From positions 186,001 to 250,000 of the forward strand of contig JADBJJ010000032.1 of the NCBI GenBank assembly GCA_014874475.1: a stretch of 64,000 bases of DNA, given 5' to 3'. The notes beneath the pieces are model-generated. The model did no database searches, was not told the DNA's origin, and saw nothing but the letters and a program-made list of their open reading frames with translations. The translations under genes were made by a program, and so were the position numbers. This DNA comes from Chloroflexota bacterium. GTDB taxonomy: Bacteria; Chloroflexota; Anaerolineae; B4-G1; DUEL01. This document shows positions 1 through 64,000 of the stretch, one piece after another (within the stretch, counting starts at the first letter, position 1; every line of letters begins with the position of its first letter).

Positions 1-489
1 CTTCCGGCTGTGCTGGACTATCTGCCGGCAGGGGAACCGCTGGCCCTCTACGGCCGGGGGCCGAACTGGCTCTATGCGGCCATCGCTGTCCACGCACTCC
101 CGGCCCCTTTCTACCTCTTTGATGCCCGTCTGGGGTGGACGGCGCCCCCGACCCTTCACATCGGGGCCCCTTCGGTCGGCCCTCTACAGGTGAAAGAACG
201 CCGGGAAAAGGAATCTCCAGTCACCTACATGGAGTTCTCCATCCCCGAGGGCTACCTGGATATCACCGAAGTGGAGGGGCTGGCCATTCCACCTCCCCCA
301 GCGGATGGATTGGTTCTCAGCGGCAAAATCCCCCTATGGCTCTGGACTGCTCTATCCCGCCTCTACGCGCCCCTGACCTCCTGGCTGGCGGTGGTCCAGC
401 CGCAACTGACGGCGCAAGGGGTCGGCTGGGCTGTCGTGGTCCACAGCCGGACCGCTTTCCCCATCGGCTCCTGCATCGGTATGGGATGA
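1..489 (+). CDS. Tandem Csx3-like protein (5' end outside window)
   Basis: The frame is open from the first base, so the N-terminus lies outside the window; about 162 residues are visible. Two Csx3-like halves can be seen. The first has GRGPNWLYAAIAVH followed by PFYLFDARLG. The second has VLSGKIPLWLW, then WLAVVQPQL and VVVHSRTAFPIG. This matches the Csx3 pattern (SGRGPxWL, then VAVYDPRLG, then VVxxSHS, G-D-V-I). Csx3/Crn3 proteins are ring nucleases that degrade cyclic tetra-adenylate in type III CRISPR immunity. The D-x-R-L-G motif is kept in half one but replaced by Q-P-Q-L in half two, while the VVVHS segment is present only in half two. No cas gene or array lies downstream, so the CRISPR link is inference. 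Family call from remembered family pattern, moderately sure. Confidence 0.6.
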   Translation, partial: LPAVLDYLPAGEPLALYGRGPNWLYAAIAVHALPAPFYLFDARLGWTAPPTLHIGAPSVGPLQVKERREKESPVTYMEFSIPEGYLDITEVEGLAIPPPPADGLVLSGKIPLWLWTALSRLYAPLTSWLAVVQPQLTAQGVGWAVVVHSRTAFPIGSCIGMG

Positions 490-533
490 GAAGAGTTCTT
501 ACAGACCCAACCACAGAGATAGGAGGCTACCAT

Positions 534-1742
534 ATGAACCGACAACCATTTGCCGATTGGAAATTGGAAACGTGCGCGGTCCACGCCGGGCGCACAGCAG
601 GGCTTGCCCTTATCCCAGGGCTGGTCCCCATCCCCACCATCCCCCCGATTCACCCCTCCGTTACCTATGCCTACGAGCGGATAGAGGACTTGGATGAAGC
701 CTTCGCCAAGGAGGGCTATGTCTACGCCCGACACGGCAATCCCACCGTCGCCGCACTGGAGATGGCGGTGGCCGCACTGGAGGGCGGGGAGACAGCGGTC
801 GCCTTCGCTTCCGGCATGGCGGCCATCCACGTCGCCCTTCTGGCCGCAGGCGCGCGGGCTGGGGCGGCCGTGGTGGCCGCCCGGGACCTCTACGGCGCCA
901 CCTATCTCCTGCTGGACCGCCTCCTCCGCTCCCAGGGGGTGACGATCCGCTTTGTGGACGTGACCGACCTGGCCGAAGTGGAGACGGCCTGCGCGGAGGT
1001 CCGGCCTATTGCCCTGCTGGTGGAGACCATCTCCAATCCCTTGCTGAAGGTCGCTGACATCCCCGCGCTGGCAGAAATAGCCCACCGGTACGGCGCTGCA
1101 CTTCTGGTGGATAACACCTTCGCCACGCCGTACCTGGTCCGCCCGCTGGCCCTGGGCGCCGACGCCGTCATCCACAGTGCCACCAAGTACCTGGGCGGCC
1201 ACGGGGACGTCCTGGCCGGCGTTGTGGTCACATCGGCAGCGCAACGGGAGGGACTGCTGGAAGTCCTGAAGACGACCGGGGCCAACCTGGGGCCCCTGGA
1301 GGCCTGGCTCCTGCTGCGGGGCCTGCGGACGCTCGTCCTGCGGGTGGAGCGGCAATGCGCCAGTGCCCTGGCCCTGGCCCGCTGGCTGGAGAATCATCCC
1401 CACATCCGTCGGGTCTTCTACCCCGGCCTCCCCTCCCACCCCCAGCACGAACTGGCCGCGCGCCTCTTCGGCGGACAGGGCTTCGGCGGCATTGTCACCT
1501 TTGAACTGAAAGACGCCGGGCAGGAAGAGGTGTTCCAGTTTATGGACCGTCTCCGCCTCTGCATCCCCGCCACCTCCCTGGGGGACATCCAGACGCTGGT
1601 GCTCTACCCCGCCCACTCCTCCCATCGGGGCCTCAGCCCGGAAGAGCGCGCGGCCCTGGGCATCACCGCCGGAATGGTGCGCCTCTCGGTGGGGATTGAG
1701 GCCATAGAGGACATCCGGGCCGACCTGGAACAGGCTCTTTGA
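534..1742 (+). CDS. Cys/Met metabolism PLP-dependent enzyme (cystathionine/methionine gamma-lyase type)
   Basis: 402 residues, the usual length for the Cys/Met metabolism PLP family, which performs gamma-elimination or gamma-replacement on cystathionine, homocysteine or O-acyl-homoserine. Seen: YARHGNPTVAALE near residue 65, FASGMAAIHVAL near 95, the aspartate stretch LLVDNTFATPYL near 195, and the PLP lysine in HSATKYLGGHGD near 217. The C-terminal TSLGDIQTLVLYPAHSSH and LSVGIEAIEDI are typical. The ATG is chosen because AGGAGG sits 7 nt upstream; the longer open frame upstream overlaps the preceding gene and is not needed. It starts 44 bp after the Csx3-like gene. The exact substrate (lyase versus synthase) cannot be fixed from sequence. 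Confidence 0.93.
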   Translation: MNRQPFADWKLETCAVHAGRTAGLALIPGLVPIPTIPPIHPSVTYAYERIEDLDEAFAKEGYVYARHGNPTVAALEMAVAALEGGETAVAFASGMAAIHVALLAAGARAGAAVVAARDLYGATYLLLDRLLRSQGVTIRFVDVTDLAEVETACAEVRPIALLVETISNPLLKVADIPALAEIAHRYGAALLVDNTFATPYLVRPLALGADAVIHSATKYLGGHGDVLAGVVVTSAAQREGLLEVLKTTGANLGPLEAWLLLRGLRTLVLRVERQCASALALARWLENHPHIRRVFYPGLPSHPQHELAARLFGGQGFGGIVTFELKDAGQEEVFQFMDRLRLCIPATSLGDIQTLVLYPAHSSHRGLSPEERAALGITAGMVRLSVGIEAIEDIRADLEQAL

Positions 1743-1971
1743 GCATCCGTCTGTGGACGATGAGCTGAAAAAGACCGGCGCCGCACTCCCGCGGTCCTTT
1801 CACAGGCCGGTTATCTCCGGTAGGCCCCCCCTCCTGAGTGTGCTGAAAATATTCCCCGCCGACTCAAGGACGAAGTCGGTGCCGGCAAAGACGGGGGGCC
1901 CCTATCGCCCCTCCCATCCCCTGGGCCCCCTTATCCCCTCACCCCGCGAAACCCTGAAGGGCCAGATCGGC

Positions 1972-1999
1972 TTGACTTTCTCCTATTGTGGACTACAAT
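1972..1999 (+). promoter_or_regulatory. Sigma70-type promoter before acyltransferase remnant
   Basis: TTGACT at 1972-1977 and TACAAT at 1994-1999 with a 16-nt spacer. The in-frame ATG at 2009 is only 9 nt past the -10 box and lacks a Shine-Dalgarno, which would give a leaderless transcript. Confidence 0.6.
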
Positions 2000-2008
2000 A
2001 TCCATCGG

Positions 2009-2285
2009 ATGAAGGCCCAAGTTCGTCACGGGTTGAAAGGGCTGGCCCGGCATCTCATCCAGGCCCTGGTGCCAGTGGAAGCCAGCGGCCTGGAGCGAAT
2101 TCCCGCCTCAGGCCCCCTGATCCTGATCAACAACCATGTGAACTTTGTTGCAGGAAATAATGTGGCAACTGGCCGCCCTGCTCCCCCCACCCTATCGGGG
2201 CGTCTATGCCCATCTGGAGGAGGCCACAGAACGATATCTGATCTTCCCGGCGGGTTCGGGAAGCAATTTGCGCTTCGGGCAGTAG
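2009..2285 (+). pseudogene. Decayed 1-acylglycerol-3-phosphate acyltransferase (PlsC-like) fragment
   Basis: From the ATG at 2009 the frame reads ALVPVEASGLERIPASGP and then LILINNHVNF, the N-terminal signature of PlsC-family acyltransferases up to the NH of the NHxxxxD catalytic motif. The motif then breaks: the expected aspartate is missing and the frame becomes non-family sequence. From 2160 to 2285 another frame (AALLPPPYRGVYAHLEEA, then YLIFPAGSG) looks coding-like, so an internal deletion or frameshift is likely. A full PlsC is over 200 residues, so this cannot be a working enzyme. The promoter above appears intact, suggesting recent decay. The rest of the 1743-2357 gap shows no other gene. 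Confidence 0.5.
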
Positions 2286-2357
2286 GGTCGCAGAGACGCT
2301 CCCGCAGGAGAAGCGCGAACTATTGTAATTCCTGGATACACCCTGAAAGGAGGCACT

Positions 2358-3524
2358 ATGAAAGACCGCAAGTTGCTCATGATCCCTGGCCCCATAGAGT
2401 TCACTCCTGAAGTCCTCCAGGCAATGGGGCTTCCGACCACCAGTCATCTGGCCCCCAACTTTGCGGACGTCTTCGGGCAGGCCATCGAACGGCTGCGGGA
2501 AGTCGTTATGGCCCCTCGGAGCCAGCCTTTTATCGTCGCCGGCTCCGGTACATTGGCAATGGATATGACTGCGGCGAACCTGATGGAGCCGGGCGACAAG
2601 GCGATAGTGGTCAACATTGGCTACTTCAGTGAGCGTTTCATCGCGATCCTGGAGCGCTACGGTGCCCAGGTAACCCGGATTGACCCTCCCGTGGTCGGCG
2701 ATACGCCCCGGCTGGAGGCTGTGGAAGCGGCGCTGAAGCAGGGGGACTTTAAACTGATGACGATTACCCAGGTGGATACTTCCACCGGTGTGCTCGCCGA
2801 TGTCCGCAGCCTGGCCTATCTGGGGCAGCAATATGGCACGCTGGTGGTGGTGGACGGCGTCTGCAGTGTGGCTGGGGAGGAACTGCGGGCCGAGGAGTGG
2901 GGAGTGGACCTGGTCCTCTCGGCCTCCCAGAAAGCGCTGGGCGTGCCGCCGGGACTGGCGGTCGTCATCGCCGGGGAGCGGGCGATGGAGGCTTTCCGGC
3001 GCCGCAAGACTCCGGTGCAGAACTACTACGCCGACTGGACGAACTGGCTGCCGGTGATGGAAGGGTACGAGGCCCGTAAGCCCATCTACTTCGGCACTCC
3101 ACCGGTGAACTTGATCTGGGCGCTGAACGTGAGCCTGGGGCAGATTCTGGAGGAGGGGATGGAGGCCCGCTTCGCCCGCCACCGGCAGATGAGCGCCGCA
3201 TTCAAGGCCGGGATGACGGCGATGGGATTGCAATTGGTGCCGGTCAGTCTGGAGAAGGCGGCACATACCCTGAGCACGGTCTACTATCCGGATGGCGTGG
3301 ACGCCCGCCTGTTGGGACTGATCAATCAGGCCGGGATCATCGTCGCTGGAGGGCGTCACCCGGCCCTCGGCGATCGGTACTTCCGGGTCGGCCATATGGG
3401 TGCAGTGACGAGGTCCGATATCCTCGCCACAGTGGGGGCGGTGGAATGGGCCCTGGCCCGCAGCGGCCACCGCTTTGAGGTGGGCGCCGGGGTGGCCGCC
3501 GCGGAGCGGGTCCTGGCAGAATAG
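2358..3524 (+). CDS. Alanine-glyoxylate / serine-pyruvate class V aminotransferase
   Basis: 388 residues. Class V PLP aminotransferase of the serine-pyruvate/alanine-glyoxylate group, converting glyoxylate to glycine or serine to hydroxypyruvate. Seen: N-terminal LLMIPGPIEFTPEVLQAM, the SGTLAMDMTAANLM cofactor-binding region, THQVDTS-like TITQVDTSTGVL, the aspartate in VVVDGVCSVAGEE, and the PLP lysine in LSASQKALGVPPGLA near residue 195. GGAGG lies 7 nt before the ATG. A strong hairpin follows and glcD starts 50 bp on in the same direction, so the pair suggests glycolate-glyoxylate-glycine interconversion. Substrate assignment is by family; phosphonopyruvate or other donors are possible. Confidence 0.92.
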   Translation: MKDRKLLMIPGPIEFTPEVLQAMGLPTTSHLAPNFADVFGQAIERLREVVMAPRSQPFIVAGSGTLAMDMTAANLMEPGDKAIVVNIGYFSERFIAILERYGAQVTRIDPPVVGDTPRLEAVEAALKQGDFKLMTITQVDTSTGVLADVRSLAYLGQQYGTLVVVDGVCSVAGEELRAEEWGVDLVLSASQKALGVPPGLAVVIAGERAMEAFRRRKTPVQNYYADWTNWLPVMEGYEARKPIYFGTPPVNLIWALNVSLGQILEEGMEARFARHRQMSAAFKAGMTAMGLQLVPVSLEKAAHTLSTVYYPDGVDARLLGLINQAGIIVAGGRHPALGDRYFRVGHMGAVTRSDILATVGAVEWALARSGHRFEVGAGVAAAERVLAE

Positions 3525-3530
3525 CGCAAA

Positions 3531-3558
3531 AAGCCGGGCACTGCAGGGTGCCCGGCTT
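3531..3558 (+). terminator. GC-rich hairpin after aminotransferase (dispersed hairpin family)
   Basis: Perfect 11-bp stem AAGCCGGGCAC / GTGCCCGGCTT with a 6-nt loop, followed by CTGTTTG rather than a long T-run. Probably an attenuating terminator between the aminotransferase and glcD. Its GCCGGGCAC core recurs at 7927, 13365, 18638, 44122 and, more loosely, 55709. Confidence 0.6.
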
Positions 3559-3574
3559 CTGTTTGGGGAGTAAG

Positions 3575-4972
3575 ATGTACAACAAAGTCACCCCGTCCAT
3601 TCTCACCAATCTGGCGGAGATCGTTGGCGAGAACAGCGTGCGCACCGACGCCGAGGCGCTGACGAAATACGCCCACGACGAGACCGTGGGCCTCTGGGCC
3701 CAGCCGGAGGTTGTTGTCTTCGTCCGCTCTGCGCAGGAAATCGCCGCCATCTTTCGGCTGGCGACACAGGAGCGGATTCCCGTCACCCCGCGCGGGGCCG
3801 GGTACGGCCTGAGCGGCGGCGCCGTTCCCGTCTTCGGTGGCATCGTCCTCTCCACCGAGAAGATGAACCGCATCCTGGAGATTGACAAACAGAACCTTAT
3901 GGTCACCGTGGAGCCGGGAGTCATCACCGGCGACATCCACCGGGCGGTGGAGGCGGAGGGGCTTTTCTACCCACCCGACCCCGCCAGCCTGGACTCCTGC
4001 ACCATCGGCGGGAACATCGCTGAGGGGGCCGGCGGCCCCCGCGCCGTCAAATACGGGACGACGAAGGACTACGTTTGCGGCCTTGAGGCCGTCCTCCCCT
4101 CCGGCGACATTATCACCTGCGGCGGCAAACTGGTCAAAAACGTCACCGGCTACAACCTGATTCAGTTGCTCATTGGCTCCGAGGGGACCCTGGCCGTTGT
4201 GACAAAAATCATCCTGCGCCTGCTCCCCCTGCCGAAGTTCCGGGTGGACCTGCTGGTCCCCTACGACGACTTTCAGGCCGCCGCCGACACCGTCTCCGAA
4301 ATCATCGCCGCCCGCATCCTCCCGGCGACCATAGAGTTTATGGAACAGGATAGCATCCTGGCAGCGGAGCGGCTCCTCCAGAAGACCGTCCCCTACGACG
4401 ACGCGGTGGCCCATCTGTTGATTCAGTTGGACGGGAACCGGCCTGAGGCGGTGGATGCGGACTTTGAGGCAGTGGGGGAGATTTGCCTGGCTCACGGGGC
4501 GCGGGATGTGCTGGTGGCAAAGGATACCCGCACCCGGGACCGGTTGTGGGAGGCCCGGCGGGCCATCGTGGACGCGCTCAAGCACGAGAGTCCGATCAAC
4601 CATATGGAGGACGTCGTCGTCCCGCGCGCCGAAATCCCAGCCCTCCTGCGGGGAATCAAGGAGATTGCCCGGCGGCATGGCGTGCGCATCGTCTGCTTCG
4701 GCCACGCCGGCGATGGCAACGTCCACGTCAACGCGCTGAAGGACGCCATGCCGGAAGAGGAATGGCAGGCCCTGGTCCCCGTCCTATCCGAAGAAATCTA
4801 CCGACTCACCCTTTCCCTGGGCGGGACCATCACCGGAGAGCACGGGGTCGGCGCCACCCGTCGCCGCTATCTGCCGATGGCGCTGGACCCGGCCCAGATT
4901 GCGCTGATGCGGGGGATCAAGGAAATCTTTGACCCTCACCACATCCTCAATCCGGGGAAGATTTTCCCGTAG
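3575..4972 (+). CDS. glcD: FAD-linked oxidase, glycolate oxidase subunit GlcD type
   Basis: 465 residues. FAD-dependent 2-hydroxyacid (glycolate or D-lactate) dehydrogenase. The FAD_binding_4 domain shows PRGAGYGLSGGAVP near residue 75, VEPGVITGDI near 110, and SCTIGGNIAEGAGGPRAVKYG near 145 (PPDPAS precedes it). The C-terminal FAD-oxidase domain shows HAGDGNVHVN near 385 and GEHGVG near 425 (metal and substrate binding). The ATG at 3575 is preferred: GGGGAG lies upstream, and a longer frame would start inside the hairpin. No GlcE or GlcF follows, so it either works alone like D-lactate dehydrogenases or with partners elsewhere. Follows a glyoxylate aminotransferase. Confidence 0.92.
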   Translation: MYNKVTPSILTNLAEIVGENSVRTDAEALTKYAHDETVGLWAQPEVVVFVRSAQEIAAIFRLATQERIPVTPRGAGYGLSGGAVPVFGGIVLSTEKMNRILEIDKQNLMVTVEPGVITGDIHRAVEAEGLFYPPDPASLDSCTIGGNIAEGAGGPRAVKYGTTKDYVCGLEAVLPSGDIITCGGKLVKNVTGYNLIQLLIGSEGTLAVVTKIILRLLPLPKFRVDLLVPYDDFQAAADTVSEIIAARILPATIEFMEQDSILAAERLLQKTVPYDDAVAHLLIQLDGNRPEAVDADFEAVGEICLAHGARDVLVAKDTRTRDRLWEARRAIVDALKHESPINHMEDVVVPRAEIPALLRGIKEIARRHGVRIVCFGHAGDGNVHVNALKDAMPEEEWQALVPVLSEEIYRLTLSLGGTITGEHGVGATRRRYLPMALDPAQIALMRGIKEIFDPHHILNPGKIFP

Positions 4973-4986
4973 CCCAGGGGCAAGAT

Positions 4987-5310
4987 TTACTCCGGCGCTG
5001 TGGTGCTCTCGCTGACCCACGCCAGATACGCCTCCAGCCCCTGCTGGATGGGCACCTGGACGATTTCCGGCACCTGGTAGGAGTGGTGCTCCCGGATGAA
5101 GGTTTCCACATCGCCGTAGCGGGCCGCCGTCGTCTTGATCAGGAGCAGCCATTCCGGGTCCTGGTGGAGTCGCTCCTGCCAGGTATAGATGCTGGTGACA
5201 GGTAGGATCTGCACACAGGCCGCCAGTCTACCGGCGACCAGCCCCTCTGCCAGCCGCCGGGCTTCTTCCTCTGCGCCAGCAGTCGTCAACACCACACAGT
5301 ACGCTTCCAC
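4987..5310 (-). CDS. cutA: CutA1 divalent-cation tolerance protein
   Basis: 107 residues, the full length of CutA1, a small trimeric cytoplasmic protein linked to copper and other metal tolerance. Seen: VVLTTAGAEEEARRLAEGLV at the start, RLAACVQILPVTSIYTWQ (family pattern LAACVNIxPxxSxYxW), LLLIKTT, and HSYQVPEIVQVPI near the end (HPYExPEI pattern). Its start overlaps the stop of the upstream GYD gene by one base, so the two are co-transcribed. Its 3' end faces glcD with a 14-bp gap. Confidence 0.95.
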   Translation of the reverse strand: MEAYCVVLTTAGAEEEARRLAEGLVAGRLAACVQILPVTSIYTWQERLHQDPEWLLLIKTTAARYGDVETFIREHHSYQVPEIVQVPIQQGLEAYLAWVSESTTAPE

Positions 5311-5606
5311 TATATCTTCTCCACAATCTCCCGAAATTCCTCAAAGGGGATAGCAGTGAGCGTCTGGGTTGTACAGTGGCCGAAGACGTTGGCCAGAAGG
5401 GCCACCCGGGCAGCAGATTTCGCGTCCGGCGCCTCAAAGATGTGCAAAAAGTCGTATTCCCCCAGCAGGGCGTAACTGGCGATGCGCCGCACCTCCGGGC
5501 ACTCCTCCCTCAACCGCCGGTCAAACTCCTGGTCCATCGTCGAGAGCGCCCGCACCTCACCCGGGCTGCGTAAGGAGATTTTGGAGAGAAGGATGAACGT
5601 TGTCAT
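5310..5606 (-). CDS. GYD-domain protein
   Basis: 98 residues matching the GYD family: TTFILLSKIS, then ASYALLGEYDFLHIFEAPDA (LGxYDxVxIxEAPD pattern) and ARVALLANVFGHCTTQTLTAIP. GYD proteins are small alpha-beta dimeric-barrel proteins of unknown biochemical role. First gene of a two-gene operon with cutA. An AGGAGGTGAGC Shine-Dalgarno precedes the ATG, and a promoter is readable back to back with the relA promoter. Confidence 0.85.
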   Translation of the reverse strand: MTTFILLSKISLRSPGEVRALSTMDQEFDRRLREECPEVRRIASYALLGEYDFLHIFEAPDAKSAARVALLANVFGHCTTQTLTAIPFEEFREIVEKI

Positions 5607-5666
5607 CGCTCACCTCCTGACAACTGACCATTGCTAACTGACCACTACCCCCTAACGGCTACTCAT

Positions 5667-5695
5667 GTTATCCCCGAAAAGGGCCCCGTTGTCAA
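5667..5695 (-). promoter_or_regulatory. Promoter of GYD-cutA operon
   Basis: On the minus strand TTGACA (5690-5695), 17-nt spacer, GATAAC (5667-5672). It lies 5 bp from the -35 of the divergent relA promoter, so the two may compete for polymerase. Confidence 0.55.
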
Positions 5696-5700
5696 GTCCT

Positions 5701-5728
5701 TTGACAAATCCCCCATCTGCGTTATACT
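5701..5728 (+). promoter_or_regulatory. Promoter of relA/spoT
   Basis: TTGACA (5701-5706), 16-nt spacer, TATACT (5723-5728), 32 nt before the ATG of the (p)ppGpp enzyme. Near-consensus. Confidence 0.75.
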
Positions 5729-5760
5729 GATACGTTGAAACACCTCTGACTTGCGCACCG

Positions 5761-7917
5761 ATGACCAATGTATCCCCTCTCCTAACGATAGATGACATCT
5801 TTTCCCTGGTCCGGGAGAGCCCCGAGGCCCGGGGGTTGATCGCGCGCGCCTACGAATTCGCCCTCCAGGCCCACGAGGGCCAGTACCGCAAGTCCGGTGA
5901 GCCCTATATCCAGCATGCGCTGGCTGTCGCTGTGCTGCTGGGCGAACTGCGGATGGACGCCGAGACCATCGCAGCCGGCCTCCTCCACGACGTGGTGGAG
6001 GATCGGGGCATCCTCCTGGAAGAACTGAAAGCCCGCTTTGGCCCGGAGGTAGCGCGGATGGTGGACGGAGTGACCAAACTGGGGCGGGCCAACGAACTGG
6101 GCAAGATGCGGGAAGGGGAACGGGACGAGCGAGAACTGGAGAGTCTGCGCAAATTCTTCCTGGCAACAGCCCAGGATGCGCGGGTCATGCTCATCAAACT
6201 GGCCGACCGGCTGCACAATATGCGCACGCTGGACGCCCTGCCCCCAGAGCGCCAGCAGCGCATCGCCCGACAGACGATGGACATCTACGCGCCGCTGGCC
6301 AACCGGCTGGGCATCTGGCAATGGAAGGGGGAACTGGAAGACCTGGCTTTCCGAACCCTGGAGCCCGAACTGTATCACGAGATTGTCACCGAACTGGAGG
6401 CCCGGGCGCCAGAGCGGGAAGCGGATATTGAGCGCCACATCGCCATTCTCCAGCACCACCTCCGGCTGGAAGGAATCAACGCCCAGATTACCGGCCGTCC
6501 CAAGCACATTTACAGCATCTACCGTAAGATGCAGCGCAAGCAAATCCCTCTGGAGCGAGTCTACGATATCCGCGCCATCCGGGCCATCGTAGATACCGTC
6601 CCCGATTGCTACCACGCGCTGGGTGTCGTCCACAGCCTCTGGACCCCTATCCCCGGCGAATTTGACGACTATATCGCCCGTCCCAAAGAGAATATGTACC
6701 AATCCCTCCACACCACTGTGGTGGGCATCGGCGGGAAAGTCCTGGAAGTCCAGATTCGCACCCACTACATGCACCGGATTGCCGAGTACGGTATCGCCGC
6801 CCATTGGCGGTACAAAGAGGGAGCCCGAGAGGAGCGACTGTTTGAAGAAAAAATCGCCGCCCTGCGAGCCCAGATAGAGGCCCGCAGCGAAGCGGAGGAT
6901 GCCGGGGAGTTCGTAGAGGCAGTGCAGACCGACATTTTTGAGGACCGGGTGTACGTCTTCACGCCCAAGGGCATGGTGGTAGACCTGCCTGCTGGAGCGA
7001 CGCCCATAGACTTCGCCTACGCCATCCATACCGAAATCGGCCACCGCTGCCGGGGGGCCAAAGTCAACGGGCGATGGGTGCCCCTGGACTACGTCCTCCA
7101 AACCGGCGACCAGGTAGAGATTATCACTGCCAAACGGGGCGGCCCCAGCCGGGACTGGCTCAATCCGGCGCTGGGATATGTCAAGACGGCCCGCGCCCGC
7201 AACAAAATCCGTCAGTGGTTCCGACGGCAGGACCGGGAGCAGAATATCGCTTCGGGACGAGCCATTCTGGAGCGGGAACTGAAGCGACTGGGGTTGAGCG
7301 AACTCTCCCACGAAGCGGTGGCGGCCCTGTTCAACTACGATAAAGTGGAAGACTTTCTAGCCGCCGTCGGCTTTGGGGACATCAACAGCCAGCAGATTGG
7401 GGCGAAAGTGGTAGAAGCCCAGCAACAGACCCAGCCGGAGCCGGAACTCCCGCCCCCGACCCCCATTCCGGCCCCGGTCTCCCACGAAGTCCACGTTCTG
7501 GGGACCGGTGGCCTGCTGACTCGGCTGGCTCGTTGCTGCCATCCCCTCCCCGACGAGCCCATCATCGGGTATGTCACCCAGGGGCACGGGATCACCATCC
7601 ATCGGCGAGATTGCCCCAACGTCCTCAACCTGCGCCGCCCTGAGCGGCTGATAGAGGTAGCCTGGGGTCCCCAGAAGCAGACCTTCCCGGTGCTGGTCTC
7701 GGTGCTGGCGTATGACCGATCGGGGCTTCTTCACGACATCAGCGGGGTGCTGAGCAAAGAGGGGATCAATATTGCCGGATTGAGCATCAGCCGACAGCAA
7801 AATCTGACCACCATCTATTTCACCCTGGAAGTCACCGACATCGGCCAGTTAGGCCGGGTGCTGGCCCGCATCTCCAAGATTCCCAACGTCATAGAGGCCC
7901 AGCGGGAGACGCGGTAG
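5761..7917 (+). CDS. rel: Bifunctional (p)ppGpp synthetase/hydrolase, RelA/SpoT family
   Basis: 718 residues with the full long-RSH architecture. The N-terminal HD hydrolase domain has GLLHDVVED near residue 75 and intact metal ligands (HALAV, DRLHNMRT). The synthetase domain has RPKHIYSIYRKM near 245 and RPKENMYQSLHT near 310. The TGS domain (VYVFTPKGMVVDLPAGATPI) is near 395, the zinc-finger/helical region RCCHPLP near 590, and a C-terminal ACT domain runs from about 640 to 718. Makes pppGpp/ppGpp from GTP/GDP plus ATP on the ribosome during starvation and degrades it. Both active sites look intact, so it is probably the only long Rel enzyme. No clear Shine-Dalgarno; transcribed from a near-consensus promoter 32 nt upstream. 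Confidence 0.97.
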   Translation: MTNVSPLLTIDDIFSLVRESPEARGLIARAYEFALQAHEGQYRKSGEPYIQHALAVAVLLGELRMDAETIAAGLLHDVVEDRGILLEELKARFGPEVARMVDGVTKLGRANELGKMREGERDERELESLRKFFLATAQDARVMLIKLADRLHNMRTLDALPPERQQRIARQTMDIYAPLANRLGIWQWKGELEDLAFRTLEPELYHEIVTELEARAPEREADIERHIAILQHHLRLEGINAQITGRPKHIYSIYRKMQRKQIPLERVYDIRAIRAIVDTVPDCYHALGVVHSLWTPIPGEFDDYIARPKENMYQSLHTTVVGIGGKVLEVQIRTHYMHRIAEYGIAAHWRYKEGAREERLFEEKIAALRAQIEARSEAEDAGEFVEAVQTDIFEDRVYVFTPKGMVVDLPAGATPIDFAYAIHTEIGHRCRGAKVNGRWVPLDYVLQTGDQVEIITAKRGGPSRDWLNPALGYVKTARARNKIRQWFRRQDREQNIASGRAILERELKRLGLSELSHEAVAALFNYDKVEDFLAAVGFGDINSQQIGAKVVEAQQQTQPEPELPPPTPIPAPVSHEVHVLGTGGLLTRLARCCHPLPDEPIIGYVTQGHGITIHRRDCPNVLNLRRPERLIEVAWGPQKQTFPVLVSVLAYDRSGLLHDISGVLSKEGINIAGLSISRQQNLTTIYFTLEVTDIGQLGRVLARISKIPNVIEAQRETR

Positions 7918-7926
7918 TGCAAGAGG

Positions 7927-7962
7927 AACGTGCCGGGCACTTCTGGAAGCGCCGGGCATATT
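7927..7962. terminator. Bidirectional hairpin between rel and wecA (dispersed hairpin family)
   Basis: AACGTGCCGGGCACTT then CTGG then AAGCGCCGGGCATATT: imperfect stem with two internal mismatches. It fills the 43-bp gap between convergent genes and overlaps the last base or two of wecA. Likely terminates both transcripts. Confidence 0.5.
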
Positions 7963-8968
7963 ACTGGGTGCCCCAGAATGGGGGCCGCTCCAGCCGCCAC
8001 AGCCCCCAAGCCCCCACCAGTGCGGCCAGGCCTCCTACGATGTACCCCTCCACCACCGACGCGCGGGTCACAAAAACAGCCAGCAGCCCCAACACGAACG
8101 ACACAATATAGAGAGTCAGCACCGCTTCCCGCTGGGAGAGTCCCGCCGCCACCAACCGGTGGGAGGCGTGGTCTTTGCCCGGTGTCGTCAGCGGGTTCAG
8201 CCTTCGGCGCAGGCGGGAGAGGGTCACCAGCGCAGTGTCAAATATGGGCAATCCCAAAACCAGCACGGGCACCATCCAGGTGACGAAGGTGACATTATCC
8301 GGGAAGCGGAGTTTGATCCCGATAGCCGCCAGCATGAAACCCAGGAAGAGGGCCCCTGAATCACCCATAAAGATGCTGGCGGGGTTCAGGTTATAGAAGA
8401 GGAAGCCCAGACAGGCCGCCAGGACCGCCATCGCCAGCGCCCCCACCAGATACTGCCCGCTAAAGGAGCACATCAGCGCAAAGTAGGCGGCGGCGATGGC
8501 CGCAACTCCGCCTGCCAGCCCGTCCATATTGTCCAGCAGGTTGATGGCGTTGGTGATATAGACCACCCAGAAAACCGTCAACAGGAAATCCACCACCGGC
8601 TGGCCGAACGTGCCCACGCGAACGCCCGTTGCCCAGAGGAGAAGGGCCGCCAGCACCTGCCCAACCAGTTTGACAACGGGGCGTAGCCCCCATCGGTCAT
8701 CCACCAACCCCATAAAGGAGACAGCCGTCGCGCCGACGATGATGGAACCGAATTGGGCAAAGTTGTACCGTTCCCCCAGCGCGATGGCGGCCGCCAGCAC
8801 AGCCAGATAGATAGCGATGCCACCCAGCCGCGGGACAGGAGAACGATGCACCTTACGGACCGAGGGCTGGTCCATCACCCCCAGGTGGGGCGCCAGATAG
8901 CGGGCGAGGGGGGTCAGCGCAATGCTCAGCACCAACGCTCCAGCGAAGACGAGAAGATAGGCAGTCAT
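7961..8968 (-). CDS. wecA: Undecaprenyl-phosphate GlcNAc-1-phosphate transferase (WecA/TagO type)
   Basis: 335 residues, roughly ten membrane segments. Polyprenyl-phosphate:sugar-1-phosphate transferase of the MraY/WecA superfamily, starting lipid-linked glycan synthesis at the cytoplasmic face. Seen: VRKVHRSPVPRLGGIAIY near 35, LVDDRWGL near 90 (catalytic DD), INLLDNMDGLAGG near 140, FMGDSGALFLGF near 190 and the His-loop GKDHASHRLV near 265. The HxSHRL loop favours WecA/TagO over MraY. Convergent with rel. A glycopolymer role fits the Wzz/BY-kinase pair 8 kb away, by inference. Confidence 0.9.
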   Translation of the reverse strand: MTAYLLVFAGALVLSIALTPLARYLAPHLGVMDQPSVRKVHRSPVPRLGGIAIYLAVLAAAIALGERYNFAQFGSIIVGATAVSFMGLVDDRWGLRPVVKLVGQVLAALLLWATGVRVGTFGQPVVDFLLTVFWVVYITNAINLLDNMDGLAGGVAAIAAAYFALMCSFSGQYLVGALAMAVLAACLGFLFYNLNPASIFMGDSGALFLGFMLAAIGIKLRFPDNVTFVTWMVPVLVLGLPIFDTALVTLSRLRRRLNPLTTPGKDHASHRLVAAGLSQREAVLTLYIVSFVLGLLAVFVTRASVVEGYIVGGLAALVGAWGLWRLERPPFWGTQ

Positions 8969-9001
8969 AGAATGGCCCCCGTCAGATGGTGCCAGAGCGA
9001 T

Positions 9002-9241
9002 TTACCCACCCCCTACAGGGGGGAACATGCCGACCTCGTCGCCATCGGAAAGGATGTAGGATTCGTCCCGGGCGATGCCGTTGATAAAGACCACCCGCAC
9101 ATGGTCGGCGGGCAGGCCCAGGCGGTTGACCAGTTGCCCCACTGTCGCTCCGTCTGGAAGTTCTATTTCCATCCCCTCACCCACTCCCAGTTCGGGGTAA
9201 TATCGCCGCAGAGTTGCGAACAGTTTTACTTTGATCCGCAT
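9002..9241 (-). CDS. MoaD/ThiS-like ubiquitin-fold sulfur carrier
   Basis: 79 residues beginning IKVKLFATLRRYYPEL and ending FPPVGGG. The C-terminal Gly-Gly is what is adenylated and thiocarboxylated in MoaD and ThiS. The middle reads PDGATVGQLVNRLGLP and DGDEVGMFPPV, as in MoaD. One extra Gly follows GG, which is seen in some family members. AGGAGGTGAAACG precedes the ATG. Whether it serves molybdopterin (moeA and mogA are at 25-27 kb), thiamine or a tungsten cofactor cannot be decided here. Confidence 0.8.
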   Translation of the reverse strand: MRIKVKLFATLRRYYPELGVGEGMEIELPDGATVGQLVNRLGLPADHVRVVFINGIARDESYILSDGDEVGMFPPVGGG

Positions 9242-9475
9242 CGTTTCACCTCCTCATTCACTGACTCACTCTGAAGCCGTCGCGCCGAAGGCGCTATCCG
9301 CACCAAGCGCAGGTCGGGCCGCTCACCTTTTCACGCGCTCCTCCTGGAGCAATTCCCGCTATACATCCTGGGGCGTTCGGCCTCCCCACTGCGCCACCCT
9401 TTTCTGCCATCATCCCAATTCCGCGCCAGAGGGTGGAGTTCGGTAATCGCTCCGAATAGTACTTGACCACAATGA
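9242..9475. other. Gap of no recognised content
   Basis: No gene, hairpin or promoter seen. The few open frames have no credible start or family resemblance. It adjoins the transposase remnant and is probably decayed mobile-element sequence. Confidence 0.3.
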
Positions 9476-9631
9476 TTATTGACGGTATAAGCGCTTCAGC
9501 CAATCCCGCGCCTCCGCAGAAGTAAAGCGCCATTCCACAGTAGCCTGCGCCTCATTCCGTTCTCTGGCCCAGGCCTCCACTTCCCGCCGCACCGTTTCTA
9601 ACTGAACCCGATATCGTTGAGGTCTTGGCAT
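9476..9631 (-). pseudogene. C-terminal fragment of an IS630-type transposase
   Basis: 51 residues reading VRREVEAWARERNEAQATVE and WRFTSAEARDWLKRLY. IS630-family transposases end with a very similar stretch (LxxEVxxWxxxRNxxxxxxxWxFTxxDARxKLxRLY). The catalytic DDE part is absent. A GGGAAGGAGACC stretch sits just before the ATG, so this fragment could still be translated. Resemblance is from memory of the family tail, not an alignment. Confidence 0.45.
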
Positions 9632-9795
9632 GGTCTCCTTCCCTCCGCAAGAATGTCTCGGAAGAAAGGATACCACCCAAAACCGGAGTGGTCAAGTACT
9701 ATGAACCGTCCGCCGCTTTTCTCTGCTTTACGGCGGGCGCGCTCCATGATCTGGCGAATAGTCTTTAGATCATCTACAGCCCGCTCTCGATTCAT
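9598..9795 (-). CDS. Small hypothetical protein upstream of IS630 remnant
   Basis: 65 residues from an ATG at 9795 preceded by GAGAAGAGA: RERAVDDLKTIRQIMERARR at the start and HSGFGWYPFFRDILAEG towards the end. No family recognised. It overlaps the start of the transposase-tail fragment by 34 nt. May be a passenger or a chance frame; low confidence. Confidence 0.3.
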   Translation of the reverse strand: MNRERAVDDLKTIRQIMERARRKAEKSGGRFIVLDHSGFGWYPFFRDILAEGRRPCQDLNDIGFS

Positions 9796-9993
9796 TTCTC
9801 TTCTCATCGGCTTTGGTGCACAAATCTGGACAATTGGGCAAAAGAAGGCTATGATTGGAGTATGAAGGGGAAAAAGTGTCGGACGGTTATGTGGTGACCT
9901 GAACCGGTCACCCAATGGAGCCGGCAACAGTTATCAAGAAACAGAGAGTGCTGCTCCCGTTTGTTTGTAGCGCAATTTATGCACCAAAGCCGT

Positions 9994-10953
9994 TTATTTA
10001 CTAAATGGGTCTGGGGCTGTTGTTTCCATTGAAGTACCTCTTAAATACATTAATTGATTAAATTCCGCAGGGGTTAATTGGTCTTGATAGCGCAAAAGAA
10101 GAAGATACGCAAGATAATGAGAAAGATTTTCTGTCATAACTACTACATCACGAGCGGCATTTTCCGGTTGTGTTTTTGGCCATATCTCTCTCATTAAGTA
10201 GGCGGCTATTGGCACAGATTGGCTTTCTTTATATAAAAACAATTTCTTAAGAGTTTGGTGTAGGTTGTCCTCTGGAAATGAACCAAGTTCAATATATCCT
10301 GTTCCCTCGCCCCTTTCATTAATATTAGCCGCCCAACAGGTGGTATAACAGTCGTGCAAGGGCCCAATATGCCTGATTTTTCGGAAACCATCCAAAGGAT
10401 CGTGGCTGATACTATCCAATACCATCTGTATGGTTATGCCATAATGTCCCCATTGGGTGTTCCAGTGATTCTGAAATTCCCCATCAAACATATCAAGGGT
10501 TAACTGATAAGGGGCTTTAGCAATGACTTCTCGGATGTAGTCTTTTACTCTCTCGTTCTCTTCAGGAGAAAATCTAAAATCAATCCTGCGAAGAACTTTT
10601 TCCACCTCCTGGGCTCTTCTCTCCTCAGGAGAAAGGGTTGGTTGGGGAGTGTCAGTTGGACGAGGGGTTTTAGTGGGGCCAGGTGTTGCGGTTGGCTTTG
10701 GTGTTGGTGTTTCAGTCGGTGTTGCGGTTGGTGTTTTAGTTGGTGTTGGGGTTGGTGTTGGTGTTCTAGTTGGTGTTGCGGTTGGTGTTGGTGTGTCGGT
10801 TGGTTCGAGGGTAGGGGCGGGGGAAAGGGTTGGAGTAGGTTCTGCCAGAGATGGGGGCAAGGGGCCACACCCGCTCAGCGACCCCAACAGCGTGACGGCT
10901 ACGATTAGATTCAAAACATCCCGCCGCGTGATTTTTTGTTCTGGCCGCTCCAT
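9994..10953 (-). CDS. Tat-type lipoprotein with Pro/Thr linker and unknown domain
   Basis: 319 residues. The N-terminus has a twin-arginine motif ([13 protein letters not shown]) followed by the lipobox LSGC, so it is probably exported folded and lipidated. A Thr/Pro repeat linker spans roughly residues 35-115. The C-terminal 200 residues form an unrecognised helical domain with [20 protein letters not shown] and a [19 protein letters not shown] stretch. The C-terminal half is visibly richer in A/T than its neighbours, suggesting transfer. The ATG at 10953 is chosen for AGAGGA upstream and a promoter just before it. Function unknown. Confidence 0.75.
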
Positions 10954-10965
10954 TTTGTCCTCTTT

Positions 10966-10994
10966 AGGATACCCATCTCCCGCCACGCTGTCAA
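10966..10994 (-). promoter_or_regulatory. Promoter of Tat lipoprotein gene
   Basis: Minus strand TTGACA (10989-10994), 17-nt spacer, TATCCT (10966-10971), about 12 nt before the start codon. Confidence 0.5.
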
Positions 10995-11013
10995 GCAAAC
11001 CATCGTTGTAGTA

Positions 11014-12414
11014 TTAGGGGCTCATCCGCAATCCCAGTCGACGTAGCACCCTATCAGGTGTCAGTCGCCGGAAACGCCGCCGCTGCCGCCGTACCCACCG
11101 CCGGAACGCGTTCCAGGGCCTGCGCCGTTGGCTCTCCACCATCGCCCATCTCAGAAACCTGTAGTCCTGCCCCCGAATCTTCGGCTCCGTGGGGTTCCGG
11201 CGATAAGAGTCGTAGTCGGTAATGCGACTCAGATCGTGCTCCACCACGAAGTCGTAGAGGTCGGTCCCGGGATGCGGCGTGAAGAAGGCCGGACTATAGT
11301 AATCCGGGTCTATCTCCTTCATCATCCGCACCGTCTCCATCACCTCTTCCTTCGTCTCCGTGGGGATGCCCATCATATAGTTGGCCCAGATGGCAATGCC
11401 GTACTTCCGGCAGATCCGGGCCGCTTCCAGATTCTGAGCCACTGTGGTGCCCTTGCGGATGAACTTAAGCACCCGGTCGCTGCCACTCTCAAAACCAATA
11501 AAGTATCCCCGCAGACCGGCCCGCACCATTCGCTCCACCATGTCCTCGTGCTTCACCACAATGTCGGCCCGGGTCTGACAGAAAAAGGGAAGGTTAAAAC
11601 CCTCAGCGATGTACCGCTCGGTGAACTCCATCACCCACTGGCGGTCCTCGGTCAGACAGTCGTCGTGGAACATAAAGGAGACCAGGTGGTAGCGGTCCAC
11701 GAGATAGCGCAACTCGGCCAGGACACTATCCACACTCCGACGACGAACCCGTTTGCCAAAAAGGTAGTCCTCACCAGGCTTACAGAAGGTGCAGTTGTAG
11801 ATGCAGCCCCGTCCGGCGATGATGGTGGCAAAGGGAGGAGGAAGTTCCTCCACGAAGGGGACCTCCGGGGAATCCAGGTCGTACCCCCATCTCTTCCACT
11901 CGTCCAGGAAGAGGTCCCGATCGCTGAAGGGGAGGGCATCCAGGTCCGGCGGCTCGCCACGCAACACCCGATGGGGTGGACGACGGCCCTCTGCAATGGC
12001 CTGGAGCAACTGGGGGAAGGTGATTTCGCCTTCGCCGGTTATCAGGTAGTCCACATGGGGAATGCGCAGGCTGTCCTGCAGGGCGATGGTGACATGCGGC
12101 CCACCGATAACGGTGATGACGTCCGGCAGGACCTCCTTGGCGATGGCGATGGCCTGACGAGCGGGGTTGTAATCCACACTCATCATCGTGACCCCGATCA
12201 CATCGGGAGCCCGCTCCGCCAGGACCTCCCGGAACTGGTCCCAGCCGGATAGAGCGCGCAGGTCAATCAGGTCCACCTCAAATCCCTGCGCTTTGACCGC
12301 CGCACTGATAGAAGCCAAACCGTGAGAAATCCAGCCGGCATCCATTCCCTGCTTAAGGGAATTCCAGCCGCGACCGGCAATTCCAGGGTAAATAAAAGTG
12401 GTTTTCAGGCTCAT
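11014..12414 (-). CDS. B12-binding-domain radical SAM protein
   Basis: 466 residues. The N-terminal cobalamin-binding Rossmann domain shows GVTMMSVDYNPA, TVIGGPHVTIALQDSL and DYLITGEGEITFPQLL. The radical SAM core has GRGCIYNCTFCKPG with CxxxCxxC cysteines near residue 205. FIGFESGSDRVLKFIRKGTT and YMMGIPTETKEEVMETVRMM are typical of the B12-dependent group (BchE/methyltransferase-like). A very basic Arg-rich tail (RRWVRRQRRRFRRL) follows. The substrate cannot be named. No Shine-Dalgarno is seen just before the ATG. Confidence 0.88.
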   Translation of the reverse strand: MSLKTTFIYPGIAGRGWNSLKQGMDAGWISHGLASISAAVKAQGFEVDLIDLRALSGWDQFREVLAERAPDVIGVTMMSVDYNPARQAIAIAKEVLPDVITVIGGPHVTIALQDSLRIPHVDYLITGEGEITFPQLLQAIAEGRRPPHRVLRGEPPDLDALPFSDRDLFLDEWKRWGYDLDSPEVPFVEELPPPFATIIAGRGCIYNCTFCKPGEDYLFGKRVRRRSVDSVLAELRYLVDRYHLVSFMFHDDCLTEDRQWVMEFTERYIAEGFNLPFFCQTRADIVVKHEDMVERMVRAGLRGYFIGFESGSDRVLKFIRKGTTVAQNLEAARICRKYGIAIWANYMMGIPTETKEEVMETVRMMKEIDPDYYSPAFFTPHPGTDLYDFVVEHDLSRITDYDSYRRNPTEPKIRGQDYRFLRWAMVESQRRRPWNAFRRWVRRQRRRFRRLTPDRVLRRLGLRMSP

Positions 12415-12649
12415 AGGCGGAAACAGGGTTACCGTGAATCTCTCTGGCTTCGCTTTCTCCGCCCGTTACGATGGGAATTGCGGGCAGATGGCTTCGCCAT
12501 CCGCCCGAAATTCTCTAACGATAAGAAACGGCAAGACCGCCCAACGAAGCAGAGACCATCCCCGGCAGGGAGTGAAGCCCCTGCGGCAAACCACAACCCG
12601 ATCCCACAGGGAGAGCAAATGCCTGTGTTTGTCAGAGGCACCCCAAACA
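12415..12649. other. Intergenic region with a long hairpin
   Basis: Between the SufR-like gene and the radical SAM gene, both on the minus strand. Holds a long imperfect inverted repeat at 12473-12515: GATGGC-TTC-GCCATC at the apex, extended by CGGGC/GCCCG and AATT pairs with two mismatches. A second weaker stem CGGCAGGG / CCCCTGCGG lies near 12567-12592. No gene seen. Likely terminator of the repressor transcript or a mobile-element remnant. Confidence 0.45.
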
Positions 12650-13264
12650 TCAGCCCTGCGGCAGAGCGAAGCGATAGATGCAATGTTCGTCGCCCGCAGC
12701 GATTTGCTGGATGCGCTCTGGCTCCACGCCGGTCACCAGGGCAATCAGGCGGCTATCCACTTTGCAGGGAAAGTCGTGGCGTCGGGCAACCCGTTCGTAG
12801 GGGCAGTTTGCAACTACGATCCGGTATCCGCCCTCTTCTTCGTGAACCGTCGCCAGATAGCCCAGCCCGTTCAGGAACTCCATAAGAGCGCCCAAGCGAG
12901 CGTTCGTGTCCCCTTCAGCCCGCACATAGCGGGCCATCCGCTCAGCAACCCCGTTGATGACGGCATCCAGATCCTCGGGGGACATCCGGGCTTCCAGTTC
13001 CTCCAGCAAGGCGTCGGTCAGCCGGTCGTATTTTTTGGGGAACAGTTCCTCCGCCTCACCAGCCAGCCGGTAGACATGCTGGGGGCGACCCGGGCCGGGT
13101 TTGCGAAGAATCTGCGGCGGCCCGATCAACCCAGCCCTGTGGAGAACATCCAGGTGATGCCGGATAGTCACTGCGGTCAAACCCAACTCGCGGGTCAGTT
13201 CATTCACCGTGGCCTGACCGCGCATCTTGATAATTTCCAGGATTCGCTGTCTGGTCTCTTGCAT
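12650..13264 (-). CDS. SufR/ArsR-like winged-helix regulator with C-terminal Cys cluster
   Basis: 204 residues. An N-terminal winged helix (QATVNELTRELGLTAVTIRH, HLDVLHRAGLI) is followed by GPGRPQHVYRLA, as in the SufR and DeoR-type Fe-S repressors. The C-terminal half has cysteines near residues 153, 166 and 194, with spacing C-x12-C-x27-C. SufR uses four cysteines with C-x12-C at the start, so one ligand seems to be missing here. Family members sense Fe-S or redox state. AGGAGG before the ATG. A near-consensus promoter with a CAAAATTTTG palindrome lies just upstream, consistent with autoregulation (inference). Confidence 0.75.
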   Translation of the reverse strand: MQETRQRILEIIKMRGQATVNELTRELGLTAVTIRHHLDVLHRAGLIGPPQILRKPGPGRPQHVYRLAGEAEELFPKKYDRLTDALLEELEARMSPEDLDAVINGVAERMARYVRAEGDTNARLGALMEFLNGLGYLATVHEEEGGYRIVVANCPYERVARRHDFPCKVDSRLIALVTGVEPERIQQIAAGDEHCIYRFALPQG

Positions 13265-13283
13265 GGTCTACCTCCTAATTTTC

Positions 13284-13312
13284 ATGATACCATATTGCCA
13301 AAATTTTGTCAA
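13284..13312 (-). promoter_or_regulatory. Promoter and possible operator of SufR-like gene
   Basis: Minus strand TTGACA (13307-13312), 17-nt spacer, TATCAT (13284-13289). The 10-bp palindrome CAAAATTTTG (13299-13308) overlaps the -35 and spacer and is a natural place for a dimeric repressor. Confidence 0.6.
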
Positions 13313-13364
13313 ATTCCAAATCGTCATTATACGGAGGTAGTAGTCCGGCAATCCCATAACATTG

Positions 13365-13400
13365 AACGTGCCGGGCACTTCCAAAAGCGCCCGGCACGTT
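13365..13400. terminator. Near-perfect hairpin after lipid kinase gene (dispersed hairpin family)
   Basis: AACGTGCCGGGCACTT, loop CCAA, AAGCGCCCGGCACGTT: 12 bp perfect, one A-C mismatch, then 3 bp. Best-preserved member of the dispersed family. Sits 26 bp past the kinase stop codon. Confidence 0.65.
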
Positions 13401-13426
13401 ACCCTTGCCCGGCCAACTGTGGGACG

Positions 13427-14329
13427 CTAAACGATCACCTCCAGGCCCTGGGGAATCACCTCCAGGTCCAGTTCCTGCACTTCCAGCGCCAGTGTCTCAC
13501 CGTCAGCGTGGACGACCTGCGCCCCATCCCGAACAGTCACCCGGACCCGACGAGAGCGGGCCATCGTCACTCGGGGATCCCCGACCTGAGTCCCCTTCAT
13601 AAAGCGGGGGACAAAGGACAGCATCTCCAGTTGGCTCATCCTCCCCCCGATGCAGAGATCAAAGAGGCCATCATCAGGCCGGGAGAAGGGAGTCATCAGG
13701 AAGCCGCCGCCCATCCGCCGCCCGTTCATCACTGAAATCATCAGCGCGGGCAGTTCCAGAGTCTGATCATCCAGTTCTATCCGGGTCACAGGAGCGCGGT
13801 AGTAGAAGATGAGGGTCCGCAATACAGCGATGAGGTAGACCAGAAAGCCCCGCAGCCGCCGCAGGCGGGAAGCGACAACGTTGACAGCGGCATCAAAGCC
13901 GATGCCAATTCCGTTGCCAAAGTAACGGAAGCCCCGCGCATGCCCCACATCCACCCGACGGGTCCGCCTTCGGGCCAGCGCAGTGCATCCCTCCTCCAGG
14001 TCCAGGGGGATGCCCATGCCATAGGCAAAGTCGTTGCCAGTGCCGACACAGAGCACCCCCATAGCGGCCTCGCCCTCCCCGGCATCCCGCGCCGCCATCA
14101 GCCCGTTCAGCACCTCGTTGGACGTGCCGTCCCCGCCCACGGCAACAACGGCCCGGTAGCCGCTCACGACTGCCCGGCGAGCCAGTTCCGCCGCATGCCA
14201 GGGTCGCTCCGTCTGCACTAAGTCAAAAGAGAGACCATGCTCCCGAAGCAACCGGAAGAGCCGGGGAATCACTCGCTCCCCCGCCCCCCGACCAGCAATG
14301 GGGTTGACGATGAGCAGATAGTCCACCAT
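13427..14329 (-). CDS. Diacylglycerol/lipid kinase (DgkB/YegS family)
   Basis: 300 residues. DAGK catalytic family: LLIVNPIAGRGAGERVIP at the N-terminus, VAVGGDGTSNEVLNGLM near residue 70 (GGDGT), LCVGTGNDFAYGMGIP near 105, and the C-terminal DDGLFDLCIGG and HADGE motifs. Phosphorylates diacylglycerol or a related membrane lipid with ATP. The ATG at 14329 is chosen because AGGTGG lies 5 nt upstream; a GTG three codons earlier is the alternative. Transcribed towards the SufR-like gene but separated from it by a strong hairpin. Confidence 0.9.
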   Translation of the reverse strand: MVDYLLIVNPIAGRGAGERVIPRLFRLLREHGLSFDLVQTERPWHAAELARRAVVSGYRAVVAVGGDGTSNEVLNGLMAARDAGEGEAAMGVLCVGTGNDFAYGMGIPLDLEEGCTALARRRTRRVDVGHARGFRYFGNGIGIGFDAAVNVVASRLRRLRGFLVYLIAVLRTLIFYYRAPVTRIELDDQTLELPALMISVMNGRRMGGGFLMTPFSRPDDGLFDLCIGGRMSQLEMLSFVPRFMKGTQVGDPRVTMARSRRVRVTVRDGAQVVHADGETLALEVQELDLEVIPQGLEVIV

Positions 14330-14408
14330 CACTGCCACCTCACCTCAAGGGATCATAAAATCATGACATATAACATCCACCCCTTCCAGAAGTTACGAAC
14401 AATAAAGA

Positions 14409-14446
14409 GGGGTTTTGTAGCGACAATCTCGCCGCCACAAAACCCC
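14409..14446 (-). terminator. Hairpin after homoserine dehydrogenase
   Basis: GGGGTTTTGT / ACAAAACCCC with an inner GCGA/TCGC stem, lying 23 bp past the dehydrogenase stop on the minus strand. Followed by CTCTTTATTG, so termination is plausible rather than certain. Confidence 0.5.
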
Positions 14447-14469
14447 GTTCTCCCACCCTCCCCTGCGCC

Positions 14470-15501
14470 CTACCGATAAATATCCAGGATGTCCCGCAGC
14501 ATCGTCGCCGCCGAGGGGAGCGGCGTGGGCTCGTCAATCGCAGCCATCAGGGTACCGTAGATGTCGGTGTGATACATCACGCCCATCTGTTTGCGGCCCA
14601 GACGGGCAAGGAAATGGTCGCCGGGCAGAGGGACAGGGGCCACCCGCATCGCCACCGACCCATCGGGAAGCCGGTCTGCCGTCGCCAGGAGTTTATAGAA
14701 CCGCCCCTCCTGCCGCGCCGCCACCATGTCGGCGCCGCTCAAGGCCGTGATGCCCGTCCGGTCCACGTCCTCCAGACGGGCCGGGTACCCCATCACCCCG
14801 TTGACCAGGATGACCAGTTTCGCCGCCGCGTCCCAGCCCTCCAGGTCAAAGGACGGGTCAGCCTCTAGGACGCCTTCAGCACGAGCGCGGTCCTGCGCTT
14901 CTTCCCAGGAGAGGCCGTCCGCCAGCAGTTCCAGGATGTAACCGGTGCAGAGGTTGGGGACCGCCTCTATGCGATGGACGATAGCACCCCGCAGGTCGCG
15001 CTGGCCGATGTAGATGGCTGGAAGCCCGCCGGCGACGGTGCCGTCAAAGCGGAGTTGGACGCCCTGCCGAGCCGCCCGGTCGTGGAGTTCCTGATAGGCC
15101 AGCACTAGGGGCCCTTTGTTGGGAGTGACCACGTGCATCCCCCGCTCCAGTGCCAGCCGGATATGGGAAAGGCCTGGTTCGGCCCCCTGCCGCAGGTGAA
15201 CCGGGGAGGCCTCACAGAGGAGATGGGCGTCGGCCTGGGCGATGAGTTCGGCAGCCGGCCAGCCGGGCCGGCCCACACCGGGCAGGTCGGCGACGGAGCC
15301 GCCGGCCTCTTTCAGAGCAGCGACGCGGGCCGGGTCCAATCCGCCGGGGTCGTACGCGGCGCCCCGGCTATCGGCCGCACCGACCAGGAGCAACCGCAAG
15401 CCATAGCGGGCCTCCACCTCCGGCCCCTTCTGCGCCAGCAGGTCACAGAAGCGCCGCCCCAAATTCCCCAGGCCGACCAGGAGCAAGCGGATAGTATCCA
15501 T
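14470..15501 (-). CDS. hom: Homoserine dehydrogenase
   Basis: 343 residues without the C-terminal ACT domain, i.e. the short form. Reduces aspartate semialdehyde to homoserine with NAD(P)H, the branch point to Met and Thr. Seen: N-terminal LLLVGLGNLGRRFCDLL nucleotide-binding loop, HVVTPNKGPL near 145, the substrate motif DGTVAGGLPAI near 170 and GVLEADPSFDLEGWDAAAKL near 220. Start ATG at 15501, 10 bp after the iorB stop; the longer frame upstream lies in iorB. The lack of ACT implies no Thr feedback through this enzyme. It is 12 kb from thrC-thrB. Confidence 0.9.
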   Translation of the reverse strand: MDTIRLLLVGLGNLGRRFCDLLAQKGPEVEARYGLRLLLVGAADSRGAAYDPGGLDPARVAALKEAGGSVADLPGVGRPGWPAAELIAQADAHLLCEASPVHLRQGAEPGLSHIRLALERGMHVVTPNKGPLVLAYQELHDRAARQGVQLRFDGTVAGGLPAIYIGQRDLRGAIVHRIEAVPNLCTGYILELLADGLSWEEAQDRARAEGVLEADPSFDLEGWDAAAKLVILVNGVMGYPARLEDVDRTGITALSGADMVAARQEGRFYKLLATADRLPDGSVAMRVAPVPLPGDHFLARLGRKQMGVMYHTDIYGTLMAAIDEPTPLPSAATMLRDILDIYR

Positions 15502-15511
15502 ACCGTGATGT

Positions 15512-16108
15512 TCATAACCGCAGGGCGGCTTCCCGACCCAGACGGAAGGCAATGCGGTTCGCTTCGGCATAACGCGGAGGGACGCGCCGTACGATGGCCT
15601 CCTCCCACACTTCCGGCGGGGTTTCCAGCAGGGCAGAAAGCGCGCCCAGAATGGCACTGTTGACGGCGCGAATCGTCCCGCTCCGCTCGGCCAGGCCCAG
15701 CCCGTCCACCAGAACCACCCGCGCAGCCCGGCGGCGGAGGGCTTCCAGAATGGCCGCTTCGTCCGGATAGACTGCATTGCCCACCGTCACTGACATCGGG
15801 GCCATCTTCTGACGGTTGACAACGACGCTCCCGCCCGGCCGCAGCCACTCTATCCAGCGCACGGCCTCCAGAAGTTCAAAGCCCACCAGCACGTCCACCG
15901 TTCCCTGCTCGGCCAAGGGGGCCCCAGCCCGCTCCCCCCAACGGACGTGGCTTTCCACTACCCCACCCCGCTGGGCAAAACCGTGGACCTCCGATTTTTT
16001 GGCTTCTAGCCCCAGGTCCAACCCAACCTGGGCGGCGATGTCCGAAGCAGTCAGCACGCCCTGACCGCCGACACCGACGAACAGGAAATTGAGCGGTCCA
16101 GCCGACAT
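15512..16108 (-). CDS. iorB: Indolepyruvate:ferredoxin oxidoreductase beta subunit (IorB-like)
   Basis: 198 residues of the pyruvate/ketoisovalerate oxidoreductase gamma-domain family. Seen: FLFVGVGGQGVLTASDIAAQ at the N-terminus, then KKSEVHGFAQRGGVVESHVR, the hallmark of IorB-type subunits. These act with IorA, which carries thiamine pyrophosphate and Fe-S clusters, to oxidise aryl 2-oxoacids to acyl-CoA. No iorA is present in the window, so the partner must be elsewhere. TAGGAGGCGAAT precedes the ATG. Runs into homoserine dehydrogenase with a 10-bp gap. Confidence 0.88.
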   Translation of the reverse strand: MSAGPLNFLFVGVGGQGVLTASDIAAQVGLDLGLEAKKSEVHGFAQRGGVVESHVRWGERAGAPLAEQGTVDVLVGFELLEAVRWIEWLRPGGSVVVNRQKMAPMSVTVGNAVYPDEAAILEALRRRAARVVLVDGLGLAERSGTIRAVNSAILGALSALLETPPEVWEEAIVRRVPPRYAEANRIAFRLGREAALRL

Positions 16109-16117
16109 ATTCGCCTC

Positions 16118-16528
16118 CTACCGATAATGGGTCGCCAGATACTCCACCAGCACAGCCCGTTCCGCCTCTGTCAGTCGTGCTCCCCGCCGGATCATTCGGT
16201 CAACGGTCTGGTTCCACTCCTCCGCGGTTTTGCGGGCGCTTTCCACCCGCTCCAACCCATGACAGACCGCACACCGCTCTCGGAGCAGAGTCGCTCCGTC
16301 GGCCACCGGGCGGGCAGAGGGAGTAACTTCAGGAGACGGAGCGGCCGTCGGGAGAGTCGGTGTCTCCGTCCGACCGCCGCCGGCCTCCGGGCGGGCAGAG
16401 GGAGTAACTTCAGGAGACGGAGCGGCCGTCGGGGGAGTCGGCGTCTCCATCCGACCGCCGCATGCCGAAACCATGCTGACTACCACCAGGGCCAACACAA
16501 AGAACCAGAGATATCGTTTCCCAGCCAT
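16118..16528 (-). CDS. Lipoprotein c-type cytochrome with duplicated linker
   Basis: 136 residues. The signal peptide ends in the lipobox VSAC near residue 23. A linker made of two nearly identical 27-residue units follows (ETPTPPTAAPSPEVTPSARP and ETPTLPTAAPSPEVTPSARP). The C-terminal domain holds one heme c site, CAVCH, followed by WNQTVDRMIRRGARLTEAER, a small monoheme cytochrome pattern. Predicted outer-face electron carrier needing the Ccm or Ccs maturation system; ccmBCD lies 1.4 kb away. Starts 2 nt after the BY-kinase stop without its own Shine-Dalgarno, so translation is probably coupled. Confidence 0.8.
   Translation of the reverse strand: MAGKRYLWFFVLALVVVSMVSACGGRMETPTPPTAAPSPEVTPSARPEAGGGRTETPTLPTAAPSPEVTPSARPVADGATLLRERCAVCHGLERVESARKTAEEWNQTVDRMIRRGARLTEAERAVLVEYLATHYR
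16306..16461 (-). repeat. 81-bp tandem duplication inside cytochrome linker
   Basis: Two 75-nt matching blocks (16306-16380 and 16387-16461) with period 81 nt differ at about three positions, so the duplication is recent. Period is a multiple of three, keeping the frame (27 codons). Confidence 0.9.
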
Positions 16529-16530
16529 TG

Positions 16531-17187
16531 TTAGTAATACTGTCTGCGCGCCATCGCCGGGACATCGGTCAGAACTGCGCCGACGACCCGTAAGTGCGCT
16601 CGTTCCAGCAGTTCCCGCGCCTGGCGGGCCTGCTCGCGACGGGTGCGCCCGGCAGCAATCACCAGGAGGACCCCGTCCATCTTCATCCCCAAGACGGCCG
16701 CATCGGTGACCGCGAGGACCGGCGGCGCGTCAAAGACCAGAAAATCGGCCCGGGAACGGAGAAGAGCGATAATCTCTTCCATCCGGTGGGAGCCCAAGAG
16801 GTCAGCAGGGTTGGGTGGAAGCGGCCCGCTGGGAAGCAGCCACAGATTCTCCACGCCGACATCCACCAGCGGCGGCTCATCCCGCGCCTGGGAGTCCACA
16901 AACATCGTCGTCAGGCCGCGTTCGCCGGAAACACCGAAGATTTCATGCAGGACAGGTCGGCGCAGATCCGCATCCACCAGAATGGTGCGGCGCTCCCCCT
17001 GGGCCATCACCACCGCCAGATTCGCCGCCACAAGGGACTTCTCTTTCTCAGGGGACGGTGAGGTGACCACCAGCATCTCCACCGGTTGATCCAGGCCAGC
17101 AAAGGTCAGGTTGGTCCGCAACGTGCGGTATGCCTCCGCAACCGGTGAACGGGGGTCGGTGAGGGTAATCAGTTGAGGTTTGCTCAT
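16531..17187 (-). CDS. CpsD/BY-kinase-like P-loop ATPase with altered Walker A
   Basis: 218 residues. The tyrosine-kinase adaptor fold of exopolysaccharide systems (CpsD/CapB): SPVAEAYRTLRTNLTFAG at the N-terminus, ILVDADLRRPVLHEIFG (Walker A') and FLVFDAPPVLAVTDA (Walker B). The Walker A site reads SPSPEKEKSLVAANLA where the family has SxxPGEGKST, so both glycines are glutamates. The tail ends RRQYY, a minimal tyrosine cluster. Partner is the upstream Wzz-like gene, 18 bp away. ATP binding may be weakened; function as a structural partner is possible. Start at 17187 fits GGGAGA upstream. Confidence 0.82.
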   Translation of the reverse strand: MSKPQLITLTDPRSPVAEAYRTLRTNLTFAGLDQPVEMLVVTSPSPEKEKSLVAANLAVVMAQGERRTILVDADLRRPVLHEIFGVSGERGLTTMFVDSQARDEPPLVDVGVENLWLLPSGPLPPNPADLLGSHRMEEIIALLRSRADFLVFDAPPVLAVTDAAVLGMKMDGVLLVIAAGRTRREQARQARELLERAHLRVVGAVLTDVPAMARRQYY

Positions 17188-17205
17188 AGCATTGTCTCCC
17201 ATCGG

Positions 17206-17862
17206 TTATTCGGCCGGAGGAACGGTCCCCAATACAGCCAGACCCAACCATTGTTCCACGTCCTCAGGGGTGCGGATGGTGCCCGCTTCGGCCCATTCCA
17301 GGAAGAAAACGATGACGAAGGCGATGATCAGGCCGAGAATGAGGCCGGCAATGCCCATAATGGAAAGGCGGGGGGGCCAGGTCTGGGAATAGGTTGGCTC
17401 GTCCCGCAGTTCGGCAAAAACCCGGTCCTCTTTGCGCTGTTTTTGGTTTTCCTGATCCCGCCACTCTACCAGAAGGGTCGCCCAGGTCTTGGCAATGCGA
17501 TTGGCCTGCTCGCCGTCTGTATCCTCAATCTCAATCCGGATAATCATCCGGTCATCCTCGGCCGCGAAACGGGCATTGGCCCGCAACTGCTCCGGTTTCA
17601 TGTCCAGGCTCAGCCGGGTGAGCACCTCCTGGGCCCACTTGTTGGAGTCGGCAACACTCATATAGGAGCGGAGGAGCGTCTTGGCAGACTGGGTGAGGCC
17701 GAAATCAGGCCGGGCAGGCTGAATGATGACCTCAGCGGTAGATTGATAGACAGGAGTCTGGAGACGGCTGAAGGCAATAGCGCTGGCGGCTGTCGCCAGC
17801 ACCGCCACCAAGATAATCCACCACCGCTTACGCAGGATGCGGAGATAGAGGGAAAGTTCCAT
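17206..17862 (-). CDS. Wzz/CapA polysaccharide chain-length determinant
   Basis: 218 residues. Wzz-type polysaccharide co-polymerase: N-terminal LSLYLRILRKRWWIILVAVL then a membrane segment, PVYQSTAEVIIQPARPDFGL, a periplasmic helical region, and a second membrane segment near residue 170 (GIAGLILGLIIAFVIVFFLE). The Pro-rich PRLSIMG before it is typical. Works with the BY-kinase encoded next to control glycan length. AGGAGGTGAT sits before the ATG at 17862. Confidence 0.85.
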   Translation of the reverse strand: MELSLYLRILRKRWWIILVAVLATAASAIAFSRLQTPVYQSTAEVIIQPARPDFGLTQSAKTLLRSYMSVADSNKWAQEVLTRLSLDMKPEQLRANARFAAEDDRMIIRIEIEDTDGEQANRIAKTWATLLVEWRDQENQKQRKEDRVFAELRDEPTYSQTWPPRLSIMGIAGLILGLIIAFVIVFFLEWAEAGTIRTPEDVEQWLGLAVLGTVPPAE

Positions 17863-17947
17863 CGGTATCACCTCCTTCCAGGTGGGTTTATTTTACCACG
17901 AGAAGAGATGAGCGCAACATCCAGTTGCCGCATTCGGCATTCTGCGG

Positions 17948-17953
17948 TATACT
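17948..17953 (+). promoter_or_regulatory. -10 box of ccm operon
   Basis: TATACT ends 9 nt before the ccmB ATG with no clear -35 and no Shine-Dalgarno, suggesting a leaderless transcript. Confidence 0.4.
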
Positions 17954-17962
17954 CTCTCCACG

Positions 17963-18634
17963 ATGGAATTCCTGGGTAAGATGTGGGCCATCGTCGTCAA
18001 AGATATGGCAGCAGAGTGGCACACCCGCGAGATCGTCAGCGCCATGCTGGTCTTCGCGGTGCTGTCGCTCCTGGTCTTCAGTTTCGCCCTGGACCTGCGC
18101 GGGGCAACGGCCCGCGCTGCGGCGCCCGGCGTCCTCTGGGCCACTGTCGCCTTCGCCGGCACCCTGGGCCTGAGCCGCTCCCTGGTCCGGGAGCAACAGA
18201 CCGGCTGTATAGACGGCCTGCTGTTGGCGCCGGTGGACCGGACGGCCATATTCTTCGGCAAAGCGCTGGGGAATCTTCTCTTCATCTTCATCGCGGAAGC
18301 CGTCCTGCTGCCCCTGTTTGCCGGGCTGTTCAACGTCCCGCTGCTGCGCCCGGAAGTGTTGCTGGTGACCCTCCTGGGGACAGTGGGGTACGCTGCCGTG
18401 GGGACGCTGCTGGCAGCCATTGCGGTGAACACTCGGGCCCGCGAGGTCCTGCTGCCCGTCCTGCTCCTTCCCCTGGCCTTCCCTGTCCTCATCGCCGCTG
18501 TCCAGACCATCGGCGCGCTGCTGGAAGGAGGGACTCTGGCAGAAGCGGGTGGCTGGCTCCGCCTCATTATCGTCTACGACTTGGTGATTCTGGCTGTCGC
18601 CATGCTGACATTCGGGTACGTTCTGGAGGAATAA
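17963..18634 (+). CDS. ccmB: Heme exporter membrane protein CcmB
   Basis: 223 residues with about six membrane segments. CcmB-type permease of the cytochrome c maturation ABC complex. Seen: IVVKDMAAEWHTREIVSAML at the N-terminus (family KDLxxExRxRE), then SLVREQQTGCIDGLLLAPVD and AIFFGKALGNLLF. The ATPase CcmA is not adjacent: this is the first gene of the operon. Followed by a hairpin and then ccmC. Confidence 0.9.
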   Translation: MEFLGKMWAIVVKDMAAEWHTREIVSAMLVFAVLSLLVFSFALDLRGATARAAAPGVLWATVAFAGTLGLSRSLVREQQTGCIDGLLLAPVDRTAIFFGKALGNLLFIFIAEAVLLPLFAGLFNVPLLRPEVLLVTLLGTVGYAAVGTLLAAIAVNTRAREVLLPVLLLPLAFPVLIAAVQTIGALLEGGTLAEAGGWLRLIIVYDLVILAVAMLTFGYVLEE

Positions 18635-18637
18635 CGC

Positions 18638-18662
18638 GCCAGGCACTCACAGAAGTGCCCGG
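18638..18662 (+). terminator. Intercistronic hairpin between ccmB and ccmC (dispersed hairpin family)
   Basis: GCCAGGCACT / AGTGCCCGGC with one A-C mismatch and a short loop. No T-run follows, so it may stabilise the ccmB message or weakly attenuate ccmCD. Confidence 0.5.
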
Positions 18663-18689
18663 CCCATTTCTGACCATCGGGAGGAGGAT

Positions 18690-19364
18690 ATGAACCGTCA
18701 TCGCGACATTCCCGGTTTCATTCTGGCTCTGGCCTCTGCCGTTGTCGTCCTGACTGCCCTGGGGATGGTCTTCCTCTACGCCCCCCGGGAGGCCACGATG
18801 GGAGATGTCCAGCGCATCTTCTACTTCCACGTCTCCTCGGCGTGGGTGGGCTTCTTCGCCTTCTTCGTCACCTTCCTGGCGGGCATCCTGTACCTGATCC
18901 GGGGGGAGCGTCGGTGGGACATCCTGGCCCTCTCCTCGGTGGAGGTCGGGCTGACCTTTATCACAATGGCCGTGATAACCGGCTCTCTGTGGGCGCGGCC
19001 AGTCTGGGGGACGTACTGGACCTGGGAGCCCCGGCTGACCATCTCGGCGGTCCAACTGCTCATCTACATCGCCTACGGGATGTTGCGCCGGGCGGTGGAA
19101 GGGCCGGAGCGCCAGGCCCGTTTCGCCGCCGTCTACGGCATCGTCGCCTTTGTGACGGTGCCACTCTCCTGGTTCGCTATCCGCTGGTGGCGCACTATCC
19201 ATCCGGAGATTCTCAGCGGCGGAGATATGGCCCTCACCCCCCGCATGGTGCAGACGCTGCTGGTCTCGCTGGCCGCGTTCACCCTGCTTTACGCAACACT
19301 CCTGCGCCAGCGCATCCGCCTGGAGCGCTTCGCCGATCGGCTGGCCCTCCTGCGCCGGGAGTGA
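18690..19364 (+). CDS. ccmC: Cytochrome c biogenesis protein CcmC
   Basis: 224 residues, six membrane segments. CcmC presents heme to CcmE. Seen: QRIFYFHVSSAWVGFFAFF (first conserved His), the tryptophan-rich heme motif WGTYWTWEPRLT near residue 110 and the second His in WRTIHPEIL near 170. GGGAGGAGGAT precedes the ATG. ccmD follows. Confidence 0.95.
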   Translation: MNRHRDIPGFILALASAVVVLTALGMVFLYAPREATMGDVQRIFYFHVSSAWVGFFAFFVTFLAGILYLIRGERRWDILALSSVEVGLTFITMAVITGSLWARPVWGTYWTWEPRLTISAVQLLIYIAYGMLRRAVEGPERQARFAAVYGIVAFVTVPLSWFAIRWWRTIHPEILSGGDMALTPRMVQTLLVSLAAFTLLYATLLRQRIRLERFADRLALLRRE

Positions 19365-19414
19365 GGGGACTTCTGCATCTCTGCGTGAGCGCCAATCTCT
19401 TCAGGAGGAGAGAA

Positions 19415-19576
19415 ATGCTGATTTATCTGGCTGCTGCCTATGCGGTTTTCTGGGTGCTGACATTCGCTCTGGTTTTCTCCATCTGGGCCCGTCAGCGGCG
19501 GATGGAGCAGGAGTTGCGGACCCTACAGGAAGCGCGAAAGTCGGGAGCCGACCGCCCGTCCGGACTGCCGGGCTAA
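19415..19576 (+). CDS. ccmD: CcmD-like small membrane protein
   Basis: 53 residues: one membrane segment (LIYLAAAYAVFWVLTFALVF) followed by a basic stretch and a short hydrophilic tail, as in CcmD, which holds CcmC and heme in the Ccm complex. AGGAGGAGAGAA directly before the ATG. Assignment rests on size, topology and position after ccmC. Confidence 0.75.
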   Translation: MLIYLAAAYAVFWVLTFALVFSIWARQRRMEQELRTLQEARKSGADRPSGLPG

Positions 19577-19609
19577 TATTCCGCCCACTGGGATCGTTGG
19601 ACTTGGCGG

Positions 19610-19815
19610 CCTTTCACCCCCAATGGTGTTTCTATAGTTAGGGGTGAAGGGAGGGAGCAACCTCTGTGTCTAAAGATTCAGATTGGAGAGAGCGGGAGTC
19701 CGGTCAATGAGCGGTAGTCTCCCTCCCGAGGGTTATGGTGCGGCGTGAAACCCAACTCCGGTCGCGACGACCGGGTACGAATACGGGCGACGGCGCATAA
19801 GGTGCGCCGCCGCCC
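19610..19815. other. Hairpin-rich element, possible structured RNA or IS200/IS605-type end
   Basis: The 255-bp gap between convergent genes holds four successive hairpins. CCTTTCACCCC/GGGGTGAAGGG at 19610-19651 has one G-T pair. CGGGAG/CTCCCG is at 19693-19728. CCGGTCG-CGA-CGACCGG at 19758-19774 is perfect. GGGCGACGGCGCA/TGCGCCGCCGCCC at 19785-19815 has one mismatch. No gene. The order resembles the omega-RNA and right end of TnpB-type elements whose gene has been lost, but no known RNA family was recognised. Confidence 0.35.
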
Positions 19816-19831
19816 GCATCCCCGCTCTCCA

Positions 19832-21211
19832 TTATTCCGGCAGGCCGGAAATCTCAAAGACGTAGCCCAGAATCGTCACCACACAGGACGAGGCTCGGGG
19901 CCGAGCAAACTGCAATTCCACCTCCCGCTCCTCGCCCGCCCCGATCTCCCAGGGCAGCGGCGGCGCCGCCACCTGCAACTCGCCCGGCCCAGCGCGCGAA
20001 CTCAGCGCGATCTCCCTCTCGGTCACTCTCAGCACCGCCGTCCCCCGGTTGCGCACCCGGGCGACGACATGCAGCACCTGGCCTCCCTCCCCCAGAAACG
20101 CCTGGGTGACCTCCACCTCCGCCTCCGCCATTCCGGCAGGCGGCGGGGTGTAGGGAAGGGAGAATCGGGCCCGTAACTCAGACGCCGCCTGAGGGCTGAA
20201 AACCCAGGTCAGCGCAGGTCCAGCGATCGCCTCGGGAACCACGTAGGCAAACGTCCCCTCCGCTGTCCCCCCTGCAGGAATCTCCTCCGGCAGCGAGCCG
20301 TACCTTCCCCTCCCAGCCAGAGAAGGGGAAGGGAGATACCGGTTGCCATCCCCGTCCAGCAGTTCGGCCACAAAATCGCGCGGGAAGAGAGAGACTGTCC
20401 CGTCGTTCTCCACCGTCACTTCCACGAAATAGGCCACCGTCCCCGCCGGCAGGTCGGGCAGCCCTCGCTCCGCGTGCCCTTCCGCGACCGTCACCCGCGC
20501 AGTCCCCACCTGTACCGGCTGCCCGGAGCCAGCCGTAGGACTGCCCGCCGGGGGGGTCGGTTCTATCAGTTCCTGAAAACCCGCCTCCACCGCCAGACGT
20601 CCTTCCCCTTCATCCAGCACCACCATCGTCAGGCCGGGACGGGACTGAGAGAAGAGGGACGGGTCGTCCGGAGTGACCGTCTTCTGCTGGACCACCCGGA
20701 AGGTCAAACGGGCCCCGCTGGAGAGACGAAGCCCAATCTCATCCCCCTCTCGTAGCCCATCAACCAGGGCCCGGTTTTCATCCGTCGGCTCCAGGCCCAA
20801 CACGTAATGGATGACCGTACCATAGGCCCAGAAAGCCACTCCGGTATCGGACTCTGGAACATTCCAGATGCCCTCCTCCACCCGCACCGACTGTACCGGG
20901 AAAGTGCGCCCCCCCACCTCCAGGGAGATGGGGACAGGCAGGGAGACCTGAGTATTGCCAATTTCGGCCACCGGTGCTGCAGGGACGGGCAGAGGGCTCA
21001 GGCCTGGAATGATCCGTGTGACGGAAAGGGGAATCCCCCCCGGATGGCGAGGGAAGAGGACAGGGCGCAGGGCCAGCAGGGTCACCAGCGTGATGAGCAG
21101 AATGGCCACCCCGATCCCTCCCAGCCAGAGGGCAACGGGAGGAATGCGCGCAATATATCTCTTCCGACGGGAGGGCGAGGGAGCAGGGGAAACAGGACCG
21201 GGTTCTTCCAT
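19832..21211 (-). CDS. Membrane-anchored surface protein with sortase-like domain
   Basis: 459 residues. A basic N-terminus and one membrane segment near residues 27-50 are followed by an extracytoplasmic sortase-like domain at about 95-215: IWNVPESDTGVAFWAYGT (compare the sortase H-G-T/S region), LREGDEIGLRLSSG, RLTFRVVQQKTVTP, and RPGLTMVVLDEGEGRLAVEA where active sortases have LTLVTC before the strand. The catalytic cysteine is absent. Two beta-rich domains resembling DUF4352/CARDB follow to the end. Probably a structural or binding surface protein rather than an enzyme. Overlaps the stop of the upstream gene by one base. Confidence 0.65.
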   Translation of the reverse strand: MEEPGPVSPAPSPSRRKRYIARIPPVALWLGGIGVAILLITLVTLLALRPVLFPRHPGGIPLSVTRIIPGLSPLPVPAAPVAEIGNTQVSLPVPISLEVGGRTFPVQSVRVEEGIWNVPESDTGVAFWAYGTVIHYVLGLEPTDENRALVDGLREGDEIGLRLSSGARLTFRVVQQKTVTPDDPSLFSQSRPGLTMVVLDEGEGRLAVEAGFQELIEPTPPAGSPTAGSGQPVQVGTARVTVAEGHAERGLPDLPAGTVAYFVEVTVENDGTVSLFPRDFVAELLDGDGNRYLPSPSLAGRGRYGSLPEEIPAGGTAEGTFAYVVPEAIAGPALTWVFSPQAASELRARFSLPYTPPPAGMAEAEVEVTQAFLGEGGQVLHVVARVRNRGTAVLRVTEREIALSSRAGPGELQVAAPPLPWEIGAGEEREVELQFARPRASSCVVTILGYVFEISGLPE

Positions 21212-22731
21212 TACGGGCTCCCCGCGGGTAATGCGATGCGGATATAAACGCTGGCCCCTTCCCCTTCAACAACCCGGCTGATGCCCAGGTAAGGGACGAC
21301 AATGCGGACAGCCCCCCGGACGGCAGCAGTGAACCGCAGCCGTCCCATCTCGTCGGTCACCCCTTCGGTGACCTGCTCGCCGGTGAGGGTGTCGTAGGCC
21401 AGGATGCGTAATCCTGCCACCCCCTCTCCGGCCCCGGGACTCCGGTCGTTGTTGGTGTCGTAGTAGACCAGAATATCCAGCGGGACAAACCGGGGAGAAG
21501 GAGTCACCCCTGGGGGCGGAGGCGTGGGAGTGGAGATCAACCGCACGGAGAGATCCGCGCCCGTAGACGGAGTGGCCGTGGGGGGCGGAGAGGTGAACGT
21601 CTCCGGCGTGGGCGTCCAGTCTTTCGGCACCGGCGTGGCTGTGGGCGGCCGGGGCGTCGCTGTGGGCGCCGGAGTCGGCAGTCCGGGGACCTCTACCGTA
21701 CATCGCAGGCTGTAGGTGCTGTTCTGGACCTCGGAGTATGGGAACCGTCCGCCGTGTCCCACCAGAACGTAGAGCCACCCCTCATAGGTGGAGAGGTAAG
21801 AAATCCGGCTTCGGTAGTCCCCTGGCGTCACATCGTCGTTGCCACCCAAGCCATTGCGGTTGTGGTCATAGATGATGATGTTGGTATCCAGACCGGGGGC
21901 CAGGTTCAATGTCTCGCAAGTGTAGAGGAGACCCGGTTTCACCCAGAGTTTAAAGAAGTCGTTGTCCTGGGTCGTTCCGCCCCAGGGGATAAAATTCAGA
22001 TTGTCGTAGGTGACGCCAGCGGCAATAGTGGCAGCGCGATCAAAATCGTAGTTGGGCTCAAAGCGATCCACACCAGACAATGGGGTAGGAGGTGGCGGGG
22101 TAGCGGTTCCCGTTGGCGTGGGCGTCGCCGTTGGCGTGGGCGTCGCCGTTGGCGTGGGCGTCGGCGCGGCAGCGTTCGCATCCAGACGGTATGTGCCGCC
22201 GCTGCACTGATGGCTGATCTGGAAAACCTTGAAGTAGAACGGCCCGGTAGACCCAGCAACCATCGTGACGCGCGCCAGGTTGCCATCCAGGGGATTGGCG
22301 TCCGTTATGATGGGCGTCCGAGCCGCATCGTAGACAATGATGCCCAGGTTGTAGTTTCCCAAGCCATCCGGGGCTGCAATGACCTCGTAGGTCCAGCCGA
22401 GGACGGCATTATCCAACCGGAAGTAGTCTTCGCTCGGATTTTTCGCCTCTCCGGGGACGCCCTGCACCAGGGCCAGGCCAGTATAATCGGCCAGGATGGC
22501 TGCCGTATCAAAGGAGTTGTTGCCGGGGATACTATCCGTCGTGGTAACGGCAAGGGTGCAGGTAATAAGATTCGCGTGGAGAGCGGGCTGGAAGCGTAAG
22601 GGGTCCACCTGGTCAGGCCGAGCCGCCAGAGAATCGGTTGTACGGAGGGACTGGAAGGTGAGAAGCAGGAGAAAGAGAGCAGTTATCCCCAGAACCACTC
22701 CCCCCAACGACAACGGACGAACTCGTACCAT
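21211..22731 (-). CDS. Secreted protein with PPC-like domains and SdrD-B-like C-terminus
   Basis: 506 residues. One N-terminal membrane segment (GGVVLGITALFLLLLTF). Two beta-sandwich units of the bacterial pre-peptidase C-terminal (PPC) kind follow: NNSFDTAAILADY with DYFRLDNAVLGWTYEV, and DRFEPNYDFDRAATIAAG with DNDFFKLWVKPGLLYTCETL. They are joined by (TP)n linkers and followed by an SdrD-B/CNA-like module (DILVYYDTNNDRSPGAGEGV, AGLRILAYDT). Surface-exposed, probably adhesive or matrix-like. First gene of a two-gene unit with the sortase-like protein. Start at 22731 is supported by GGGAGA and a promoter 43 nt upstream of it. Confidence 0.75.
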   Translation of the reverse strand: MVRVRPLSLGGVVLGITALFLLLLTFQSLRTTDSLAARPDQVDPLRFQPALHANLITCTLAVTTTDSIPGNNSFDTAAILADYTGLALVQGVPGEAKNPSEDYFRLDNAVLGWTYEVIAAPDGLGNYNLGIIVYDAARTPIITDANPLDGNLARVTMVAGSTGPFYFKVFQISHQCSGGTYRLDANAAAPTPTPTATPTPTATPTPTGTATPPPPTPLSGVDRFEPNYDFDRAATIAAGVTYDNLNFIPWGGTTQDNDFFKLWVKPGLLYTCETLNLAPGLDTNIIIYDHNRNGLGGNDDVTPGDYRSRISYLSTYEGWLYVLVGHGGRFPYSEVQNSTYSLRCTVEVPGLPTPAPTATPRPPTATPVPKDWTPTPETFTSPPPTATPSTGADLSVRLISTPTPPPPGVTPSPRFVPLDILVYYDTNNDRSPGAGEGVAGLRILAYDTLTGEQVTEGVTDEMGRLRFTAAVRGAVRIVVPYLGISRVVEGEGASVYIRIALPAGSP

Positions 22732-22780
22732 CGTTCTCCCTTCGGCCAGGCAGAGTCTACCAACCAGCCGGGCCACTTTT

Positions 22781-22808
22781 GTTATACCACAAAACCGGTC
22801 GGCGTCAA
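22781..22808 (-). promoter_or_regulatory. Promoter of the surface-protein operon
   Basis: Minus strand TTGACG (22803-22808), 16-nt spacer, TATAAC (22781-22786). Confidence 0.6.
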
Positions 22809-22811
22809 GTT

Positions 22812-23600
22812 TTATAGCCGGTCGCCGGGAAGTCGTCGGCGATCAATCTTCAGGAGCCCCAGCGCAACGGCGGCAGCCATTATCCCCAGGCCAGCCCACT
22901 GGAGGGCCGAGAGGCCGCTAACCAGAGGGGGCGCGTCCCTTCGCAGAAAACCCAAGGCAAATTCCCCCAGGCCGTAGAGAGCCAGCCACATAGGAGCCAC
23001 TCTTGCGGTTGCCCCACCGGTTGCCCATCCCCGCCGCGCAGCCCAGAGGGTCAGGGCCAGCATCACGGCCCCCCACCCCATCCCCAGTACCGGCACGGCG
23101 ACGCGCGGGGCCCGCAGACCGTAGAGGTCGGGAAGGTCCGCGCTGAAGACCCAGAGCAGGCCGTCATCGGGCCAGGTCTCCCGGCCGCAGGCGCACCCGG
23201 CCCGCAGACAGCCCAGATAGGCCGCGATCAGTACCACCGCCGCGCCCGGCGCCAGCGCATCCCAGAGGAGCCCAGGGGCTCGCCGACGGATGCAGGCCAG
23301 TATCCCCGCCCCTACCACCCCGCCGACCACGACCCCCGGGGCGGAGAGGCCGCCCTGCCAGAACGCCAGCGCTGCCATCGGCTGCTCCCGGAAGTAGGCC
23401 AGATGCGCCGCGACGTAGACCAGGCGCCCCAAGAGCAACCCGCCGATCGCTGCCGCCAGTGCGCCGTCCAACACAACGGACGCAGACAATCCACTCCGAC
23501 GTCCGACCCAGAAAGCCAGCGCCGTTCCCAGCAGCACCCCAGCCGCCAGCGCGGCCCCATAGTCGGGCAGGGACAGGCGAGAGAGGAAGTCAAGGGCCAT
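22812..23600 (-). CDS. Prolipoprotein diacylglyceryl transferase-like membrane protein
   Basis: 262 residues, about seven membrane segments. Lgt-like: LLLGRLVYVAAHLAYFREQP, LAFWQGGLSAPGVVVGG (Lgt has WxGGxSxxGG) and AAYLGCLRAGCACGRETWP. Lgt transfers diacylglycerol to the lipobox cysteine. The conserved His of the HG dipeptide after the WxGG motif is not seen and the protein is short, so it may be a paralogue with altered function. Overlaps the downstream end of the methyltransferase gene by 11 bp. Confidence 0.65.
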   Translation of the reverse strand: MALDFLSRLSLPDYGAALAAGVLLGTALAFWVGRRSGLSASVVLDGALAAAIGGLLLGRLVYVAAHLAYFREQPMAALAFWQGGLSAPGVVVGGVVGAGILACIRRRAPGLLWDALAPGAAVVLIAAYLGCLRAGCACGRETWPDDGLLWVFSADLPDLYGLRAPRVAVPVLGMGWGAVMLALTLWAARRGWATGGATARVAPMWLALYGLGEFALGFLRRDAPPLVSGLSALQWAGLGIMAAAVALGLLKIDRRRLPGDRL

Positions 23601-24438
23601 TTTTCGTATTCCGCATTCTGTCAGCGGGTTTAAAGAATATCATCACATATTCGTGCTTGAAGATGTAATAACCGCCGGCCAGCGCGCGATAGCGCCAGAG
23701 GTTGTTCGTCCGCCCCTTGCCCCGTTCGTTGCCAGTGATGTTTTTGACCACGATGGCCTTAGACCGGAAGCCTGCCCGCTGACAACGCTCCAGGCAGTAG
23801 AAGCCCAGGGGAACCAGTTCTCCCCGCTCATACTTATCGCCAATGACCAGGACGGCGAAGCGGCCCGGCGCCAGCAGGTCAAATCCGTACCGGGCGACGG
23901 TCTCAAACCGATCCAGAAAGGTCTCCAGGTCCGGCGCGTTGGAGAGATCGGCAGCGCTCCCGGAGAAGCGGATAATGTCGTGATAGGGCGGGTGCAGGAT
24001 GAGCAGATGAGCGCAGTCAGTGCCCATCGTCCCCAACACATCCCGCACTCGCTGGACTGTCTCCGCCTGGGTGCTATCGCCCGGCAAGATGTGGATGTTC
24101 CGGTCCAGCAAGTCCGCGGGGATTTTCCTCCGGACGGTCTCCACCAGTTCCGGGTTCAATTCCACGCCGACGAAGCGGCGGTTCAGCCGCACTGCCTCTA
24201 TCGCACTGGTCCCAGAGCCCAGGAAGAGGTCCAGCACGACCTCGCCCTCCCGCGTGTAGCGCAGATAGGTCTGGGTGGCAATCTGGGGGACGAAGTTGCC
24301 GTGGTAATCCAGTTGGTGGCCGCCCGTGCGATCGCGCGCCTCAATGATCCAGAGGGAGTCTGTCCAAATGCAATCGTACTCCCGCCAGCGGGTGAGGTCA
24401 ATATCAGAGTGGGGAGCGCGCTTTGTCATCGGTCCCAT
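23590..24438 (-). CDS. Orphan DNA methyltransferase-like protein (N4/N6 type)
   Basis: 282 residues. SAM-binding motif VLDLFLGSGTSAIEAVRLNR with FVGVELNPELVE near residue 75, as in beta-class N4-cytosine/N6-adenine methyltransferases. The catalytic DPPY motif is LHPPYHDIIRFSG near residue 140, i.e. His replaces Asp. An N-terminal DCIWTDSLWIIEARD precedes the target region. No restriction enzyme gene is adjacent. It could be a solitary DNA modifier or act on RNA. The start is uncertain: a second in-frame ATG lies three codons downstream. Confidence 0.75.
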   Translation of the reverse strand: MGPMTKRAPHSDIDLTRWREYDCIWTDSLWIIEARDRTGGHQLDYHGNFVPQIATQTYLRYTREGEVVLDLFLGSGTSAIEAVRLNRRFVGVELNPELVETVRRKIPADLLDRNIHILPGDSTQAETVQRVRDVLGTMGTDCAHLLILHPPYHDIIRFSGSAADLSNAPDLETFLDRFETVARYGFDLLAPGRFAVLVIGDKYERGELVPLGFYCLERCQRAGFRSKAIVVKNITGNERGKGRTNNLWRYRALAGGYYIFKHEYVMIFFKPADRMRNTKNGP

Positions 24439-24444
24439 TCCGTT

Positions 24445-25029
24445 TTACGTACTCCGCCTTCCGTCTCCCTCGGCTTTCCAGAGCAGGAATCCCCCGACGG
24501 TCAACAGCAACAGGGTGATGGCGGTCCGGGCCAGGAAATCCTCGCTCGCGTCGGAGACCAGGCCCCCCAGGCCGATTCCGCCCAGGCCAACCAGCAACCA
24601 GCCGGTTCCCGGACACCAGGCGCGCCCAAGGATTCGCAAGTTCTCCCGACGCGCTGCGCGCACCCTGGCAGGGAGATACATCTTTCGCTCCCGGATCATC
24701 GCCAGATTCCGCTGCATAGCCTCATCGCCGAAGGCCCGGGACGTCTCCTGCAAGAAGCGGAAGCCGCCATAGAGGACACCCCCTAACCCCGCCAGGACCA
24801 TCAGGAATCCCGCCATTGCCCAGAAAGCCTCTCTCCACGCCATCCGCCGGATCAGTGGGCCCACCGTCTCCCTCCAAGCCGACCCGACCAGCGAGGCCAT
24901 AAACAGGAGGACCACCCCCCAGGCCAGGAGCCACTTAACCGTTCGCGGCCGCCCCCGGACACCCAGCAGGTAGAAGGCCGAGAATACAAACACGTAGGCC
25001 AGGATATAGGTCACGAATTCTTCCAGCAT
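24445..25029 (-). CDS. Unknown multi-pass membrane protein
   Basis: 194 residues with about five hydrophobic segments (near 5-25, 33-50, 68-92, 143-160 and 165-185) and a basic cytoplasmic loop at 105-135 (YLPARVRAARRENLRILG). No family recognised. Lies 10 bp after moeA and 6 bp before the methyltransferase, so probably in one minus-strand operon. Confidence 0.6.
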   Translation of the reverse strand: MLEEFVTYILAYVFVFSAFYLLGVRGRPRTVKWLLAWGVVLLFMASLVGSAWRETVGPLIRRMAWREAFWAMAGFLMVLAGLGGVLYGGFRFLQETSRAFGDEAMQRNLAMIRERKMYLPARVRAARRENLRILGRAWCPGTGWLLVGLGGIGLGGLVSDASEDFLARTAITLLLLTVGGFLLWKAEGDGRRST

Positions 25030-25039
25030 CTCCTGCTCG

Positions 25040-26281
25040 CTAACACCGTAACTCCCTCAGCAACAGCACCCGCACCTCCGCACCAGCGGGCAGGTGGTCT
25101 ACGTCCTCAGGGATGACGGCCAGACCGTCGGCCTGAACCAGCGAATATAGGATACCAGAGCCCTGGTCGCCGGTGAGGGTCGCCTCCCACCCTGTGGGCG
25201 TCTCCCGCAACTGTACCCGCAGGTAGTGGCGACGGCCATCTTTGCGCAGGATCGGGTCGGCCAGACGGGCTCGCACTTCGGGCCAGGGCCAGCGGGTGAA
25301 CCCCTGCATCTTCAGCAGGGCTGGGCGGACGAAGAGTTCCGTCGCAATCATTGCCGAGACGGGATTCCCCGGCAGGCCGACCAGCGGCACCCCTCCGACG
25401 ACGCCGAAAGCCATTGGCCGCCCCGGCTTCATACTCAGCGACCAGAAGCGCATCTCCCCTTCCGCCGCCAGTACCTGCTTGACCAGGTCAAAGTCGCCGA
25501 TAGAGACCCCGCCGGAAGTAACGATGAGGTCGGCCTGCTCCGCCAGCGCGCGGCGGACTCCTTCCCGGATGAGCGCTTCTTCATCGCGGGCGACGCCCAG
25601 GAGGAGGGGGATGCCGCCGTACTGGCGCACCTGCGCGGCGACGGTGTAGGAGTTAGCATCCCGAATCTGGCCCGGGCCGGGAGTCTCCCAGGGCGGGACG
25701 ACCTCGTCGCCGGTGGCCAGAATCGCCACCCGGGGCCGCCGGACCACAGCGACCTCTATCCGGCCCAGCGCGGCCAGCATGCCGATTTCCTGGGGGCGCA
25801 GGACATGACCCGGGGAGAGGACAACCTGACCCGCCCGCACATCCTCCCCGGCCTCCCGGACGTTGGTTCCGGAGCGAGTTTCCCGCAGGACCTCCACCCA
25901 TTCGCCATCCAATCGGGTATGCTCAAAGGGGACGACGGTATCGGCCCCCGCCGGAATCGGTGCGCCGGTCATGATGCGGACTGCGGTGCCTGGCCCCACT
26001 TCCAACGGGCAGAGGCGGCCTGCTGGCGCCTCCCCGATCACCCGCAGACGGGCTGGCGCCTGTGTCACGTCGGCGGCGCGGATAGCGTAGCCATCCATCG
26101 CCGAGTTGGGAAGCGGCGGGATGTCCCGGTCTGCCGTCACCTCCTCCGCCAGCACCCGCCCCAACGCCTCCAGAATCGGCACCTGCTCCGACTCCAGCAC
26201 CCGCACCGTCGCCAGAATCTGCTCCAGCGCCTCCTCCACCCTCAGCACCGGTCTCCGCTCATCCTGCACCCTTCCATCCAC
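25040..26281 (-). CDS. moeA: Molybdopterin molybdenumtransferase MoeA
   Basis: 413 residues from a GTG at 26281 with GGAGGGG 5 nt upstream; an ATG nine codons earlier lies in a repeat array and is less likely. MoeA inserts molybdate into adenylylated molybdopterin. Seen: RDIPPLPNSAMDGYAIRA near 60, IMTGAPIPAGADTVVP near 110, VAILATGDEVVPP near 185, the MPT-binding VTSGGVSIGDFDLVK near 255, and the active-site MKPGRPMAFG and GLPGNPVSAM near 290-310. Followed closely by a membrane protein. Pairs with mogA upstream. Confidence 0.95.
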   Translation of the reverse strand: MDGRVQDERRPVLRVEEALEQILATVRVLESEQVPILEALGRVLAEEVTADRDIPPLPNSAMDGYAIRAADVTQAPARLRVIGEAPAGRLCPLEVGPGTAVRIMTGAPIPAGADTVVPFEHTRLDGEWVEVLRETRSGTNVREAGEDVRAGQVVLSPGHVLRPQEIGMLAALGRIEVAVVRRPRVAILATGDEVVPPWETPGPGQIRDANSYTVAAQVRQYGGIPLLLGVARDEEALIREGVRRALAEQADLIVTSGGVSIGDFDLVKQVLAAEGEMRFWSLSMKPGRPMAFGVVGGVPLVGLPGNPVSAMIATELFVRPALLKMQGFTRWPWPEVRARLADPILRKDGRRHYLRVQLRETPTGWEATLTGDQGSGILYSLVQADGLAVIPEDVDHLPAGAEVRVLLLRELRC

Positions 26282-26396
26282 GCTTCCCCTCCACCGTTCA
26301 CTTCTCACATCTCACTTTCCACTTTCCACGTCTCACCTTGTCTCACCTTTCACTGTCCACGTTTCACGTTCTTCACCCTTCACGTGCTCCGTCTCC
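26272..26396. repeat. Degenerate heptamer repeat array [T/C]TCAC[G/T/C]T, copy 1
   Basis: A run of about fifteen TTCACGT-like heptamers (TTCACTT, CTCACAT, CTCACTT, TCCACTT, TCCACGT, CTCACCT, TTCACTG, TTCACGT ...). It separates mogA from moeA, and the last ~20 codons of mogA are read from it. Confidence 0.75.
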
Positions 26397-26869
26397 TCCC
26401 CCCGGGCCATCTGGACGGCATGGGGAAGAACGGGAGCCAGCACCTCCATTCCCTCCTGCACTGCCCGAGGGCTTCCCGGCAGGTTGATGATGAGAGTCCG
26501 GCCGCGCAGCCCGGCGACGCCCCGGGAGAGGACGGCCTGGGGGGTGCGGCGATACCCCTCCCAGCGCAGCACCTCCGCCAGTCCTGGCGCCTCCCGCTCC
26601 AAGACGCCGAGCGTCGCCTCAGGGGTATGGTCGCGCGGGGTGAAACCGGTCCCGCCGGTCGTCAACACCACATCCACCTTCAAGTCGTCGGCCAGGTGGA
26701 CCAGCATCCGCTGAATCTGCTCTGGCTCGTCCGGGACAATGGTCTGGGCCACCACTTCGGCGCCTGCCGAGCGCAGCAGGTCCGCCAGTAGCGGCCCGCT
26801 GACGTCCTCCCGCTCCCCGGCGTAGCCCTTATCGCTGACGGTCACCACAGCAGCACGAAACACAGGCAC
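26333..26869 (-). CDS. mogA: Molybdopterin adenylyltransferase (MogA/MoaB family)
   Basis: 178 residues. Adenylates molybdopterin before MoeA acts. Seen: AAVVTVSDKGYAGEREDVSG, LTTGGTGFTPRDHTPEATL near 90 (GGTGxxPRDxTPEA), and IINLPGSPRAVQEGMEVL near 130. The last 20 residues (EHVKGEERETWTVKGETR) are hydrophilic and come from the heptamer repeat, so the natural end may have been extended by repeat insertion. Start is GTG with AGGGGGA upstream. Forms a cofactor unit with moeA. Confidence 0.92.
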   Translation of the reverse strand: MPVFRAAVVTVSDKGYAGEREDVSGPLLADLLRSAGAEVVAQTIVPDEPEQIQRMLVHLADDLKVDVVLTTGGTGFTPRDHTPEATLGVLEREAPGLAEVLRWEGYRRTPQAVLSRGVAGLRGRTLIINLPGSPRAVQEGMEVLAPVLPHAVQMARGEETEHVKGEERETWTVKGETR

Positions 26870-26954
26870 TCCCCCTGAAGATGATCAACGAGAGACTCCA
26901 GATCAGGTTCCCCTATCCGCAAGTTGATTATATCCGTACTGTCCGGTTCAGCAA

Positions 26955-27034
26955 GTACAAATCATGCCTCACTTTTCACCCCTCCCATTTCACGTTTCCC
27001 CCTTTACGTCTCACGCTTCACCCTTCACCCTTGC
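26955..27034. repeat. Degenerate heptamer repeat array, copy 2
   Basis: TTCACCC, TTCACGT, TTTACGT, CTCACGC, TTCACCC, TTCACCC and relatives between mogA and the thr promoter. Same orientation as copy 1; the two arrays flank mogA. Confidence 0.7.
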
Positions 27035-27073
27035 GGCAGCAGAATCGCTATAGAAAAACATCTGGCGGGCCTC

Positions 27074-27101
27074 TTGACAATTTCCCGAGACAATGTACAA
27101 T
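27074..27101 (+). promoter_or_regulatory. Promoter of the threonine operon
   Basis: TTGACA (27074-27079), 16-nt spacer, TACAAT (27096-27101). The leader-peptide ATG follows 8 nt later, so the mRNA is predicted to be leaderless. Confidence 0.75.
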
Positions 27102-27109
27102 TTTCTCCG

Positions 27110-27208
27110 ATGGAGACGAACCTGCTGATCCGATTGTCGCAGATTTTTGGACTCGTCCATCGGACGATGATTACCACTACCACGACTGAGCCGCCGCCCG
27201 ACGGGTGA
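27110..27208 (+). CDS. thrL: Threonine-rich leader peptide of thr operon
   Basis: 32 codons ending in MITTTTTEPPPDG. Six of the eight codons from 19 to 26 are threonine (ACG, then ACC ACT ACC ACG ACT). No Shine-Dalgarno; the start is 8 nt after the -10 box. It lies 39 nt upstream of a terminator hairpin and just before threonine synthase and homoserine kinase. This is the classical layout of translation-coupled transcription attenuation: ribosome stalling on Thr codons when charged tRNA-Thr is scarce should prevent the terminator. The pausing and antiterminator pairings were not resolved by eye. Mechanism inferred by analogy with enterobacterial thrL. Confidence 0.78.
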   Translation: METNLLIRLSQIFGLVHRTMITTTTTEPPPDG

Positions 27209-27247
27209 GCGGACGGCAGGTCGTGTAAGCCGTACTGGGTATAGAAC

Positions 27248-27281
27248 AGGCCTCCGAGACCGCTCTCGGAGGCCTTTTTTT
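27248..27281 (+). terminator. Attenuator terminator before thrC
   Basis: Perfect 12-bp stem AGGCCTCCGAGA / TCTCGGAGGCCT with loop CCGC, followed by seven T. It is upstream of thrC, not after a gene, so it can only act as an attenuator. Confidence 0.92.
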
Positions 27282-27300
27282 ATCCGTTCAGGAGGAAGCC

Positions 27301-28359
27301 ATGTCCGAATATCAAGGAGTCCTTCACCGATATAGCGAGATGCTTCACCTGCCCCCCGGGACTCGTCCGATTACATTATTGGAAGGAAATACGCCCCTCA
27401 TCCCTGCCCCCCGTCTGGCCGAACAACTGGGAGGAGGATTTGAGTTATATATCAAATACGAAGGCCTGAACCCCACTGGCTCATTCAAAGATCGGGGAAT
27501 GACGGCCGCCATCAGCGCTGCGGTCGGGGAGGGAGCGCGGGTGGTCATCTGTGCCTCCACAGGCAACACCGCCGCCTCCGCTGCCGCCTACGCTGCTAGG
27601 GCCGGTCTGCGCGCCGTCGTCCTGATCCCTCAGGGTAAGGTCGCCGCTGGCAAATTGGCCGGCGCGATCGCCTACGGTGCCCAGGTCCTTCAGGTGGAGG
27701 GCTCCTTTGACGACGCCCTACAAATAGTCGTTGAAATATCCCAAAAGCACCCGATTTGTCTGGTGAACTCCCTGAACCCCTATCGGATTGAAGGGCAGAA
27801 AACGGCTGCTTTTGAAATCTGCGACCGGCTGGGCACGGCGCCCGAATGGCTCTGCCTGCCCGTGGGCAATGCAGGCAACATCACTGCCTACTGGGCCGGA
27901 TTTCGGCAGTACGATGCCCTGCGCGGCACCGGCCTCCCCCACCTGTTGGGTGTCCAGGCTGCAGGCGCCGCCCCTTTGGTCCTCGGCCACCCAGTGGAGC
28001 GGCCGGAGACGGTCGCAACGGCCATCCGCATTGGCCGACCCGCCCGGGGGGAACAGGCGCTCCAGGCTGCCGAGGAATCGGGGGGACGGATCATCGCGGT
28101 GACGGACGAAAAAATCCTGAGCATGCAACGCCTTCTGGCCGCCACTGAGGGTATCTGGGTGGAACCGGCTTCTGCGGCAGGTCTGGCAGGACTGGCTCAC
28201 GAAATAGCCACCGGACGGTTGAGAGTCCGAAGCCAGCGGGTGGTCGCCGTCTGCACCGGCCACGGCTTGAAAGACCCCGACATCGTCATCCAATGGGTCA
28301 GCAAGCCCCTGAGCATCCCGCCCCGCATAGACCTTCTGGAGGAGGTGCTGGCGCTATGA
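27301..28359 (+). CDS. thrC: Threonine synthase
   Basis: 352 residues. PLP-dependent conversion of O-phosphohomoserine to threonine. Seen: LLEGNTPLIPAPRL near 30, the PLP lysine in NPTGSFKDRGM near 60, ASTGNTAASAAAYAARAG near 85 and the cofactor phosphate loop PVGNAGNITAYWAGF near 190. Short single-domain bacterial type. GGAGGAAGCC precedes the ATG. Stop overlaps the thrB start as ATGA. Controlled by the attenuator just upstream. Confidence 0.97.
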   Translation: MSEYQGVLHRYSEMLHLPPGTRPITLLEGNTPLIPAPRLAEQLGGGFELYIKYEGLNPTGSFKDRGMTAAISAAVGEGARVVICASTGNTAASAAAYAARAGLRAVVLIPQGKVAAGKLAGAIAYGAQVLQVEGSFDDALQIVVEISQKHPICLVNSLNPYRIEGQKTAAFEICDRLGTAPEWLCLPVGNAGNITAYWAGFRQYDALRGTGLPHLLGVQAAGAAPLVLGHPVERPETVATAIRIGRPARGEQALQAAEESGGRIIAVTDEKILSMQRLLAATEGIWVEPASAAGLAGLAHEIATGRLRVRSQRVVAVCTGHGLKDPDIVIQWVSKPLSIPPRIDLLEEVLAL

Positions 28360-29321
28360 AAGTTGTCCACGTTCGTGTACCCGCCACTACTGCCAACTTA
28401 GGACCGGGCTTTGACGCTCTCGGTATGGCGCTGAGCCTGTGGAATGAGGCGAGTTTCATCCAGACTGGCGACTCTTCTATCGGCATTCAGGTACATGGGG
28501 AAGGTGAGCAGACCCTGCCCTCCGACGAACGGAATCTCGTCCTGGCCGCGGCTCTCCAACTGTATGCTCTGGTGGGGGCATCCCCAGCAGGGATTCGGGT
28601 TTATTGCTTCAACCGCATCCCTCTGGCTTCGGGCCTGGGCTCCAGTTCTGCCGCTATGCTCATCGGCCTGCTGGGAGCCAACCACCTGCTGGGTCAACCT
28701 CTATCGCCTGAAGAAGTGCTCATCCTGGCCGCTCAAAACGAGGGCCATCCGGATAACGTGGCTCCGGCCTTGATGGGCGGACTGGTCGCCGCCGTCCTCC
28801 AGGGAGAAAAGGTCATCGCGCGCCGATGGCCGGTCAAACCTATGGCAGTGACCATTGTTCTCCCCGATTTCCCTTTTCCTACCCGGGTCGCGCGGGCCGT
28901 TTTGCCCTCTTTGATCCATCTTCAGGATGCGATCCACAATTTAGGGCGCGTCCCTCTGGTGTTGTGGGCACTGGAGAAGGGAGACCTGAGCCTGCTGAGA
29001 GAGGTAATGGACGACCGGCTCCACCAGCCGTATCGGCTACCGTTGATCCCCGGAGCGCAGGCCGCGATGGAGGCCGCTCAGGAAGCAGGAGCGGCGGTCG
29101 CCCTTTCCGGCGCCGGCCCGGCTCTCATCGCCTTTTCCGCCCAACATCAGCCAGCCATCGGCGAGGCAATGCAACGCGCGTTCTGGCAGGCTGGTCTTTC
29201 ATCCCGTGTCTTCCACCTGCGGGTCAGCCATCAGGGTGCAGTGGTGCAGGTGAGAGATTATCCCCACGTGTCGGAGAAAACTCCGCCCTACCTGTTCCGC
29301 ACCTCTCGGCTAACCGAATAG
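28356..29321 (+). CDS. thrB: Homoserine kinase (GHMP family)
   Basis: 321 residues. ATP-dependent phosphorylation of homoserine. Seen: VRVPATTANLGPGFDALGMA at the N-terminus, the GHMP loop IPLASGLGSSSAAMLIGLLG near 95, VAPALMGGLVA near 140 and SGAGPALIAFS near 255. ATG overlaps the thrC stop (ATGA), so the two are translationally coupled. Supplies thrC with substrate. Confidence 0.97.
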   Translation: MKVVHVRVPATTANLGPGFDALGMALSLWNEASFIQTGDSSIGIQVHGEGEQTLPSDERNLVLAAALQLYALVGASPAGIRVYCFNRIPLASGLGSSSAAMLIGLLGANHLLGQPLSPEEVLILAAQNEGHPDNVAPALMGGLVAAVLQGEKVIARRWPVKPMAVTIVLPDFPFPTRVARAVLPSLIHLQDAIHNLGRVPLVLWALEKGDLSLLREVMDDRLHQPYRLPLIPGAQAAMEAAQEAGAAVALSGAGPALIAFSAQHQPAIGEAMQRAFWQAGLSSRVFHLRVSHQGAVVQVRDYPHVSEKTPPYLFRTSRLTE

Positions 29322-29338
29322 CCGATTTCCTTAAAACA

Positions 29339-29367
29339 TTGGCGCAGTCGCCAAAACACGGTATAAT
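29339..29367 (+). promoter_or_regulatory. Promoter of mutase subunit-meaB operon
   Basis: TTGGCG (29339-29344), 17-nt spacer, TATAAT (29362-29367), about 70 nt before the start codon. Confidence 0.65.
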
Positions 29368-29436
29368 TATCCCGCAAGCCGGGCTCATATGCCCCACTTG
29401 TCCACCTGGTCACTTGCCCGCGTGCAGGAGGCATCA

Positions 29437-29835
29437 ATGGGAGAACGAATTCGGGTTCTGATTGCCAAACCCGGCCTGGATGGCCACGACCGGGGCGCCA
29501 AAGTGGTCGCCCGCGCCCTGCGGGACGCCGGTATGGAGGTCATCTACACTGGCCTGCGGCAGACGCCGGAGATGATTGTGGAGGCTGCCCTGCAGGAGGA
29601 CGTGGACGCGGTGGGACTTTCCATCCTCTCCGGCGCCCACATGACGCTGGTCCCGCGCGTCATCCAGGGACTGAAGGAGGCCGGCCTGGACCACATTCGG
29701 GTCTTCGTCGGCGGCATCATTCCCGATGAGGACGTCCCCGCACTCAAAGAGGCTGGCGTGGAGGCCATCTTCGGCCCCGGCACCTCCACCCAGACCATCG
29801 TGGAGGCTGTCCGTCGGGCCTGTGGTGAGGGTTGA
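29437..29835 (+). CDS. Methylmalonyl-CoA mutase B12-binding (C-terminal) subunit
   Basis: 132 residues forming only the cobalamin-binding domain of methylmalonyl-CoA mutase: [20 protein letters not shown] holds the DxHxxG cobalt-ligand motif, then [13 protein letters not shown] and [11 protein letters not shown], and [10 protein letters not shown]. The catalytic barrel must be a separate protein, as in other split mutases of archaea and Chloroflexota. The ATG at 29437 is chosen because AGGAGG is just upstream. meaB follows with a TTGA overlap. Confidence 0.93.
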
Positions 29836-30785
29836 CTGTGGAACTGGTCCCCCGGATTCTGGAAGGCGACCGGCGAGCACTGGCGCGCCTGATTTCGCTG
29901 ATTGAGGACAACGGCCCTCCGGCCCAGGCAGCCCTGGCGGCCCTGCACCCGCATACCGGCCGCGCGCACATCGTCGGCGTCACGGGCGCCCCTGGCACCG
30001 GCAAGTCCACCCTGGTCAACGAACTGGCCAAGGGCTTCCGCCGGCGCGGAGCGACGGTGGGCATCGTCGCTGTGGACCCCACCAGTCCCTTCACCGGCGG
30101 CGCGCTCCTGGGCGACCGGGTGCGTATGCGGGACCTGGCCGGCGACCCCGGCATCTTCATCCGCAGCATGGCAACCCGGGGAAGTCTGGGCGGACTGGCC
30201 CGCGCGACCGGCGACGTGGTTAAAGTCCTGGACGCCGCCGGTTTCGCCGTCGTCCTGGTGGAGACGGTGGGCGTCGGGCAGGCCGAAGTAGATATCGCCC
30301 GCACTGCCCACACCACGATCGTTGTAGAGGCCCCGGGCCTGGGCGACGACGTCCAGGCCCTGAAGGCTGGCCTTATGGAGATTGCGGACATCCTGGTGGT
30401 GAACAAGGCCGACCGGCCCGGCGCCGCCCAGACCGCCCGCGCGCTGGAGGTGGCGCTGGAACTGGGCCGGAATAACACCGGGCCCGGAAAGAGCGCGGGC
30501 TGGAGGCCCCCCGTCCTCAAAACCGTCGCACTGGACGGGAACGGCGTGGCGGAGGTGCTGGAGGCCATCGCGGCCCATCGGGCCTACCTGGAATCCAGCG
30601 GCCTCTGGAACTACCGGGAACAGGAGCGGGCTCGCGCTGACCTGATCGGCGCCCTGGAGCGGGAAATGCTGGCCCGCCTGCTGGCCCGGATGGGCGAGGC
30701 AGCGCTGGAGGAATGGACCGCGCGCATCGTCCGCCGCGAAGCAGACGTCTACACCGCCGTCCAGGCTATGCTGGAGAGCCTCTGA
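29832..30785 (+). CDS. meaB: MeaB/ArgK-family GTPase, mutase chaperone
   Basis: 317 residues. G3E-family GTPase that protects and reloads B12 in methylmalonyl-CoA mutase. Seen: P-loop [20 protein letters not shown] near 50, [19 protein letters not shown] near 85, the switch [17 protein letters not shown] near 140, and [10 protein letters not shown] near 190 (NKxD). Start TTG overlaps the mutase stop; a GTG two codons on is an alternative. Together with the gene before it, part of the propionyl/methylmalonyl-CoA route. Confidence 0.95.
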
Positions 30786-30879
30786 CGGCCAGAAAGCCCT
30801 TGTATACGAACTGCATCAATCCTGAATTTCTGAATCGGTTAAGACACCCCATTACCCGTTTACCCGTCTACCTGATGCT

Positions 30880-31695
30880 ATGAACATCCTCATCTCCGTT
30901 GACATGGAAGGCATCTCCGGCGTCGTGGCGATGGACCACGTCCGCGCGGAGCATAAAGAGTACGAGCGTTTCCGCAAACTGATGACTGCGGAAGCCAACG
31001 CGGCCATTGAGGGCGCCCTGGAAGGCGGCGCCACCCGCATCGTCGTCAACGACAGCCATGCCGGAATGACCAATCTCCTCATTGAGGACCTGCATCCGGC
31101 AGCAGAACTCATCTCCGGCAGCCCCAAGCCGCTGGAGATGATGCAGGGTATCGGCCCGGACATAGACGCCGTCTTCCTGATCGGCTATCACGGCGCTTCG
31201 GGCCTGGCGGGCGCTGTTCTGGAGCACACTTGGAGCCGGCGCGTCGTGGAGGCGCAGTTGAACGGCCGACGGGTAGGAGAAGCGGGCCTGAATGCCGCCC
31301 TCGCGGGCAGTTTCGGCATCCCAGTGGTCCTGGTCACCGGCGACCGGGCTGTGACCGAAGAAGCCCGGGCCCTGCTGGGCGACATAGAGACCGTCGCCGT
31401 TAAGGACGGCATCACCCGCACCGCCGCCCGCTGTCTGCACCCGGAGACGGCCCGCCGCCTCATTCGCCAGGCGGCCGCGCGCGCCCTGAACCGGACCATC
31501 CCCCCGCTGACGCTCCCCACGCCGATCACTCTGCGGGTGGTCTTTCTGAGCGCGCTCCACGCCGACATGGCCCTGCTGGTCCCCGGCGTCCGCCGGATAG
31601 ACGGCCGCACCGTAGAGTGGACCGGCGACGATATGCCCACCGTCTACCAGGTCTGGGTCGCTATGAACGCCCTCGCCTCCACCGTAGACCGATAG
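30880..31695 (+). CDS. dppA: M55-family D-aminopeptidase (DppA-like)
   Basis: 271 residues. Zinc D-aminopeptidase of peptidase family M55. Seen: [17 protein letters not shown] (metal-binding D-x-E), [17 protein letters not shown] near 65 and [19 protein letters not shown] near 105 with conserved histidines, and [18 protein letters not shown]. Likely cytoplasmic cleavage of D-amino-acid peptides from cell wall turnover. No strong Shine-Dalgarno. The 94-bp gap upstream contains nothing clear. gyrA follows 47 bp on. Confidence 0.92.
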
Positions 31696-31742
31696 AGCGC
31701 CCCAGGGCCAGAAAAATCGCCGATGCTTTGATCCCGGTTCCT

Positions 31743-34187
31743 ATGGAAATCGGCACCATCCAACCCATCACCATAGAAGACGAGATGCGCCGCGCGTACC
31801 TGGACTACGCGATGAGCGTTATCGTCGCGCGGGCGCTGCCGGATGTGCGCGACGGCCTCAAGCCCGTCCAGCGGCGCATCCTCTACGCGATGCACGAACT
31901 GGGCCTGCATCCCGGCGCGCCCTACAAAAAGTCCGCCCGCATCGTCGGCGAAGTGCTGGGCAAGTACCACCCCCACGGCGACGCCGCCGTCTACGAGGCT
32001 ATGGCCCGTATGGCCCAGGACTTCTCCCTGCGCTATCCCCTGGTGGACGGACAGGGCAACTTTGGCTCCGTGGACGGCGATAGCCCTGCCGCAATGCGCT
32101 ACACCGAGGCCCGTCTGGCCCCCATCGCCACCGAGATGCTGAACGATCTGGACAAAGAGACGGTGGACTGGGTGGATAACTTTGACGGAACGCTCCAGGA
32201 GCCCGCCGTCCTTCCGGCCCGACTCCCCAACCTGCTGGTCAACGGCTCTGCGGGCATCGCCGTTGGTATGGCCACTTCCATCCCGCCCCATAACCTGGGC
32301 GAGGTCTGCGACGCCATCATCTACCTGGTGGACCACTGGGAGGAGCGGGACGAGGTCACCGTAGAGGACCTGATGCAACTCCTTCCCGGCCCGGACTTCC
32401 CTACCGGCGGCGTCATCCTGGGCGGCGAGGGATTGACCCAGGCCTACGCCACCGGTCGCGGCCTGATCACCGTCCGGGCCCAGGCCCATATAGAAGAAAC
32501 CAACAGCGGGCGCTACCGCATCGTCATCACCGAAATCCCCTATCAGGTCAACAAGAGCGCTCTCCTGGAACGGATTGCCGAACTGGTCCGGGACGGCCGT
32601 CTGGAGGATATCTCCGACCTGCGGGACGAATCGGACCGGCGGGGGATGAGCATCGTCATAGAACTCCGGCGCGGAGCCCAACCGAAGACCGTCCTCAACC
32701 GCCTCTTCAAGTACACGGCCCTGCAATCCACCTTCGGCGTCCAGTTGCTGGCGCTGGTGGACGGCGAGCCGCGTCTCCTCACCCTCAAGCGGATGATGGA
32801 ACTCTATGTGGAGCACCGGCGGGAGGTCATCGTCCGCCGGAGCCGCCACGAACTGGAAAAGGCCCGGGCGCGGGCCCACATCCTGGAAGGGCTGAAAATC
32901 GCGCTGGACCACCTGGACGCCGTCATCCAGACCATCCGCCAATCGCCCGATGCGGAGACAGCGCGGGTCCGGCTTATGGAGCGTTTCGGCCTGACGGAAG
33001 TCCAGGCCCAGGCGATTCTGGATATGCCCCTGCGTCGGCTGGCGGCACTGGAGCGCCAGAAGATAGACGACGAGTACGAGGAACTCATCCGCCGCATCGC
33101 CTACCTGGAGGACCTGCTGGCTTCGCCGCGCAAGATTCTGGGCGTCGTCCGTACTGACCTGGAAGAATTGAAGAAGGCCTATGGCGACCCCCGGCGCACC
33201 CACATCGTCCACGGCGTGGAGGCCGAATTTGAGGAGGAGGAACTGGTCGCCGAAGAGACGGTCCTGGTCCTCATCACCCAACGCGGCTACATCAAGCGGG
33301 TGCCGGAGCGGGTGTTCCGGGCCCAGGCCCGGGGCGGGCGCGGCGTCATCGGTATGCAGACAAAAGAGGAGGACTCCGTCCTCTACCTGCTGACGGCGCA
33401 CACGCTGGACACTCTGCTCTTCTTCACCCATCGCGGGAAGGTCTATGCGGAGCGGGTCTACCAGATTCCCGCCGCCGACCGGACGGCGCAGGGCGTCCTG
33501 CTGGCCGGGATGCTCCCCCTGGATGCGGACGAGCGAGTGACGGCGGCGCTGGCGGTGCGGGATTTCTCCGCCGGTTTCCTGACGATGGTCACCGTCGGCG
33601 GGCGGGTCAAGCGGACGCCCCTTTCGGAGTTTGCCAGCATCCGGGCCGGTGGACTGGTCGCCATTACCCTGGAGGACGGCGACGAACTGGGCTGGGTTCG
33701 GCTCACCCCTGGGGATGCAGAGTTGATTTTGGTGACGGAGCGCGGGCAGGCACTGCGCTTCCGGGAAGAGGACGTTCGCCCGATGAAGCGGCAGGCGGCA
33801 GGCGTGAGCGGCATCCGTCTGGAGGACGGTGACCGGGTCGCCAGCGCGGAGGTGGTCGTCCCGGGGGCTGACCTGCTGGTGGTGACAGAGCGCGGCTTCG
33901 GAAAGCGGACACCCCTTGCGGAGTTCCCCGTCCAGGGCCGCTACGGCAAGGGAGTGGTGGGCATTGGTGGCAAAGTGGAAACCCGGGGAGTGGTGGCGGC
34001 AGCGCGGGTCGTCGGCCCGGATGACGAGGTCACCCTGGTCTCCGCGCGGGGTATCGTCCTGCGGATGCCAGCGGCATCGGTGCCGGTTATGAGCCGCCCG
34101 GCCCGGGGCGCCCGCATTATGGAGTTGCGACATAACGACCGGGTCGCGTCGGTGGCCGCTTTAGCGGCAGAGCGCTCGTCGGACTGA
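31743..34187 (+). CDS. gyrA: DNA gyrase subunit A
   Basis: 814 residues. Breakage-reunion subunit of gyrase. Seen: [20 protein letters not shown] and [15 protein letters not shown] near 30-55, [13 protein letters not shown] near 80, catalytic Tyr in AMRYTEARL near 120, and [17 protein letters not shown] near 170. The GyrA-box variant [11 protein letters not shown] near 530 and six beta-pinwheel repeats (VVxITxxG-like blocks such as [13 protein letters not shown] and [15 protein letters not shown]) support GyrA rather than ParC. Start chosen at MEIGTIQP; no clear Shine-Dalgarno. gyrB is not nearby. Confidence 0.97.
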
Positions 34188-34282
34188 AGCCGTCCCGGAA
34201 CTGCACGAGTCCATTACGGCGCGAATTTCAAAAAGCGCCGGTAAACATAGAAAACACACAACGGTTCAGCCCAAAGGAGGTT

Positions 34283-35161
34283 ATGATGGACGGTCTGATG
34301 GAGTGGGGCCTTCAGGTAATCGCCAACCTTCAGCGGTTCAGCCCTGCGCTGGACTGGCTCTTCCGGGCCTTCACGTTTATGGGCGAGGAGGATTTCTTTC
34401 TCCTGCTGCTACCGCTGATCTACTGGTGTCTGGATCGGGGGACGGGCGCGCGGCTGACCGTCGTCTTCCTGCTCTGCGTCTACACCAATGCGGTGGCGAA
34501 GGCCCTGGCCGCGCAACCGCGCCCGCTGGAGTACGCGCCAGGGCGGGTGAAGGTGCTCTGGGAGGCTGGCGGCTACGGCTTTCCCAGCGGTCACACTCAG
34601 AGCGCTACCGTCGTCTGGGGGTACCTGGCCGGACAGGCCCAGCGCCGCTGGTTCTGGATTCTGGCGGGGGTGATAATGTTCTTCGTCCCCCTCTCGCGGG
34701 TCTACCTGGGCGTCCACTTCCCTCACGATGTCCTGGGCGGATACGTCATCGGCGCTGTCCTTCTGCTCCTCTACCTCTGGCTGGAGCCGGGGGTGGAGCG
34801 CTGGCTAGAGACGAAGGGACTGGCCTGGCAGTTGGGTGCGGCGCTGGCCGTCCCGATCGCCCTGATGCTTCTCTTCCTCACTGAGGACGGCGTGACCGCA
34901 GGGGCGACGCTGATGGGGATGGGCGTCGGGTTTGTGCTGGAGCGTCGGTGGGTCCGCTTTGACTCCGGCGGCCCGGTCTGGAAGCGGGTGGTGCGCTTTC
35001 TGCTGGGTGCCGTTGTCCTGGTGGGGCTCTGGCTGGGACTGCGCATCGCCTTCTCCGCCCTGGAGCCGGCTCTGCTCTTCCGTTTCGTCCGCTACGGGCT
35101 GGTCGGACTGTGGGGCGGTCTGGGCGCGCCTTGGGCCTTCCGCCGCCTGCGGCTGGCATAA
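34283..35161 (+). CDS. PAP2-superfamily membrane phosphatase
   Basis: 292 residues, about eight membrane segments. Phosphatidic-acid phosphatase type 2 family. Seen: KALAAQPRPLEYAPG near 75 (KxxxxxxRP), GFPSGHTQSATVVWGY near 105 (PSGH) and SRVYLGVHFPHDVLGG near 140 (SRxxxxxHxxxD), so all three phosphatase motifs are intact. The C-terminal 100 residues add further membrane spans. Substrate may be undecaprenyl diphosphate or phosphatidate. AAAGGAGG precedes the ATG. Confidence 0.92.
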   Translation: MMDGLMEWGLQVIANLQRFSPALDWLFRAFTFMGEEDFFLLLLPLIYWCLDRGTGARLTVVFLLCVYTNAVAKALAAQPRPLEYAPGRVKVLWEAGGYGFPSGHTQSATVVWGYLAGQAQRRWFWILAGVIMFFVPLSRVYLGVHFPHDVLGGYVIGAVLLLLYLWLEPGVERWLETKGLAWQLGAALAVPIALMLLFLTEDGVTAGATLMGMGVGFVLERRWVRFDSGGPVWKRVVRFLLGAVVLVGLWLGLRIAFSALEPALLFRFVRYGLVGLWGGLGAPWAFRRLRLA

Positions 35162-35201
35162 ATAGACCCCAGACGACGGACTACCGAAAAGGGGGTATCA
35201 T

Positions 35202-36461
35202 ATGGCTGTGAAGGATGTCATTGCAGTGGTTCTGGGCGGCGGGCGGGGGACCCGGCTCTACCCGCTCACCAAAGCGCGGGCCAAGCCGGCCGTTCCCATC
35301 GCCGGAAAGTACCGCCTGATTGATATCTCCATCAGCAACTGCATCAACTCCGGCATCACGCGCATCTTCGTCCTCACCCAGTTCCTCACCGCGTCTCTCC
35401 ATCGCCACGTCTACCACACCTATCGGTTTGACGTCTTCTCCGGCGGGTTTGTGGAACTGCTCCCGGCCGAGCAGACGCTGACCAGCGAGGCATGGTACCA
35501 GGGGACAGCCGACGCCGTCCGGCGGCAACTGCACCGCATCATCCCCCACAACCCCAAGGATGTCCTCATCCTGGCTGGTGACCACCTCTATCGGATGGAC
35601 TACAGCGAATTCGTCGCCTATCACCGGCAATCCCGAGCCGATGTGACCATCGCTGTCCTGCCCGTGAGCCTGCAAGACGCCCCGCGCTTCGGAATCCTCA
35701 AGACCAACGGTGAGGGGCGAATTGTGGCCTTTGAAGAGAAGCCGAAAGACCCCGCCGTCCTGGAGGGCATGGTCAGCCGACGGGGGAATGAAAAGCCCTT
35801 CCTGGCCTCTATGGGCATCTACGTCTTCCGGCTGGATGTGTTGACCCAACTACTGGATGAAGTACCCGGGGAAGATTTCGGTCACCACATCATCCCGGCG
35901 GCCATCCAGACCACCCGGGTCTACGCCTTCCCGTTTGAAGGATACTGGGAGGACATCGGGACCATTCGCGCGTTCTACGAGGCAAACCTGGCGCTGACGC
36001 AGCCGGACCCGCCCTTTGATTTCTATGACCCGCGCTTTCCCATTTACACCCGCTCCCGCTTCCTGCCGGCTTCCCGCATAGACGGCTGCCGGCTCAAGCA
36101 GACAGTGGTTGCCGACGGTTGCCGCCTATACGAAGCCGACTTGGAGGAATGCGTCATCGGGCTGCGGAGCATGATTCGGCCCGGCTCGCGCCTGCGCCAG
36201 GTAGTGATGATGGGTGCCGATTTCTATGAGGACGAGGAGCAGCGGGCGGAGAACCGCCGCCTGAACCGCCCCAATATCGGCATCGGACACAACGTCTCCA
36301 TAGAGCGAGCCATCCTGGATAAAAATGTCCGCATCGGCAATGGCGTTATCATCCGCTCCCATCAGGGGGAGCCAGACCGGGAGGAGCAACTCTACGTCAT
36401 CCGGGACGGCATCGTCGTCATCCCGGAGGATACGACTATCCCCGACGGGACAGTGATTTAG
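35202..36461 (+). CDS. glgC: Glucose-1-phosphate adenylyltransferase
   Basis: 419 residues. Makes ADP-glucose for glycogen. Seen: [20 protein letters not shown] at the N-terminus, [15 protein letters not shown] near 45, [13 protein letters not shown] near 100, [11 protein letters not shown] near 130, FEEKPKD near 180, and a left-handed beta-helix C-terminal domain with [32 protein letters not shown]. Closer to plant and cyanobacterial enzymes in the WYQGTADA and long C-terminus. AAAGGGGG lies before the ATG. No other glg gene in the window. Confidence 0.96.
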
Positions 36462-36478
36462 TCATCCGAGTTCGGTTG

Positions 36479-37168
36479 TCAGATAATCCCCAGCGCGTCG
36501 GTCAGGGGGTGCGGGTTTTTGGTCATAAAGCCCTCGCCGTAGGCCGCTGGAATCATCATCCCGAAATACCGGGCGATAATCTCTACCGCAAAGAGGATGG
36601 GCCCGTACTGGGACCCATGGGCCTGGAGCGCCTGCTGCTTCAGCCCGTAAACGTCGGTGATATTCAGGACAAAATGCGGGCGGAGTGGCCGCTGGAAGGA
36701 GAGAGGAAACATCAGGTGACGGGGCTGGGGGATGAGTGGCTCGTACTGGGGAAACAGAGCCGGGCGGGTCGCCAGGAACGCGGCCCGTTCCACCAGACGC
36801 GCTGTCGCCACATGGTCTGGATGATGGTCATCCTCGTGGGGAGAAAGCAATAACCGGGGACGCCATTCCCGTAGAACCTCTACGATGCGCAGAGTGTTCT
36901 CATAGTTGAACTCCAGCCGAGCATCCGGCAGGTCCAGAATGCGAAACGCGTCCACCTGCAGGATGCGGGCAGCCGCCTCAGATTCCGCTCGGCGGGTCTC
37001 CGGGTCGCCGAACGTCCCCATCTCGCCATGGGTAAGCACGAGAATCCCTGTGCGCAGGCCCCGCTCCTTCGCCTTCAGGAGCAGCCCCGCGCAGCCGATC
37101 TCCGCATCATCGGGATGAGCACCGATCGCGAGGATGTCCACAGGGATGTTCGTTGAATGCTCCATCAT
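36479..37168 (-). CDS. bshB1: PIG-L family deacetylase, BshB1 type
   Basis: 229 residues. Zinc N-acetylglucosaminyl-malate deacetylase of bacillithiol synthesis. Seen: ILAIGAHPDDAEIGCAGLL (AHPDD metal motif), LTHGEMGTFGDPETRRAESE (GExGTxGxxxxRxxE typical of BshB1), and SPHEDDHHPDHVATARLV near 110 (HPDH). The tail MTKNPHPLTDALGII resembles BshB1 ends. bshA and bshC are not in the window, so the bacillithiol role is by family. Divergent from the TauE gene. Confidence 0.88.
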   Translation of the reverse strand: MMEHSTNIPVDILAIGAHPDDAEIGCAGLLLKAKERGLRTGILVLTHGEMGTFGDPETRRAESEAAARILQVDAFRILDLPDARLEFNYENTLRIVEVLREWRPRLLLSPHEDDHHPDHVATARLVERAAFLATRPALFPQYEPLIPQPRHLMFPLSFQRPLRPHFVLNITDVYGLKQQALQAHGSQYGPILFAVEIIARYFGMMIPAAYGEGFMTKNPHPLTDALGII

Positions 37169-37251
37169 CGGATCTCCCGCTAAATGTGAATCTCGCTGGC
37201 GAGGCTCTCGTCGCCGGAAATATTCTACTTCAACCAGGAGAAAAAGCCAGA

Positions 37252-37968
37252 TTGGGAACAGACGTTCTGATTGCCCTGGTCACCCTTGTCGCTGCGCTGA
37301 CCCAGCGACTGACCGGATTCGGCTCCGGGTTGATTCCGATGTCCATACTGCCCAGTTTTGTCGGCATCCGCACCGTTGTGCCGCTGGTTGCTCTCATCAC
37401 CGCTACGGTGGACCTGCTAATGCTGAGCCGCTATCGGGCTGGAATCCGTCCCCACGCCGTCTACCCGCTGCTGGTGGGGATGATTTTCGGCATCCCCCTG
37501 GGGATTCTGGCCCTGCGGCGGATAGACGAAGGGATTGTACTGGGCGTCCTGGGCGCCGTAATCTCCCTCTATGCCCTGTACGCTTTGGTGGGTTTTCGCA
37601 TCCCCCGGCCCAATGGGCGTCCCTGGGCCTGGGGAGTCGGTTTTCTGGCCGGGATGCTGGGCGGGGCCTACAACACCTCAGGCCCGCCGCTCATCGTCTA
37701 CGGCCAGGCTCAGGAGTGGCCCCCCGATGAGTTCCGGGCCAACCTCCAGACGCTCTTCATCTTCAACGATGTGCTGGTCATCGCGGGCCATTTGCTGGCC
37801 CACAATATGACAGGCGTAGTGACCCGGGCCTATCTGCTCGCCCTGCCCGCGCTGGTCATAGGGTTTCTGGTCGGCGGGCGCCTGGATCGGTTCCTGAATC
37901 CGGAGCGGTTCCGGATTCTCGTGCTGATATTGCTCTTTATTCTGGGACTGCGCCTGATGCTGGCATAG
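37252..37968 (+). CDS. TauE/SafE-type anion exporter
   Basis: 238 residues from a TTG at 37252 with AGGAG upstream. About seven membrane segments. TauE/SafE family (sulfite or sulfonate export): TQRLTGFGSGLIPMSILPSF near 15, GMIFGIPLGILALRRID near 75, and FLAGMLGGAYNTSGPPLIVY near 130, the second half of the internal repeat. The reading frame stays open back to 37153, so an earlier GTG at 37183 cannot be excluded. Substrate unknown. Confidence 0.85.
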   Translation: MGTDVLIALVTLVAALTQRLTGFGSGLIPMSILPSFVGIRTVVPLVALITATVDLLMLSRYRAGIRPHAVYPLLVGMIFGIPLGILALRRIDEGIVLGVLGAVISLYALYALVGFRIPRPNGRPWAWGVGFLAGMLGGAYNTSGPPLIVYGQAQEWPPDEFRANLQTLFIFNDVLVIAGHLLAHNMTGVVTRAYLLALPALVIGFLVGGRLDRFLNPERFRILVLILLFILGLRLMLA

Positions 37969-38035
37969 CGAGGGGATTCGGCAGCGGGCAGCAAAGTCAC
38001 CTGCCGCCGAACCCCTATCTTTCAGGAGGGCTTCT

Positions 38036-38467
38036 ATGTCCGGATTTCTGGGAAGCGGAACCCCTCTCATTGCCGACCTGAGCCTGGTCAGCCTCTGGGT
38101 GCTGGGAGCAGTTGCAGTGGGAGGATGGGTAGTGGCCCGCCAGAGGGCGTTCCCCCGCCACTGCCGCCTGATGGCCTGGGTGACCTTCCTGGCCTGGTTG
38201 CCTATCCTTTTCGGGATGGTGGTACCCTGGCTGGGGCTGATCCGGCTGGGCAGCACCGTCTTCGCCCAACCTGCCACCGTTGTCCCCTTTATGCACGGCG
38301 TGACCGGTGGCCTGGCCCAGTTGCTGATGACGTACACCATCTTGCGGATGAACTGGCGCCGGAAATGGCCGCCCCGCCGTCCCCTCTGGCTGATGCGCAT
38401 CAGTCTGGCGCTGTGGCTGCTGAGCATCGTGGGCGGAACCGGGGTCTACCTGCTGCTCTACGGCTGA
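38036..38467 (+). CDS. DUF420-like membrane protein
   Basis: 143 residues, four membrane segments. Matches the DUF420 pattern: RHCRLMAWVTFLAWLPILFG near 45 (HrxLM), MHGVTGGLAQLLMTYTILRM near 85 (H in third span), and LSIVGGTGVYLLLYG at the end. DUF420 proteins are linked to heme-copper oxidase assembly, but no oxidase gene is here. AGGAGG precedes the ATG. The last 10 bp overlap the end of the convergent peptidase gene. Confidence 0.7.
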   Translation: MSGFLGSGTPLIADLSLVSLWVLGAVAVGGWVVARQRAFPRHCRLMAWVTFLAWLPILFGMVVPWLGLIRLGSTVFAQPATVVPFMHGVTGGLAQLLMTYTILRMNWRRKWPPRRPLWLMRISLALWLLSIVGGTGVYLLLYG

Positions 38468-39810
38468 CGCTCGTATTCGTCCAGCAGGGCCGCGATGTAG
38501 CGGATGCCCTCTACAAAATCGGTCAGGCGGACGTTCTCATCTGGAGCGTGGACGCGGGAATCGGCGTACCCCACCCCCGCCGTGACCATCGGCGTTCCGA
38601 ACTGACCACAGAGCAGGTAGACGGGCCCCGTTCCCGCCATCATCGGCAGAAGCGCCGGTCGGTGACCGTAGACCCGCTCGGCTGCCCGGACAGCGGTCTG
38701 GACAAAGGGATGGGTGGGGTCTCCGGCGGACGGGGCCTCCCCCTCCCACCAAGCGATCTCCACATCCGAGAACCCCTCTGAGTCCAAATGGGCCCGCAGC
38801 GCCTCCAGGACCTGCTCCGGCCACTGGTCGGGGACCAGCCGGAAGTCCAGTTTCGCCACTGCATGGCATGGGAGGACGGTCTTGGAGCCAGGACCGCCGT
38901 AGCCGCTATGGAAACCGTCTATATTGCAAGTGGGGCCGAAGAGGAACCGCTCCTTGAGCGCCATCCCTGTCAGTCCGTCCAGGAAACGGTCAATCCCGTA
39001 GAGGGCCCGGACTTCCTCCTCGGGGAAGTCCCAATCAGCGAGGGCGGCCCGCTGGGCCGGTGTGGGCGGACGAACAGCCTCGTAGAATCCGGGGATGCGC
39101 ACCCGGCCGTCGGGCCCCTGGAGGCTGTGAAGGGCCCAGAGCAACCGCCAGGCGGGGTTGACGACGATGGCCGCGTGGGCGGAGTGAAGGTCCCGCGCGG
39201 CTCCTCGGGCCCGCAGTTCCACGTAGAGAATCCCCTTGCAGCCCAGGCCGATTTCGTACCGCTCCCGGGCATCCCGCCCGCCGGCTTCCCAGACACACCC
39301 CAGGACGCCCCGCAGCGCGTCCTCCCGCGCCGTGACGAACTGGTGGAGGTGGAGACTTCCCACCTCTTCCTCACCCTCAATCACCCAGGTCAGGCTGACG
39401 GGGAGGTCGCCCCGCGCGCGCCGGTACGACTCCACCGCCGCCAGGCGGGCGAAGATGGCCCCCTTGTTGTCGGAAGTTCCCCGGGCGTAGAGTTTGCCAT
39501 CCCGGACGGTCGGCTCAAAAGGTGGCGAGGTCCAAAGTTCCAGCGGGTCCACCGGCTGGACATCGTAGTGATTGTAGAAGAGCAGCCGTTCTGGGCGTCG
39601 CCCTTTCATCTGAGCCAGTAGGACCGGCGGCCCATCGGTGGGGACCATCTCCACCTGGAAGCCGACGGCGCGCAGTTCCTCCGCCAGCAGGGCAGCCATC
39701 TCGGCGACGCCCGTCCCTTCGGCGGCGATACTGGGTTGGGCCAGGGCCCGCTTCAAACGGGCCAGATATTTTTCCAAATGACCGTCAATATCGGCAAAGA
39801 TGTCGTCCAT
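38458..39810 (-). CDS. M20-family dipeptidase
   Basis: 450 residues. Zinc di/carboxypeptidase of the M20 family (CNDP/PepV-like). Seen: LLFYNHYDVQPVDPLELW near 80 (HxDVxP), YARGTSDNKGAIFARLAA near 110 (RGxxDxKG), WVIEGEEEVGS near 140 (EGEEExGS), and LDFRLVPDQ near 315 in the dimerisation-linked part. A final HAPDENVRL near 425 supplies the last metal ligand. Start at 39810 has GAGGAGAC upstream. Cytoplasmic peptide catabolism. Confidence 0.93.
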   Translation of the reverse strand: MDDIFADIDGHLEKYLARLKRALAQPSIAAEGTGVAEMAALLAEELRAVGFQVEMVPTDGPPVLLAQMKGRRPERLLFYNHYDVQPVDPLELWTSPPFEPTVRDGKLYARGTSDNKGAIFARLAAVESYRRARGDLPVSLTWVIEGEEEVGSLHLHQFVTAREDALRGVLGCVWEAGGRDARERYEIGLGCKGILYVELRARGAARDLHSAHAAIVVNPAWRLLWALHSLQGPDGRVRIPGFYEAVRPPTPAQRAALADWDFPEEEVRALYGIDRFLDGLTGMALKERFLFGPTCNIDGFHSGYGGPGSKTVLPCHAVAKLDFRLVPDQWPEQVLEALRAHLDSEGFSDVEIAWWEGEAPSAGDPTHPFVQTAVRAAERVYGHRPALLPMMAGTGPVYLLCGQFGTPMVTAGVGYADSRVHAPDENVRLTDFVEGIRYIAALLDEYERQP

Positions 39811-39897
39811 TGTCTCCTCCCTGAGTTTGGGTCGCGCCAGCAAGGATACTCCAGATTGTCTGAACCGTCAAATCCTGCCCGTTATTCACCCCCGCTT

Positions 39898-39926
39898 TTG
39901 CAGCAGGGTCGCTTTTCGTTTATAAT
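39898..39926 (+). promoter_or_regulatory. Promoter of the TPR gene cluster
   Basis: TATAAT at 39921-39926 with a weak -35 TTGCAG (39898-39903) and 17-nt spacer. Confidence 0.5.
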
Positions 39927-39997
39927 AGACATCAAACATTGCGTACAGATGAGAAAACAAAAACATCATCCATTGTGAGCCAGCGCTAACCCGCAAC

Positions 39998-40426
39998 ATG
40001 AAATTCCGAATGATCCGCCGACTGCTGGCCCGCTTCTACCATCTGCGCGGGATGACCTGGCGTCACTGGGGCCACCGCTACAATGACCCGGCGGCCTACT
40101 ATCGGGCGGAACAGGACTTCACCCGCGCGATAGAGATTCTTCCGACATTTGTGCAGGCGCTGTACGACCGGGGCCTCCTGCGCTGGCGAGAACTGGACGA
40201 CGGGGCTGGAGCCGAGGCTGATCTGACACGCGTCCTGGAACTAGACCCGAAACGGGCGGAGGCGTGGTTCAACCGAGCACTGGCCCGTGAAATCACCGGC
40301 GACTTGACCGGCGCGATCGCCGACTTCCGTCGGTACCTTTCCGAGGGCACTGACCCTCAGTGGCGGGGAATCAGTCAGCGGCAGATCGCCATCCTGGAGG
40401 CCAGCAGCGCCCGGGAGGAAAAATGA
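39998..40426 (+). CDS. TPR-repeat protein
   Basis: 142 residues. Two to three tetratricopeptide units: YYRAEQDFTRAIEILPTFVQ, ALYDRGLLRWRELDDGAGAE / ADLTRVLELDPKRAEAWFNR and ALAREITGDLTGAIADFRRY. Basic N-terminus (MKFRMIRRLLARFYHLRG). Protein-protein interaction module with no catalytic part. First of three genes; its stop overlaps the next start as ATGA. Confidence 0.75.
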   Translation: MKFRMIRRLLARFYHLRGMTWRHWGHRYNDPAAYYRAEQDFTRAIEILPTFVQALYDRGLLRWRELDDGAGAEADLTRVLELDPKRAEAWFNRALAREITGDLTGAIADFRRYLSEGTDPQWRGISQRQIAILEASSAREEK

Positions 40427-40758
40427 GCCAGGAGCCAGAAAAACCCCTCCGTCGCCTCCAATCGTTGCTGGGACTGGGCGCGGCGCTGCACGTCTACCGC
40501 ACCACGTTGCAGGTACTGGGTGAGCAAGCCCTGCAGCCAGACCAGCGGCGAGAACTGCTGACCCTCTGGCGGCCCTGCCAGGAGCGCCTGGACGCCTTGC
40601 TGGATACCCTTCCGGCAGCGGCGGCAGGCCCGCTCCGTCTGCTGCGCCAGGAGATAGAGGACGGATTGCTGGACGATCCGCCCAGCCTGTCTGCCATCGC
40701 CGACGCGCTGGACGCGCTGGAGCAAGCCTGCGAATGCATGCTGCTGGACCCCGGATGA
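40423..40758 (+). CDS. Hypothetical helical protein
   Basis: 111 residues, largely helical, no membrane segment: RRLQSLLGLGAALHVYRTTL, LLTLWRPCQERLDALLDTLP, LSAIADALDALEQACECMLL. No family recognised. Overlaps the TPR gene by four bases and precedes the membrane-anchored gene by 40 bp, so probably the three products act together. Confidence 0.6.
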   Translation: MSQEPEKPLRRLQSLLGLGAALHVYRTTLQVLGEQALQPDQRRELLTLWRPCQERLDALLDTLPAAAAGPLRLLRQEIEDGLLDDPPSLSAIADALDALEQACECMLLDPG

Positions 40759-40798
40759 GGAATGTCCCCGCAGTCGGAAGCAGGAAGGAGGAAAAGGG

Positions 40799-41686
40799 AT
40801 GAACCCAGTCTTTGAGGCCCTACACCGGCGATACCAGGACCTGATTGCCCGCAGTACCACCCCGTCACCTGGAGACGAGTTCTGGGAGAGCATCCGCCTC
40901 TTTCTGGAAGACGCCCGACAGGCCGGCCGGGTGCTGGCAGACCCCGGAGAACGGGCCCTGCTGCGGGCGTATATGCGCTTTCTGGCCGTTCTGCTTCACG
41001 AACACGGGGAGACCCCTCCGCCGATAGAGTTGCTGCCCCTGGACCGGGGGCGGTGGACTGAAACCCCACCGGCCCGCCGGACCGGACAGGGGTTCCCGGC
41101 CTGGTTCTGGGTACTGGTGGGAGCCGCCGCGATGGCAGTGATCGCTGGACTGACCGCCGTGCTGGGGGCCTCTGGAGGTTACTTTATCCCTCAACCAACG
41201 GCTCTGCCCTCCCCCCTTCCCGCCACCACGCCGGTCATCGTGCCGCCAACTGCCACGCCGATGCCCACCCCCACCCCCTCCCCATCCCCCACCCCCACCC
41301 CCTCCCCGTCCCCCACGCCCTCCATACCTCCGACCTTCAGTGCCCTGACCGTCGCTCTGGGCGTACTCCCCACGGGCGAGCCGGTTCTGGTCGGTAACGA
41401 GTTTGACTGGAACACTCGGGCTGTATATGCCATCTTTGACTACACCGGAATGCAGCCCGGCCTGCCCTGGTCAGCAATCTGGACTCGCAATGGGCGGGAG
41501 ATCGCCCGCCAGACCGGCCTCTGGGATCGGGAGGAAGCCGGCAGAGCCTGGGTGGTGTACTTCAATCCCGATGGGACGGTGCTCTTCGGGGGCGACTACA
41601 CCGTCTCGCTGTACATTGAGGATCAGTTGCAAGCGCAAACATCCTTCCGCATCCGCTACTACGTCCCGCGCACGCCGACGCCGTAA
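40799..41686 (+). CDS. Single-pass membrane protein with Pro/Thr/Ser linker and beta domain
   Basis: 295 residues. The cytoplasmic N-terminal ~100 residues (FEALHRRYQDLIARSTTPSP) are unrecognised. A membrane segment near 103-125 (AWFWVLVGAAAMAVIAGLTA) is followed by a Pro/Thr/Ser linker at about 140-180. The extracytoplasmic domain of ~110 residues (FDWNTRAVYAIFDYTGMQPG, WTRNGREIARQTGLWD, GGDYTVSLYIEDQLQ) looks like an immunoglobulin-like beta sandwich. AGGAGGAAAAGG precedes the ATG. Third gene of the cluster with the TPR protein; a surface sensor or scaffold is possible. Confidence 0.65.
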   Translation: MNPVFEALHRRYQDLIARSTTPSPGDEFWESIRLFLEDARQAGRVLADPGERALLRAYMRFLAVLLHEHGETPPPIELLPLDRGRWTETPPARRTGQGFPAWFWVLVGAAAMAVIAGLTAVLGASGGYFIPQPTALPSPLPATTPVIVPPTATPMPTPTPSPSPTPTPSPSPTPSIPPTFSALTVALGVLPTGEPVLVGNEFDWNTRAVYAIFDYTGMQPGLPWSAIWTRNGREIARQTGLWDREEAGRAWVVYFNPDGTVLFGGDYTVSLYIEDQLQAQTSFRIRYYVPRTPTP

Positions 41687-41716
41687 CCGTTCAGATTCAG
41701 CGCAAGGAAGAGCCAC

Positions 41717-42214
41717 ATGACCAAAATCCACATCCGCCGCGCGACACCCGACGACGCGCAGGCCATCTCTGCCATCTGGGAGGTCATCTGCGCCGAACGG
41801 GTCTACACCGCCGTCAACCGCCCCTTCAGCCCCGAACAGGAACAGGAGTACATCGCCAGCCTTTCGGAGCGAGAGGGGGTTTTCGTCGCTGAGGTGGAGG
41901 GCCGCATCGTCGGCTTCCAATCCCTGGAGCAGTGGGTCCGCTACACCGATTCCTTTGACCACGTGGGAACTCTGGGGACGTTCCTGCTGCCGGAATGGCG
42001 CGGGAAGGGGATCGGACACCAACTGGCACAACACACCCTGGACTTCGCCCGCGCCCACGGCTATGAGAAACTGGTCGTCTTCATACGGGCGGGAAATCAC
42101 CGCGCGCAGGCCTTCTACCGGTCGCTGGACTTCACCCCCTGCGGCGTCCTCACCCGGCAGGTCCGGATAGACGGCCAGTATGAGGACGAAATTTTCATGG
42201 AGATGTTCCTGTGA
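41717..42214 (+). CDS. GNAT-family N-acetyltransferase
   Basis: 165 residues. GNAT fold: IHIRRATPDDAQAISAIWEV, GVFVAEVEGRIVGFQSLEQW, acetyl-CoA loop LPEWRGKGIGHQLAQHTLD near 97 (RxxGxG variant RGKGIG), and IRAGNHRAQAFYRSLDFTPC near 125 (NxxAxxFYxxxGF-like). Substrate unknown. Stop overlaps the next start (GTGA). Confidence 0.9.
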   Translation: MTKIHIRRATPDDAQAISAIWEVICAERVYTAVNRPFSPEQEQEYIASLSEREGVFVAEVEGRIVGFQSLEQWVRYTDSFDHVGTLGTFLLPEWRGKGIGHQLAQHTLDFARAHGYEKLVVFIRAGNHRAQAFYRSLDFTPCGVLTRQVRIDGQYEDEIFMEMFL

Positions 42215-42951
42215 TCTACGTCGGCTGTTGCGGATTCCCGAAAGGGCGCGCCGCCTGCTTTCAGCATTTCCCGCTGGTGGAGGTCCAGCAGACCTTCTAC
42301 AAGCCGCCCCGTTCGGAGACAGCCCGGCGCTGGCAGCAGGAGGCCCCGCCGGGCTTCATCTTCACGCTGAAGGTATGGCAACTGGTCACCCACCCGCCCA
42401 GCAGTCCCACCTACCGCCGGTCCGGCCTTTCCATCCCTCCTGACCGGCGAGACCGCTACGGCGGGTTCCGCCTCACCCCGGAAGTTCTGGAGGCCTGGGA
42501 GCGGACCCGGGAGGTGGCGCTGGCACTGAAGGCTCCCGTTGTCGTCTTTCAGTGTCCGCCCACCTTCACAGCGACGCCGGAGAACATCGCCGCGATGCGG
42601 CACTTCTTCTCCACGGTGGACCGGGCCGGGATGGGCTTTGCCTGGGAGCCGCGCGGCCCCTGGGAAGACGAAACGATCGCGGCATTGTGCCGCGACCTGG
42701 ACCTGATCCACTGTGTGGACCCCTTCGTCCGCCCGCCCGTCACCTCCGGGACGGCTTACTTCCGGCTGCACGGCATCGGCGGGTACCGCTACCGATTCAC
42801 CGACGCCGACCTGCAGCAGGTTCTGGAATGGTGTCGGCCCTTTGCGACCGCCTACGTCCTCTTTAACAACATCTCTATGTGGGAGGACGGGCTGCGGCTC
42901 CAGCGTCAACTCCCGCAGAGCCTGCGCGGATGGTCGGAAACGTCACCGTGA
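42211..42951 (+). CDS. DUF72 family protein
   Basis: 246 residues. DUF72 (YecE-like TIM barrel): IYVGCCGFPKGRAACFQHFP, VEVQQTFYKPPRSETARRWQ, FIFTLKVWQLVTHP near 50, and YVLFNNISMWEDGLRLQ near 215 (FNN motif). Function of the family is unknown; some are linked to nucleic acid processing. GTG start overlaps the acetyltransferase stop. The last 77 bp overlap the convergent histidine kinase gene, an unusually long tail overlap. Confidence 0.88.
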   Translation: MIYVGCCGFPKGRAACFQHFPLVEVQQTFYKPPRSETARRWQQEAPPGFIFTLKVWQLVTHPPSSPTYRRSGLSIPPDRRDRYGGFRLTPEVLEAWERTREVALALKAPVVVFQCPPTFTATPENIAAMRHFFSTVDRAGMGFAWEPRGPWEDETIAALCRDLDLIHCVDPFVRPPVTSGTAYFRLHGIGGYRYRFTDADLQQVLEWCRPFATAYVLFNNISMWEDGLRLQRQLPQSLRGWSETSP

Positions 42952-44041
42952 AGGTCGTCCCTTTTCCGACCTCGCTTTCTACCGCAATTCGCCCCCGATA
43001 GCGCTCCACCAGTTCCTTCACAATGGTCAGCCCCAGGCCAGTACCGACGGCATTGACGGCGCGGGCGTTGGGAGCGCGGTAGAACTCCTCAAAGAGGTGC
43101 GGCATAGCCTCAGGGGGGATGCCAATGCCCGTATCGGCGACCCGCACCCAGACCTGGTCGCCATCCCGCCCCATGGAGACCGTCACCCGCCCCCCTGACG
43201 GGGTGTACTTGATGCCGTTCTCCACCAGATTGACGAAGATACGGTCCAGGCCCTCCTCCGTTGCCCAGACGGCCAGTTCTTCGCAGCATGGCTGGACTGT
43301 GAGGGTGATCTCTTTCTCCTCGGCGCGAGGCATCAGGAGAAGAACGGCTCGTCCAACGGAACTATTGACCGCAACCGGCCCCTCTTCCTCGGCCAGTTCC
43401 GGCGCCCGGCTGGCGGCCAGGTCCAGCAGGTCGTTGACCAGATGCTCCAGGAAATCCAGCCGGGCGGAAATGCGGGCAAAGAGGTCTTTCTGCTGGTCGG
43501 TGAGGGGACCGGCGTAGCCCCGGACGACGTTGCGCACCAGGGACTGAGCCACCGTGATGGGGGACCGGAGTTCGTGAGTGGCCACGTGGATGAAACGGGA
43601 TTTGGCCACCTCTATCCGCTCCATCTCCGCCAGTCCCCGAGCAGCCTGCAAAGCCGCCGCGCCCAGCGCGGTCAGGGCCAGCAACCGATCAGCGTCGGCG
43701 GGGGAGAACGGAGGACCTGCGCGCCGGTAGACCCGCAGCACGCCCAGAGGGCGCGCGGCCAGGGTCAGGGGGATACAGAGGAGATGGGAAAAACCGTCGG
43801 GGAGAAAAAGGCCCGGCTGTCCCGCCGTCCCCCAGACCGGTTTTCCAGAGAGCGCCTCCCGGTCGGGCAGGCTCTCCGCTGGCGAGAAATCGTCTGGCAG
43901 GCCCCGACGGGCCGCCGCCCACAGGCGCCCCTCATCCCCCAGGAGCAAAATGGCCGCGGCATCGGCGACCGAGATGGTCATCGCCGCGGCCATCAGCCGA
44001 TCCAGCACACTCTCCTCAGAAATGCTTGCTACGCTCGCCAT
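42875..44041 (-). CDS. GAF-domain sensor histidine kinase
   Basis: 388 residues without membrane segments. A GAF-like sensor domain runs from about 10 to 145 (SVADAAAILLLGDEGRLWAA, LLCIPLTLAARPLGVLRVY). The HisKA dimerisation domain has FIHVATHELRSPITVAQSLV near 155 (phosphoacceptor His). The HATPase domain has LVENGIKYTPSGG near 260 (N box), VADTGIGIPPEAM (G1) and GTGLGLTIVKELV (G2). Soluble sensor. It is the distal gene of the hydrogenase-protease-response regulator unit and likely pairs with the regulator upstream. ATG 44041 is chosen; a GTG 45 nt earlier is possible. Confidence 0.9.
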   Translation of the reverse strand: MASVASISEESVLDRLMAAAMTISVADAAAILLLGDEGRLWAAARRGLPDDFSPAESLPDREALSGKPVWGTAGQPGLFLPDGFSHLLCIPLTLAARPLGVLRVYRRAGPPFSPADADRLLALTALGAAALQAARGLAEMERIEVAKSRFIHVATHELRSPITVAQSLVRNVVRGYAGPLTDQQKDLFARISARLDFLEHLVNDLLDLAASRAPELAEEEGPVAVNSSVGRAVLLLMPRAEEKEITLTVQPCCEELAVWATEEGLDRIFVNLVENGIKYTPSGGRVTVSMGRDGDQVWVRVADTGIGIPPEAMPHLFEEFYRAPNARAVNAVGTGLGLTIVKELVERYRGRIAVESEVGKGTTFTVTFPTIRAGSAGVDAGAAARPPT

Positions 44042-44121
44042 CCGGCTCGGCGCAGGAGCGCGCAGAACGACTGGCGCCGCCCCCACTCAGGGCTTTCATT
44101 GCGATAACCCTGCCCTCGCAT

Positions 44122-44151
44122 AGGCCAGGCACTTTTGGGAGCGCATGGCCC
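44122..44151 (-). repeat. Intercistronic hairpin (dispersed hairpin family)
   Basis: GGCCAGGCACTT ... GAGCGCATGGCC: imperfect member of the family between the response regulator and histidine kinase genes. Confidence 0.4.
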
Positions 44152-44162
44152 GCGGTTCGGAC

Positions 44163-44576
44163 TTACTTCTGCCCTCGGGACTTCTCAATCAGCGCGCGGA
44201 CCTTGCTCAGCAGCACCTCCGGGTCTATCGGCTTATCCACAAAGTCGTCCACCGGCAGGTACGCCTCGTCCGGCCCGAAGCGCAGGGAAGTGGTGGTGTG
44301 GATGGCTGTCAGGATGAGGATGGGAATATGGCGGTATGGGGCGTATTCCGACCTCGGGTCGGGGCTGCGCAGTTGCAGGGAGACCTGGAACCCAGCAGTG
44401 GTTGTCTCCATCATCACGTCCAGAATAACCAGGTCGGGGTTGATCTCTTTGACCTTCTGCAACCCCTCCTGGCCCGAAGAGGCGACGTAGACTTCATAGC
44501 CATTGGCTTCCAGGGGCATCCGCAGCGCGGTGACCATATCGGGGTCGTCTTCAACGATCAGAATTTTATCGGGCAT
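44163..44576 (-). CDS. Single-domain response regulator
   Basis: 137 residues, receiver domain only. Acidic pocket ILIVEDDPDM, phospho-acceptor Asp53 in LVILDVMMET and the switch Lys in VDDFVDKPIDPEVLL near 117. The loop between beta 3 and beta 4 is longer than usual (GFQVSLQLRSPDPRSEYAPY), holding about 20 extra residues. No output domain, so it signals by protein contact. Overlaps the hydrogenase protease gene by 11 bp and precedes the histidine kinase, suggesting a hydrogenase-linked two-component module. Confidence 0.9.
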   Translation of the reverse strand: MPDKILIVEDDPDMVTALRMPLEANGYEVYVASSGQEGLQKVKEINPDLVILDVMMETTTAGFQVSLQLRSPDPRSEYAPYRHIPILILTAIHTTTSLRFGPDEAYLPVDDFVDKPIDPEVLLSKVRALIEKSRGQK

Positions 44577-45078
44577 GGCCTGCTCCTTGAGATAAGGTGT
44601 TGGCAGGGAGTTGTCCCAGAATATCTTCCACCAATCGCGGCAGCGCCGCTTCTACAGCGGGGCTGAGACCCTCCTCCCAATCCATTCGCTCCGGCTGGAT
44701 GCCGTAGATGATGATATCCGGTAGTCTCCGGCCCAGCGCGCGGGCCAGGGTCAGGACGTCGGCCAATTGGGCCGCGTGGCTGGAGAGGGGAACCAGAGTT
44801 CCGAGCAGGTGGGCCTCCTCCGGGGTGAAGCGGACGTACTCGCCGGGATTCCGTCCCAGCATCGCCGCGTCCACGATGATGGCCTGCTCCCAGCCCTCCA
44901 GCAGATGCAGCAGGTCCAGTCCCCTGGTCCCGCCGTCCACCACCTCCACGCCGTCGGGCAACCCCCGGCGGAGGAGTTCCGCCACCACTCGGGGGCCGAC
45001 CCCATCATCTCCCCGCAGGGGATTGCCCAGGCCGAGAATTAGGCAACGCTTCCGTCCCCTCTCACCTATTGACGACAT
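44566..45078 (-). CDS. [NiFe]-hydrogenase maturation protease
   Basis: 170 residues. HycI/HybD family endopeptidase that trims the large subunit C-terminus after nickel insertion. Seen: CLILGLGNPLRGDDGVGPRV (GxGNxxxxDDG with Ni-sensing Asp/Glu), VEVVDGGTRGLDLLHLLEG, IIVDAAMLG (second acidic ligand), and LSSHAAQLADVLTLA near 100 (His ligand). Located just after the hydrogenase large subunit gene on the same strand. A 190-bp gap with no gene separates it from hydA. Confidence 0.93.
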   Translation of the reverse strand: MSSIGERGRKRCLILGLGNPLRGDDGVGPRVVAELLRRGLPDGVEVVDGGTRGLDLLHLLEGWEQAIIVDAAMLGRNPGEYVRFTPEEAHLLGTLVPLSSHAAQLADVLTLARALGRRLPDIIIYGIQPERMDWEEGLSPAVEAALPRLVEDILGQLPANTLSQGAGHAR

Positions 45079-45268
45079 CGCCCACCGCAACCTCAAAGCC
45101 GGCCTGCAACAGCGAACAGGCCTGCTTCCCCCCGCTCCATCGGCCTACCGGCTCATAGCCCTTCCCGCCACCGGTAGGTCTCCACCGTCCCAGGCCCCCG
45201 AAAAACCGCCCGCCTCTTCCGGCCGTCGCTGGATGTCGGGAAAGGGCCTCCTTTGGCCGTCGCCGCCG

Positions 45269-46558
45269 CTACACAAACTCCACTTTCAGGAAGTGGGTAG
45301 AACAGGAGATGCAGGGGTCGTAGGCCCGCACCAGCACCTCCAGCAGGAGACGCACCTGCTCCTGCGGCCGGTCCAGAATCTGCGGGACCAGCGCGCGGAT
45401 ATCGGCGTTCAGGTTGGCCAAGTTCTGGTTGGTAGGAATAATACAGTTGGCCTCCAGGCAGATGCCCTTCTCGTCGTAGACGTAGTGGTGGAACAGGACG
45501 CCGCGCGGGACCTCGCAGGCGCCGACACCCTCGCCGGCCCGCACGGTCACCGGTGCCGGCTTCTCCTCGCGCACCCCCCGACTCAGCAGTTCGTCTATAA
45601 TGCGGATGGAATCTTCCAGGGAGTGGACCATCTCCACAACCTGCGCGGCCGTGTTCAGGAAGGGATTGTGGACGAGGGGCTTCATCCCCAATCTCGCCGC
45701 CGCCTCTTTGGCCTGGGGGTGAAGTTGCTCGTAGTTGTTGTTGAAGCGGGCCAGAGCGCCCACCATGTAGGACTCCCGGTTATGCTTTGTCCACTTGGCC
45801 GTGGAGAAGGGGACCAGATACTCGTTGGTGACCTTCTTGTAGTCCTCAATCGGGTAAGTGAAACCATCCGAGGTGACGACGACGCCGTCAATGAACGCGT
45901 ACTCGTCCTCCTTGCGAAGGCTCACATACTCCGTCTCTCGCTCAAACTGGGGCCAGGGAAGGGAAGCGAAGAGGTCCACCGTCGCGTCCATATCGGCGCG
46001 GGCAGCGACCAGCCGCTCCCGCATCTCCCGCAGTTCCCGTTCGGTGGGAGTGTGGGTGAAGCCGCCGACGACCAGCGCGCAGGGATGGGTGTGGCGCCCG
46101 CTGATCATCGCGCAGAGGTCCCTGGCCAGTTTCTTCAGCCGCAGCGCCCGCTCCACCACTTCCCGGTGAGTCTCCACCAGCGGGATGACGCTGTGGACGC
46201 CCAGAAAGTCCGGCGCGACCAGGTAGTAGGTATGCAGGACGTGGCTATCCAGAATCTCGCCGTGGAAATTCAATTTGCGCAGGAGCCACGCCTGCTCGGA
46301 AAGTTCCACGCCCAGCGCTTTCTCCGTGGCGCGGGTGCTGGTAGTGGAGTGGCCCACCGAGCAAATGCCGCAGATGCGGGACGTGATGTGATTAATCTCG
46401 TGGTAGGGGCGGCCCCGCACGAAGGCCTCAAAGAAACGGGGCGCCTCCACCACCTCAAACCGACACTCCTTGACCTCGCCGTTTTTCACATCCACGACGA
46501 TGTTGCCGTGGCCTTCTATACGGGTTACATAATGAACGTTGACGTTCAGAGTTGTCAT
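45269..46558 (-). CDS. hydA: [NiFe]-hydrogenase large (alpha) subunit, group 3
   Basis: 429 residues. Catalytic subunit. Nickel ligands: RICGICSVGH near residue 61 and DPCISCSTH at the C-terminus, the typical L1 and L2 motifs. VTRIEGHGNIVVDVKNGEV at the N-terminus is standard. Only seven residues (FLKVEFV) follow the L2 His, a very short peptide for the maturation protease to remove. Best match by context is the HydA of cytosolic bidirectional NADP(H)-linked sulfhydrogenases (group 3b), given HydB, HydG and HydD upstream. ATG at 46558; SD GGAGAGAG. Confidence 0.95.
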   Translation of the reverse strand: MTTLNVNVHYVTRIEGHGNIVVDVKNGEVKECRFEVVEAPRFFEAFVRGRPYHEINHITSRICGICSVGHSTTSTRATEKALGVELSEQAWLLRKLNFHGEILDSHVLHTYYLVAPDFLGVHSVIPLVETHREVVERALRLKKLARDLCAMISGRHTHPCALVVGGFTHTPTERELREMRERLVAARADMDATVDLFASLPWPQFERETEYVSLRKEDEYAFIDGVVVTSDGFTYPIEDYKKVTNEYLVPFSTAKWTKHNRESYMVGALARFNNNYEQLHPQAKEAAARLGMKPLVHNPFLNTAAQVVEMVHSLEDSIRIIDELLSRGVREEKPAPVTVRAGEGVGACEVPRGVLFHHYVYDEKGICLEANCIIPTNQNLANLNADIRALVPQILDRPQEQVRLLLEVLVRAYDPCISCSTHFLKVEFV

Positions 46559-46736
46559 CGTACTCTCTCCATTCAGACTGATTCCCTCTGCGTTCCTGCT
46601 CCAGGTCCTCCCGGCTGCTGGTGAAGAACCGAGACGCCGTACCGGGAAATTTACGGGCCAGCGTGCCCGCTCCGAGAGCGGGGGCAAGCCGTTGGGCCAG
46701 TTCCCCCTGAGAGACAGGGACGCAGCCGAATCTCCG
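46559..46736 (-). other. Intercistronic gap hydD-hydA with small hairpin
   Basis: 178 bp without a gene. Contains CCCGCTC-TCG-GAGCGGG near 46668-46684. Could pace hydA transcription or stabilise the mRNA. Confidence 0.35.
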
Positions 46737-47501
46737 CTACCATTTCCCTGTTTCCACTTCCCGATACGCGTTGAACATCGTGAAGCGGTGCATAATGTCG
46801 TCCAGGGTGAGGCCGGCCTCGTCCAGCACTTCCTCCATCGCGTTCTCGTTGGGATGGGGGATGATGCCCCGGCAGCCCTCGCAGCCGTCGCCGTAGGTGG
46901 GGCAGATGGCCCCGCAACCGGCTCGCGTCACCGGCCCCAAGCAGACCTTGCCGATGTGAAACATACAGACGTTGCCCTTCAGTTTGCACTCCACACAGAC
47001 CGGGTAATCGGGGATCGGCGGTTTCTTGCCCACCAGCAGGGCCTTCACCACCTCCACAAACTCCTCCTGGTCAATGGGGCAACCGGGGATGACAGCGTCC
47101 ACTTTGACGACGGCGCTCAGCGGCCGGGCCGCGTAGGTCTCGTACCAATCGGCATGCTCCCCGTAGACGTAGCGGCGGACCTCATCCGGTGGCTGGAGAT
47201 TCTTCAGCGCGTTGACGCAGGCGGTGTCGGCGCAGGCGCCCAGCGCGACCAGAATCTTGGCCTGCTCCCGAATGCGCTTCAGCCGTTCCTCGTCGTGGGG
47301 GCGGGTGATGGAGCCCTCCACGAAAGCGATGTCAAAATCCCAGCCGTTCAGCGTGGCGGCCTCGCGGAAGTTGACAATCTCCACCGCATCCAGCAGGTCC
47401 AGGTGAGTCTGCAGCGAATCCACCACGGTCAACTGGCATCCTTCGCAACTGGCGAAGTCAAAAAACGCCACTTTGGGCTTGGCGACTGACGACTTGCTCA
47501 T
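46737..47501 (-). CDS. hydD: [NiFe]-hydrogenase small (delta) subunit
   Basis: 254 residues. Fe-S electron-transfer subunit next to the NiFe site. Proximal cluster ligands: DFASCEGCQLTVVDSL near 20, GACADTACVNALKNL near 93 and IPGCPIDQEEFVEVV near 140. More cysteines in YPVCVECKLKGNVC and AGCGAICPTYGDGCEGC supply two further clusters. No Tat signal, so cytoplasmic. ATG at 47501 overlaps the hydG stop by one base (TGATG). Confidence 0.95.
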   Translation of the reverse strand: MSKSSVAKPKVAFFDFASCEGCQLTVVDSLQTHLDLLDAVEIVNFREAATLNGWDFDIAFVEGSITRPHDEERLKRIREQAKILVALGACADTACVNALKNLQPPDEVRRYVYGEHADWYETYAARPLSAVVKVDAVIPGCPIDQEEFVEVVKALLVGKKPPIPDYPVCVECKLKGNVCMFHIGKVCLGPVTRAGCGAICPTYGDGCEGCRGIIPHPNENAMEEVLDEAGLTLDDIMHRFTMFNAYREVETGKW

Positions 47502-48325
47502 CACAACGCCTCCGGCACGTTCTTGATCTGGGCGTAGGTGAAGACCGGGCCCTCTTTACAGGCATAGAGATGATTGATCTGGCAATGGCCGCACTTGCTC
47601 ACACCGCACTTCATCCGCCGCTCCAGGGAGAGGTAAATCTGGGTCTCGGGGATACCTTTGCCCAGCATCTCCATCAGGACGAAGCGGTACATAATGGGCG
47701 GGCCGCAGGTCACGGCGACGGTGTTGCGGGGGTCCACTGTAATCTTGGGGAACAGCGTGGTGATGACGCCGACGTTACCTGTCCAGGTCTCATCTCCCCG
47801 GTCCACCGTGACGTGGAATTCCACGTCGTCGCGGGCGGCCCACTGCTCCAGTTCATCCCGGAAGAGGAGTTCCGCCGGACGCTTGGCGCCGTAGAGGATG
47901 ATGACGCGGCCGAAAGAGCCCCGCTCATCCATGACCTGGTTGATGAGAGAGCGCAGAGGGGCCAGCCCCAGCCCGCCGGGGGCAAAGAGGATATCCCGGC
48001 CACGCATCTGTTCAATGGGGAAACCGTGGCCGAAGGGGCCCCGAATGCCCACAAAGTCGCCGGGCTTCATCCGGTGCAGGACCCCGGTCACATCGCCCAT
48101 GCGGCGGACGCAGAGTTCAAAGTGACCGTTGGACCGGCTGGGAGAGGAAGAGATGGAAATGGGAGCCTCTCCCACGCCAGGGATGGAAAGCATAACGAAC
48201 TGGCCCGGCTGATGACCGAGGCTACTTCCGTCCGGGAACTCCACCACAAACAGTTTCTCCAGTTCCGTCATCGGACGGATGTCGGCCAGGCGGGCCACTC
48301 TGGGAGCGTAAAGGGAATCCGTCAT
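47501..48325 (-). CDS. hydG: Hydrogenase gamma subunit, FAD/NAD(P)-binding diaphorase
   Basis: 274 residues. Ferredoxin-NADP reductase fold with a C-terminal [2Fe-2S] cluster, delivering electrons between NAD(P)H and the hydrogenase. Seen: LGHQPGQFVMLSIPGVGEAP (FAD), FVGIRGPFGHGFPIEQM, LFAPGGLGLAPLRSLINQVM (NAD(P) loop), VAVTCGPPIMYRFV, and MKCGVSKCGHCQINHLYACK with cluster cysteines. Shares family with PyrK/HydG of sulfhydrogenases. AGGTAGCCCG before the ATG; 4 bp after hydB. Confidence 0.95.
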   Translation of the reverse strand: MTDSLYAPRVARLADIRPMTELEKLFVVEFPDGSSLGHQPGQFVMLSIPGVGEAPISISSSPSRSNGHFELCVRRMGDVTGVLHRMKPGDFVGIRGPFGHGFPIEQMRGRDILFAPGGLGLAPLRSLINQVMDERGSFGRVIILYGAKRPAELLFRDELEQWAARDDVEFHVTVDRGDETWTGNVGVITTLFPKITVDPRNTVAVTCGPPIMYRFVLMEMLGKGIPETQIYLSLERRMKCGVSKCGHCQINHLYACKEGPVFTYAQIKNVPEAL

Positions 48326-48329
48326 CGGG

Positions 48330-49370
48330 CTACCTCCTGTGCTGAGAGGCGTGGATGGCGTTAAAGGTGTCCACGATGTTGATGTGGGTCAGGCAGGCGC
48401 GGATGCAACGGCCGCAGCCCACACAGCCCAGTTCGCCGAAGCGCTCATAAAGCCACTTCCCTTTGCGGAACATACGGTGACGCTGGCGGGCGGCGCGCGC
48501 CTCCCGGAAGTTCTCCCCGCTGGCGACCCGGGCGAACTCGTCCAACTGGCAGGAATCCCACCGGCGCAACCGCACAGCCTCTTTGAGGCTCAGTTCGGGG
48601 GAATCAATGACGTTGAAGCAGTAGCAGGTGGGGCAGACATTGGTGCAGGAGCCACAGGAGAGACAGCGGTCGCCCAGTTCGGTCCAGATGGGGTGATCGT
48701 AGGCCGTCGCCAGCAGCGCGGGCAGTTCAGCGGCATCAAAGTTCAGCCGGTGTGGGAAGCGGGGCCACTTGGCGCTCATCACCTCGTTGAGCCGGCGAAC
48801 TTCGGCATCCGCCGCGGGCCGGGCCTGCGGGGCATACTTCGCCAGCAGGGCCTCCCCGGCCTCCGTTCCTACGTAGACCGCGTACGCGTCCCCCAGATCA
48901 ATCAGGTGCAGGTCGTAGCCGGAGTCCGCCGTCCAGGTGCCCATGCTCTTACAGAAGGAATGTTCATCGCAGGGCTGCAGGCACTCTATGCTGACGATGA
49001 GCGCCTGCTGGCGGCGTTCCGTGTAGTGGGCATCCGGGAAGTCTGCGGAGAAGGCCCGGTCCAGAAGCGCCAGGGCATGCAGGTCGCAGGTATGCATGCC
49101 GAAGATGACCGTCGGTTCCGCCTCCACGACCGGCTCCACGGTGAACCCGCCGTCCATACGGAAGACTGCGACCCGTTCCTGCGGAGGCTGCAGGGCCACC
49201 TTGGGGGAGAGGATGGAGATGTTGTAGTCCAGGCGCATCTCGGCGGGGTCATAGAGGGGTTCAAAGGCAAACTGCGGCCCCTTCGCCTTCGGCCCCCAAA
49301 CGCGGTAATCCGCCATCAGCGCGCGGACCAGGTCGGGAACCTGTCCTTTAGGTAAAACACGGAGACGCAT
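48330..49370 (-). CDS. hydB: Hydrogenase beta subunit, 4Fe-4S protein
   Basis: 346 residues. HydB-type subunit with two C-terminal 4Fe-4S clusters: CLSCGSCTNVCPTCYCF near 225 and CVGCGRCIRACLTHINIVD near 320; N-terminal FGMHTCDLHALALLDRAF and LQPCDEHSFCKSMG. Joins the diaphorase to the hydrogenase core and was called anaerobic sulfite reductase A-like. First gene of the hyd operon. ATG at 49370 with AAGGAGGTACCTGC upstream. Confidence 0.94.
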   Translation of the reverse strand: MRLRVLPKGQVPDLVRALMADYRVWGPKAKGPQFAFEPLYDPAEMRLDYNISILSPKVALQPPQERVAVFRMDGGFTVEPVVEAEPTVIFGMHTCDLHALALLDRAFSADFPDAHYTERRQQALIVSIECLQPCDEHSFCKSMGTWTADSGYDLHLIDLGDAYAVYVGTEAGEALLAKYAPQARPAADAEVRRLNEVMSAKWPRFPHRLNFDAAELPALLATAYDHPIWTELGDRCLSCGSCTNVCPTCYCFNVIDSPELSLKEAVRLRRWDSCQLDEFARVASGENFREARAARQRHRMFRKGKWLYERFGELGCVGCGRCIRACLTHINIVDTFNAIHASQHRR

Positions 49371-49490
49371 GCAGGTACCTCCTTGAAGATGTAGGGAGCG
49401 AAAAAGATGCAACGCTCATTGCAACAAGGCTTCACCCTCGCACTATCTACCCTCTCACGGGAAAAGACGCCCAGCGAACAGAGCGCCGTT

Positions 49491-49518
49491 ATTCTATCAT
49501 ATCCGCCCGAACGGTCAA
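49491..49518 (-). promoter_or_regulatory. Promoter of hydBGDA operon
   Basis: Minus strand TTGACC (49513-49518), 16-nt spacer, TAGAAT (49491-49496). Predicted 5' leader of about 115 nt to hydB. Confidence 0.6.
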
Positions 49519-49769
49519 GTGCATGTCAGGGGAGAAAACGAGTGACATTTGTTGAGTCTTAGGTCGTGGGGGTGAAAAGTCCCGAACAGTTGTGCCGATT
49601 TGCCATCTCTTCCACGATCCCTTGCTTCGGGAATCTCTTACCCCTATATACATCAGAACCTGCAATTGTCAACCATTCACCGGGGCAGGCCACTCTCTGA
49701 GGGCTCATTACCCGCTCCTCCCGGACCGTTGAACGCCGGAGGCAGCAGGGAAGAAGTGAGGACGCTACC

Positions 49770-49798
49770 TTGACAGGTTTGCCGCTTCAATCTATAAT
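49770..49798 (+). promoter_or_regulatory. Consensus promoter of rpmF-fab operon
   Basis: TTGACA (49770-49775), 17-nt spacer, TATAAT (49793-49798): both hexamers perfect. Likely among the strongest promoters in the window. Confidence 0.85.
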
Positions 49799-49843
49799 AC
49801 CACCATCTACGTTACCGGAAATCTCATACGGAGGAGTGATAGA

Positions 49844-50047
49844 ATGCCACCAGTTCCAAAACGGAAAACGTCCAAAGGGCGGCGGGATCGGCGGCGCAGC
49901 CACCTGGCGCTGACCCTGCCTTCACTGATCATCTGCCCGAAGTGTAAGGAGCCGATGTTGCCGTACCACGCCTGCCCCAATTGTGGCACTTATCGGGGCC
50001 ACCAGGCGTTCACCCCGAAGGAGACAGAAAAGAAGAGCAAGAAATAA
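49844..50047 (+). CDS. rpmF: Ribosomal protein L32
   Basis: 67 residues. PPVPKRKTSKGRRDRRRSHL at the N-terminus is the L32 signature; zinc-ribbon cysteines in ICPKCKEPMLPYHACPNC, then GTYRGHQAF. All four zinc ligands are kept. GGAGGAGTGATAGA precedes the ATG. Leads the fatty-acid genes, as in many bacteria. Confidence 0.97.
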   Translation: MPPVPKRKTSKGRRDRRRSHLALTLPSLIICPKCKEPMLPYHACPNCGTYRGHQAFTPKETEKKSKK

Positions 50048-50106
50048 CCCTAAGAGGCCACCCTTTCGGCGCGTCTTCAACCGCCGATCGGTGTTTTTGT
50101 TTTTTG

Positions 50107-51027
50107 ATGAACGACCAGCCTGCTTTTCAATTCCCTGGACAGGGGTCCCAGCGGGTGGGGATGGGGAAAGAGTTGGTGGAAAAGTTCCCCGCCGCGGCCC
50201 GGATTTTCGCTCGCGCTGACGAAGTCCTGGGCTTCCCCCTCTCCCGCCTCTGCTTTGAGGGGCCGGCGGAGGTGCTGAACGACACCGTCAACGCCCAACC
50301 AGCCATCCTGACCGCCAGCGTTGCTGCGCTGCGGGTGCTGGAGGAGATGGACGAGAGACCCGCTTGCGTCGCCGGGCACAGCCTGGGAGAGTTCACCGCG
50401 CTGGTGGCGGCCGATGCGCTGACGTTTGAGGACGCGTTGCTGCTGGTGCAGGAACGGGGCCAACTAATGAAAGAGGCGGGGGCTCGTCGCCCTGGCGGTA
50501 TGGCCGCCGTCCTGGGGCTGGATAATGAAGAGGTCGCGGCCATCTGTGAGCGCGTCTCCCAGGAGACCGGTGGCTATGTGGGCATCGCCAACGATAACTG
50601 CCCCGGTCAGGTTGTCATCTCCGGAGACGAGAGGACGCTGACCGTCGGGATGGAGGCTATGCAGGCCGCCGGAGCCCGACGAGTGGTCCGGTTAGCGGTG
50701 AGCATCGCAGCCCATTCCCCGCTGATGGCTGAGGCGGCTGCCGCCTTTCGGAACGCGCTGGAAAGGGTCGCCCTGCGGCGGCCTCTTGTGCCCTTCGTCG
50801 CTAACGCCACTGCCGATGTGCTGGAAGAGCCGAAGTCCATCCGGGAGACCCTGGTTCGCCAACTGACCTCTCCGGTCCGCTGGCGAAGTTCCGTGCGGCA
50901 CATGATTCGCCGAGGCATCGCCTGCTTTGTGGAGGTCGGCCCGGGGGATGTCCTCACCGGCCTTCTGCGCCGGATTGACGACTCCGTCCACGGCCTGACG
51001 GTGGCCCAACTTCTGGGATTGGTGTAG
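50107..51027 (+). CDS. fabD: Malonyl-CoA:ACP transacylase
   Basis: 306 residues. Loads malonyl onto acyl carrier protein. Seen: FQFPGQGSQRVGMGKELVE (Q-G oxyanion motif), VAGHSLGEFTALVAADAL near 88 (GHSxGE nucleophile Ser), and catalytic His in SIAAHSPLMAEA near 200 with NDNCPGQVVISG before it. The ATG at 50107 has no Shine-Dalgarno and follows a T-run (TTTTTGTTTTTTG). 59 bp after rpmF. A short ACCG/CGGT stem before the T-run may be a weak terminator. Confidence 0.95.
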   Translation: MNDQPAFQFPGQGSQRVGMGKELVEKFPAAARIFARADEVLGFPLSRLCFEGPAEVLNDTVNAQPAILTASVAALRVLEEMDERPACVAGHSLGEFTALVAADALTFEDALLLVQERGQLMKEAGARRPGGMAAVLGLDNEEVAAICERVSQETGGYVGIANDNCPGQVVISGDERTLTVGMEAMQAAGARRVVRLAVSIAAHSPLMAEAAAAFRNALERVALRRPLVPFVANATADVLEEPKSIRETLVRQLTSPVRWRSSVRHMIRRGIACFVEVGPGDVLTGLLRRIDDSVHGLTVAQLLGLV

Positions 51028-51035
51028 GAGGAGGA

Positions 51036-51791
51036 ATGAGCCAGCCGCTGAGCGGAAAAGTCGCCGTGGTTACCGGGGCATCCCGGGGTATCGGGCGAGC
51101 CATCGCCGCCGAGTTGGCCCGCCGGGGAGCGCGGGTCGTCGTCAACTACCAGCAGAATGCTGCGGCTGCGGAGGAGGTCGTCGCCGCCATCCGGGCCGAA
51201 GGCGGAGAGGCTATCGCTATCCAGGCCGATGTCTCCGATGCAACCCAGGCCCAGGCCCTCATCCAGACCGCCCTGGACACCTACGGCCGGATAGACATCC
51301 TGGTCAATAACGCTGGCGTCACCCGAGACCGCCTCATCCTGATGATGAGCCCGGAGGACTGGGAAACAGTGCTGCGGGTGGACCTGAGCAGTCTGTTCCA
51401 CACCTGCAAGGCCGCCGCCCGTCCGATGATCCGTCAGCGATCTGGGCGCATCATCAATATCTCCTCGGTCGTCGGCATCGCCGGACAGGGCGGGCAGACC
51501 AACTACGCTGCTGCTAAGGCGGGTGTCATCGGCTTCACGAAGAGCCTGGCCAAAGAATTGGGCCCGCGCGGCATCACCGTCAACGTCGTCGCCCCGGGCT
51601 ATATCCCCACCGACCTGACCGCCGACCTACCCGAGGAACTGCGTCAGGAGGCCATCCGGCGAACCCCGCTGGGAAGGGCTGGGCGTCCGGAAGATATCGC
51701 CTACGCGGTGGCCTTTCTGGCGTCCGATGAGGCGTCTTTCATCACCGGCGCTGTCCTGCCCGTGGACGGCGGGTTGGTGATGTCCGGATAA
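51036..51791 (+). CDS. fabG: 3-oxoacyl-ACP reductase
   Basis: 251 residues. SDR-family NADPH reductase of fatty acid synthesis. Seen: VAVVTGASRGIGRAIAAELA (TGxxxGIG), VNNAGVTRD near 90, catalytic Ser in INISSVVGIAGQGGQ near 142 and Tyr-Lys in NYAAAKAGVIGF near 155. AGGAGGA precedes the ATG. Follows fabD by 8 bp. Confidence 0.96.
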   Translation: MSQPLSGKVAVVTGASRGIGRAIAAELARRGARVVVNYQQNAAAAEEVVAAIRAEGGEAIAIQADVSDATQAQALIQTALDTYGRIDILVNNAGVTRDRLILMMSPEDWETVLRVDLSSLFHTCKAAARPMIRQRSGRIINISSVVGIAGQGGQTNYAAAKAGVIGFTKSLAKELGPRGITVNVVAPGYIPTDLTADLPEELRQEAIRRTPLGRAGRPEDIAYAVAFLASDEASFITGAVLPVDGGLVMSG

Positions 51792-51804
51792 CTGGAGGCG
51801 TATC

Positions 51805-52137
51805 GTGGAAGAGGTACCGGCTATCGGCCGTATTACCGTAGATCCGGAAGTCTTGGAGACTATCGCCCGTCTGACCGCCCTGGCCGTTCCGGGCGTGGTC
51901 CGCATCGCCCCGGCTCCCAAGTCCCGGCTCCTGGGAGGGAAAGAGGGAGTGCGGGTTGTCCCTCAGAACGGGTCCGTTCTGGTGGACATCTACCTGGTGG
52001 TGGAATCCGGCCGCAATCTGTTGGCCCTGGGACGTCAGGTCCAGGCCGAAGTCACCCGGGCCATCCAGGAGATGGTTGGGCTGGAGGTGGAAGCCGTCAA
52101 CGTTTACATTGAGGATGTGGTCCCCGCGTCTCGCTGA
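51805..52137 (+). CDS. Asp23/Gls24-family envelope stress protein
   Basis: 110 residues. Asp23 family: GRITVDPEVLETIARLTALA, VPGVVRIAP, VDIYLVVESGRNLLALGRQV and VTRAIQEMVGLEVEAVNVYI, which fits the fold of YloU/AmaP partner proteins. GTG start with GGAGGCG upstream. Placement just before nusB is typical of Firmicutes and Chloroflexota. Confidence 0.92.
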   Translation: MEEVPAIGRITVDPEVLETIARLTALAVPGVVRIAPAPKSRLLGGKEGVRVVPQNGSVLVDIYLVVESGRNLLALGRQVQAEVTRAIQEMVGLEVEAVNVYIEDVVPASR

Positions 52138-52209
52138 TGCGGAGGCAGGAGTGGTTCCTGCCTGACCCTGCGGCAGGGCTGGCTCTCTGCCTATTTCTCG
52201 GGAGGAGCG

Positions 52210-52656
52210 GTGAAGGTTCGCCGACTTGCGCGCACCGTCGCTCTGCAGGCTCTTTACGAAATAGACTGCGCCCATCACGACCCGGCCCAGGTGCTCCAGC
52301 ACCGACTGGAGGAGACCCCGCTGCCCGAACCGGCAGCGAAGTTCGCCCGCTGGCTTGTCTACGGAGTCCTCCATCACCGGGCGATTTTGGACGCCTACAT
52401 CCAGAAACATGCCCCCGAATGGCCCCTGGAACAGGTAGCCATTATTGACCGCAACATTCTCCGCCTGGCCCTCTATGAACTCGCTATGGACAGCAAAACT
52501 TCCTACAAAGTGGCCATCAACGAAGCCGTAGAATTGGGCAAGATGTTTGGCTCCGATAGCACCCCCCGCTTCGTCAACGGTGTACTGGGGGCTCTGGTAC
52601 CGATGAGGAAAGAAATCGCCCGTCGGATTCAGGAAAACTCCCCGCCCCCGAACTGA
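52210..52656 (+). CDS. nusB: Transcription antitermination factor NusB
   Basis: 148 residues. All-helical RNA-binding factor for rRNA antitermination. Seen: RRLARTVALQALYEIDCAHH, WPLEQVAIIDRNILRLALYE and KVAINEAVELGKMFGSDSTP then RFVNGVLGAL, all typical. GTG start with GGGAGGAGCG upstream. The 72-bp gap before it carries a hairpin GGCAGGA/TCCTGCC near 52145-52162. Confidence 0.94.
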   Translation: MKVRRLARTVALQALYEIDCAHHDPAQVLQHRLEETPLPEPAAKFARWLVYGVLHHRAILDAYIQKHAPEWPLEQVAIIDRNILRLALYELAMDSKTSYKVAINEAVELGKMFGSDSTPRFVNGVLGALVPMRKEIARRIQENSPPPN

Positions 52657-52698
52657 CCGAAACAACGTCAACCATATCCGCAAATAAGGAGCGATTGC

Positions 52699-54018
52699 AT
52701 GCCGAAACGAGTCATCATTATGGGCGCCGCCGGGCGCGACTTCCATAACTTCAACGTCTACTTCCGCGATAACCCCAACTATCAGGTCGTCGCTTTTACG
52801 GCGACCCAGATTCCCAACATTGAAGGACGCCGCTATCCGCCCGAACTGGCGGGAGCCCTGTACCCTGAGGGAATTCCCATCTATCCCGAAGAGGAACTGA
52901 CCGACCTGATCCGCCGGTATGAGGTGGACGTGGTGGTCTTCGCATACTCGGATGTCTCCCACGAATATGTGATGCACCGGGCATCCCAGGCACTGGCCGC
53001 CGGTGCCGATTTCTGTCTGATGGGAACTGGCTCCACGATGCTGAGCAGCCGCAAGCCGGTGGTCGCTATCTGCGCGGTCCGCACTGGCAGCGGAAAGAGC
53101 CAGACCACCCGCCACGTCTGTGATGTCCTGCGCCGGATGGGGCGCCAGGTCGTTGTCGTCCGCCATCCCATGCCCTATGGCGACCTGACCACCCAGATCG
53201 TCCAGCGCTTCGCCACTTACGAGGACCTGGACCGCTATCGCTGTACTATTGAGGAACGGGAGGAGTACGAGCCCCACATAGAACGGGGGGTGATCGTCTA
53301 CGCAGGGGTGGACTACGAGCGCATCCTGCGGCAGGCCGAAGAGGAGGCCGATATCATCGTCTGGGACGGCGGTAACAACGACCTGCCCTTCTTCCGCCCG
53401 GACCTGCACATTGTCGTTGCCGACCCCCATCGGCCCGGGCATGAAGTCCGTTACCACCCTGGGGAGGCCAATCTGCGGGCCGCTGACGTGGTGGTCATCA
53501 ATAAAGTGGATACGGCCGACCCGGAGGGAGTCATACGGGTTCGGCAGAGCGTCCAGGAGGTGAATCCCCAGGCCATTGTGGTGGAAGCGGCGTCGCCCAT
53601 CTTTGTAGAGGACCCGGAGGCCATCCGGGGCCGGCGAGTGCTGGTGATAGAGGACGGTCCCACGTTGACCCACGGCGAAATGGCCTACGGCGCCGGGGTG
53701 ACGGCGGCCCGCCGCTTTGGTGCGGCTGAACTGGTGGACCCGCGCCCCTATGCAGTCCGCTCCATCGCCGAGACCTTCCAAAAGTACCCGCACGTCGGAC
53801 CCCTGCTGCCCGCGATGGGCTACGGCGACGAGCAGATTCGGGACCTGGAGAATACTATCAACGCTACCCCCTGTGACCTGGTTCTGGCAGCAACCCCCGT
53901 GGACATCCGCCGTCTGCTGAAAGTGCGTTACCCTGTGGAGCGGGTCCGCTATGAACTGCAAGTTCTCAGCCAGCCGACGCTGGAGGAGATTTTGCTCCGC
54001 CGGTTTGGCATCCCTTAG
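52699..54018 (+). CDS. Cyclic 2,3-diphosphoglycerate synthetase-like GTPase
   Basis: 439 residues. Family of archaeal cyclic-2,3-diphosphoglycerate synthetase (CpgS) homologues common in bacteria. An N-terminal Rossmann region (RVIIMGAAGRDFHNFNVYFR, VAFTATQIPNIEGRRYP) is followed by the P-loop VAICAVRTGSGKSQTTRHVC near 120, IIVWDGGNNDLPFFRPDL near 220 and VVINKVDTAD near 268 (NKxD). Mononucleotide-binding metabolism enzyme of uncertain substrate in bacteria. AAGGAGCGATTGC before the ATG. A CTCGG/CCGAG stem follows the stop. Confidence 0.88.
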   Translation: MPKRVIIMGAAGRDFHNFNVYFRDNPNYQVVAFTATQIPNIEGRRYPPELAGALYPEGIPIYPEEELTDLIRRYEVDVVVFAYSDVSHEYVMHRASQALAAGADFCLMGTGSTMLSSRKPVVAICAVRTGSGKSQTTRHVCDVLRRMGRQVVVVRHPMPYGDLTTQIVQRFATYEDLDRYRCTIEEREEYEPHIERGVIVYAGVDYERILRQAEEEADIIVWDGGNNDLPFFRPDLHIVVADPHRPGHEVRYHPGEANLRAADVVVINKVDTADPEGVIRVRQSVQEVNPQAIVVEAASPIFVEDPEAIRGRRVLVIEDGPTLTHGEMAYGAGVTAARRFGAAELVDPRPYAVRSIAETFQKYPHVGPLLPAMGYGDEQIRDLENTINATPCDLVLAATPVDIRRLLKVRYPVERVRYELQVLSQPTLEEILLRRFGIP

Positions 54019-54406
54019 CCGGAGGCTCGGACACAGGCCGAGACAGGGAGAACGATAGCGGTACGGTAAAGGGTGACGGATTCCCCAGGTCCCCTAACGA
54101 CTGCCAGAGTACCGGGCGAGGGCCCCCCCCTCTGCGGGAAACAGTAAGGGCGTTTGTATGCGGCCGCGTTCATCCCCCGCACCCGGTCGATGACGCCGGT
54201 CAGGCGGAGAGAGTCAGCATCCAGCCGCCTGACCGATTTCGGCGACCTGATCGGTAGTGGTTGGGTCATCAAAGAGCCGGTCGCGCTCGTAAAGTGACTT
54301 TATCGGAGCGTCCCCCCGGATGTCCCGCAGACCACGCCGACACGCACAGCCTTGCCGTGAACAAATGTGAAGAGGTAAAGAGACGGTCTCACTTGGCCCC
54401 CTTTCT
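54019..54406. other. Gap with decayed minus-strand coding traces
   Basis: No intact gene. On the minus strand one frame reads SLYERDRLFDDPTTTDQVAE and stops; a shifted frame then reads RLDADSLRLTGVIDRVRGM. Joining them by a single frameshift would give a coding-like stretch, so a small decayed gene is possible. A run of eight C near 54125 is notable. Confidence 0.3.
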
Positions 54407-54598
54407 TCAGAAGATGAGGGCAATTGACAAAATGATACCGACCAGGAGGCAGCAAAAGAGAACAGCCAGTGCAAAGAGGCCAATGGCCTCACGCTCTCGG
54501 CGGGCCACTGCGGTGAGAATCAGGCAGAACAACGCCGCAATGAGCCCGATGGCGACGACCACTCCACAAAGAACGTCAAAGAACGGGGTCCCGCCCAT
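54407..54598 (-). CDS. Small two-span membrane protein
   Basis: 63 residues, two membrane segments (LCGVVVAIGLIAALFCLILT and AIGLFALAVLFCCLLVGIIL) joined by a charged RREREA loop. AAAGGAGGGGCAAG immediately upstream supports real translation. Third gene of a small minus-strand module. Function unknown; size and topology resemble holin or toxin-like proteins but nothing specific was seen. Confidence 0.6.
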   Translation of the reverse strand: MGGTPFFDVLCGVVVAIGLIAALFCLILTAVARREREAIGLFALAVLFCCLLVGIILSIALIF

Positions 54599-54611
54599 CT
54601 TGCCCCTCCTT

Positions 54612-54965
54612 TCAACGAACCGTAACTGAAGCCTCTGGAGCGGCCATCGGGAGAAAGTTCAGGAAATGGCCTCTCCCCCGAAACCAATCCCGGGTGCGCG
54701 TCCTGATTCCGTGCCCCCTGGAGCACATATACACGTGGACCCACAAACCGGCCCGGAGAGCCCCGGTGTGCTGGCACTCTCCATCGTTCATCTGTGCCTC
54801 AGGGCAATCGCAGATCAATCGGCCGTCTTTGTAGAAGATCAGAGCGGGGATTCCGGTCCCTTGAACCATCACCATCCTTCCTGGGAGCCGGAAATAACAT
54901 TCCTCCCCCGGTAAGAGGAGGCCACAGGGGAAATCCGGCCTGACTTCCATCATTCTGGGAAGCAT
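54612..54965 (-). CDS. SWIM-type zinc-finger protein
   Basis: 117 residues from an ATG with GAGGAGGTGTGTG upstream. CDCPEAQMNDGECQH near residues 53-67 matches the SWIM zinc finger CxC-x(n)-CxH with n = 9. It follows a short beta-strand region (MVMVQGTGIPALIFYKDGRL). The C-terminal part has VYMCSRGHGIRTRTRDWFRG. SWIM fingers occur in DNA-binding and mobile-element-linked proteins. The middle gene of three, 13 bp from the next. Confidence 0.6.
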   Translation of the reverse strand: MLPRMMEVRPDFPCGLLLPGEECYFRLPGRMVMVQGTGIPALIFYKDGRLICDCPEAQMNDGECQHTGALRAGLWVHVYMCSRGHGIRTRTRDWFRGRGHFLNFLPMAAPEASVTVR

Positions 54966-54993
54966 CACACACCTCCTCTCCGCAAGGCGTCGG

Positions 54994-55506
54994 TCAGATA
55001 GTGGGTTTGGGGGAAGGGGCCGAATGTTTTCCGTCGCCTCCGCTCTCAGGAGCCGCTCTGTAGACCGAGCGGGGGGCATCCGTAGGGCGCGCGTATCTGA
55101 CCGACCGGTCCGGAGAGATGGCCCGATGGGCTGGCGGAGCAGGCAAAGATGCGGCGGTGATCTGCCGTGCCCGTGCAACCATCCAGGCCGTCGCTCCGTA
55201 GGCCAGCATCATAATCGCCACCGCCCCGGCGACTGCGAGAACTGTTCCGGCCCATTTCATCAGCGCCAGTTTAACCTCCTGCTGCTGCCGCTCCCCCTCC
55301 AGGCGAATTTGCGCCTCCTGCCGTTCAATCTCCAGCGCCTGCCACTCCCGCGCCGCCTGGATTTCCGCTTCTTGCTCTATCACCCGGGCCTGGGCCGGGC
55401 CCCGGTAGGGATTCATAATGTCGGCATTTGCCAGGGCCAAACCCAGGAAGAGAGCGATCACTGCGATAACAACCGTGAAGCCTACCAGTGAGTTCCCCCG
55501 TTCCAT
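54994..55506 (-). CDS. Membrane protein with coiled coil between two spans
   Basis: 170 residues: membrane segment near 8-27 (FTVVIAVIALFLGLALANAD), a charged Gln/Glu/Arg coiled coil near 40-78 (REWQALEIERQEAQIRLEGE), a second membrane segment near 85-105 (MKWAGTVLAVAGAVAIMMLA) and a Pro/Ala/Ser/Arg tail. Family unknown. GGGGGG before the ATG. First gene of the three-gene module; phage or plasmid ancestry is possible. Confidence 0.6.
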   Translation of the reverse strand: MERGNSLVGFTVVIAVIALFLGLALANADIMNPYRGPAQARVIEQEAEIQAAREWQALEIERQEAQIRLEGERQQQEVKLALMKWAGTVLAVAGAVAIMMLAYGATAWMVARARQITAASLPAPPAHRAISPDRSVRYARPTDAPRSVYRAAPESGGDGKHSAPSPKPTI

Positions 55507-55890
55507 GGCACCCCCCCTTCTTTGGCTGAACGCTATTCCGCTGCGCTTCGGTGCGTAGCGCTTCTTGCCTGACCAGCATTATCTTACCACGAACACCACG
55601 GACAGGACCTCTGAATTTTCATAAAAAACCCTCACGGCCTTTTCTGCCGTCACCCAACATCAACCTGACGGACACCTTACCGGATTCTCACGAAATAGAA
55701 ATTGCTTCGGGCGCCCTGCGCTCTGGCAATGAGAGTGCCGGGCGCGCTTGGGCAGTCCTCCCTTCTGAGTGCTGCTGAAAATATGACACTTATGCTGGAT
55801 GGTACGCTCGCCCGTATCCAGGAAACGAAACCCGGCATTCTTGCACAGCGGCGAATGTTCGGCAACTCTCTATGGGGAGACTACCCGCGC
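55507..55890. other. Gap upstream of BMP gene with dispersed-family hairpin
   Basis: About 384 bp without a convincing gene. A hairpin at 55709-55744 pairs CGCCCTGCGCTCT with AGAGTGCCGGGCG (one mismatch, one wobble), a looser member of the dispersed family. Nothing else recognised. Confidence 0.45.
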
Positions 55891-55918
55891 TTGACTTCTG
55901 GCAAATTTGGGGCATAAT
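55891..55918 (+). promoter_or_regulatory. Promoter of BMP lipoprotein gene
   Basis: TTGACT (55891-55896), 16-nt spacer, CATAAT (55913-55918). Predicted leader of about 150 nt. Confidence 0.6.
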
Positions 55919-55942
55919 AAAACCGTCAGAAGGATGCAATCT

Positions 55943-56059
55943 ATGGCATCCCAATATCTCGCCAGGAGGTGGTGTGCGAACTATTTCGGATCAGCATTCG
56001 CCGAACTCACCACAAGCCTTCTATGTATCTACCAACAAACCCCAAATCCGATTAATTAA
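55943..56059 (+). CDS. Possible upstream ORF in BMP leader
   Basis: 38 codons, starting ASQYLARRWCANYFGSAF after the Met and ending QTPNPIN-stop 13 nt before the lipoprotein ATG. Lies wholly in the predicted 5' leader. Could be translated and couple to the main gene, or be chance; no Shine-Dalgarno for its ATG. Confidence 0.25.
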   Translation: MASQYLARRWCANYFGSAFAELTTSLLCIYQQTPNPIN

Positions 56060-56072
56060 GGAGGAGAAAACC

Positions 56073-57104
56073 ATGCGGAAGTGGGTCCTGACCTTTATTA
56101 CCTTGATGTTGCTGGCCTCTCTGGTGGCTTGCGGCCCGCAGCCGACGCCGGAAAAGACGTTCCGCGTCGGCATGGTCACCGACGTCGGCGGCATTGACGA
56201 CAAGTCCTTCAACGCCACGTCGTGGCAGGGGATGGAATTGGCGAAGCAGGAACTGGGCGTGGAGGTCGCCTACCTGGAATCCCAGCAGCCAACGGATTAC
56301 GCCCCCAACATCACCCAGTTCATTGACCAGGGCTACGATATGATCGTCACCGTTGGTTTCCTGCTGGGCGACGACACCAAGAAATTCGCCGAGCAGAATC
56401 CGAACGTGAAGTTCGCCATCGTGGACTTCGCCTATGACCCGACCATCCCCAACGTGCTGGGTTTGACCTTCGCCACCGACGAGGCCGCTTTCCTGGCCGG
56501 ATACCTGGCCGCTGGGATGACGAAGACCGGCAAGGTGGGCACCTTCGGCGGCATCAAAATCCCCCCGGTCACCATCTTCATGGTCGGCTTTGAGTACGGG
56601 GTGAACTACTACAACCAGAAGCACGGCACGAACGTTCAGGTGCTGGGCTGGAACACGGCCAAGGACGACGGTCTCTTCGTGGGCAACTTTGAGTCCACCG
56701 ATGACGGCCGCCGCGCTGGAGAGGAGTTGATCGCCGAGGGCGCGGACATCATCATGCCGGTCGCTGGTCCGGTCGGTCTGGGCACCGCGGCCGCAGTGAA
56801 GGACCATCCCGGCACTATGCTCATCGGCGTGGACACCGACTGGTGCATCAGCGCCGCCGAGTACTGCCCGGTGGTTCTGACCAGCGTGATGAAGAATATG
56901 CACATCGCTGTCCGGGATGCCGTCAAGATGGCCAAGGAGGGCCAGTTCCAGGGCGGTGTGTATCTGGGCACGCTGAAGAATGGCGGCGTGGGCATCGCCC
57001 CCTTCCACGAATTTGATGACGAAGTCCCCGCCAGCCTGAAGGCCGAACTGGAAGAGGTCGCCAAAGGGATCAAGGACGGCACCATTGACACTGGCTGGAA
57101 ATAA
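56073..57104 (+). CDS. BMP-family substrate-binding lipoprotein
   Basis: 343 residues. Lipobox LVAC near residue 20 after a hydrophobic signal. BMP/Med/PnrA family (nucleoside-type ABC binding proteins): FRVGMVTDVGGIDDKSFNAT, WQGMELAKQEL, IVTVGFLLGDDTKKFAEQNP, LAAGMTKTGKVGTFGGIKIP and ISAAEYCPVVLTSVMKNMHI. Binds nucleosides in many relatives. No ABC permease or ATPase lies nearby, so the transporter is elsewhere. AAGGAGGAGAAAACC before the ATG; strong terminator follows. Confidence 0.93.
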   Translation: MRKWVLTFITLMLLASLVACGPQPTPEKTFRVGMVTDVGGIDDKSFNATSWQGMELAKQELGVEVAYLESQQPTDYAPNITQFIDQGYDMIVTVGFLLGDDTKKFAEQNPNVKFAIVDFAYDPTIPNVLGLTFATDEAAFLAGYLAAGMTKTGKVGTFGGIKIPPVTIFMVGFEYGVNYYNQKHGTNVQVLGWNTAKDDGLFVGNFESTDDGRRAGEELIAEGADIIMPVAGPVGLGTAAAVKDHPGTMLIGVDTDWCISAAEYCPVVLTSVMKNMHIAVRDAVKMAKEGQFQGGVYLGTLKNGGVGIAPFHEFDDEVPASLKAELEEVAKGIKDGTIDTGWK

Positions 57105-57137
57105 TCCACCGGGTGCCCAATCTCCCCGAAATACGAA

Positions 57138-57168
57138 GGGGCGACGCAGTGCGTCGCCCCTGTTTTTT
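57138..57168 (+). terminator. Intrinsic terminator after BMP gene
   Basis: Perfect 10-bp stem GGGGCGACGC / GCGTCGCCCC, loop AGT, followed by TGTTTTTT. Confidence 0.9.
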
Positions 57169-57193
57169 ACATCGCCCGAAAGGCACAAGCATT

Positions 57194-57222
57194 TTGTGCC
57201 CCTCGTGCCTTTGTGGTAAAAT
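57194..57222 (+). promoter_or_regulatory. Promoter of PEP-binding protein gene
   Basis: TTGTGC (57194-57199), 17-nt spacer, TAAAAT (57217-57222). The ATG at 57232 is 9 nt later with no Shine-Dalgarno, implying a leaderless mRNA. Confidence 0.55.
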
Positions 57223-57231
57223 TCTGTTCAC

Positions 57232-59565
57232 ATGAATGAAGCACCGTCCGGTCCGCACGAATGGCCAAAAGTCCTGGCCATCTACCTGGCGCTCTCCGAA
57301 TACCCTATCCTGGCCCGACAGATTCGGGAACGGATGCGCCAGGAGATGTTCGCGCGCGGTGTCATCACCCCAGAGCAGTTTGAATCCGAGGTCCAGGCCA
57401 AAGCCATCCTTACCCAGCAAGAAGAGGGACTGACCAACCCTCTGTTCCAGGAGTCGGCGGAAGAGTGGGAGGAGCGGATCCGCATCATCCGCGACCACCT
57501 GACCGACTTCTACTTCGCCCTGAATCTCCCCTTCTCGCTATTTGAGGAAATCGTCCGAGCCGCCCTCCGTCCCCGTAAGCCGGAGGAGGAGATCGTCCTC
57601 ACTTTCAACCCGGAACTGGCGCCCTGGGACCTTCTCTTCCCCCAGGCAGAACAGTATGAGCAGTTGCCCCCCGAAAAGAAAGAGAAAATCATCCACCACC
57701 TGCGCCAGATTTACGTCGTCATCATCCGGGGGATGATCAGCGACCAGTTGGGCTTCATCGGCGTGGCGCGAGAGTACTTCAACATCAGCGACCTGGAAGC
57801 CATCCGCCGTCGCCGCATCGGTCGGGGCAAAATCGGCGGGAAAGCCGCCGGTCTGCTGCTGGCCCACAAAATCCTCCAGACCGATAGCACCGATGCCCCC
57901 CTCCCCCTCCAGGAGCATGTCATCATCCCGGAGTCCATCTTTCTGGGCGCCGATGTCTTCTACGACTTCATCGCCCACAACAATCTCTATCCGTTTTTTG
58001 ACCAGAAATACAAAACGGAAGAGGAAATCCGGACAGAATACCCGGAAATCCGCCGCCGCTTCACCGAGGGCGAGTTTCCCTCCTTCGTAGTGGACGCGCT
58101 AGCCCGGGAACTGGATCGCCTGGGGAACGTACCTTTGATTGTCCGCTCCTCCAGCCTTCTGGAGGACAACTTCGGCACTTCTTTCGCAGGCAAGTACGAG
58201 AGTGTCTTCTGCCCCAATCAGGCCACCCCGCGAGAGAACCTGCGGGCAGTCCTGGACGCCATCCGCCAGGTCTACGCCAGTACGCTGAACCCCGACGCCT
58301 TGCTCTACCGCCGACAGGTGGGCCTGCTGGACTACGATGAGCGTATGGCCATCCTCATCCAGCGGGTAGAGGGCTTCCGGTATGGGCGATACTTCTTCCC
58401 TCAGGTCGCCGGGGTGGCCTTCAGCCGCAATCCCTTCCGCTGGACGCCGCGCATTAACCCCGAAGAGGGCTTTATGCGCATCGTCTGCGGATTGGGCACC
58501 CGGGCAGTGGAGCGCGTCGCTGGCGATTACCCCCGCATGGTCGCTCTGAGCCACCCCACCCTGCGGCCTGAGGTCAACCCTGCCGATATTCGCAAGTACT
58601 CCCAGCACCTGATAGACGTCATTGACCTGGAGGCGAACGAGTTTCGCACCCTCCCTGTTGCCCAGGTCCTCCGACCGGATTATCCCGGCCTGGAGTACCT
58701 GGCCTCTCTCTGGGAGGATGATTATCTGAAGGACATCTTCTTTGCCGGAGAAGTTACCCCCGGCAACATCGTTCTCAATTTTGACCGCCTGCTGCGGGAA
58801 CGGTCTTTCACCGACCTGATGCGGGCGATCCTCCACCGGCTCGCGCAGGCGTACGGGCGCCCCGTAGACATAGAATTCACCCTGGACCTTATCCCTGGCC
58901 GTCCGCGCCCTCGTTTCGCCGTCCATCTGCTTCAGTGTCGTCCGCTATCCAGCCGGGAAGTCGCTATCACACGCTCTCTGCCGACGACGTTGGCCCCCGA
59001 GAACATTCTCTTCGTTGCCACCCGGCTGGTGCCCGACGGCGTCGTCTCAGGGGTGGAGTACGTCGTCTACGTGGACCCGCACCGCTACGCGGCCATTCCG
59101 GATGACTTCACTCGCTACGAGGTCGGGCGTGTCGTGGGACGGATTAACAAGCGATTGGCGGGGCACCGCTACATCCTCCTCGGCCCAGGACGGTGGGGCA
59201 GTTCCAACATCTCTCTGGGCGTCAAAGTGGGCTACGCCGATATCTACAACACCTCTATGCTGATAGAGATTGCCTTTGCCGGCCCCGCCGGTACTCCCGA
59301 GGTCTCCTACGGCACGCACTTTTTCCAGGACCTGGTGGAGACCAATATCTACCCGCTGGCTCTCTATCCCGACGAGGGCGACTTCTTCCGCCGCGAGTTC
59401 TTTGAAGAGAGCCCCAACGCCCTGCCTGCCCTGCTACCCGCCGACGCGCCCCTGGCAGACGTGGTCCGCGTTATCCACATCCCCACCGTCTGCGACGGAC
59501 GGCTTCTGGACGTGGTGATGAACAGCCAGGAAGAGAAGGCCATCGCCTATCTGCGGCCAGAATAA
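57232..59565 (+). CDS. PEP/pyruvate-binding (PPDK N-terminal) domain protein lacking the His domain
   Basis: 777 residues. An N-terminal ~190-residue helical region is followed by the ATP-grasp part of PEP synthase/PPDK: RGKIGGKAAGLLLAHKILQ near 200, VRSSSLLEDNFGTSFAGKYE near 305, MAILIQRVEGFRYGRYFFP and AGVAFSRNPFRWTPRINPEE. HLLQCRPLSSR near 565 ends the module. The swivelling phosphohistidine domain and the PEP-binding barrel are absent. A C-terminal unknown domain of ~200 residues shows RYILLGPGRWGSSNISLGVK. So it may phosphorylate an unknown target. Predicted leaderless. Confidence 0.85.
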   Translation: MNEAPSGPHEWPKVLAIYLALSEYPILARQIRERMRQEMFARGVITPEQFESEVQAKAILTQQEEGLTNPLFQESAEEWEERIRIIRDHLTDFYFALNLPFSLFEEIVRAALRPRKPEEEIVLTFNPELAPWDLLFPQAEQYEQLPPEKKEKIIHHLRQIYVVIIRGMISDQLGFIGVAREYFNISDLEAIRRRRIGRGKIGGKAAGLLLAHKILQTDSTDAPLPLQEHVIIPESIFLGADVFYDFIAHNNLYPFFDQKYKTEEEIRTEYPEIRRRFTEGEFPSFVVDALARELDRLGNVPLIVRSSSLLEDNFGTSFAGKYESVFCPNQATPRENLRAVLDAIRQVYASTLNPDALLYRRQVGLLDYDERMAILIQRVEGFRYGRYFFPQVAGVAFSRNPFRWTPRINPEEGFMRIVCGLGTRAVERVAGDYPRMVALSHPTLRPEVNPADIRKYSQHLIDVIDLEANEFRTLPVAQVLRPDYPGLEYLASLWEDDYLKDIFFAGEVTPGNIVLNFDRLLRERSFTDLMRAILHRLAQAYGRPVDIEFTLDLIPGRPRPRFAVHLLQCRPLSSREVAITRSLPTTLAPENILFVATRLVPDGVVSGVEYVVYVDPHRYAAIPDDFTRYEVGRVVGRINKRLAGHRYILLGPGRWGSSNISLGVKVGYADIYNTSMLIEIAFAGPAGTPEVSYGTHFFQDLVETNIYPLALYPDEGDFFRREFFEESPNALPALLPADAPLADVVRVIHIPTVCDGRLLDVVMNSQEEKAIAYLRPE

Positions 59566-59610
59566 CGGCGTAGATGGAACACGAACCCCGCGCATAAGGA
59601 GAAAGGCCCG

Positions 59611-60807
59611 ATGAATCCCTCCCGTACCCTTCGGCTCTTTCTGTCTACCATCACACTGTTGACAGCGCTATCCGCCCTTCTGGGCGGGTTGATCGGTTGC
59701 AGCAGTATGCCCCCCGTCGCCACACCGACTCCCACCCGCACCCCTCGCCCCACAGCAATGGCCATACCACCGTCCCCGACTCCTGCCCCCACCCCCACCC
59801 CAACTCCCCTACCTACGCCGACGCCCATCCCGGAGAACGTCAACCCGCTGACCGGCGAGGTGGTGGCAGATAAAGCGCTGCTGGACCGGGTGCCCGTCCT
59901 CATTAAAATCACCAACTACCCGCCTCAGCACGTCTGGCCGCAGGCGGGCATTAACAGCGCCGACCTCATTTTTGAGCACTACAACGAGGGCTTCCGCTAC
60001 GGCACCCGCTGGACGGGCATCTATCTGAGCAAAGAACCTCAACGGGTGGGCCCGGTCCGGAGCGGTCGGCTGATTGATATGGAACTGGCCGCTATCTACA
60101 AGGGAGTGCTGGCCTGCTGGGGCTTCAGCGACGGCGTCCGGGACATTATGCGGGATTCCGATCTCTACCCCAACCGCATCGTCTCCTACAGTTTCCCGGA
60201 AACGCTGAGCCCCGACCCCTTCTATCGGGATTTCAGCCGGGATGTCCCGCTGGAGCATACCGGCTACACCGACCCGGGGCAGGTGCGGGCCTGGGCAGAG
60301 GCGCGCGGAGTCAAAGGGCGACAGCAAGGGCTGGAGGGCATGGTCTTCTCTGGGGAACCGCCGACCGAGGGCGCGCCAGCCCGCCGTCTGCGCATCTCCT
60401 GGCATCAACTGGAGGCGGAATGGGTGTACGACAGGGCCTCCGGGCGCTATCTCCGTTTCTCCAACGGCACGGCCCATACCGACGCGCTGGACGGGCAGCA
60501 ATTGAGCGCGGCCAATGTGGTTGTCCTCTACGTCTCCCAGTGGCTGACGAATATCGTGGAAGAGCCCCATAGCGGCCTGCTCTCTATCCAGTGGGCGCTA
60601 TGGAACCAGGATAACCCCTACCGGCGCGCGGTCATCCTGCGGGACGGAGTGGCGATAGAGGGCATCTGGAACCGAGAAGAGCGGTGGGATATGCTCACCC
60701 TGACCGACCCAGTGGGCAACCCCATCCCGCTGAAGCCGGGCAACACGTTCTTTGAGGTCGTCCCGACGACGGGGCAGTGGGAGATACCGGTGGTGATAGA
60801 ACCGTAG
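59611..60807 (+). CDS. DUF3048-family lipoprotein
   Basis: 398 residues. Lipobox LIGC near residue 30, Pro/Thr linker to about 75, then DUF3048 (YerB-like): NVNPLTGEVVADKALLDRVP, VLIKITNYPPQHVWPQAGIN, ADLIFEHYNEGFRYGTRWTG and VGPVRSGRLIDMELA near 150. C-terminal NVVVLYVSQW and AVILRDGVAIEGIWNREERW. Extracytoplasmic, function unknown. AAGGAGAAAGGCCCG before the ATG. A GGGGC/GCCCC hairpin follows at 60808-60826. Confidence 0.88.
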   Translation: MNPSRTLRLFLSTITLLTALSALLGGLIGCSSMPPVATPTPTRTPRPTAMAIPPSPTPAPTPTPTPLPTPTPIPENVNPLTGEVVADKALLDRVPVLIKITNYPPQHVWPQAGINSADLIFEHYNEGFRYGTRWTGIYLSKEPQRVGPVRSGRLIDMELAAIYKGVLACWGFSDGVRDIMRDSDLYPNRIVSYSFPETLSPDPFYRDFSRDVPLEHTGYTDPGQVRAWAEARGVKGRQQGLEGMVFSGEPPTEGAPARRLRISWHQLEAEWVYDRASGRYLRFSNGTAHTDALDGQQLSAANVVVLYVSQWLTNIVEEPHSGLLSIQWALWNQDNPYRRAVILRDGVAIEGIWNREERWDMLTLTDPVGNPIPLKPGNTFFEVVPTTGQWEIPVVIEP

Positions 60808-60865
60808 GGGCATAGATGGCCCCTGCCCTGGACAATCGCGAGAGTTGTCCCCGCAGGGCCAACCG

Positions 60866-61441
60866 ATGGGCTCCCTGTTTTTTGAACTCCGCTATCTTCT
60901 GGGAAACGCGCCGTGGGACACCGGGGTCACGCCGCCGGAGGTAGTAGAACTGGTGGAGCAAGGAGGACTGCCGCCGGGGCGGGCGCTGGACCTGGGCTGC
61001 GGGACCGGGACCAACAGTCTCTACCTGGCCCGCCGTGGTTGGGAGGTGGTAGGGGTAGACTTTTCCGCCATCGCTATCGGACGAGCGCGACGGCGGGCCC
61101 GCCGCGCTGGCCTGCCCGTCCGCTTCTTCCGTGCCGACGTGACCAACCTGGGTTTCCTGACCAGCCCTTTTGACCTGGCGCTAGATATCGGTTGCCTGCA
61201 CAGCATCCCGCCAGAGGGTCGGGAACGGTACGCTTCAGAGGTTGCCCGACTGGTCCGACCCGGCGGCCTCTACATGCTCTATGCGTTTCTACCCCGACCC
61301 GGTCGTCCGCCCGGACGGGGCATCGCTCCAGAAGCAGTCTACCGTCTGTTCTCTCCGGCCTTCACACTGGAACGACAAGAGGGAGGGGAAGACCCTTCTG
61401 GTCCCCGCTCCGCATGGTACTGGCTGCGGCGGGCGGGATAA
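60866..61441 (+). CDS. Class I SAM-dependent methyltransferase
   Basis: 191 residues. SAM-binding motif RALDLGCGTGTNSLYLARRG near 40, acidic VVGVDFSAIAIGRARRRAR near 62, FDLALDIGCLHSIPPEGRER near 105. Similar to small UbiE/TehB-like methyltransferases. No target is evident. ATG at 60866 is chosen; a TTG seven codons earlier is possible. Tail faces ribF with a 2-bp gap. Confidence 0.88.
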   Translation: MGSLFFELRYLLGNAPWDTGVTPPEVVELVEQGGLPPGRALDLGCGTGTNSLYLARRGWEVVGVDFSAIAIGRARRRARRAGLPVRFFRADVTNLGFLTSPFDLALDIGCLHSIPPEGRERYASEVARLVRPGGLYMLYAFLPRPGRPPGRGIAPEAVYRLFSPAFTLERQEGGEDPSGPRSAWYWLRRAG

Positions 61442-61443
61442 AA

Positions 61444-62382
61444 TCAAAGGCTTGCGGGGCCAGAACGGTGTAAAATCTCGCTCGCTTGAGCGATATCCCG
61501 ATGAATCTGTTCCACCAGCGCATTGAGGCTGGGGAAGGTCTGCTCGTCCCGCAGGCGGGCGATGAAATCCAGCGCCATCGTCTGGTCGTAGAGGTCACCG
61601 TCAAAGCCCAGCAGGTGGGCTTCTATGGTGAGGTGGTCAGGAGCAATGGTGGGGCGAACCCCTATGTTGACAACCGCCGGCCAGGAGCCCACATGCTGAG
61701 TGTGCGCGTACCCGGCATAGACTCCGTTGGCAGGGATCAGGCGCTCCGGCGGGGGAGCCAGGTTGGCTGTGGGGATGCCCAGCCGTCGGCCCAAGCCCCG
61801 CCCGCGCACTACCTGCCCGGTCAGGCGGTATGGGCGGCCCAGACAACCGTTCGCCTCCTCTATGTCCCCTGCGGTGAGTGCGGCCCGGATGCGAGTGCTG
61901 CTGATCACATCTCCCCGCCACTGAAGGGGTTCCACAACCCGGACGACAAACCCTTCCTGTTCCCCCAATTGCTGAAGGAAAGGTACATTCCCCTCCCGGC
62001 GGTGACCGAGGGCGAAATCCGGCCCCACCCACAATTCCACCATTTGCAGGTGACGACGAAGCAGGTAAATAAAGCGAGTCGCCGGAGTGCCTGCCATCGT
62101 CGGAGTGAAGCGGAGGATGACCAGCACATCTACACCCAAATCGGCGATCAGCGCGGCCCGTTCCTCCGGCGTCGTCAGCGCGGCGGTCGGACTGCGGCCC
62201 AGGAGAGCGCCGGGATGAGGGTCAAAGGTCAGCGCGACGGCGGCCCGTCCGGCCTCATGGGCAGCCCGGGCCATCGCACCGATGAGGTGCTGGTGGCCCC
62301 GGTGCACTCCGTCAAACGCTCCAATGGTGACATGAGAAGGCGCGGAGAGGTTCAGGAATTCCAGGTCGTGGGTGAGTTCCAT
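61444..62382 (-). CDS. ribF: Bifunctional riboflavin kinase/FAD synthetase
   Basis: 312 residues. FMN adenylyltransferase domain: VTIGAFDGVHRGHQHLIGAM near 20 (GxFDGxHxGHQ), LTFDPHPGALLG near 52, ISSTRIRAALTAGDIEEANG near 155 (SSTxIR). Riboflavin kinase domain: YRLTGQVVRGRGLGRRLGIP, PTANL, GVYAGYA and VVNIGVRPTI near 245, and the final LRDEQTFPSLNALVEQI. Makes FMN and FAD. truB follows two genes later, as often in bacteria. Confidence 0.96.
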   Translation of the reverse strand: MELTHDLEFLNLSAPSHVTIGAFDGVHRGHQHLIGAMARAAHEAGRAAVALTFDPHPGALLGRSPTAALTTPEERAALIADLGVDVLVILRFTPTMAGTPATRFIYLLRRHLQMVELWVGPDFALGHRREGNVPFLQQLGEQEGFVVRVVEPLQWRGDVISSTRIRAALTAGDIEEANGCLGRPYRLTGQVVRGRGLGRRLGIPTANLAPPPERLIPANGVYAGYAHTQHVGSWPAVVNIGVRPTIAPDHLTIEAHLLGFDGDLYDQTMALDFIARLRDEQTFPSLNALVEQIHRDIAQASEILHRSGPASL

Positions 62383-62447
62383 AACCGGTCACAAGTTGCC
62401 AACCGCAAGATGCAGGTCGCAGGGCCACAAGAGAGTAGGGTGCCCGG

Positions 62448-62939
62448 TCACCGGTCGCTTTTTCGGGCCAGGGCCAGAGCGCGGGCAGTGGCTTCCTGCG
62501 GAGTCCTGGCGTAGATAACGGGCGCGGGCGGATACCCCTCGCGCCGCACTTCCCAACTCCCCAGTGCTACCACCGGTACGCCAAACAGCAGGGCAAACGC
62601 CATCTCGCTCAACGTCCCGTAACTTCCCCCGACGGCGATCACCGCGTGGGCCGTCCGGACAATGACGACATTGCGCGCCTCTCCCAGACCGGTGACGATG
62701 GGGATGTCCACATAGGGGTTGGCCTCGCGGCGGTCGGGGCCGGGAAGAATGCCGATGGTCAGGCCACCGGCGGATTTGGCCCCCCGGCATGCGGCCTCCA
62801 TAACGCCGCCGCGCCCGCCGCAGATGAGGACGGCGCCCCCTTCAGCCAGTGCGCGGCCCACCGCCTCTGCCGCGGCTTCCTCCTCTGGCGTTGGCGCCGC
62901 GCCTCCAATGACGGCAATGATGGGACGGAACTCTTCCAA
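62448..62939 (-). CDS. TIGR00725-type LOG-like nucleotide hydrolase family protein
   Basis: 163 residues. Rossmann LOG/MoCo-carrier-like family: AVIGGAAPTPEEEAAAEAVG, VLICGGRGGVMEAACRGAKS near 38, TGLGEARNVVIVRTAHAVIA near 82 and VGGSYGTLSEMAFALLFGVP near 103. Relatives bind nucleotide or molybdenum cofactor. It lies 65 bp from ribF. The exact substrate is not defined. Confidence 0.88.
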   Translation of the reverse strand: MEEFRPIIAVIGGAAPTPEEEAAAEAVGRALAEGGAVLICGGRGGVMEAACRGAKSAGGLTIGILPGPDRREANPYVDIPIVTGLGEARNVVIVRTAHAVIAVGGSYGTLSEMAFALLFGVPVVALGSWEVRREGYPPAPVIYARTPQEATARALALARKSDR

Positions 62940-63141
62940 AGCCGGTGACTCCTCAGAGATTGTCTAAAAACCCGTTCGTGGGTGGTCTCCCCATAGAGGT
63001 TTGCTGAATATTCACCGCCGCGCAAGAAGGCCGGTTCCGTACGTTAAAGCACGAATCCCAGCGAAGGGCCGTTTCGACGCCCCTCCGCTTTGCTTCGTGG
63101 CGCCCGTTGTGAACCATCCCCGCCCGGCTACGCGCAACTTC

Positions 63142-64000
63142 TCAGCCCAGAACCTTGCGCGGATGCCAGACGCCCTGGTCGGGATGAGGCTCCAGAACTG
63201 CTATGAGATGGCCATCGGGGCCGTAGGCGCGGGCCAGTCGGACGTCACGGCCCTGCACTTCGTGGCTGGCAGCCAGTGGGATGTCCCGACCGTGACGGAC
63301 CGCGCGCGCGTCAGCCTCACTCAGGTAGAGCGCCGGATATTGCTGGAGCGCCATGTCCATAGGGAGCAGGAAACCAGGCAAGTTCTCTGGGGTAAGTGAT
63401 TCCAGGTCAACAGCGTCTTCCAGACGAAAATCGCCGCTGGCCAGCCGGATGAGCCCCGTCAGATGGGCGCCGCACCCCAGCGCTTCTCCCAGGTCGCGGG
63501 CGAGAGCCCGGATGTAGGTACCGGGGGAGCAAAGGACTTCCAGCGCCAGTTCCGGAGGCTCCCAGGCAGTCAGGTCCAGGCGGTAGATTTCCACCGGTCG
63601 GGGCTGGCGCTCCACCGTCTGGCCCTGGCGAGCCAGGCGGTAGAGAGGGCGGCCTCCCTGCTTCAGGGCCGAGTACATCGGCGGGACCTGCAGGATGGGA
63701 CCCCGGAACTGCTCCAGCGCGGCCTCCACCGCCATCCGGTCCACTTCTACCGGCCTCTCCGCAATGACCGTTCCCTCGGCGTCGTCCGTGTCGGTGGTGA
63801 CGCCCAGGCGGACGCGGGCGCGATAGAGTTTGGGAGAATCCATCAGGTACTCGGCCAGACGGGTAGCCCGACCCAGGCAGAGGAGGAGAACGCCGGTCGC
63901 CATCGGGTCCAGGGTGCCCGCGTGGCCGACCCCTTGCTGCCGGGCAACGGCACGCACACGCGCCACCACGTCGTGGGAAGTCAGGCCGCGCGGTTTATTG
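63142..64000 (-). CDS. truB: tRNA pseudouridine-55 synthase (N-terminus outside window)
   Basis: About 286 residues visible; the frame runs off the right edge with NKPRGLTSHDVVARVRAVAR, so only the first ~10 residues are missing. Catalytic Asp in GVGHAGTLDPMATGVLLLCL, then VPPMYSALKQGGRPLY and YRLARQG, PGTYIRALARDLGEAL, all typical of TruB. The C-terminal PUA-like end is also present. Isomerises U55 in the T-loop of tRNA. The usual neighbour ribF is 0.8 kb downstream. Confidence 0.95.
   Translation of the reverse strand, partial: NKPRGLTSHDVVARVRAVARQQGVGHAGTLDPMATGVLLLCLGRATRLAEYLMDSPKLYRARVRLGVTTDTDDAEGTVIAERPVEVDRMAVEAALEQFRGPILQVPPMYSALKQGGRPLYRLARQGQTVERQPRPVEIYRLDLTAWEPPELALEVLCSPGTYIRALARDLGEALGCGAHLTGLIRLASGDFRLEDAVDLESLTPENLPGFLLPMDMALQQYPALYLSEADARAVRHGRDIPLAASHEVQGRDVRLARAYGPDGHLIAVLEPHPDQGVWHPRKVLG

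Follow-up and report, generated by a model that had tools for sequence, protein, structure and literature searches.

The thrC-thrB operon in the window, a 64 kb stretch of the Chloroflexota genome G000 whose positions serve as coordinates throughout, is preceded by an element that we take, with a probability of roughly 0.88, to be a ribosome-mediated transcription attenuator sensing charged tRNA-Thr. The Thr-leader pattern upstream of thrC was confirmed to be real and not a product of chance. An earlier note, made from the sequence alone, had read the region as a Thr attenuator, and this reading was supported by the finding of an antiterminator and by a Thr run that is kept in relatives while the rest of the leader differs. 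If it is correct, ribosome-mediated attenuation of threonine biosynthesis reaches beyond the proteobacteria, a switch that senses a stalled ribosome can operate through an intrinsic terminator on an mRNA that is probably leaderless, and leader peptides may be under-annotated in Chloroflexota; the element would also be compact and sequence-defined enough to be tested in vitro or with a reporter.

Leader, terminator and operon

The promoter consists of TTGACA (27074-27079) and TACAAT (27096-27101) separated by a 16-nt spacer, and sites scoring at least 9/12 occurred twice in 4.5 kb, compared with 0.6 expected. It is followed by a leader ORF of 32 codons with Thr at codons 19 (27164-27166) and 22-26, the latter directly preceded by an Ile codon (21). 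Searching both strands for five consecutive ACN codons returned this run as the only match in 64 kb, against an expectation of 0.02. The leader RNA (27109-27285) gave a folding z-score of -5.66, with none of 200 shuffles equally stable. Two hallmarks of an attenuator are present in this arrangement, as an intrinsic terminator lies between the leader ORF and the first structural gene, thrC, and the amino acid of the codon run matches the end product of the thrC-thrB pathway. The terminator hairpin (27248-27275) forms 12 perfect pairs around a 4-nt loop, and the identities of thrC and thrB were assigned using curated NCBIfam cut-offs, which both proteins passed. The earlier note had described the promoter, a 32-codon leader starting 8 nt past the -10 box with no Shine-Dalgarno sequence, six Thr codons among leader codons 19-26 and a perfect 12-bp terminator with seven T, all of which are present in the sequence (the last stem base is counted among the seven); its thrC-thrB pair with ATGA overlap agrees with both the coordinates and the NCBIfam scores.

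Table 1. Positions of the leader, RNA structures and genes of the thrC-thrB region in the window.
Feature	Position	Strand	Basis or remark
Sigma-70-type promoter, TTGACA-16-TACAAT	27074..27101	+	11/12 consensus; same site in whole-genome pattern scan
Leader peptide ORF, METNLLIRLSQIFGLVHRTMITTTTTEPPPDG then stop	27110..27208	+	ATG 8 nt after -10, no Shine-Dalgarno; probably leaderless
Five consecutive Thr codons (22-26)	27173..27187	+	sole such run in 64 kb
Predicted protector hairpin (anti-antiterminator)	27181..27225	+	Thr codons 27181-27187 and GCCGCC pair with 27204-27225
Antiterminator, 5' arm	27207..27222	+	fold; duplex p 0.0085; overlaps leader stop TGA 27206-27208
Antiterminator, 3' arm (terminator 5' arm, loop and first 3'-arm bases)	27249..27265	+	14 pairs with 27207-27222
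Intrinsic terminator, 12-bp stem, 4-nt loop, T run	27248..27281	+	sequence
Shine-Dalgarno of thrC, AGGAGG	27290..27295	+	sequence
thrC, threonine synthase	27301..28359	+	TIGR00260, 304.6 bits (cut-off 167.1)
thrB, homoserine kinase	28356..29321	+	TIGR00191, 231.1 bits (cut-off 168.25); ATGA overlap with thrC

Several other features were observed around the operon. A second good promoter (TTGGCG-17-TATAAT, 29339-29367) precedes a gene for a methylmalonyl-CoA mutase C-terminal domain and meaB, which suggests that these two form an operon separate from thrCB, since they have a promoter of their own. Short CACCTTTCACGTTT-like stretches, which look like non-coding repeat tracts, are found around moaB at 26310-26383 and 26964-27035, the second of them just upstream of the thr promoter. 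Elsewhere in the window, a unit of 81 bp is repeated in tandem at 16296-16461, in two copies that are 94% identical.

Alternative RNA structures and modelled switching

The antiterminator, which the earlier note had been unable to resolve by eye, was found by folding the RNA minus the part under a stalled ribosome and ending it before the terminator 3' arm, which left one dominant hairpin. Its pairs fall into blocks of GAGCGG (27207-27212) with CCGCTC (27260-27265), CGG (27214-27216) with CCG (27254-27256) and AGGTC (27218-27222) with GGCCT (27249-27253). The first bases of the 5' arm lie within the leader stop codon (TGA), and as the 3' arm is made up of the terminator 5' arm and loop, antiterminator and terminator are mutually exclusive. 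When compared to dinucleotide shuffles, the duplex was significant in the window (p 0.0085), in two other Anaerolineae, G469 (locus L214, p 0.0065) and G399 (locus L093, p 0.011), and in a third, J097 (locus L036, p 0.0095). A protector hairpin arises when the final Thr codons (CACGACT, 27181-27187), together with the Pro codons after them, pair with 27204-27225, which ties up the antiterminator's own 5' arm (p 0.009 in the window). Protector-like pairing was also detected in G469 (p 0.012), and the corresponding pairing in G399 and J097 was not significant against shuffles. These parts, their mutual exclusivity and their conservation in G469 and G399 are established by sequence and computation.

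Following this arrangement, we infer that transcription would start at about 27108 and that the leader would be translated from its first codon. With ample Thr-tRNA, the ribosome would reach the stop codon inside the antiterminator 5' arm and cover that arm, allowing the terminator to form and transcription to end before thrC. With scarce Thr-tRNA, it would stall on codons 22-26 and break the protector hairpin, one arm of which is provided by those codons, making 27207-27222 available to 27249-27265 while the latter is being transcribed; with the antiterminator formed, no terminator would follow and thrC-thrB would be transcribed. If the leader were not translated, the protector hairpin would form and transcription would terminate. 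The operon would thus be on only when threonine is scarce.

Switching was modelled by masking ~28 nt of RNA as the ribosome on a transcript ending at 27265. In the window, the antiterminator had a probability of 0 both when the ribosome was absent and when its A site was at the stop codon. The probability reached ~0.5-0.95 with the A site at several of Thr codons 23-26 and an assumed leading edge of 12-16 nt, was near 0 at Thr22, dipped at some combinations of codon and edge, and was ~0.5 at the last Thr codon; the window values depend on the assumed ribosome footprint. For G469 and G399, the probability was ~0.99 with a stall 5-6 codons before the stop. In these computations, the antiterminator is therefore both exclusive with the terminator and freed by a ribosome stalled on Thr codons, as in an attenuator. 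For full-length RNA at equilibrium the terminator always won in the window, G469 and G399, and the choice must therefore be kinetic and made during transcription, which is also how known attenuators make theirs.

Distribution and origin in Anaerolineae

The element is present as one copy in the window genome (3.0 Mb), and the other thrC paralogs of that genome (L002-L005) have no Thr leader upstream. Within the order (48 genomes), a close thrC ortholog is found only in the window genome and its congeners G010 and G012, whose related thrC genes lack the element upstream; within the class, 108/396 genomes carry a thrC ortholog. We read ~180 thrC upstream regions of relatives, some duplicated between collections, most of which hold no such element. 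At least four consecutive Thr codons followed by a good terminator were found only in the window, G399 and G469, the latter two belonging to another family (f29). One further candidate (L013), with an ETT tail and a terminator, was rejected as an attenuator as it has only two Thr codons. At L007, in congener G010, a TatD-like gene ending PPTTTTPRSS before its stop lies ~210 nt upstream of thrC, and its tail is followed by a weak GACCCC..GGGGTC hairpin with a weak T tract.

The G399 leader (MSIQPPANDQRTTTTTPCLPT then stop, ending in QRTTTTTPCLPT) and the G469 leader (ending in NIITTNTTTTPPPA) have diverged from that of the window yet keep the Thr run. All three loci share the motif TGAGYGGACRGnnGGTC at the stop codon, have its complement across the 5' arm and loop of the terminator, and are followed directly by thrC. 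In the three-member alignment, 95% of pairs were standard, with G-U variants at three pairs and no double changes; the pair changes were one-sided only, to or from G-U. This pattern supports conservation more than covariation, for which the evidence is thin because there are only three clear members, the same three from which the covariance model (R1) was trained. Searching with R1 in 396 genomes of the class, 152 of family f29 and 400 of the phylum gave credible scores for these training members only, and the best weak matches (E 0.005-0.09), which had no Thr leader and no adjoining thr gene, were rejected as chance. The earlier note had proposed comparing Thr codons in related Anaerolineae and had named absence of the run as evidence against its reading; the run is absent from the nearest genomes (G010 and G012) but kept in the distant G469 and G399. 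The element is genuine and well constructed, at least three lineages conserve it, and its occurrence within Anaerolineae is rare and patchy.

Among 4227 Rfam families, the best match in this stretch of the window was Thr_leader (RF00506), which aligned over its full length at 23.7 bits (E 0.02) and thus below its gathering cut-off of 55 bits. The same family scored 12.9 in L214 and gave no match in L093. The window element is not a member of Thr_leader, and shares with that family a Thr-codon run in a predicted leader ORF upstream of thr biosynthetic genes.

The J097 locus has an architecture like that of the window in other letters. Here, a stop-codon segment (AGCCGCCAG) pairs with CUGGCGGCU in the terminator, and the candidate leader is a complete 80-aa gene (L036 2533-2775) that starts 7 nt after TATAAT and ends DITTTPPPA before the stop, with three Thr codons. 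In 229 kb of tested loci, J097 received the best R1 score after the window itself, but with an E value of 0.24. The 80-aa gene, for which no Pfam match was obtained, was observed just upstream of thrC at several loci of Anaerolineales (L036, L013, L020, L025, L096, L097, L231), and its homologs in other Anaerolineales normally end YDKDAPPLKG or similar. The tail of the J097 gene may serve as an attenuator leader.

The ThrC tree groups G469 with G399 as sisters (89/81) and places the window and J097 at other positions. A clade of the window ThrC with G010, G012 and G055 is compatible with the data (AU p 0.35), and because this clade is not rejected, the congeners G010 and G012 may have lost the element. 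Its history could have been either a single origin with losses or one of transfers. The earlier suggestion of an independent or very ancient Thr attenuation was not demonstrated: the Thr_leader score below cut-off and the patchy distribution within Anaerolineae favor an origin, or a transfer, within the class, with convergence and very deep homology both conceivable. A more far-reaching version would make the Thr attenuators of Anaerolineae an RNA family of independent origin, its leader peptides being derived from the ends of genes that lie upstream. The apparently leaderless 80-aa gene of J097, whose stop-codon segment pairs perfectly with the terminator loop before thrC, would be the example, and the window and G469 leaders (ending in MITTTTTEPPPDG and IITTNTTTTPPPA, respectively) would have descended from a tail of this kind by shortening, a scenario that we consider decidedly doubtful.

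Known attenuators, rival readings and the proposed leaderless start

The thrL attenuator of gamma-proteobacterial thrABC (RF00506) resembles the window element in its Thr run with Ile, short leader, control of thr biosynthesis and logic of protector, antiterminator and terminator, and the Rfam alignment spans the entire window element and keeps its Thr codons in register. In contrast to thrL, the operon here is thrC-thrB without thrA, the mRNA is likely leaderless, and the stop codon already contains the beginning of the antiterminator arm. Leaderless leader peptides have been described in Streptomyces lividans (leuL, trpL, ilvL and thrL-thrS; PMC8079986), as have leaderless mycobacterial attenuators for cysteine (Canestrari et al. 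2020, as cited in PMC7790235). Like these actinobacterial leaders, the one in the window is a short ORF at the predicted mRNA 5' end that is rich in the regulated amino acid, but it is found in another phylum and before another gene; in S. lividans, the Thr leader contains two Thr codons, precedes thrS and has no clear terminator, whereas the window element has an obvious terminator and an antiterminator. The classical attenuators that have been predicted for trp and leuS in Corynebacterium and Streptomyces (PMC1262725) likewise comprise a leader peptide, an antiterminator and a terminator with GC-rich stem and poly-U, and differ from the window element in amino acid, phylum and sequence. According to a survey from 2010, evidence for leader peptide systems had previously been confined to Proteobacteria and Actinobacteria, to which the survey added Firmicutes (PMC2965389). 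No report of a leader-peptide or Thr attenuator in Chloroflexota was found in the openly accessible literature searched, and an earlier prediction in subscription papers is possible. A Thr switch before thr genes, known from proteobacteria, is therefore apparently new for Chloroflexota; the interest lies in the phylum, a probable independent origin and a probable leaderless start, and not in a new principle.

An ordinary terminator of a short upstream transcript, combined with a chance Thr-rich ORF and an unregulated thrC, would be in keeping with the many thrC upstream regions without the element, including those of congeners G010 and G012. However, Thr run, antiterminator pairing and terminator recur together directly before thrC in G469 and G399, where the leader peptide differs, the run is 50-fold above chance expectation, and the pairing beats shuffles, making this coincidence very unlikely. 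Even less probable, in our estimate, is attenuation by a T-box, riboswitch or RNA-binding protein with the ORF being incidental: outside the proteobacteria, terminator-based control by T-boxes and riboswitches is common, but no Rfam family, the T-box leader included, reached its cut-off in the window, a scan of 18 loci from relatives and paralogs gave no Rfam match near thrC, and the feature that is conserved is an in-frame Thr run with its stop inside the antiterminator arm. A third reading accepts the attenuator and differs only in initiation, with translation proceeding from an upstream transcript or from another codon; it is compatible with our preferred explanation and is unlikely rather than far-fetched. 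In its favor, the leader frame stays open as far upstream as 26924, and the leaders of G469 and G399 start with an ATG 21-22 nt past TATAAT, behind a weak SD-like stretch (TAAGG/TAAGAG). Against this, the near-consensus promoter ends 8 nt before the window ATG, no Shine-Dalgarno sequence precedes ATG1, TTG9 or ATG20 of the leader, and clear protein genes of the same genome also start 8-10 nt after a consensus -10 box.

These genes (loci L119, L126, L129, L132, L136 and L312) are, judging from their N-termini, presumably lepA, DeoR-type and Rrf2-type regulators and genes for PHP, FhaA-like and mtnA-like proteins, and they provide evidence for leaderless or near-leaderless mRNAs in G000. Scanning the whole genome for TTGACA-15..18-TANNNT-4..9-ATG yielded 24 sites, but an overall enrichment of leaderless spacing is weakened by the 18 sites obtained in a control scan with the ATG 10-15 nt after the -10 box; of the site counts, such spacing is supported only by the fact that long ORFs are scarce at 4-6 nt compared to 8-12 nt after the -10 box. 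In a published analysis, leaderless genes were present in 4/12 Chloroflexi genomes, at a mean of 4.7% of genes (PMC3160421). The leaderless mRNA proposed in the earlier note is therefore plausible for the window, where the spacing, the missing Shine-Dalgarno sequence and similarly spaced genes agree with it, and probably does not extend to G469 and G399; as their leader ATG is found 21-22 nt after TATAAT, leaderlessness is no part of the conserved design.
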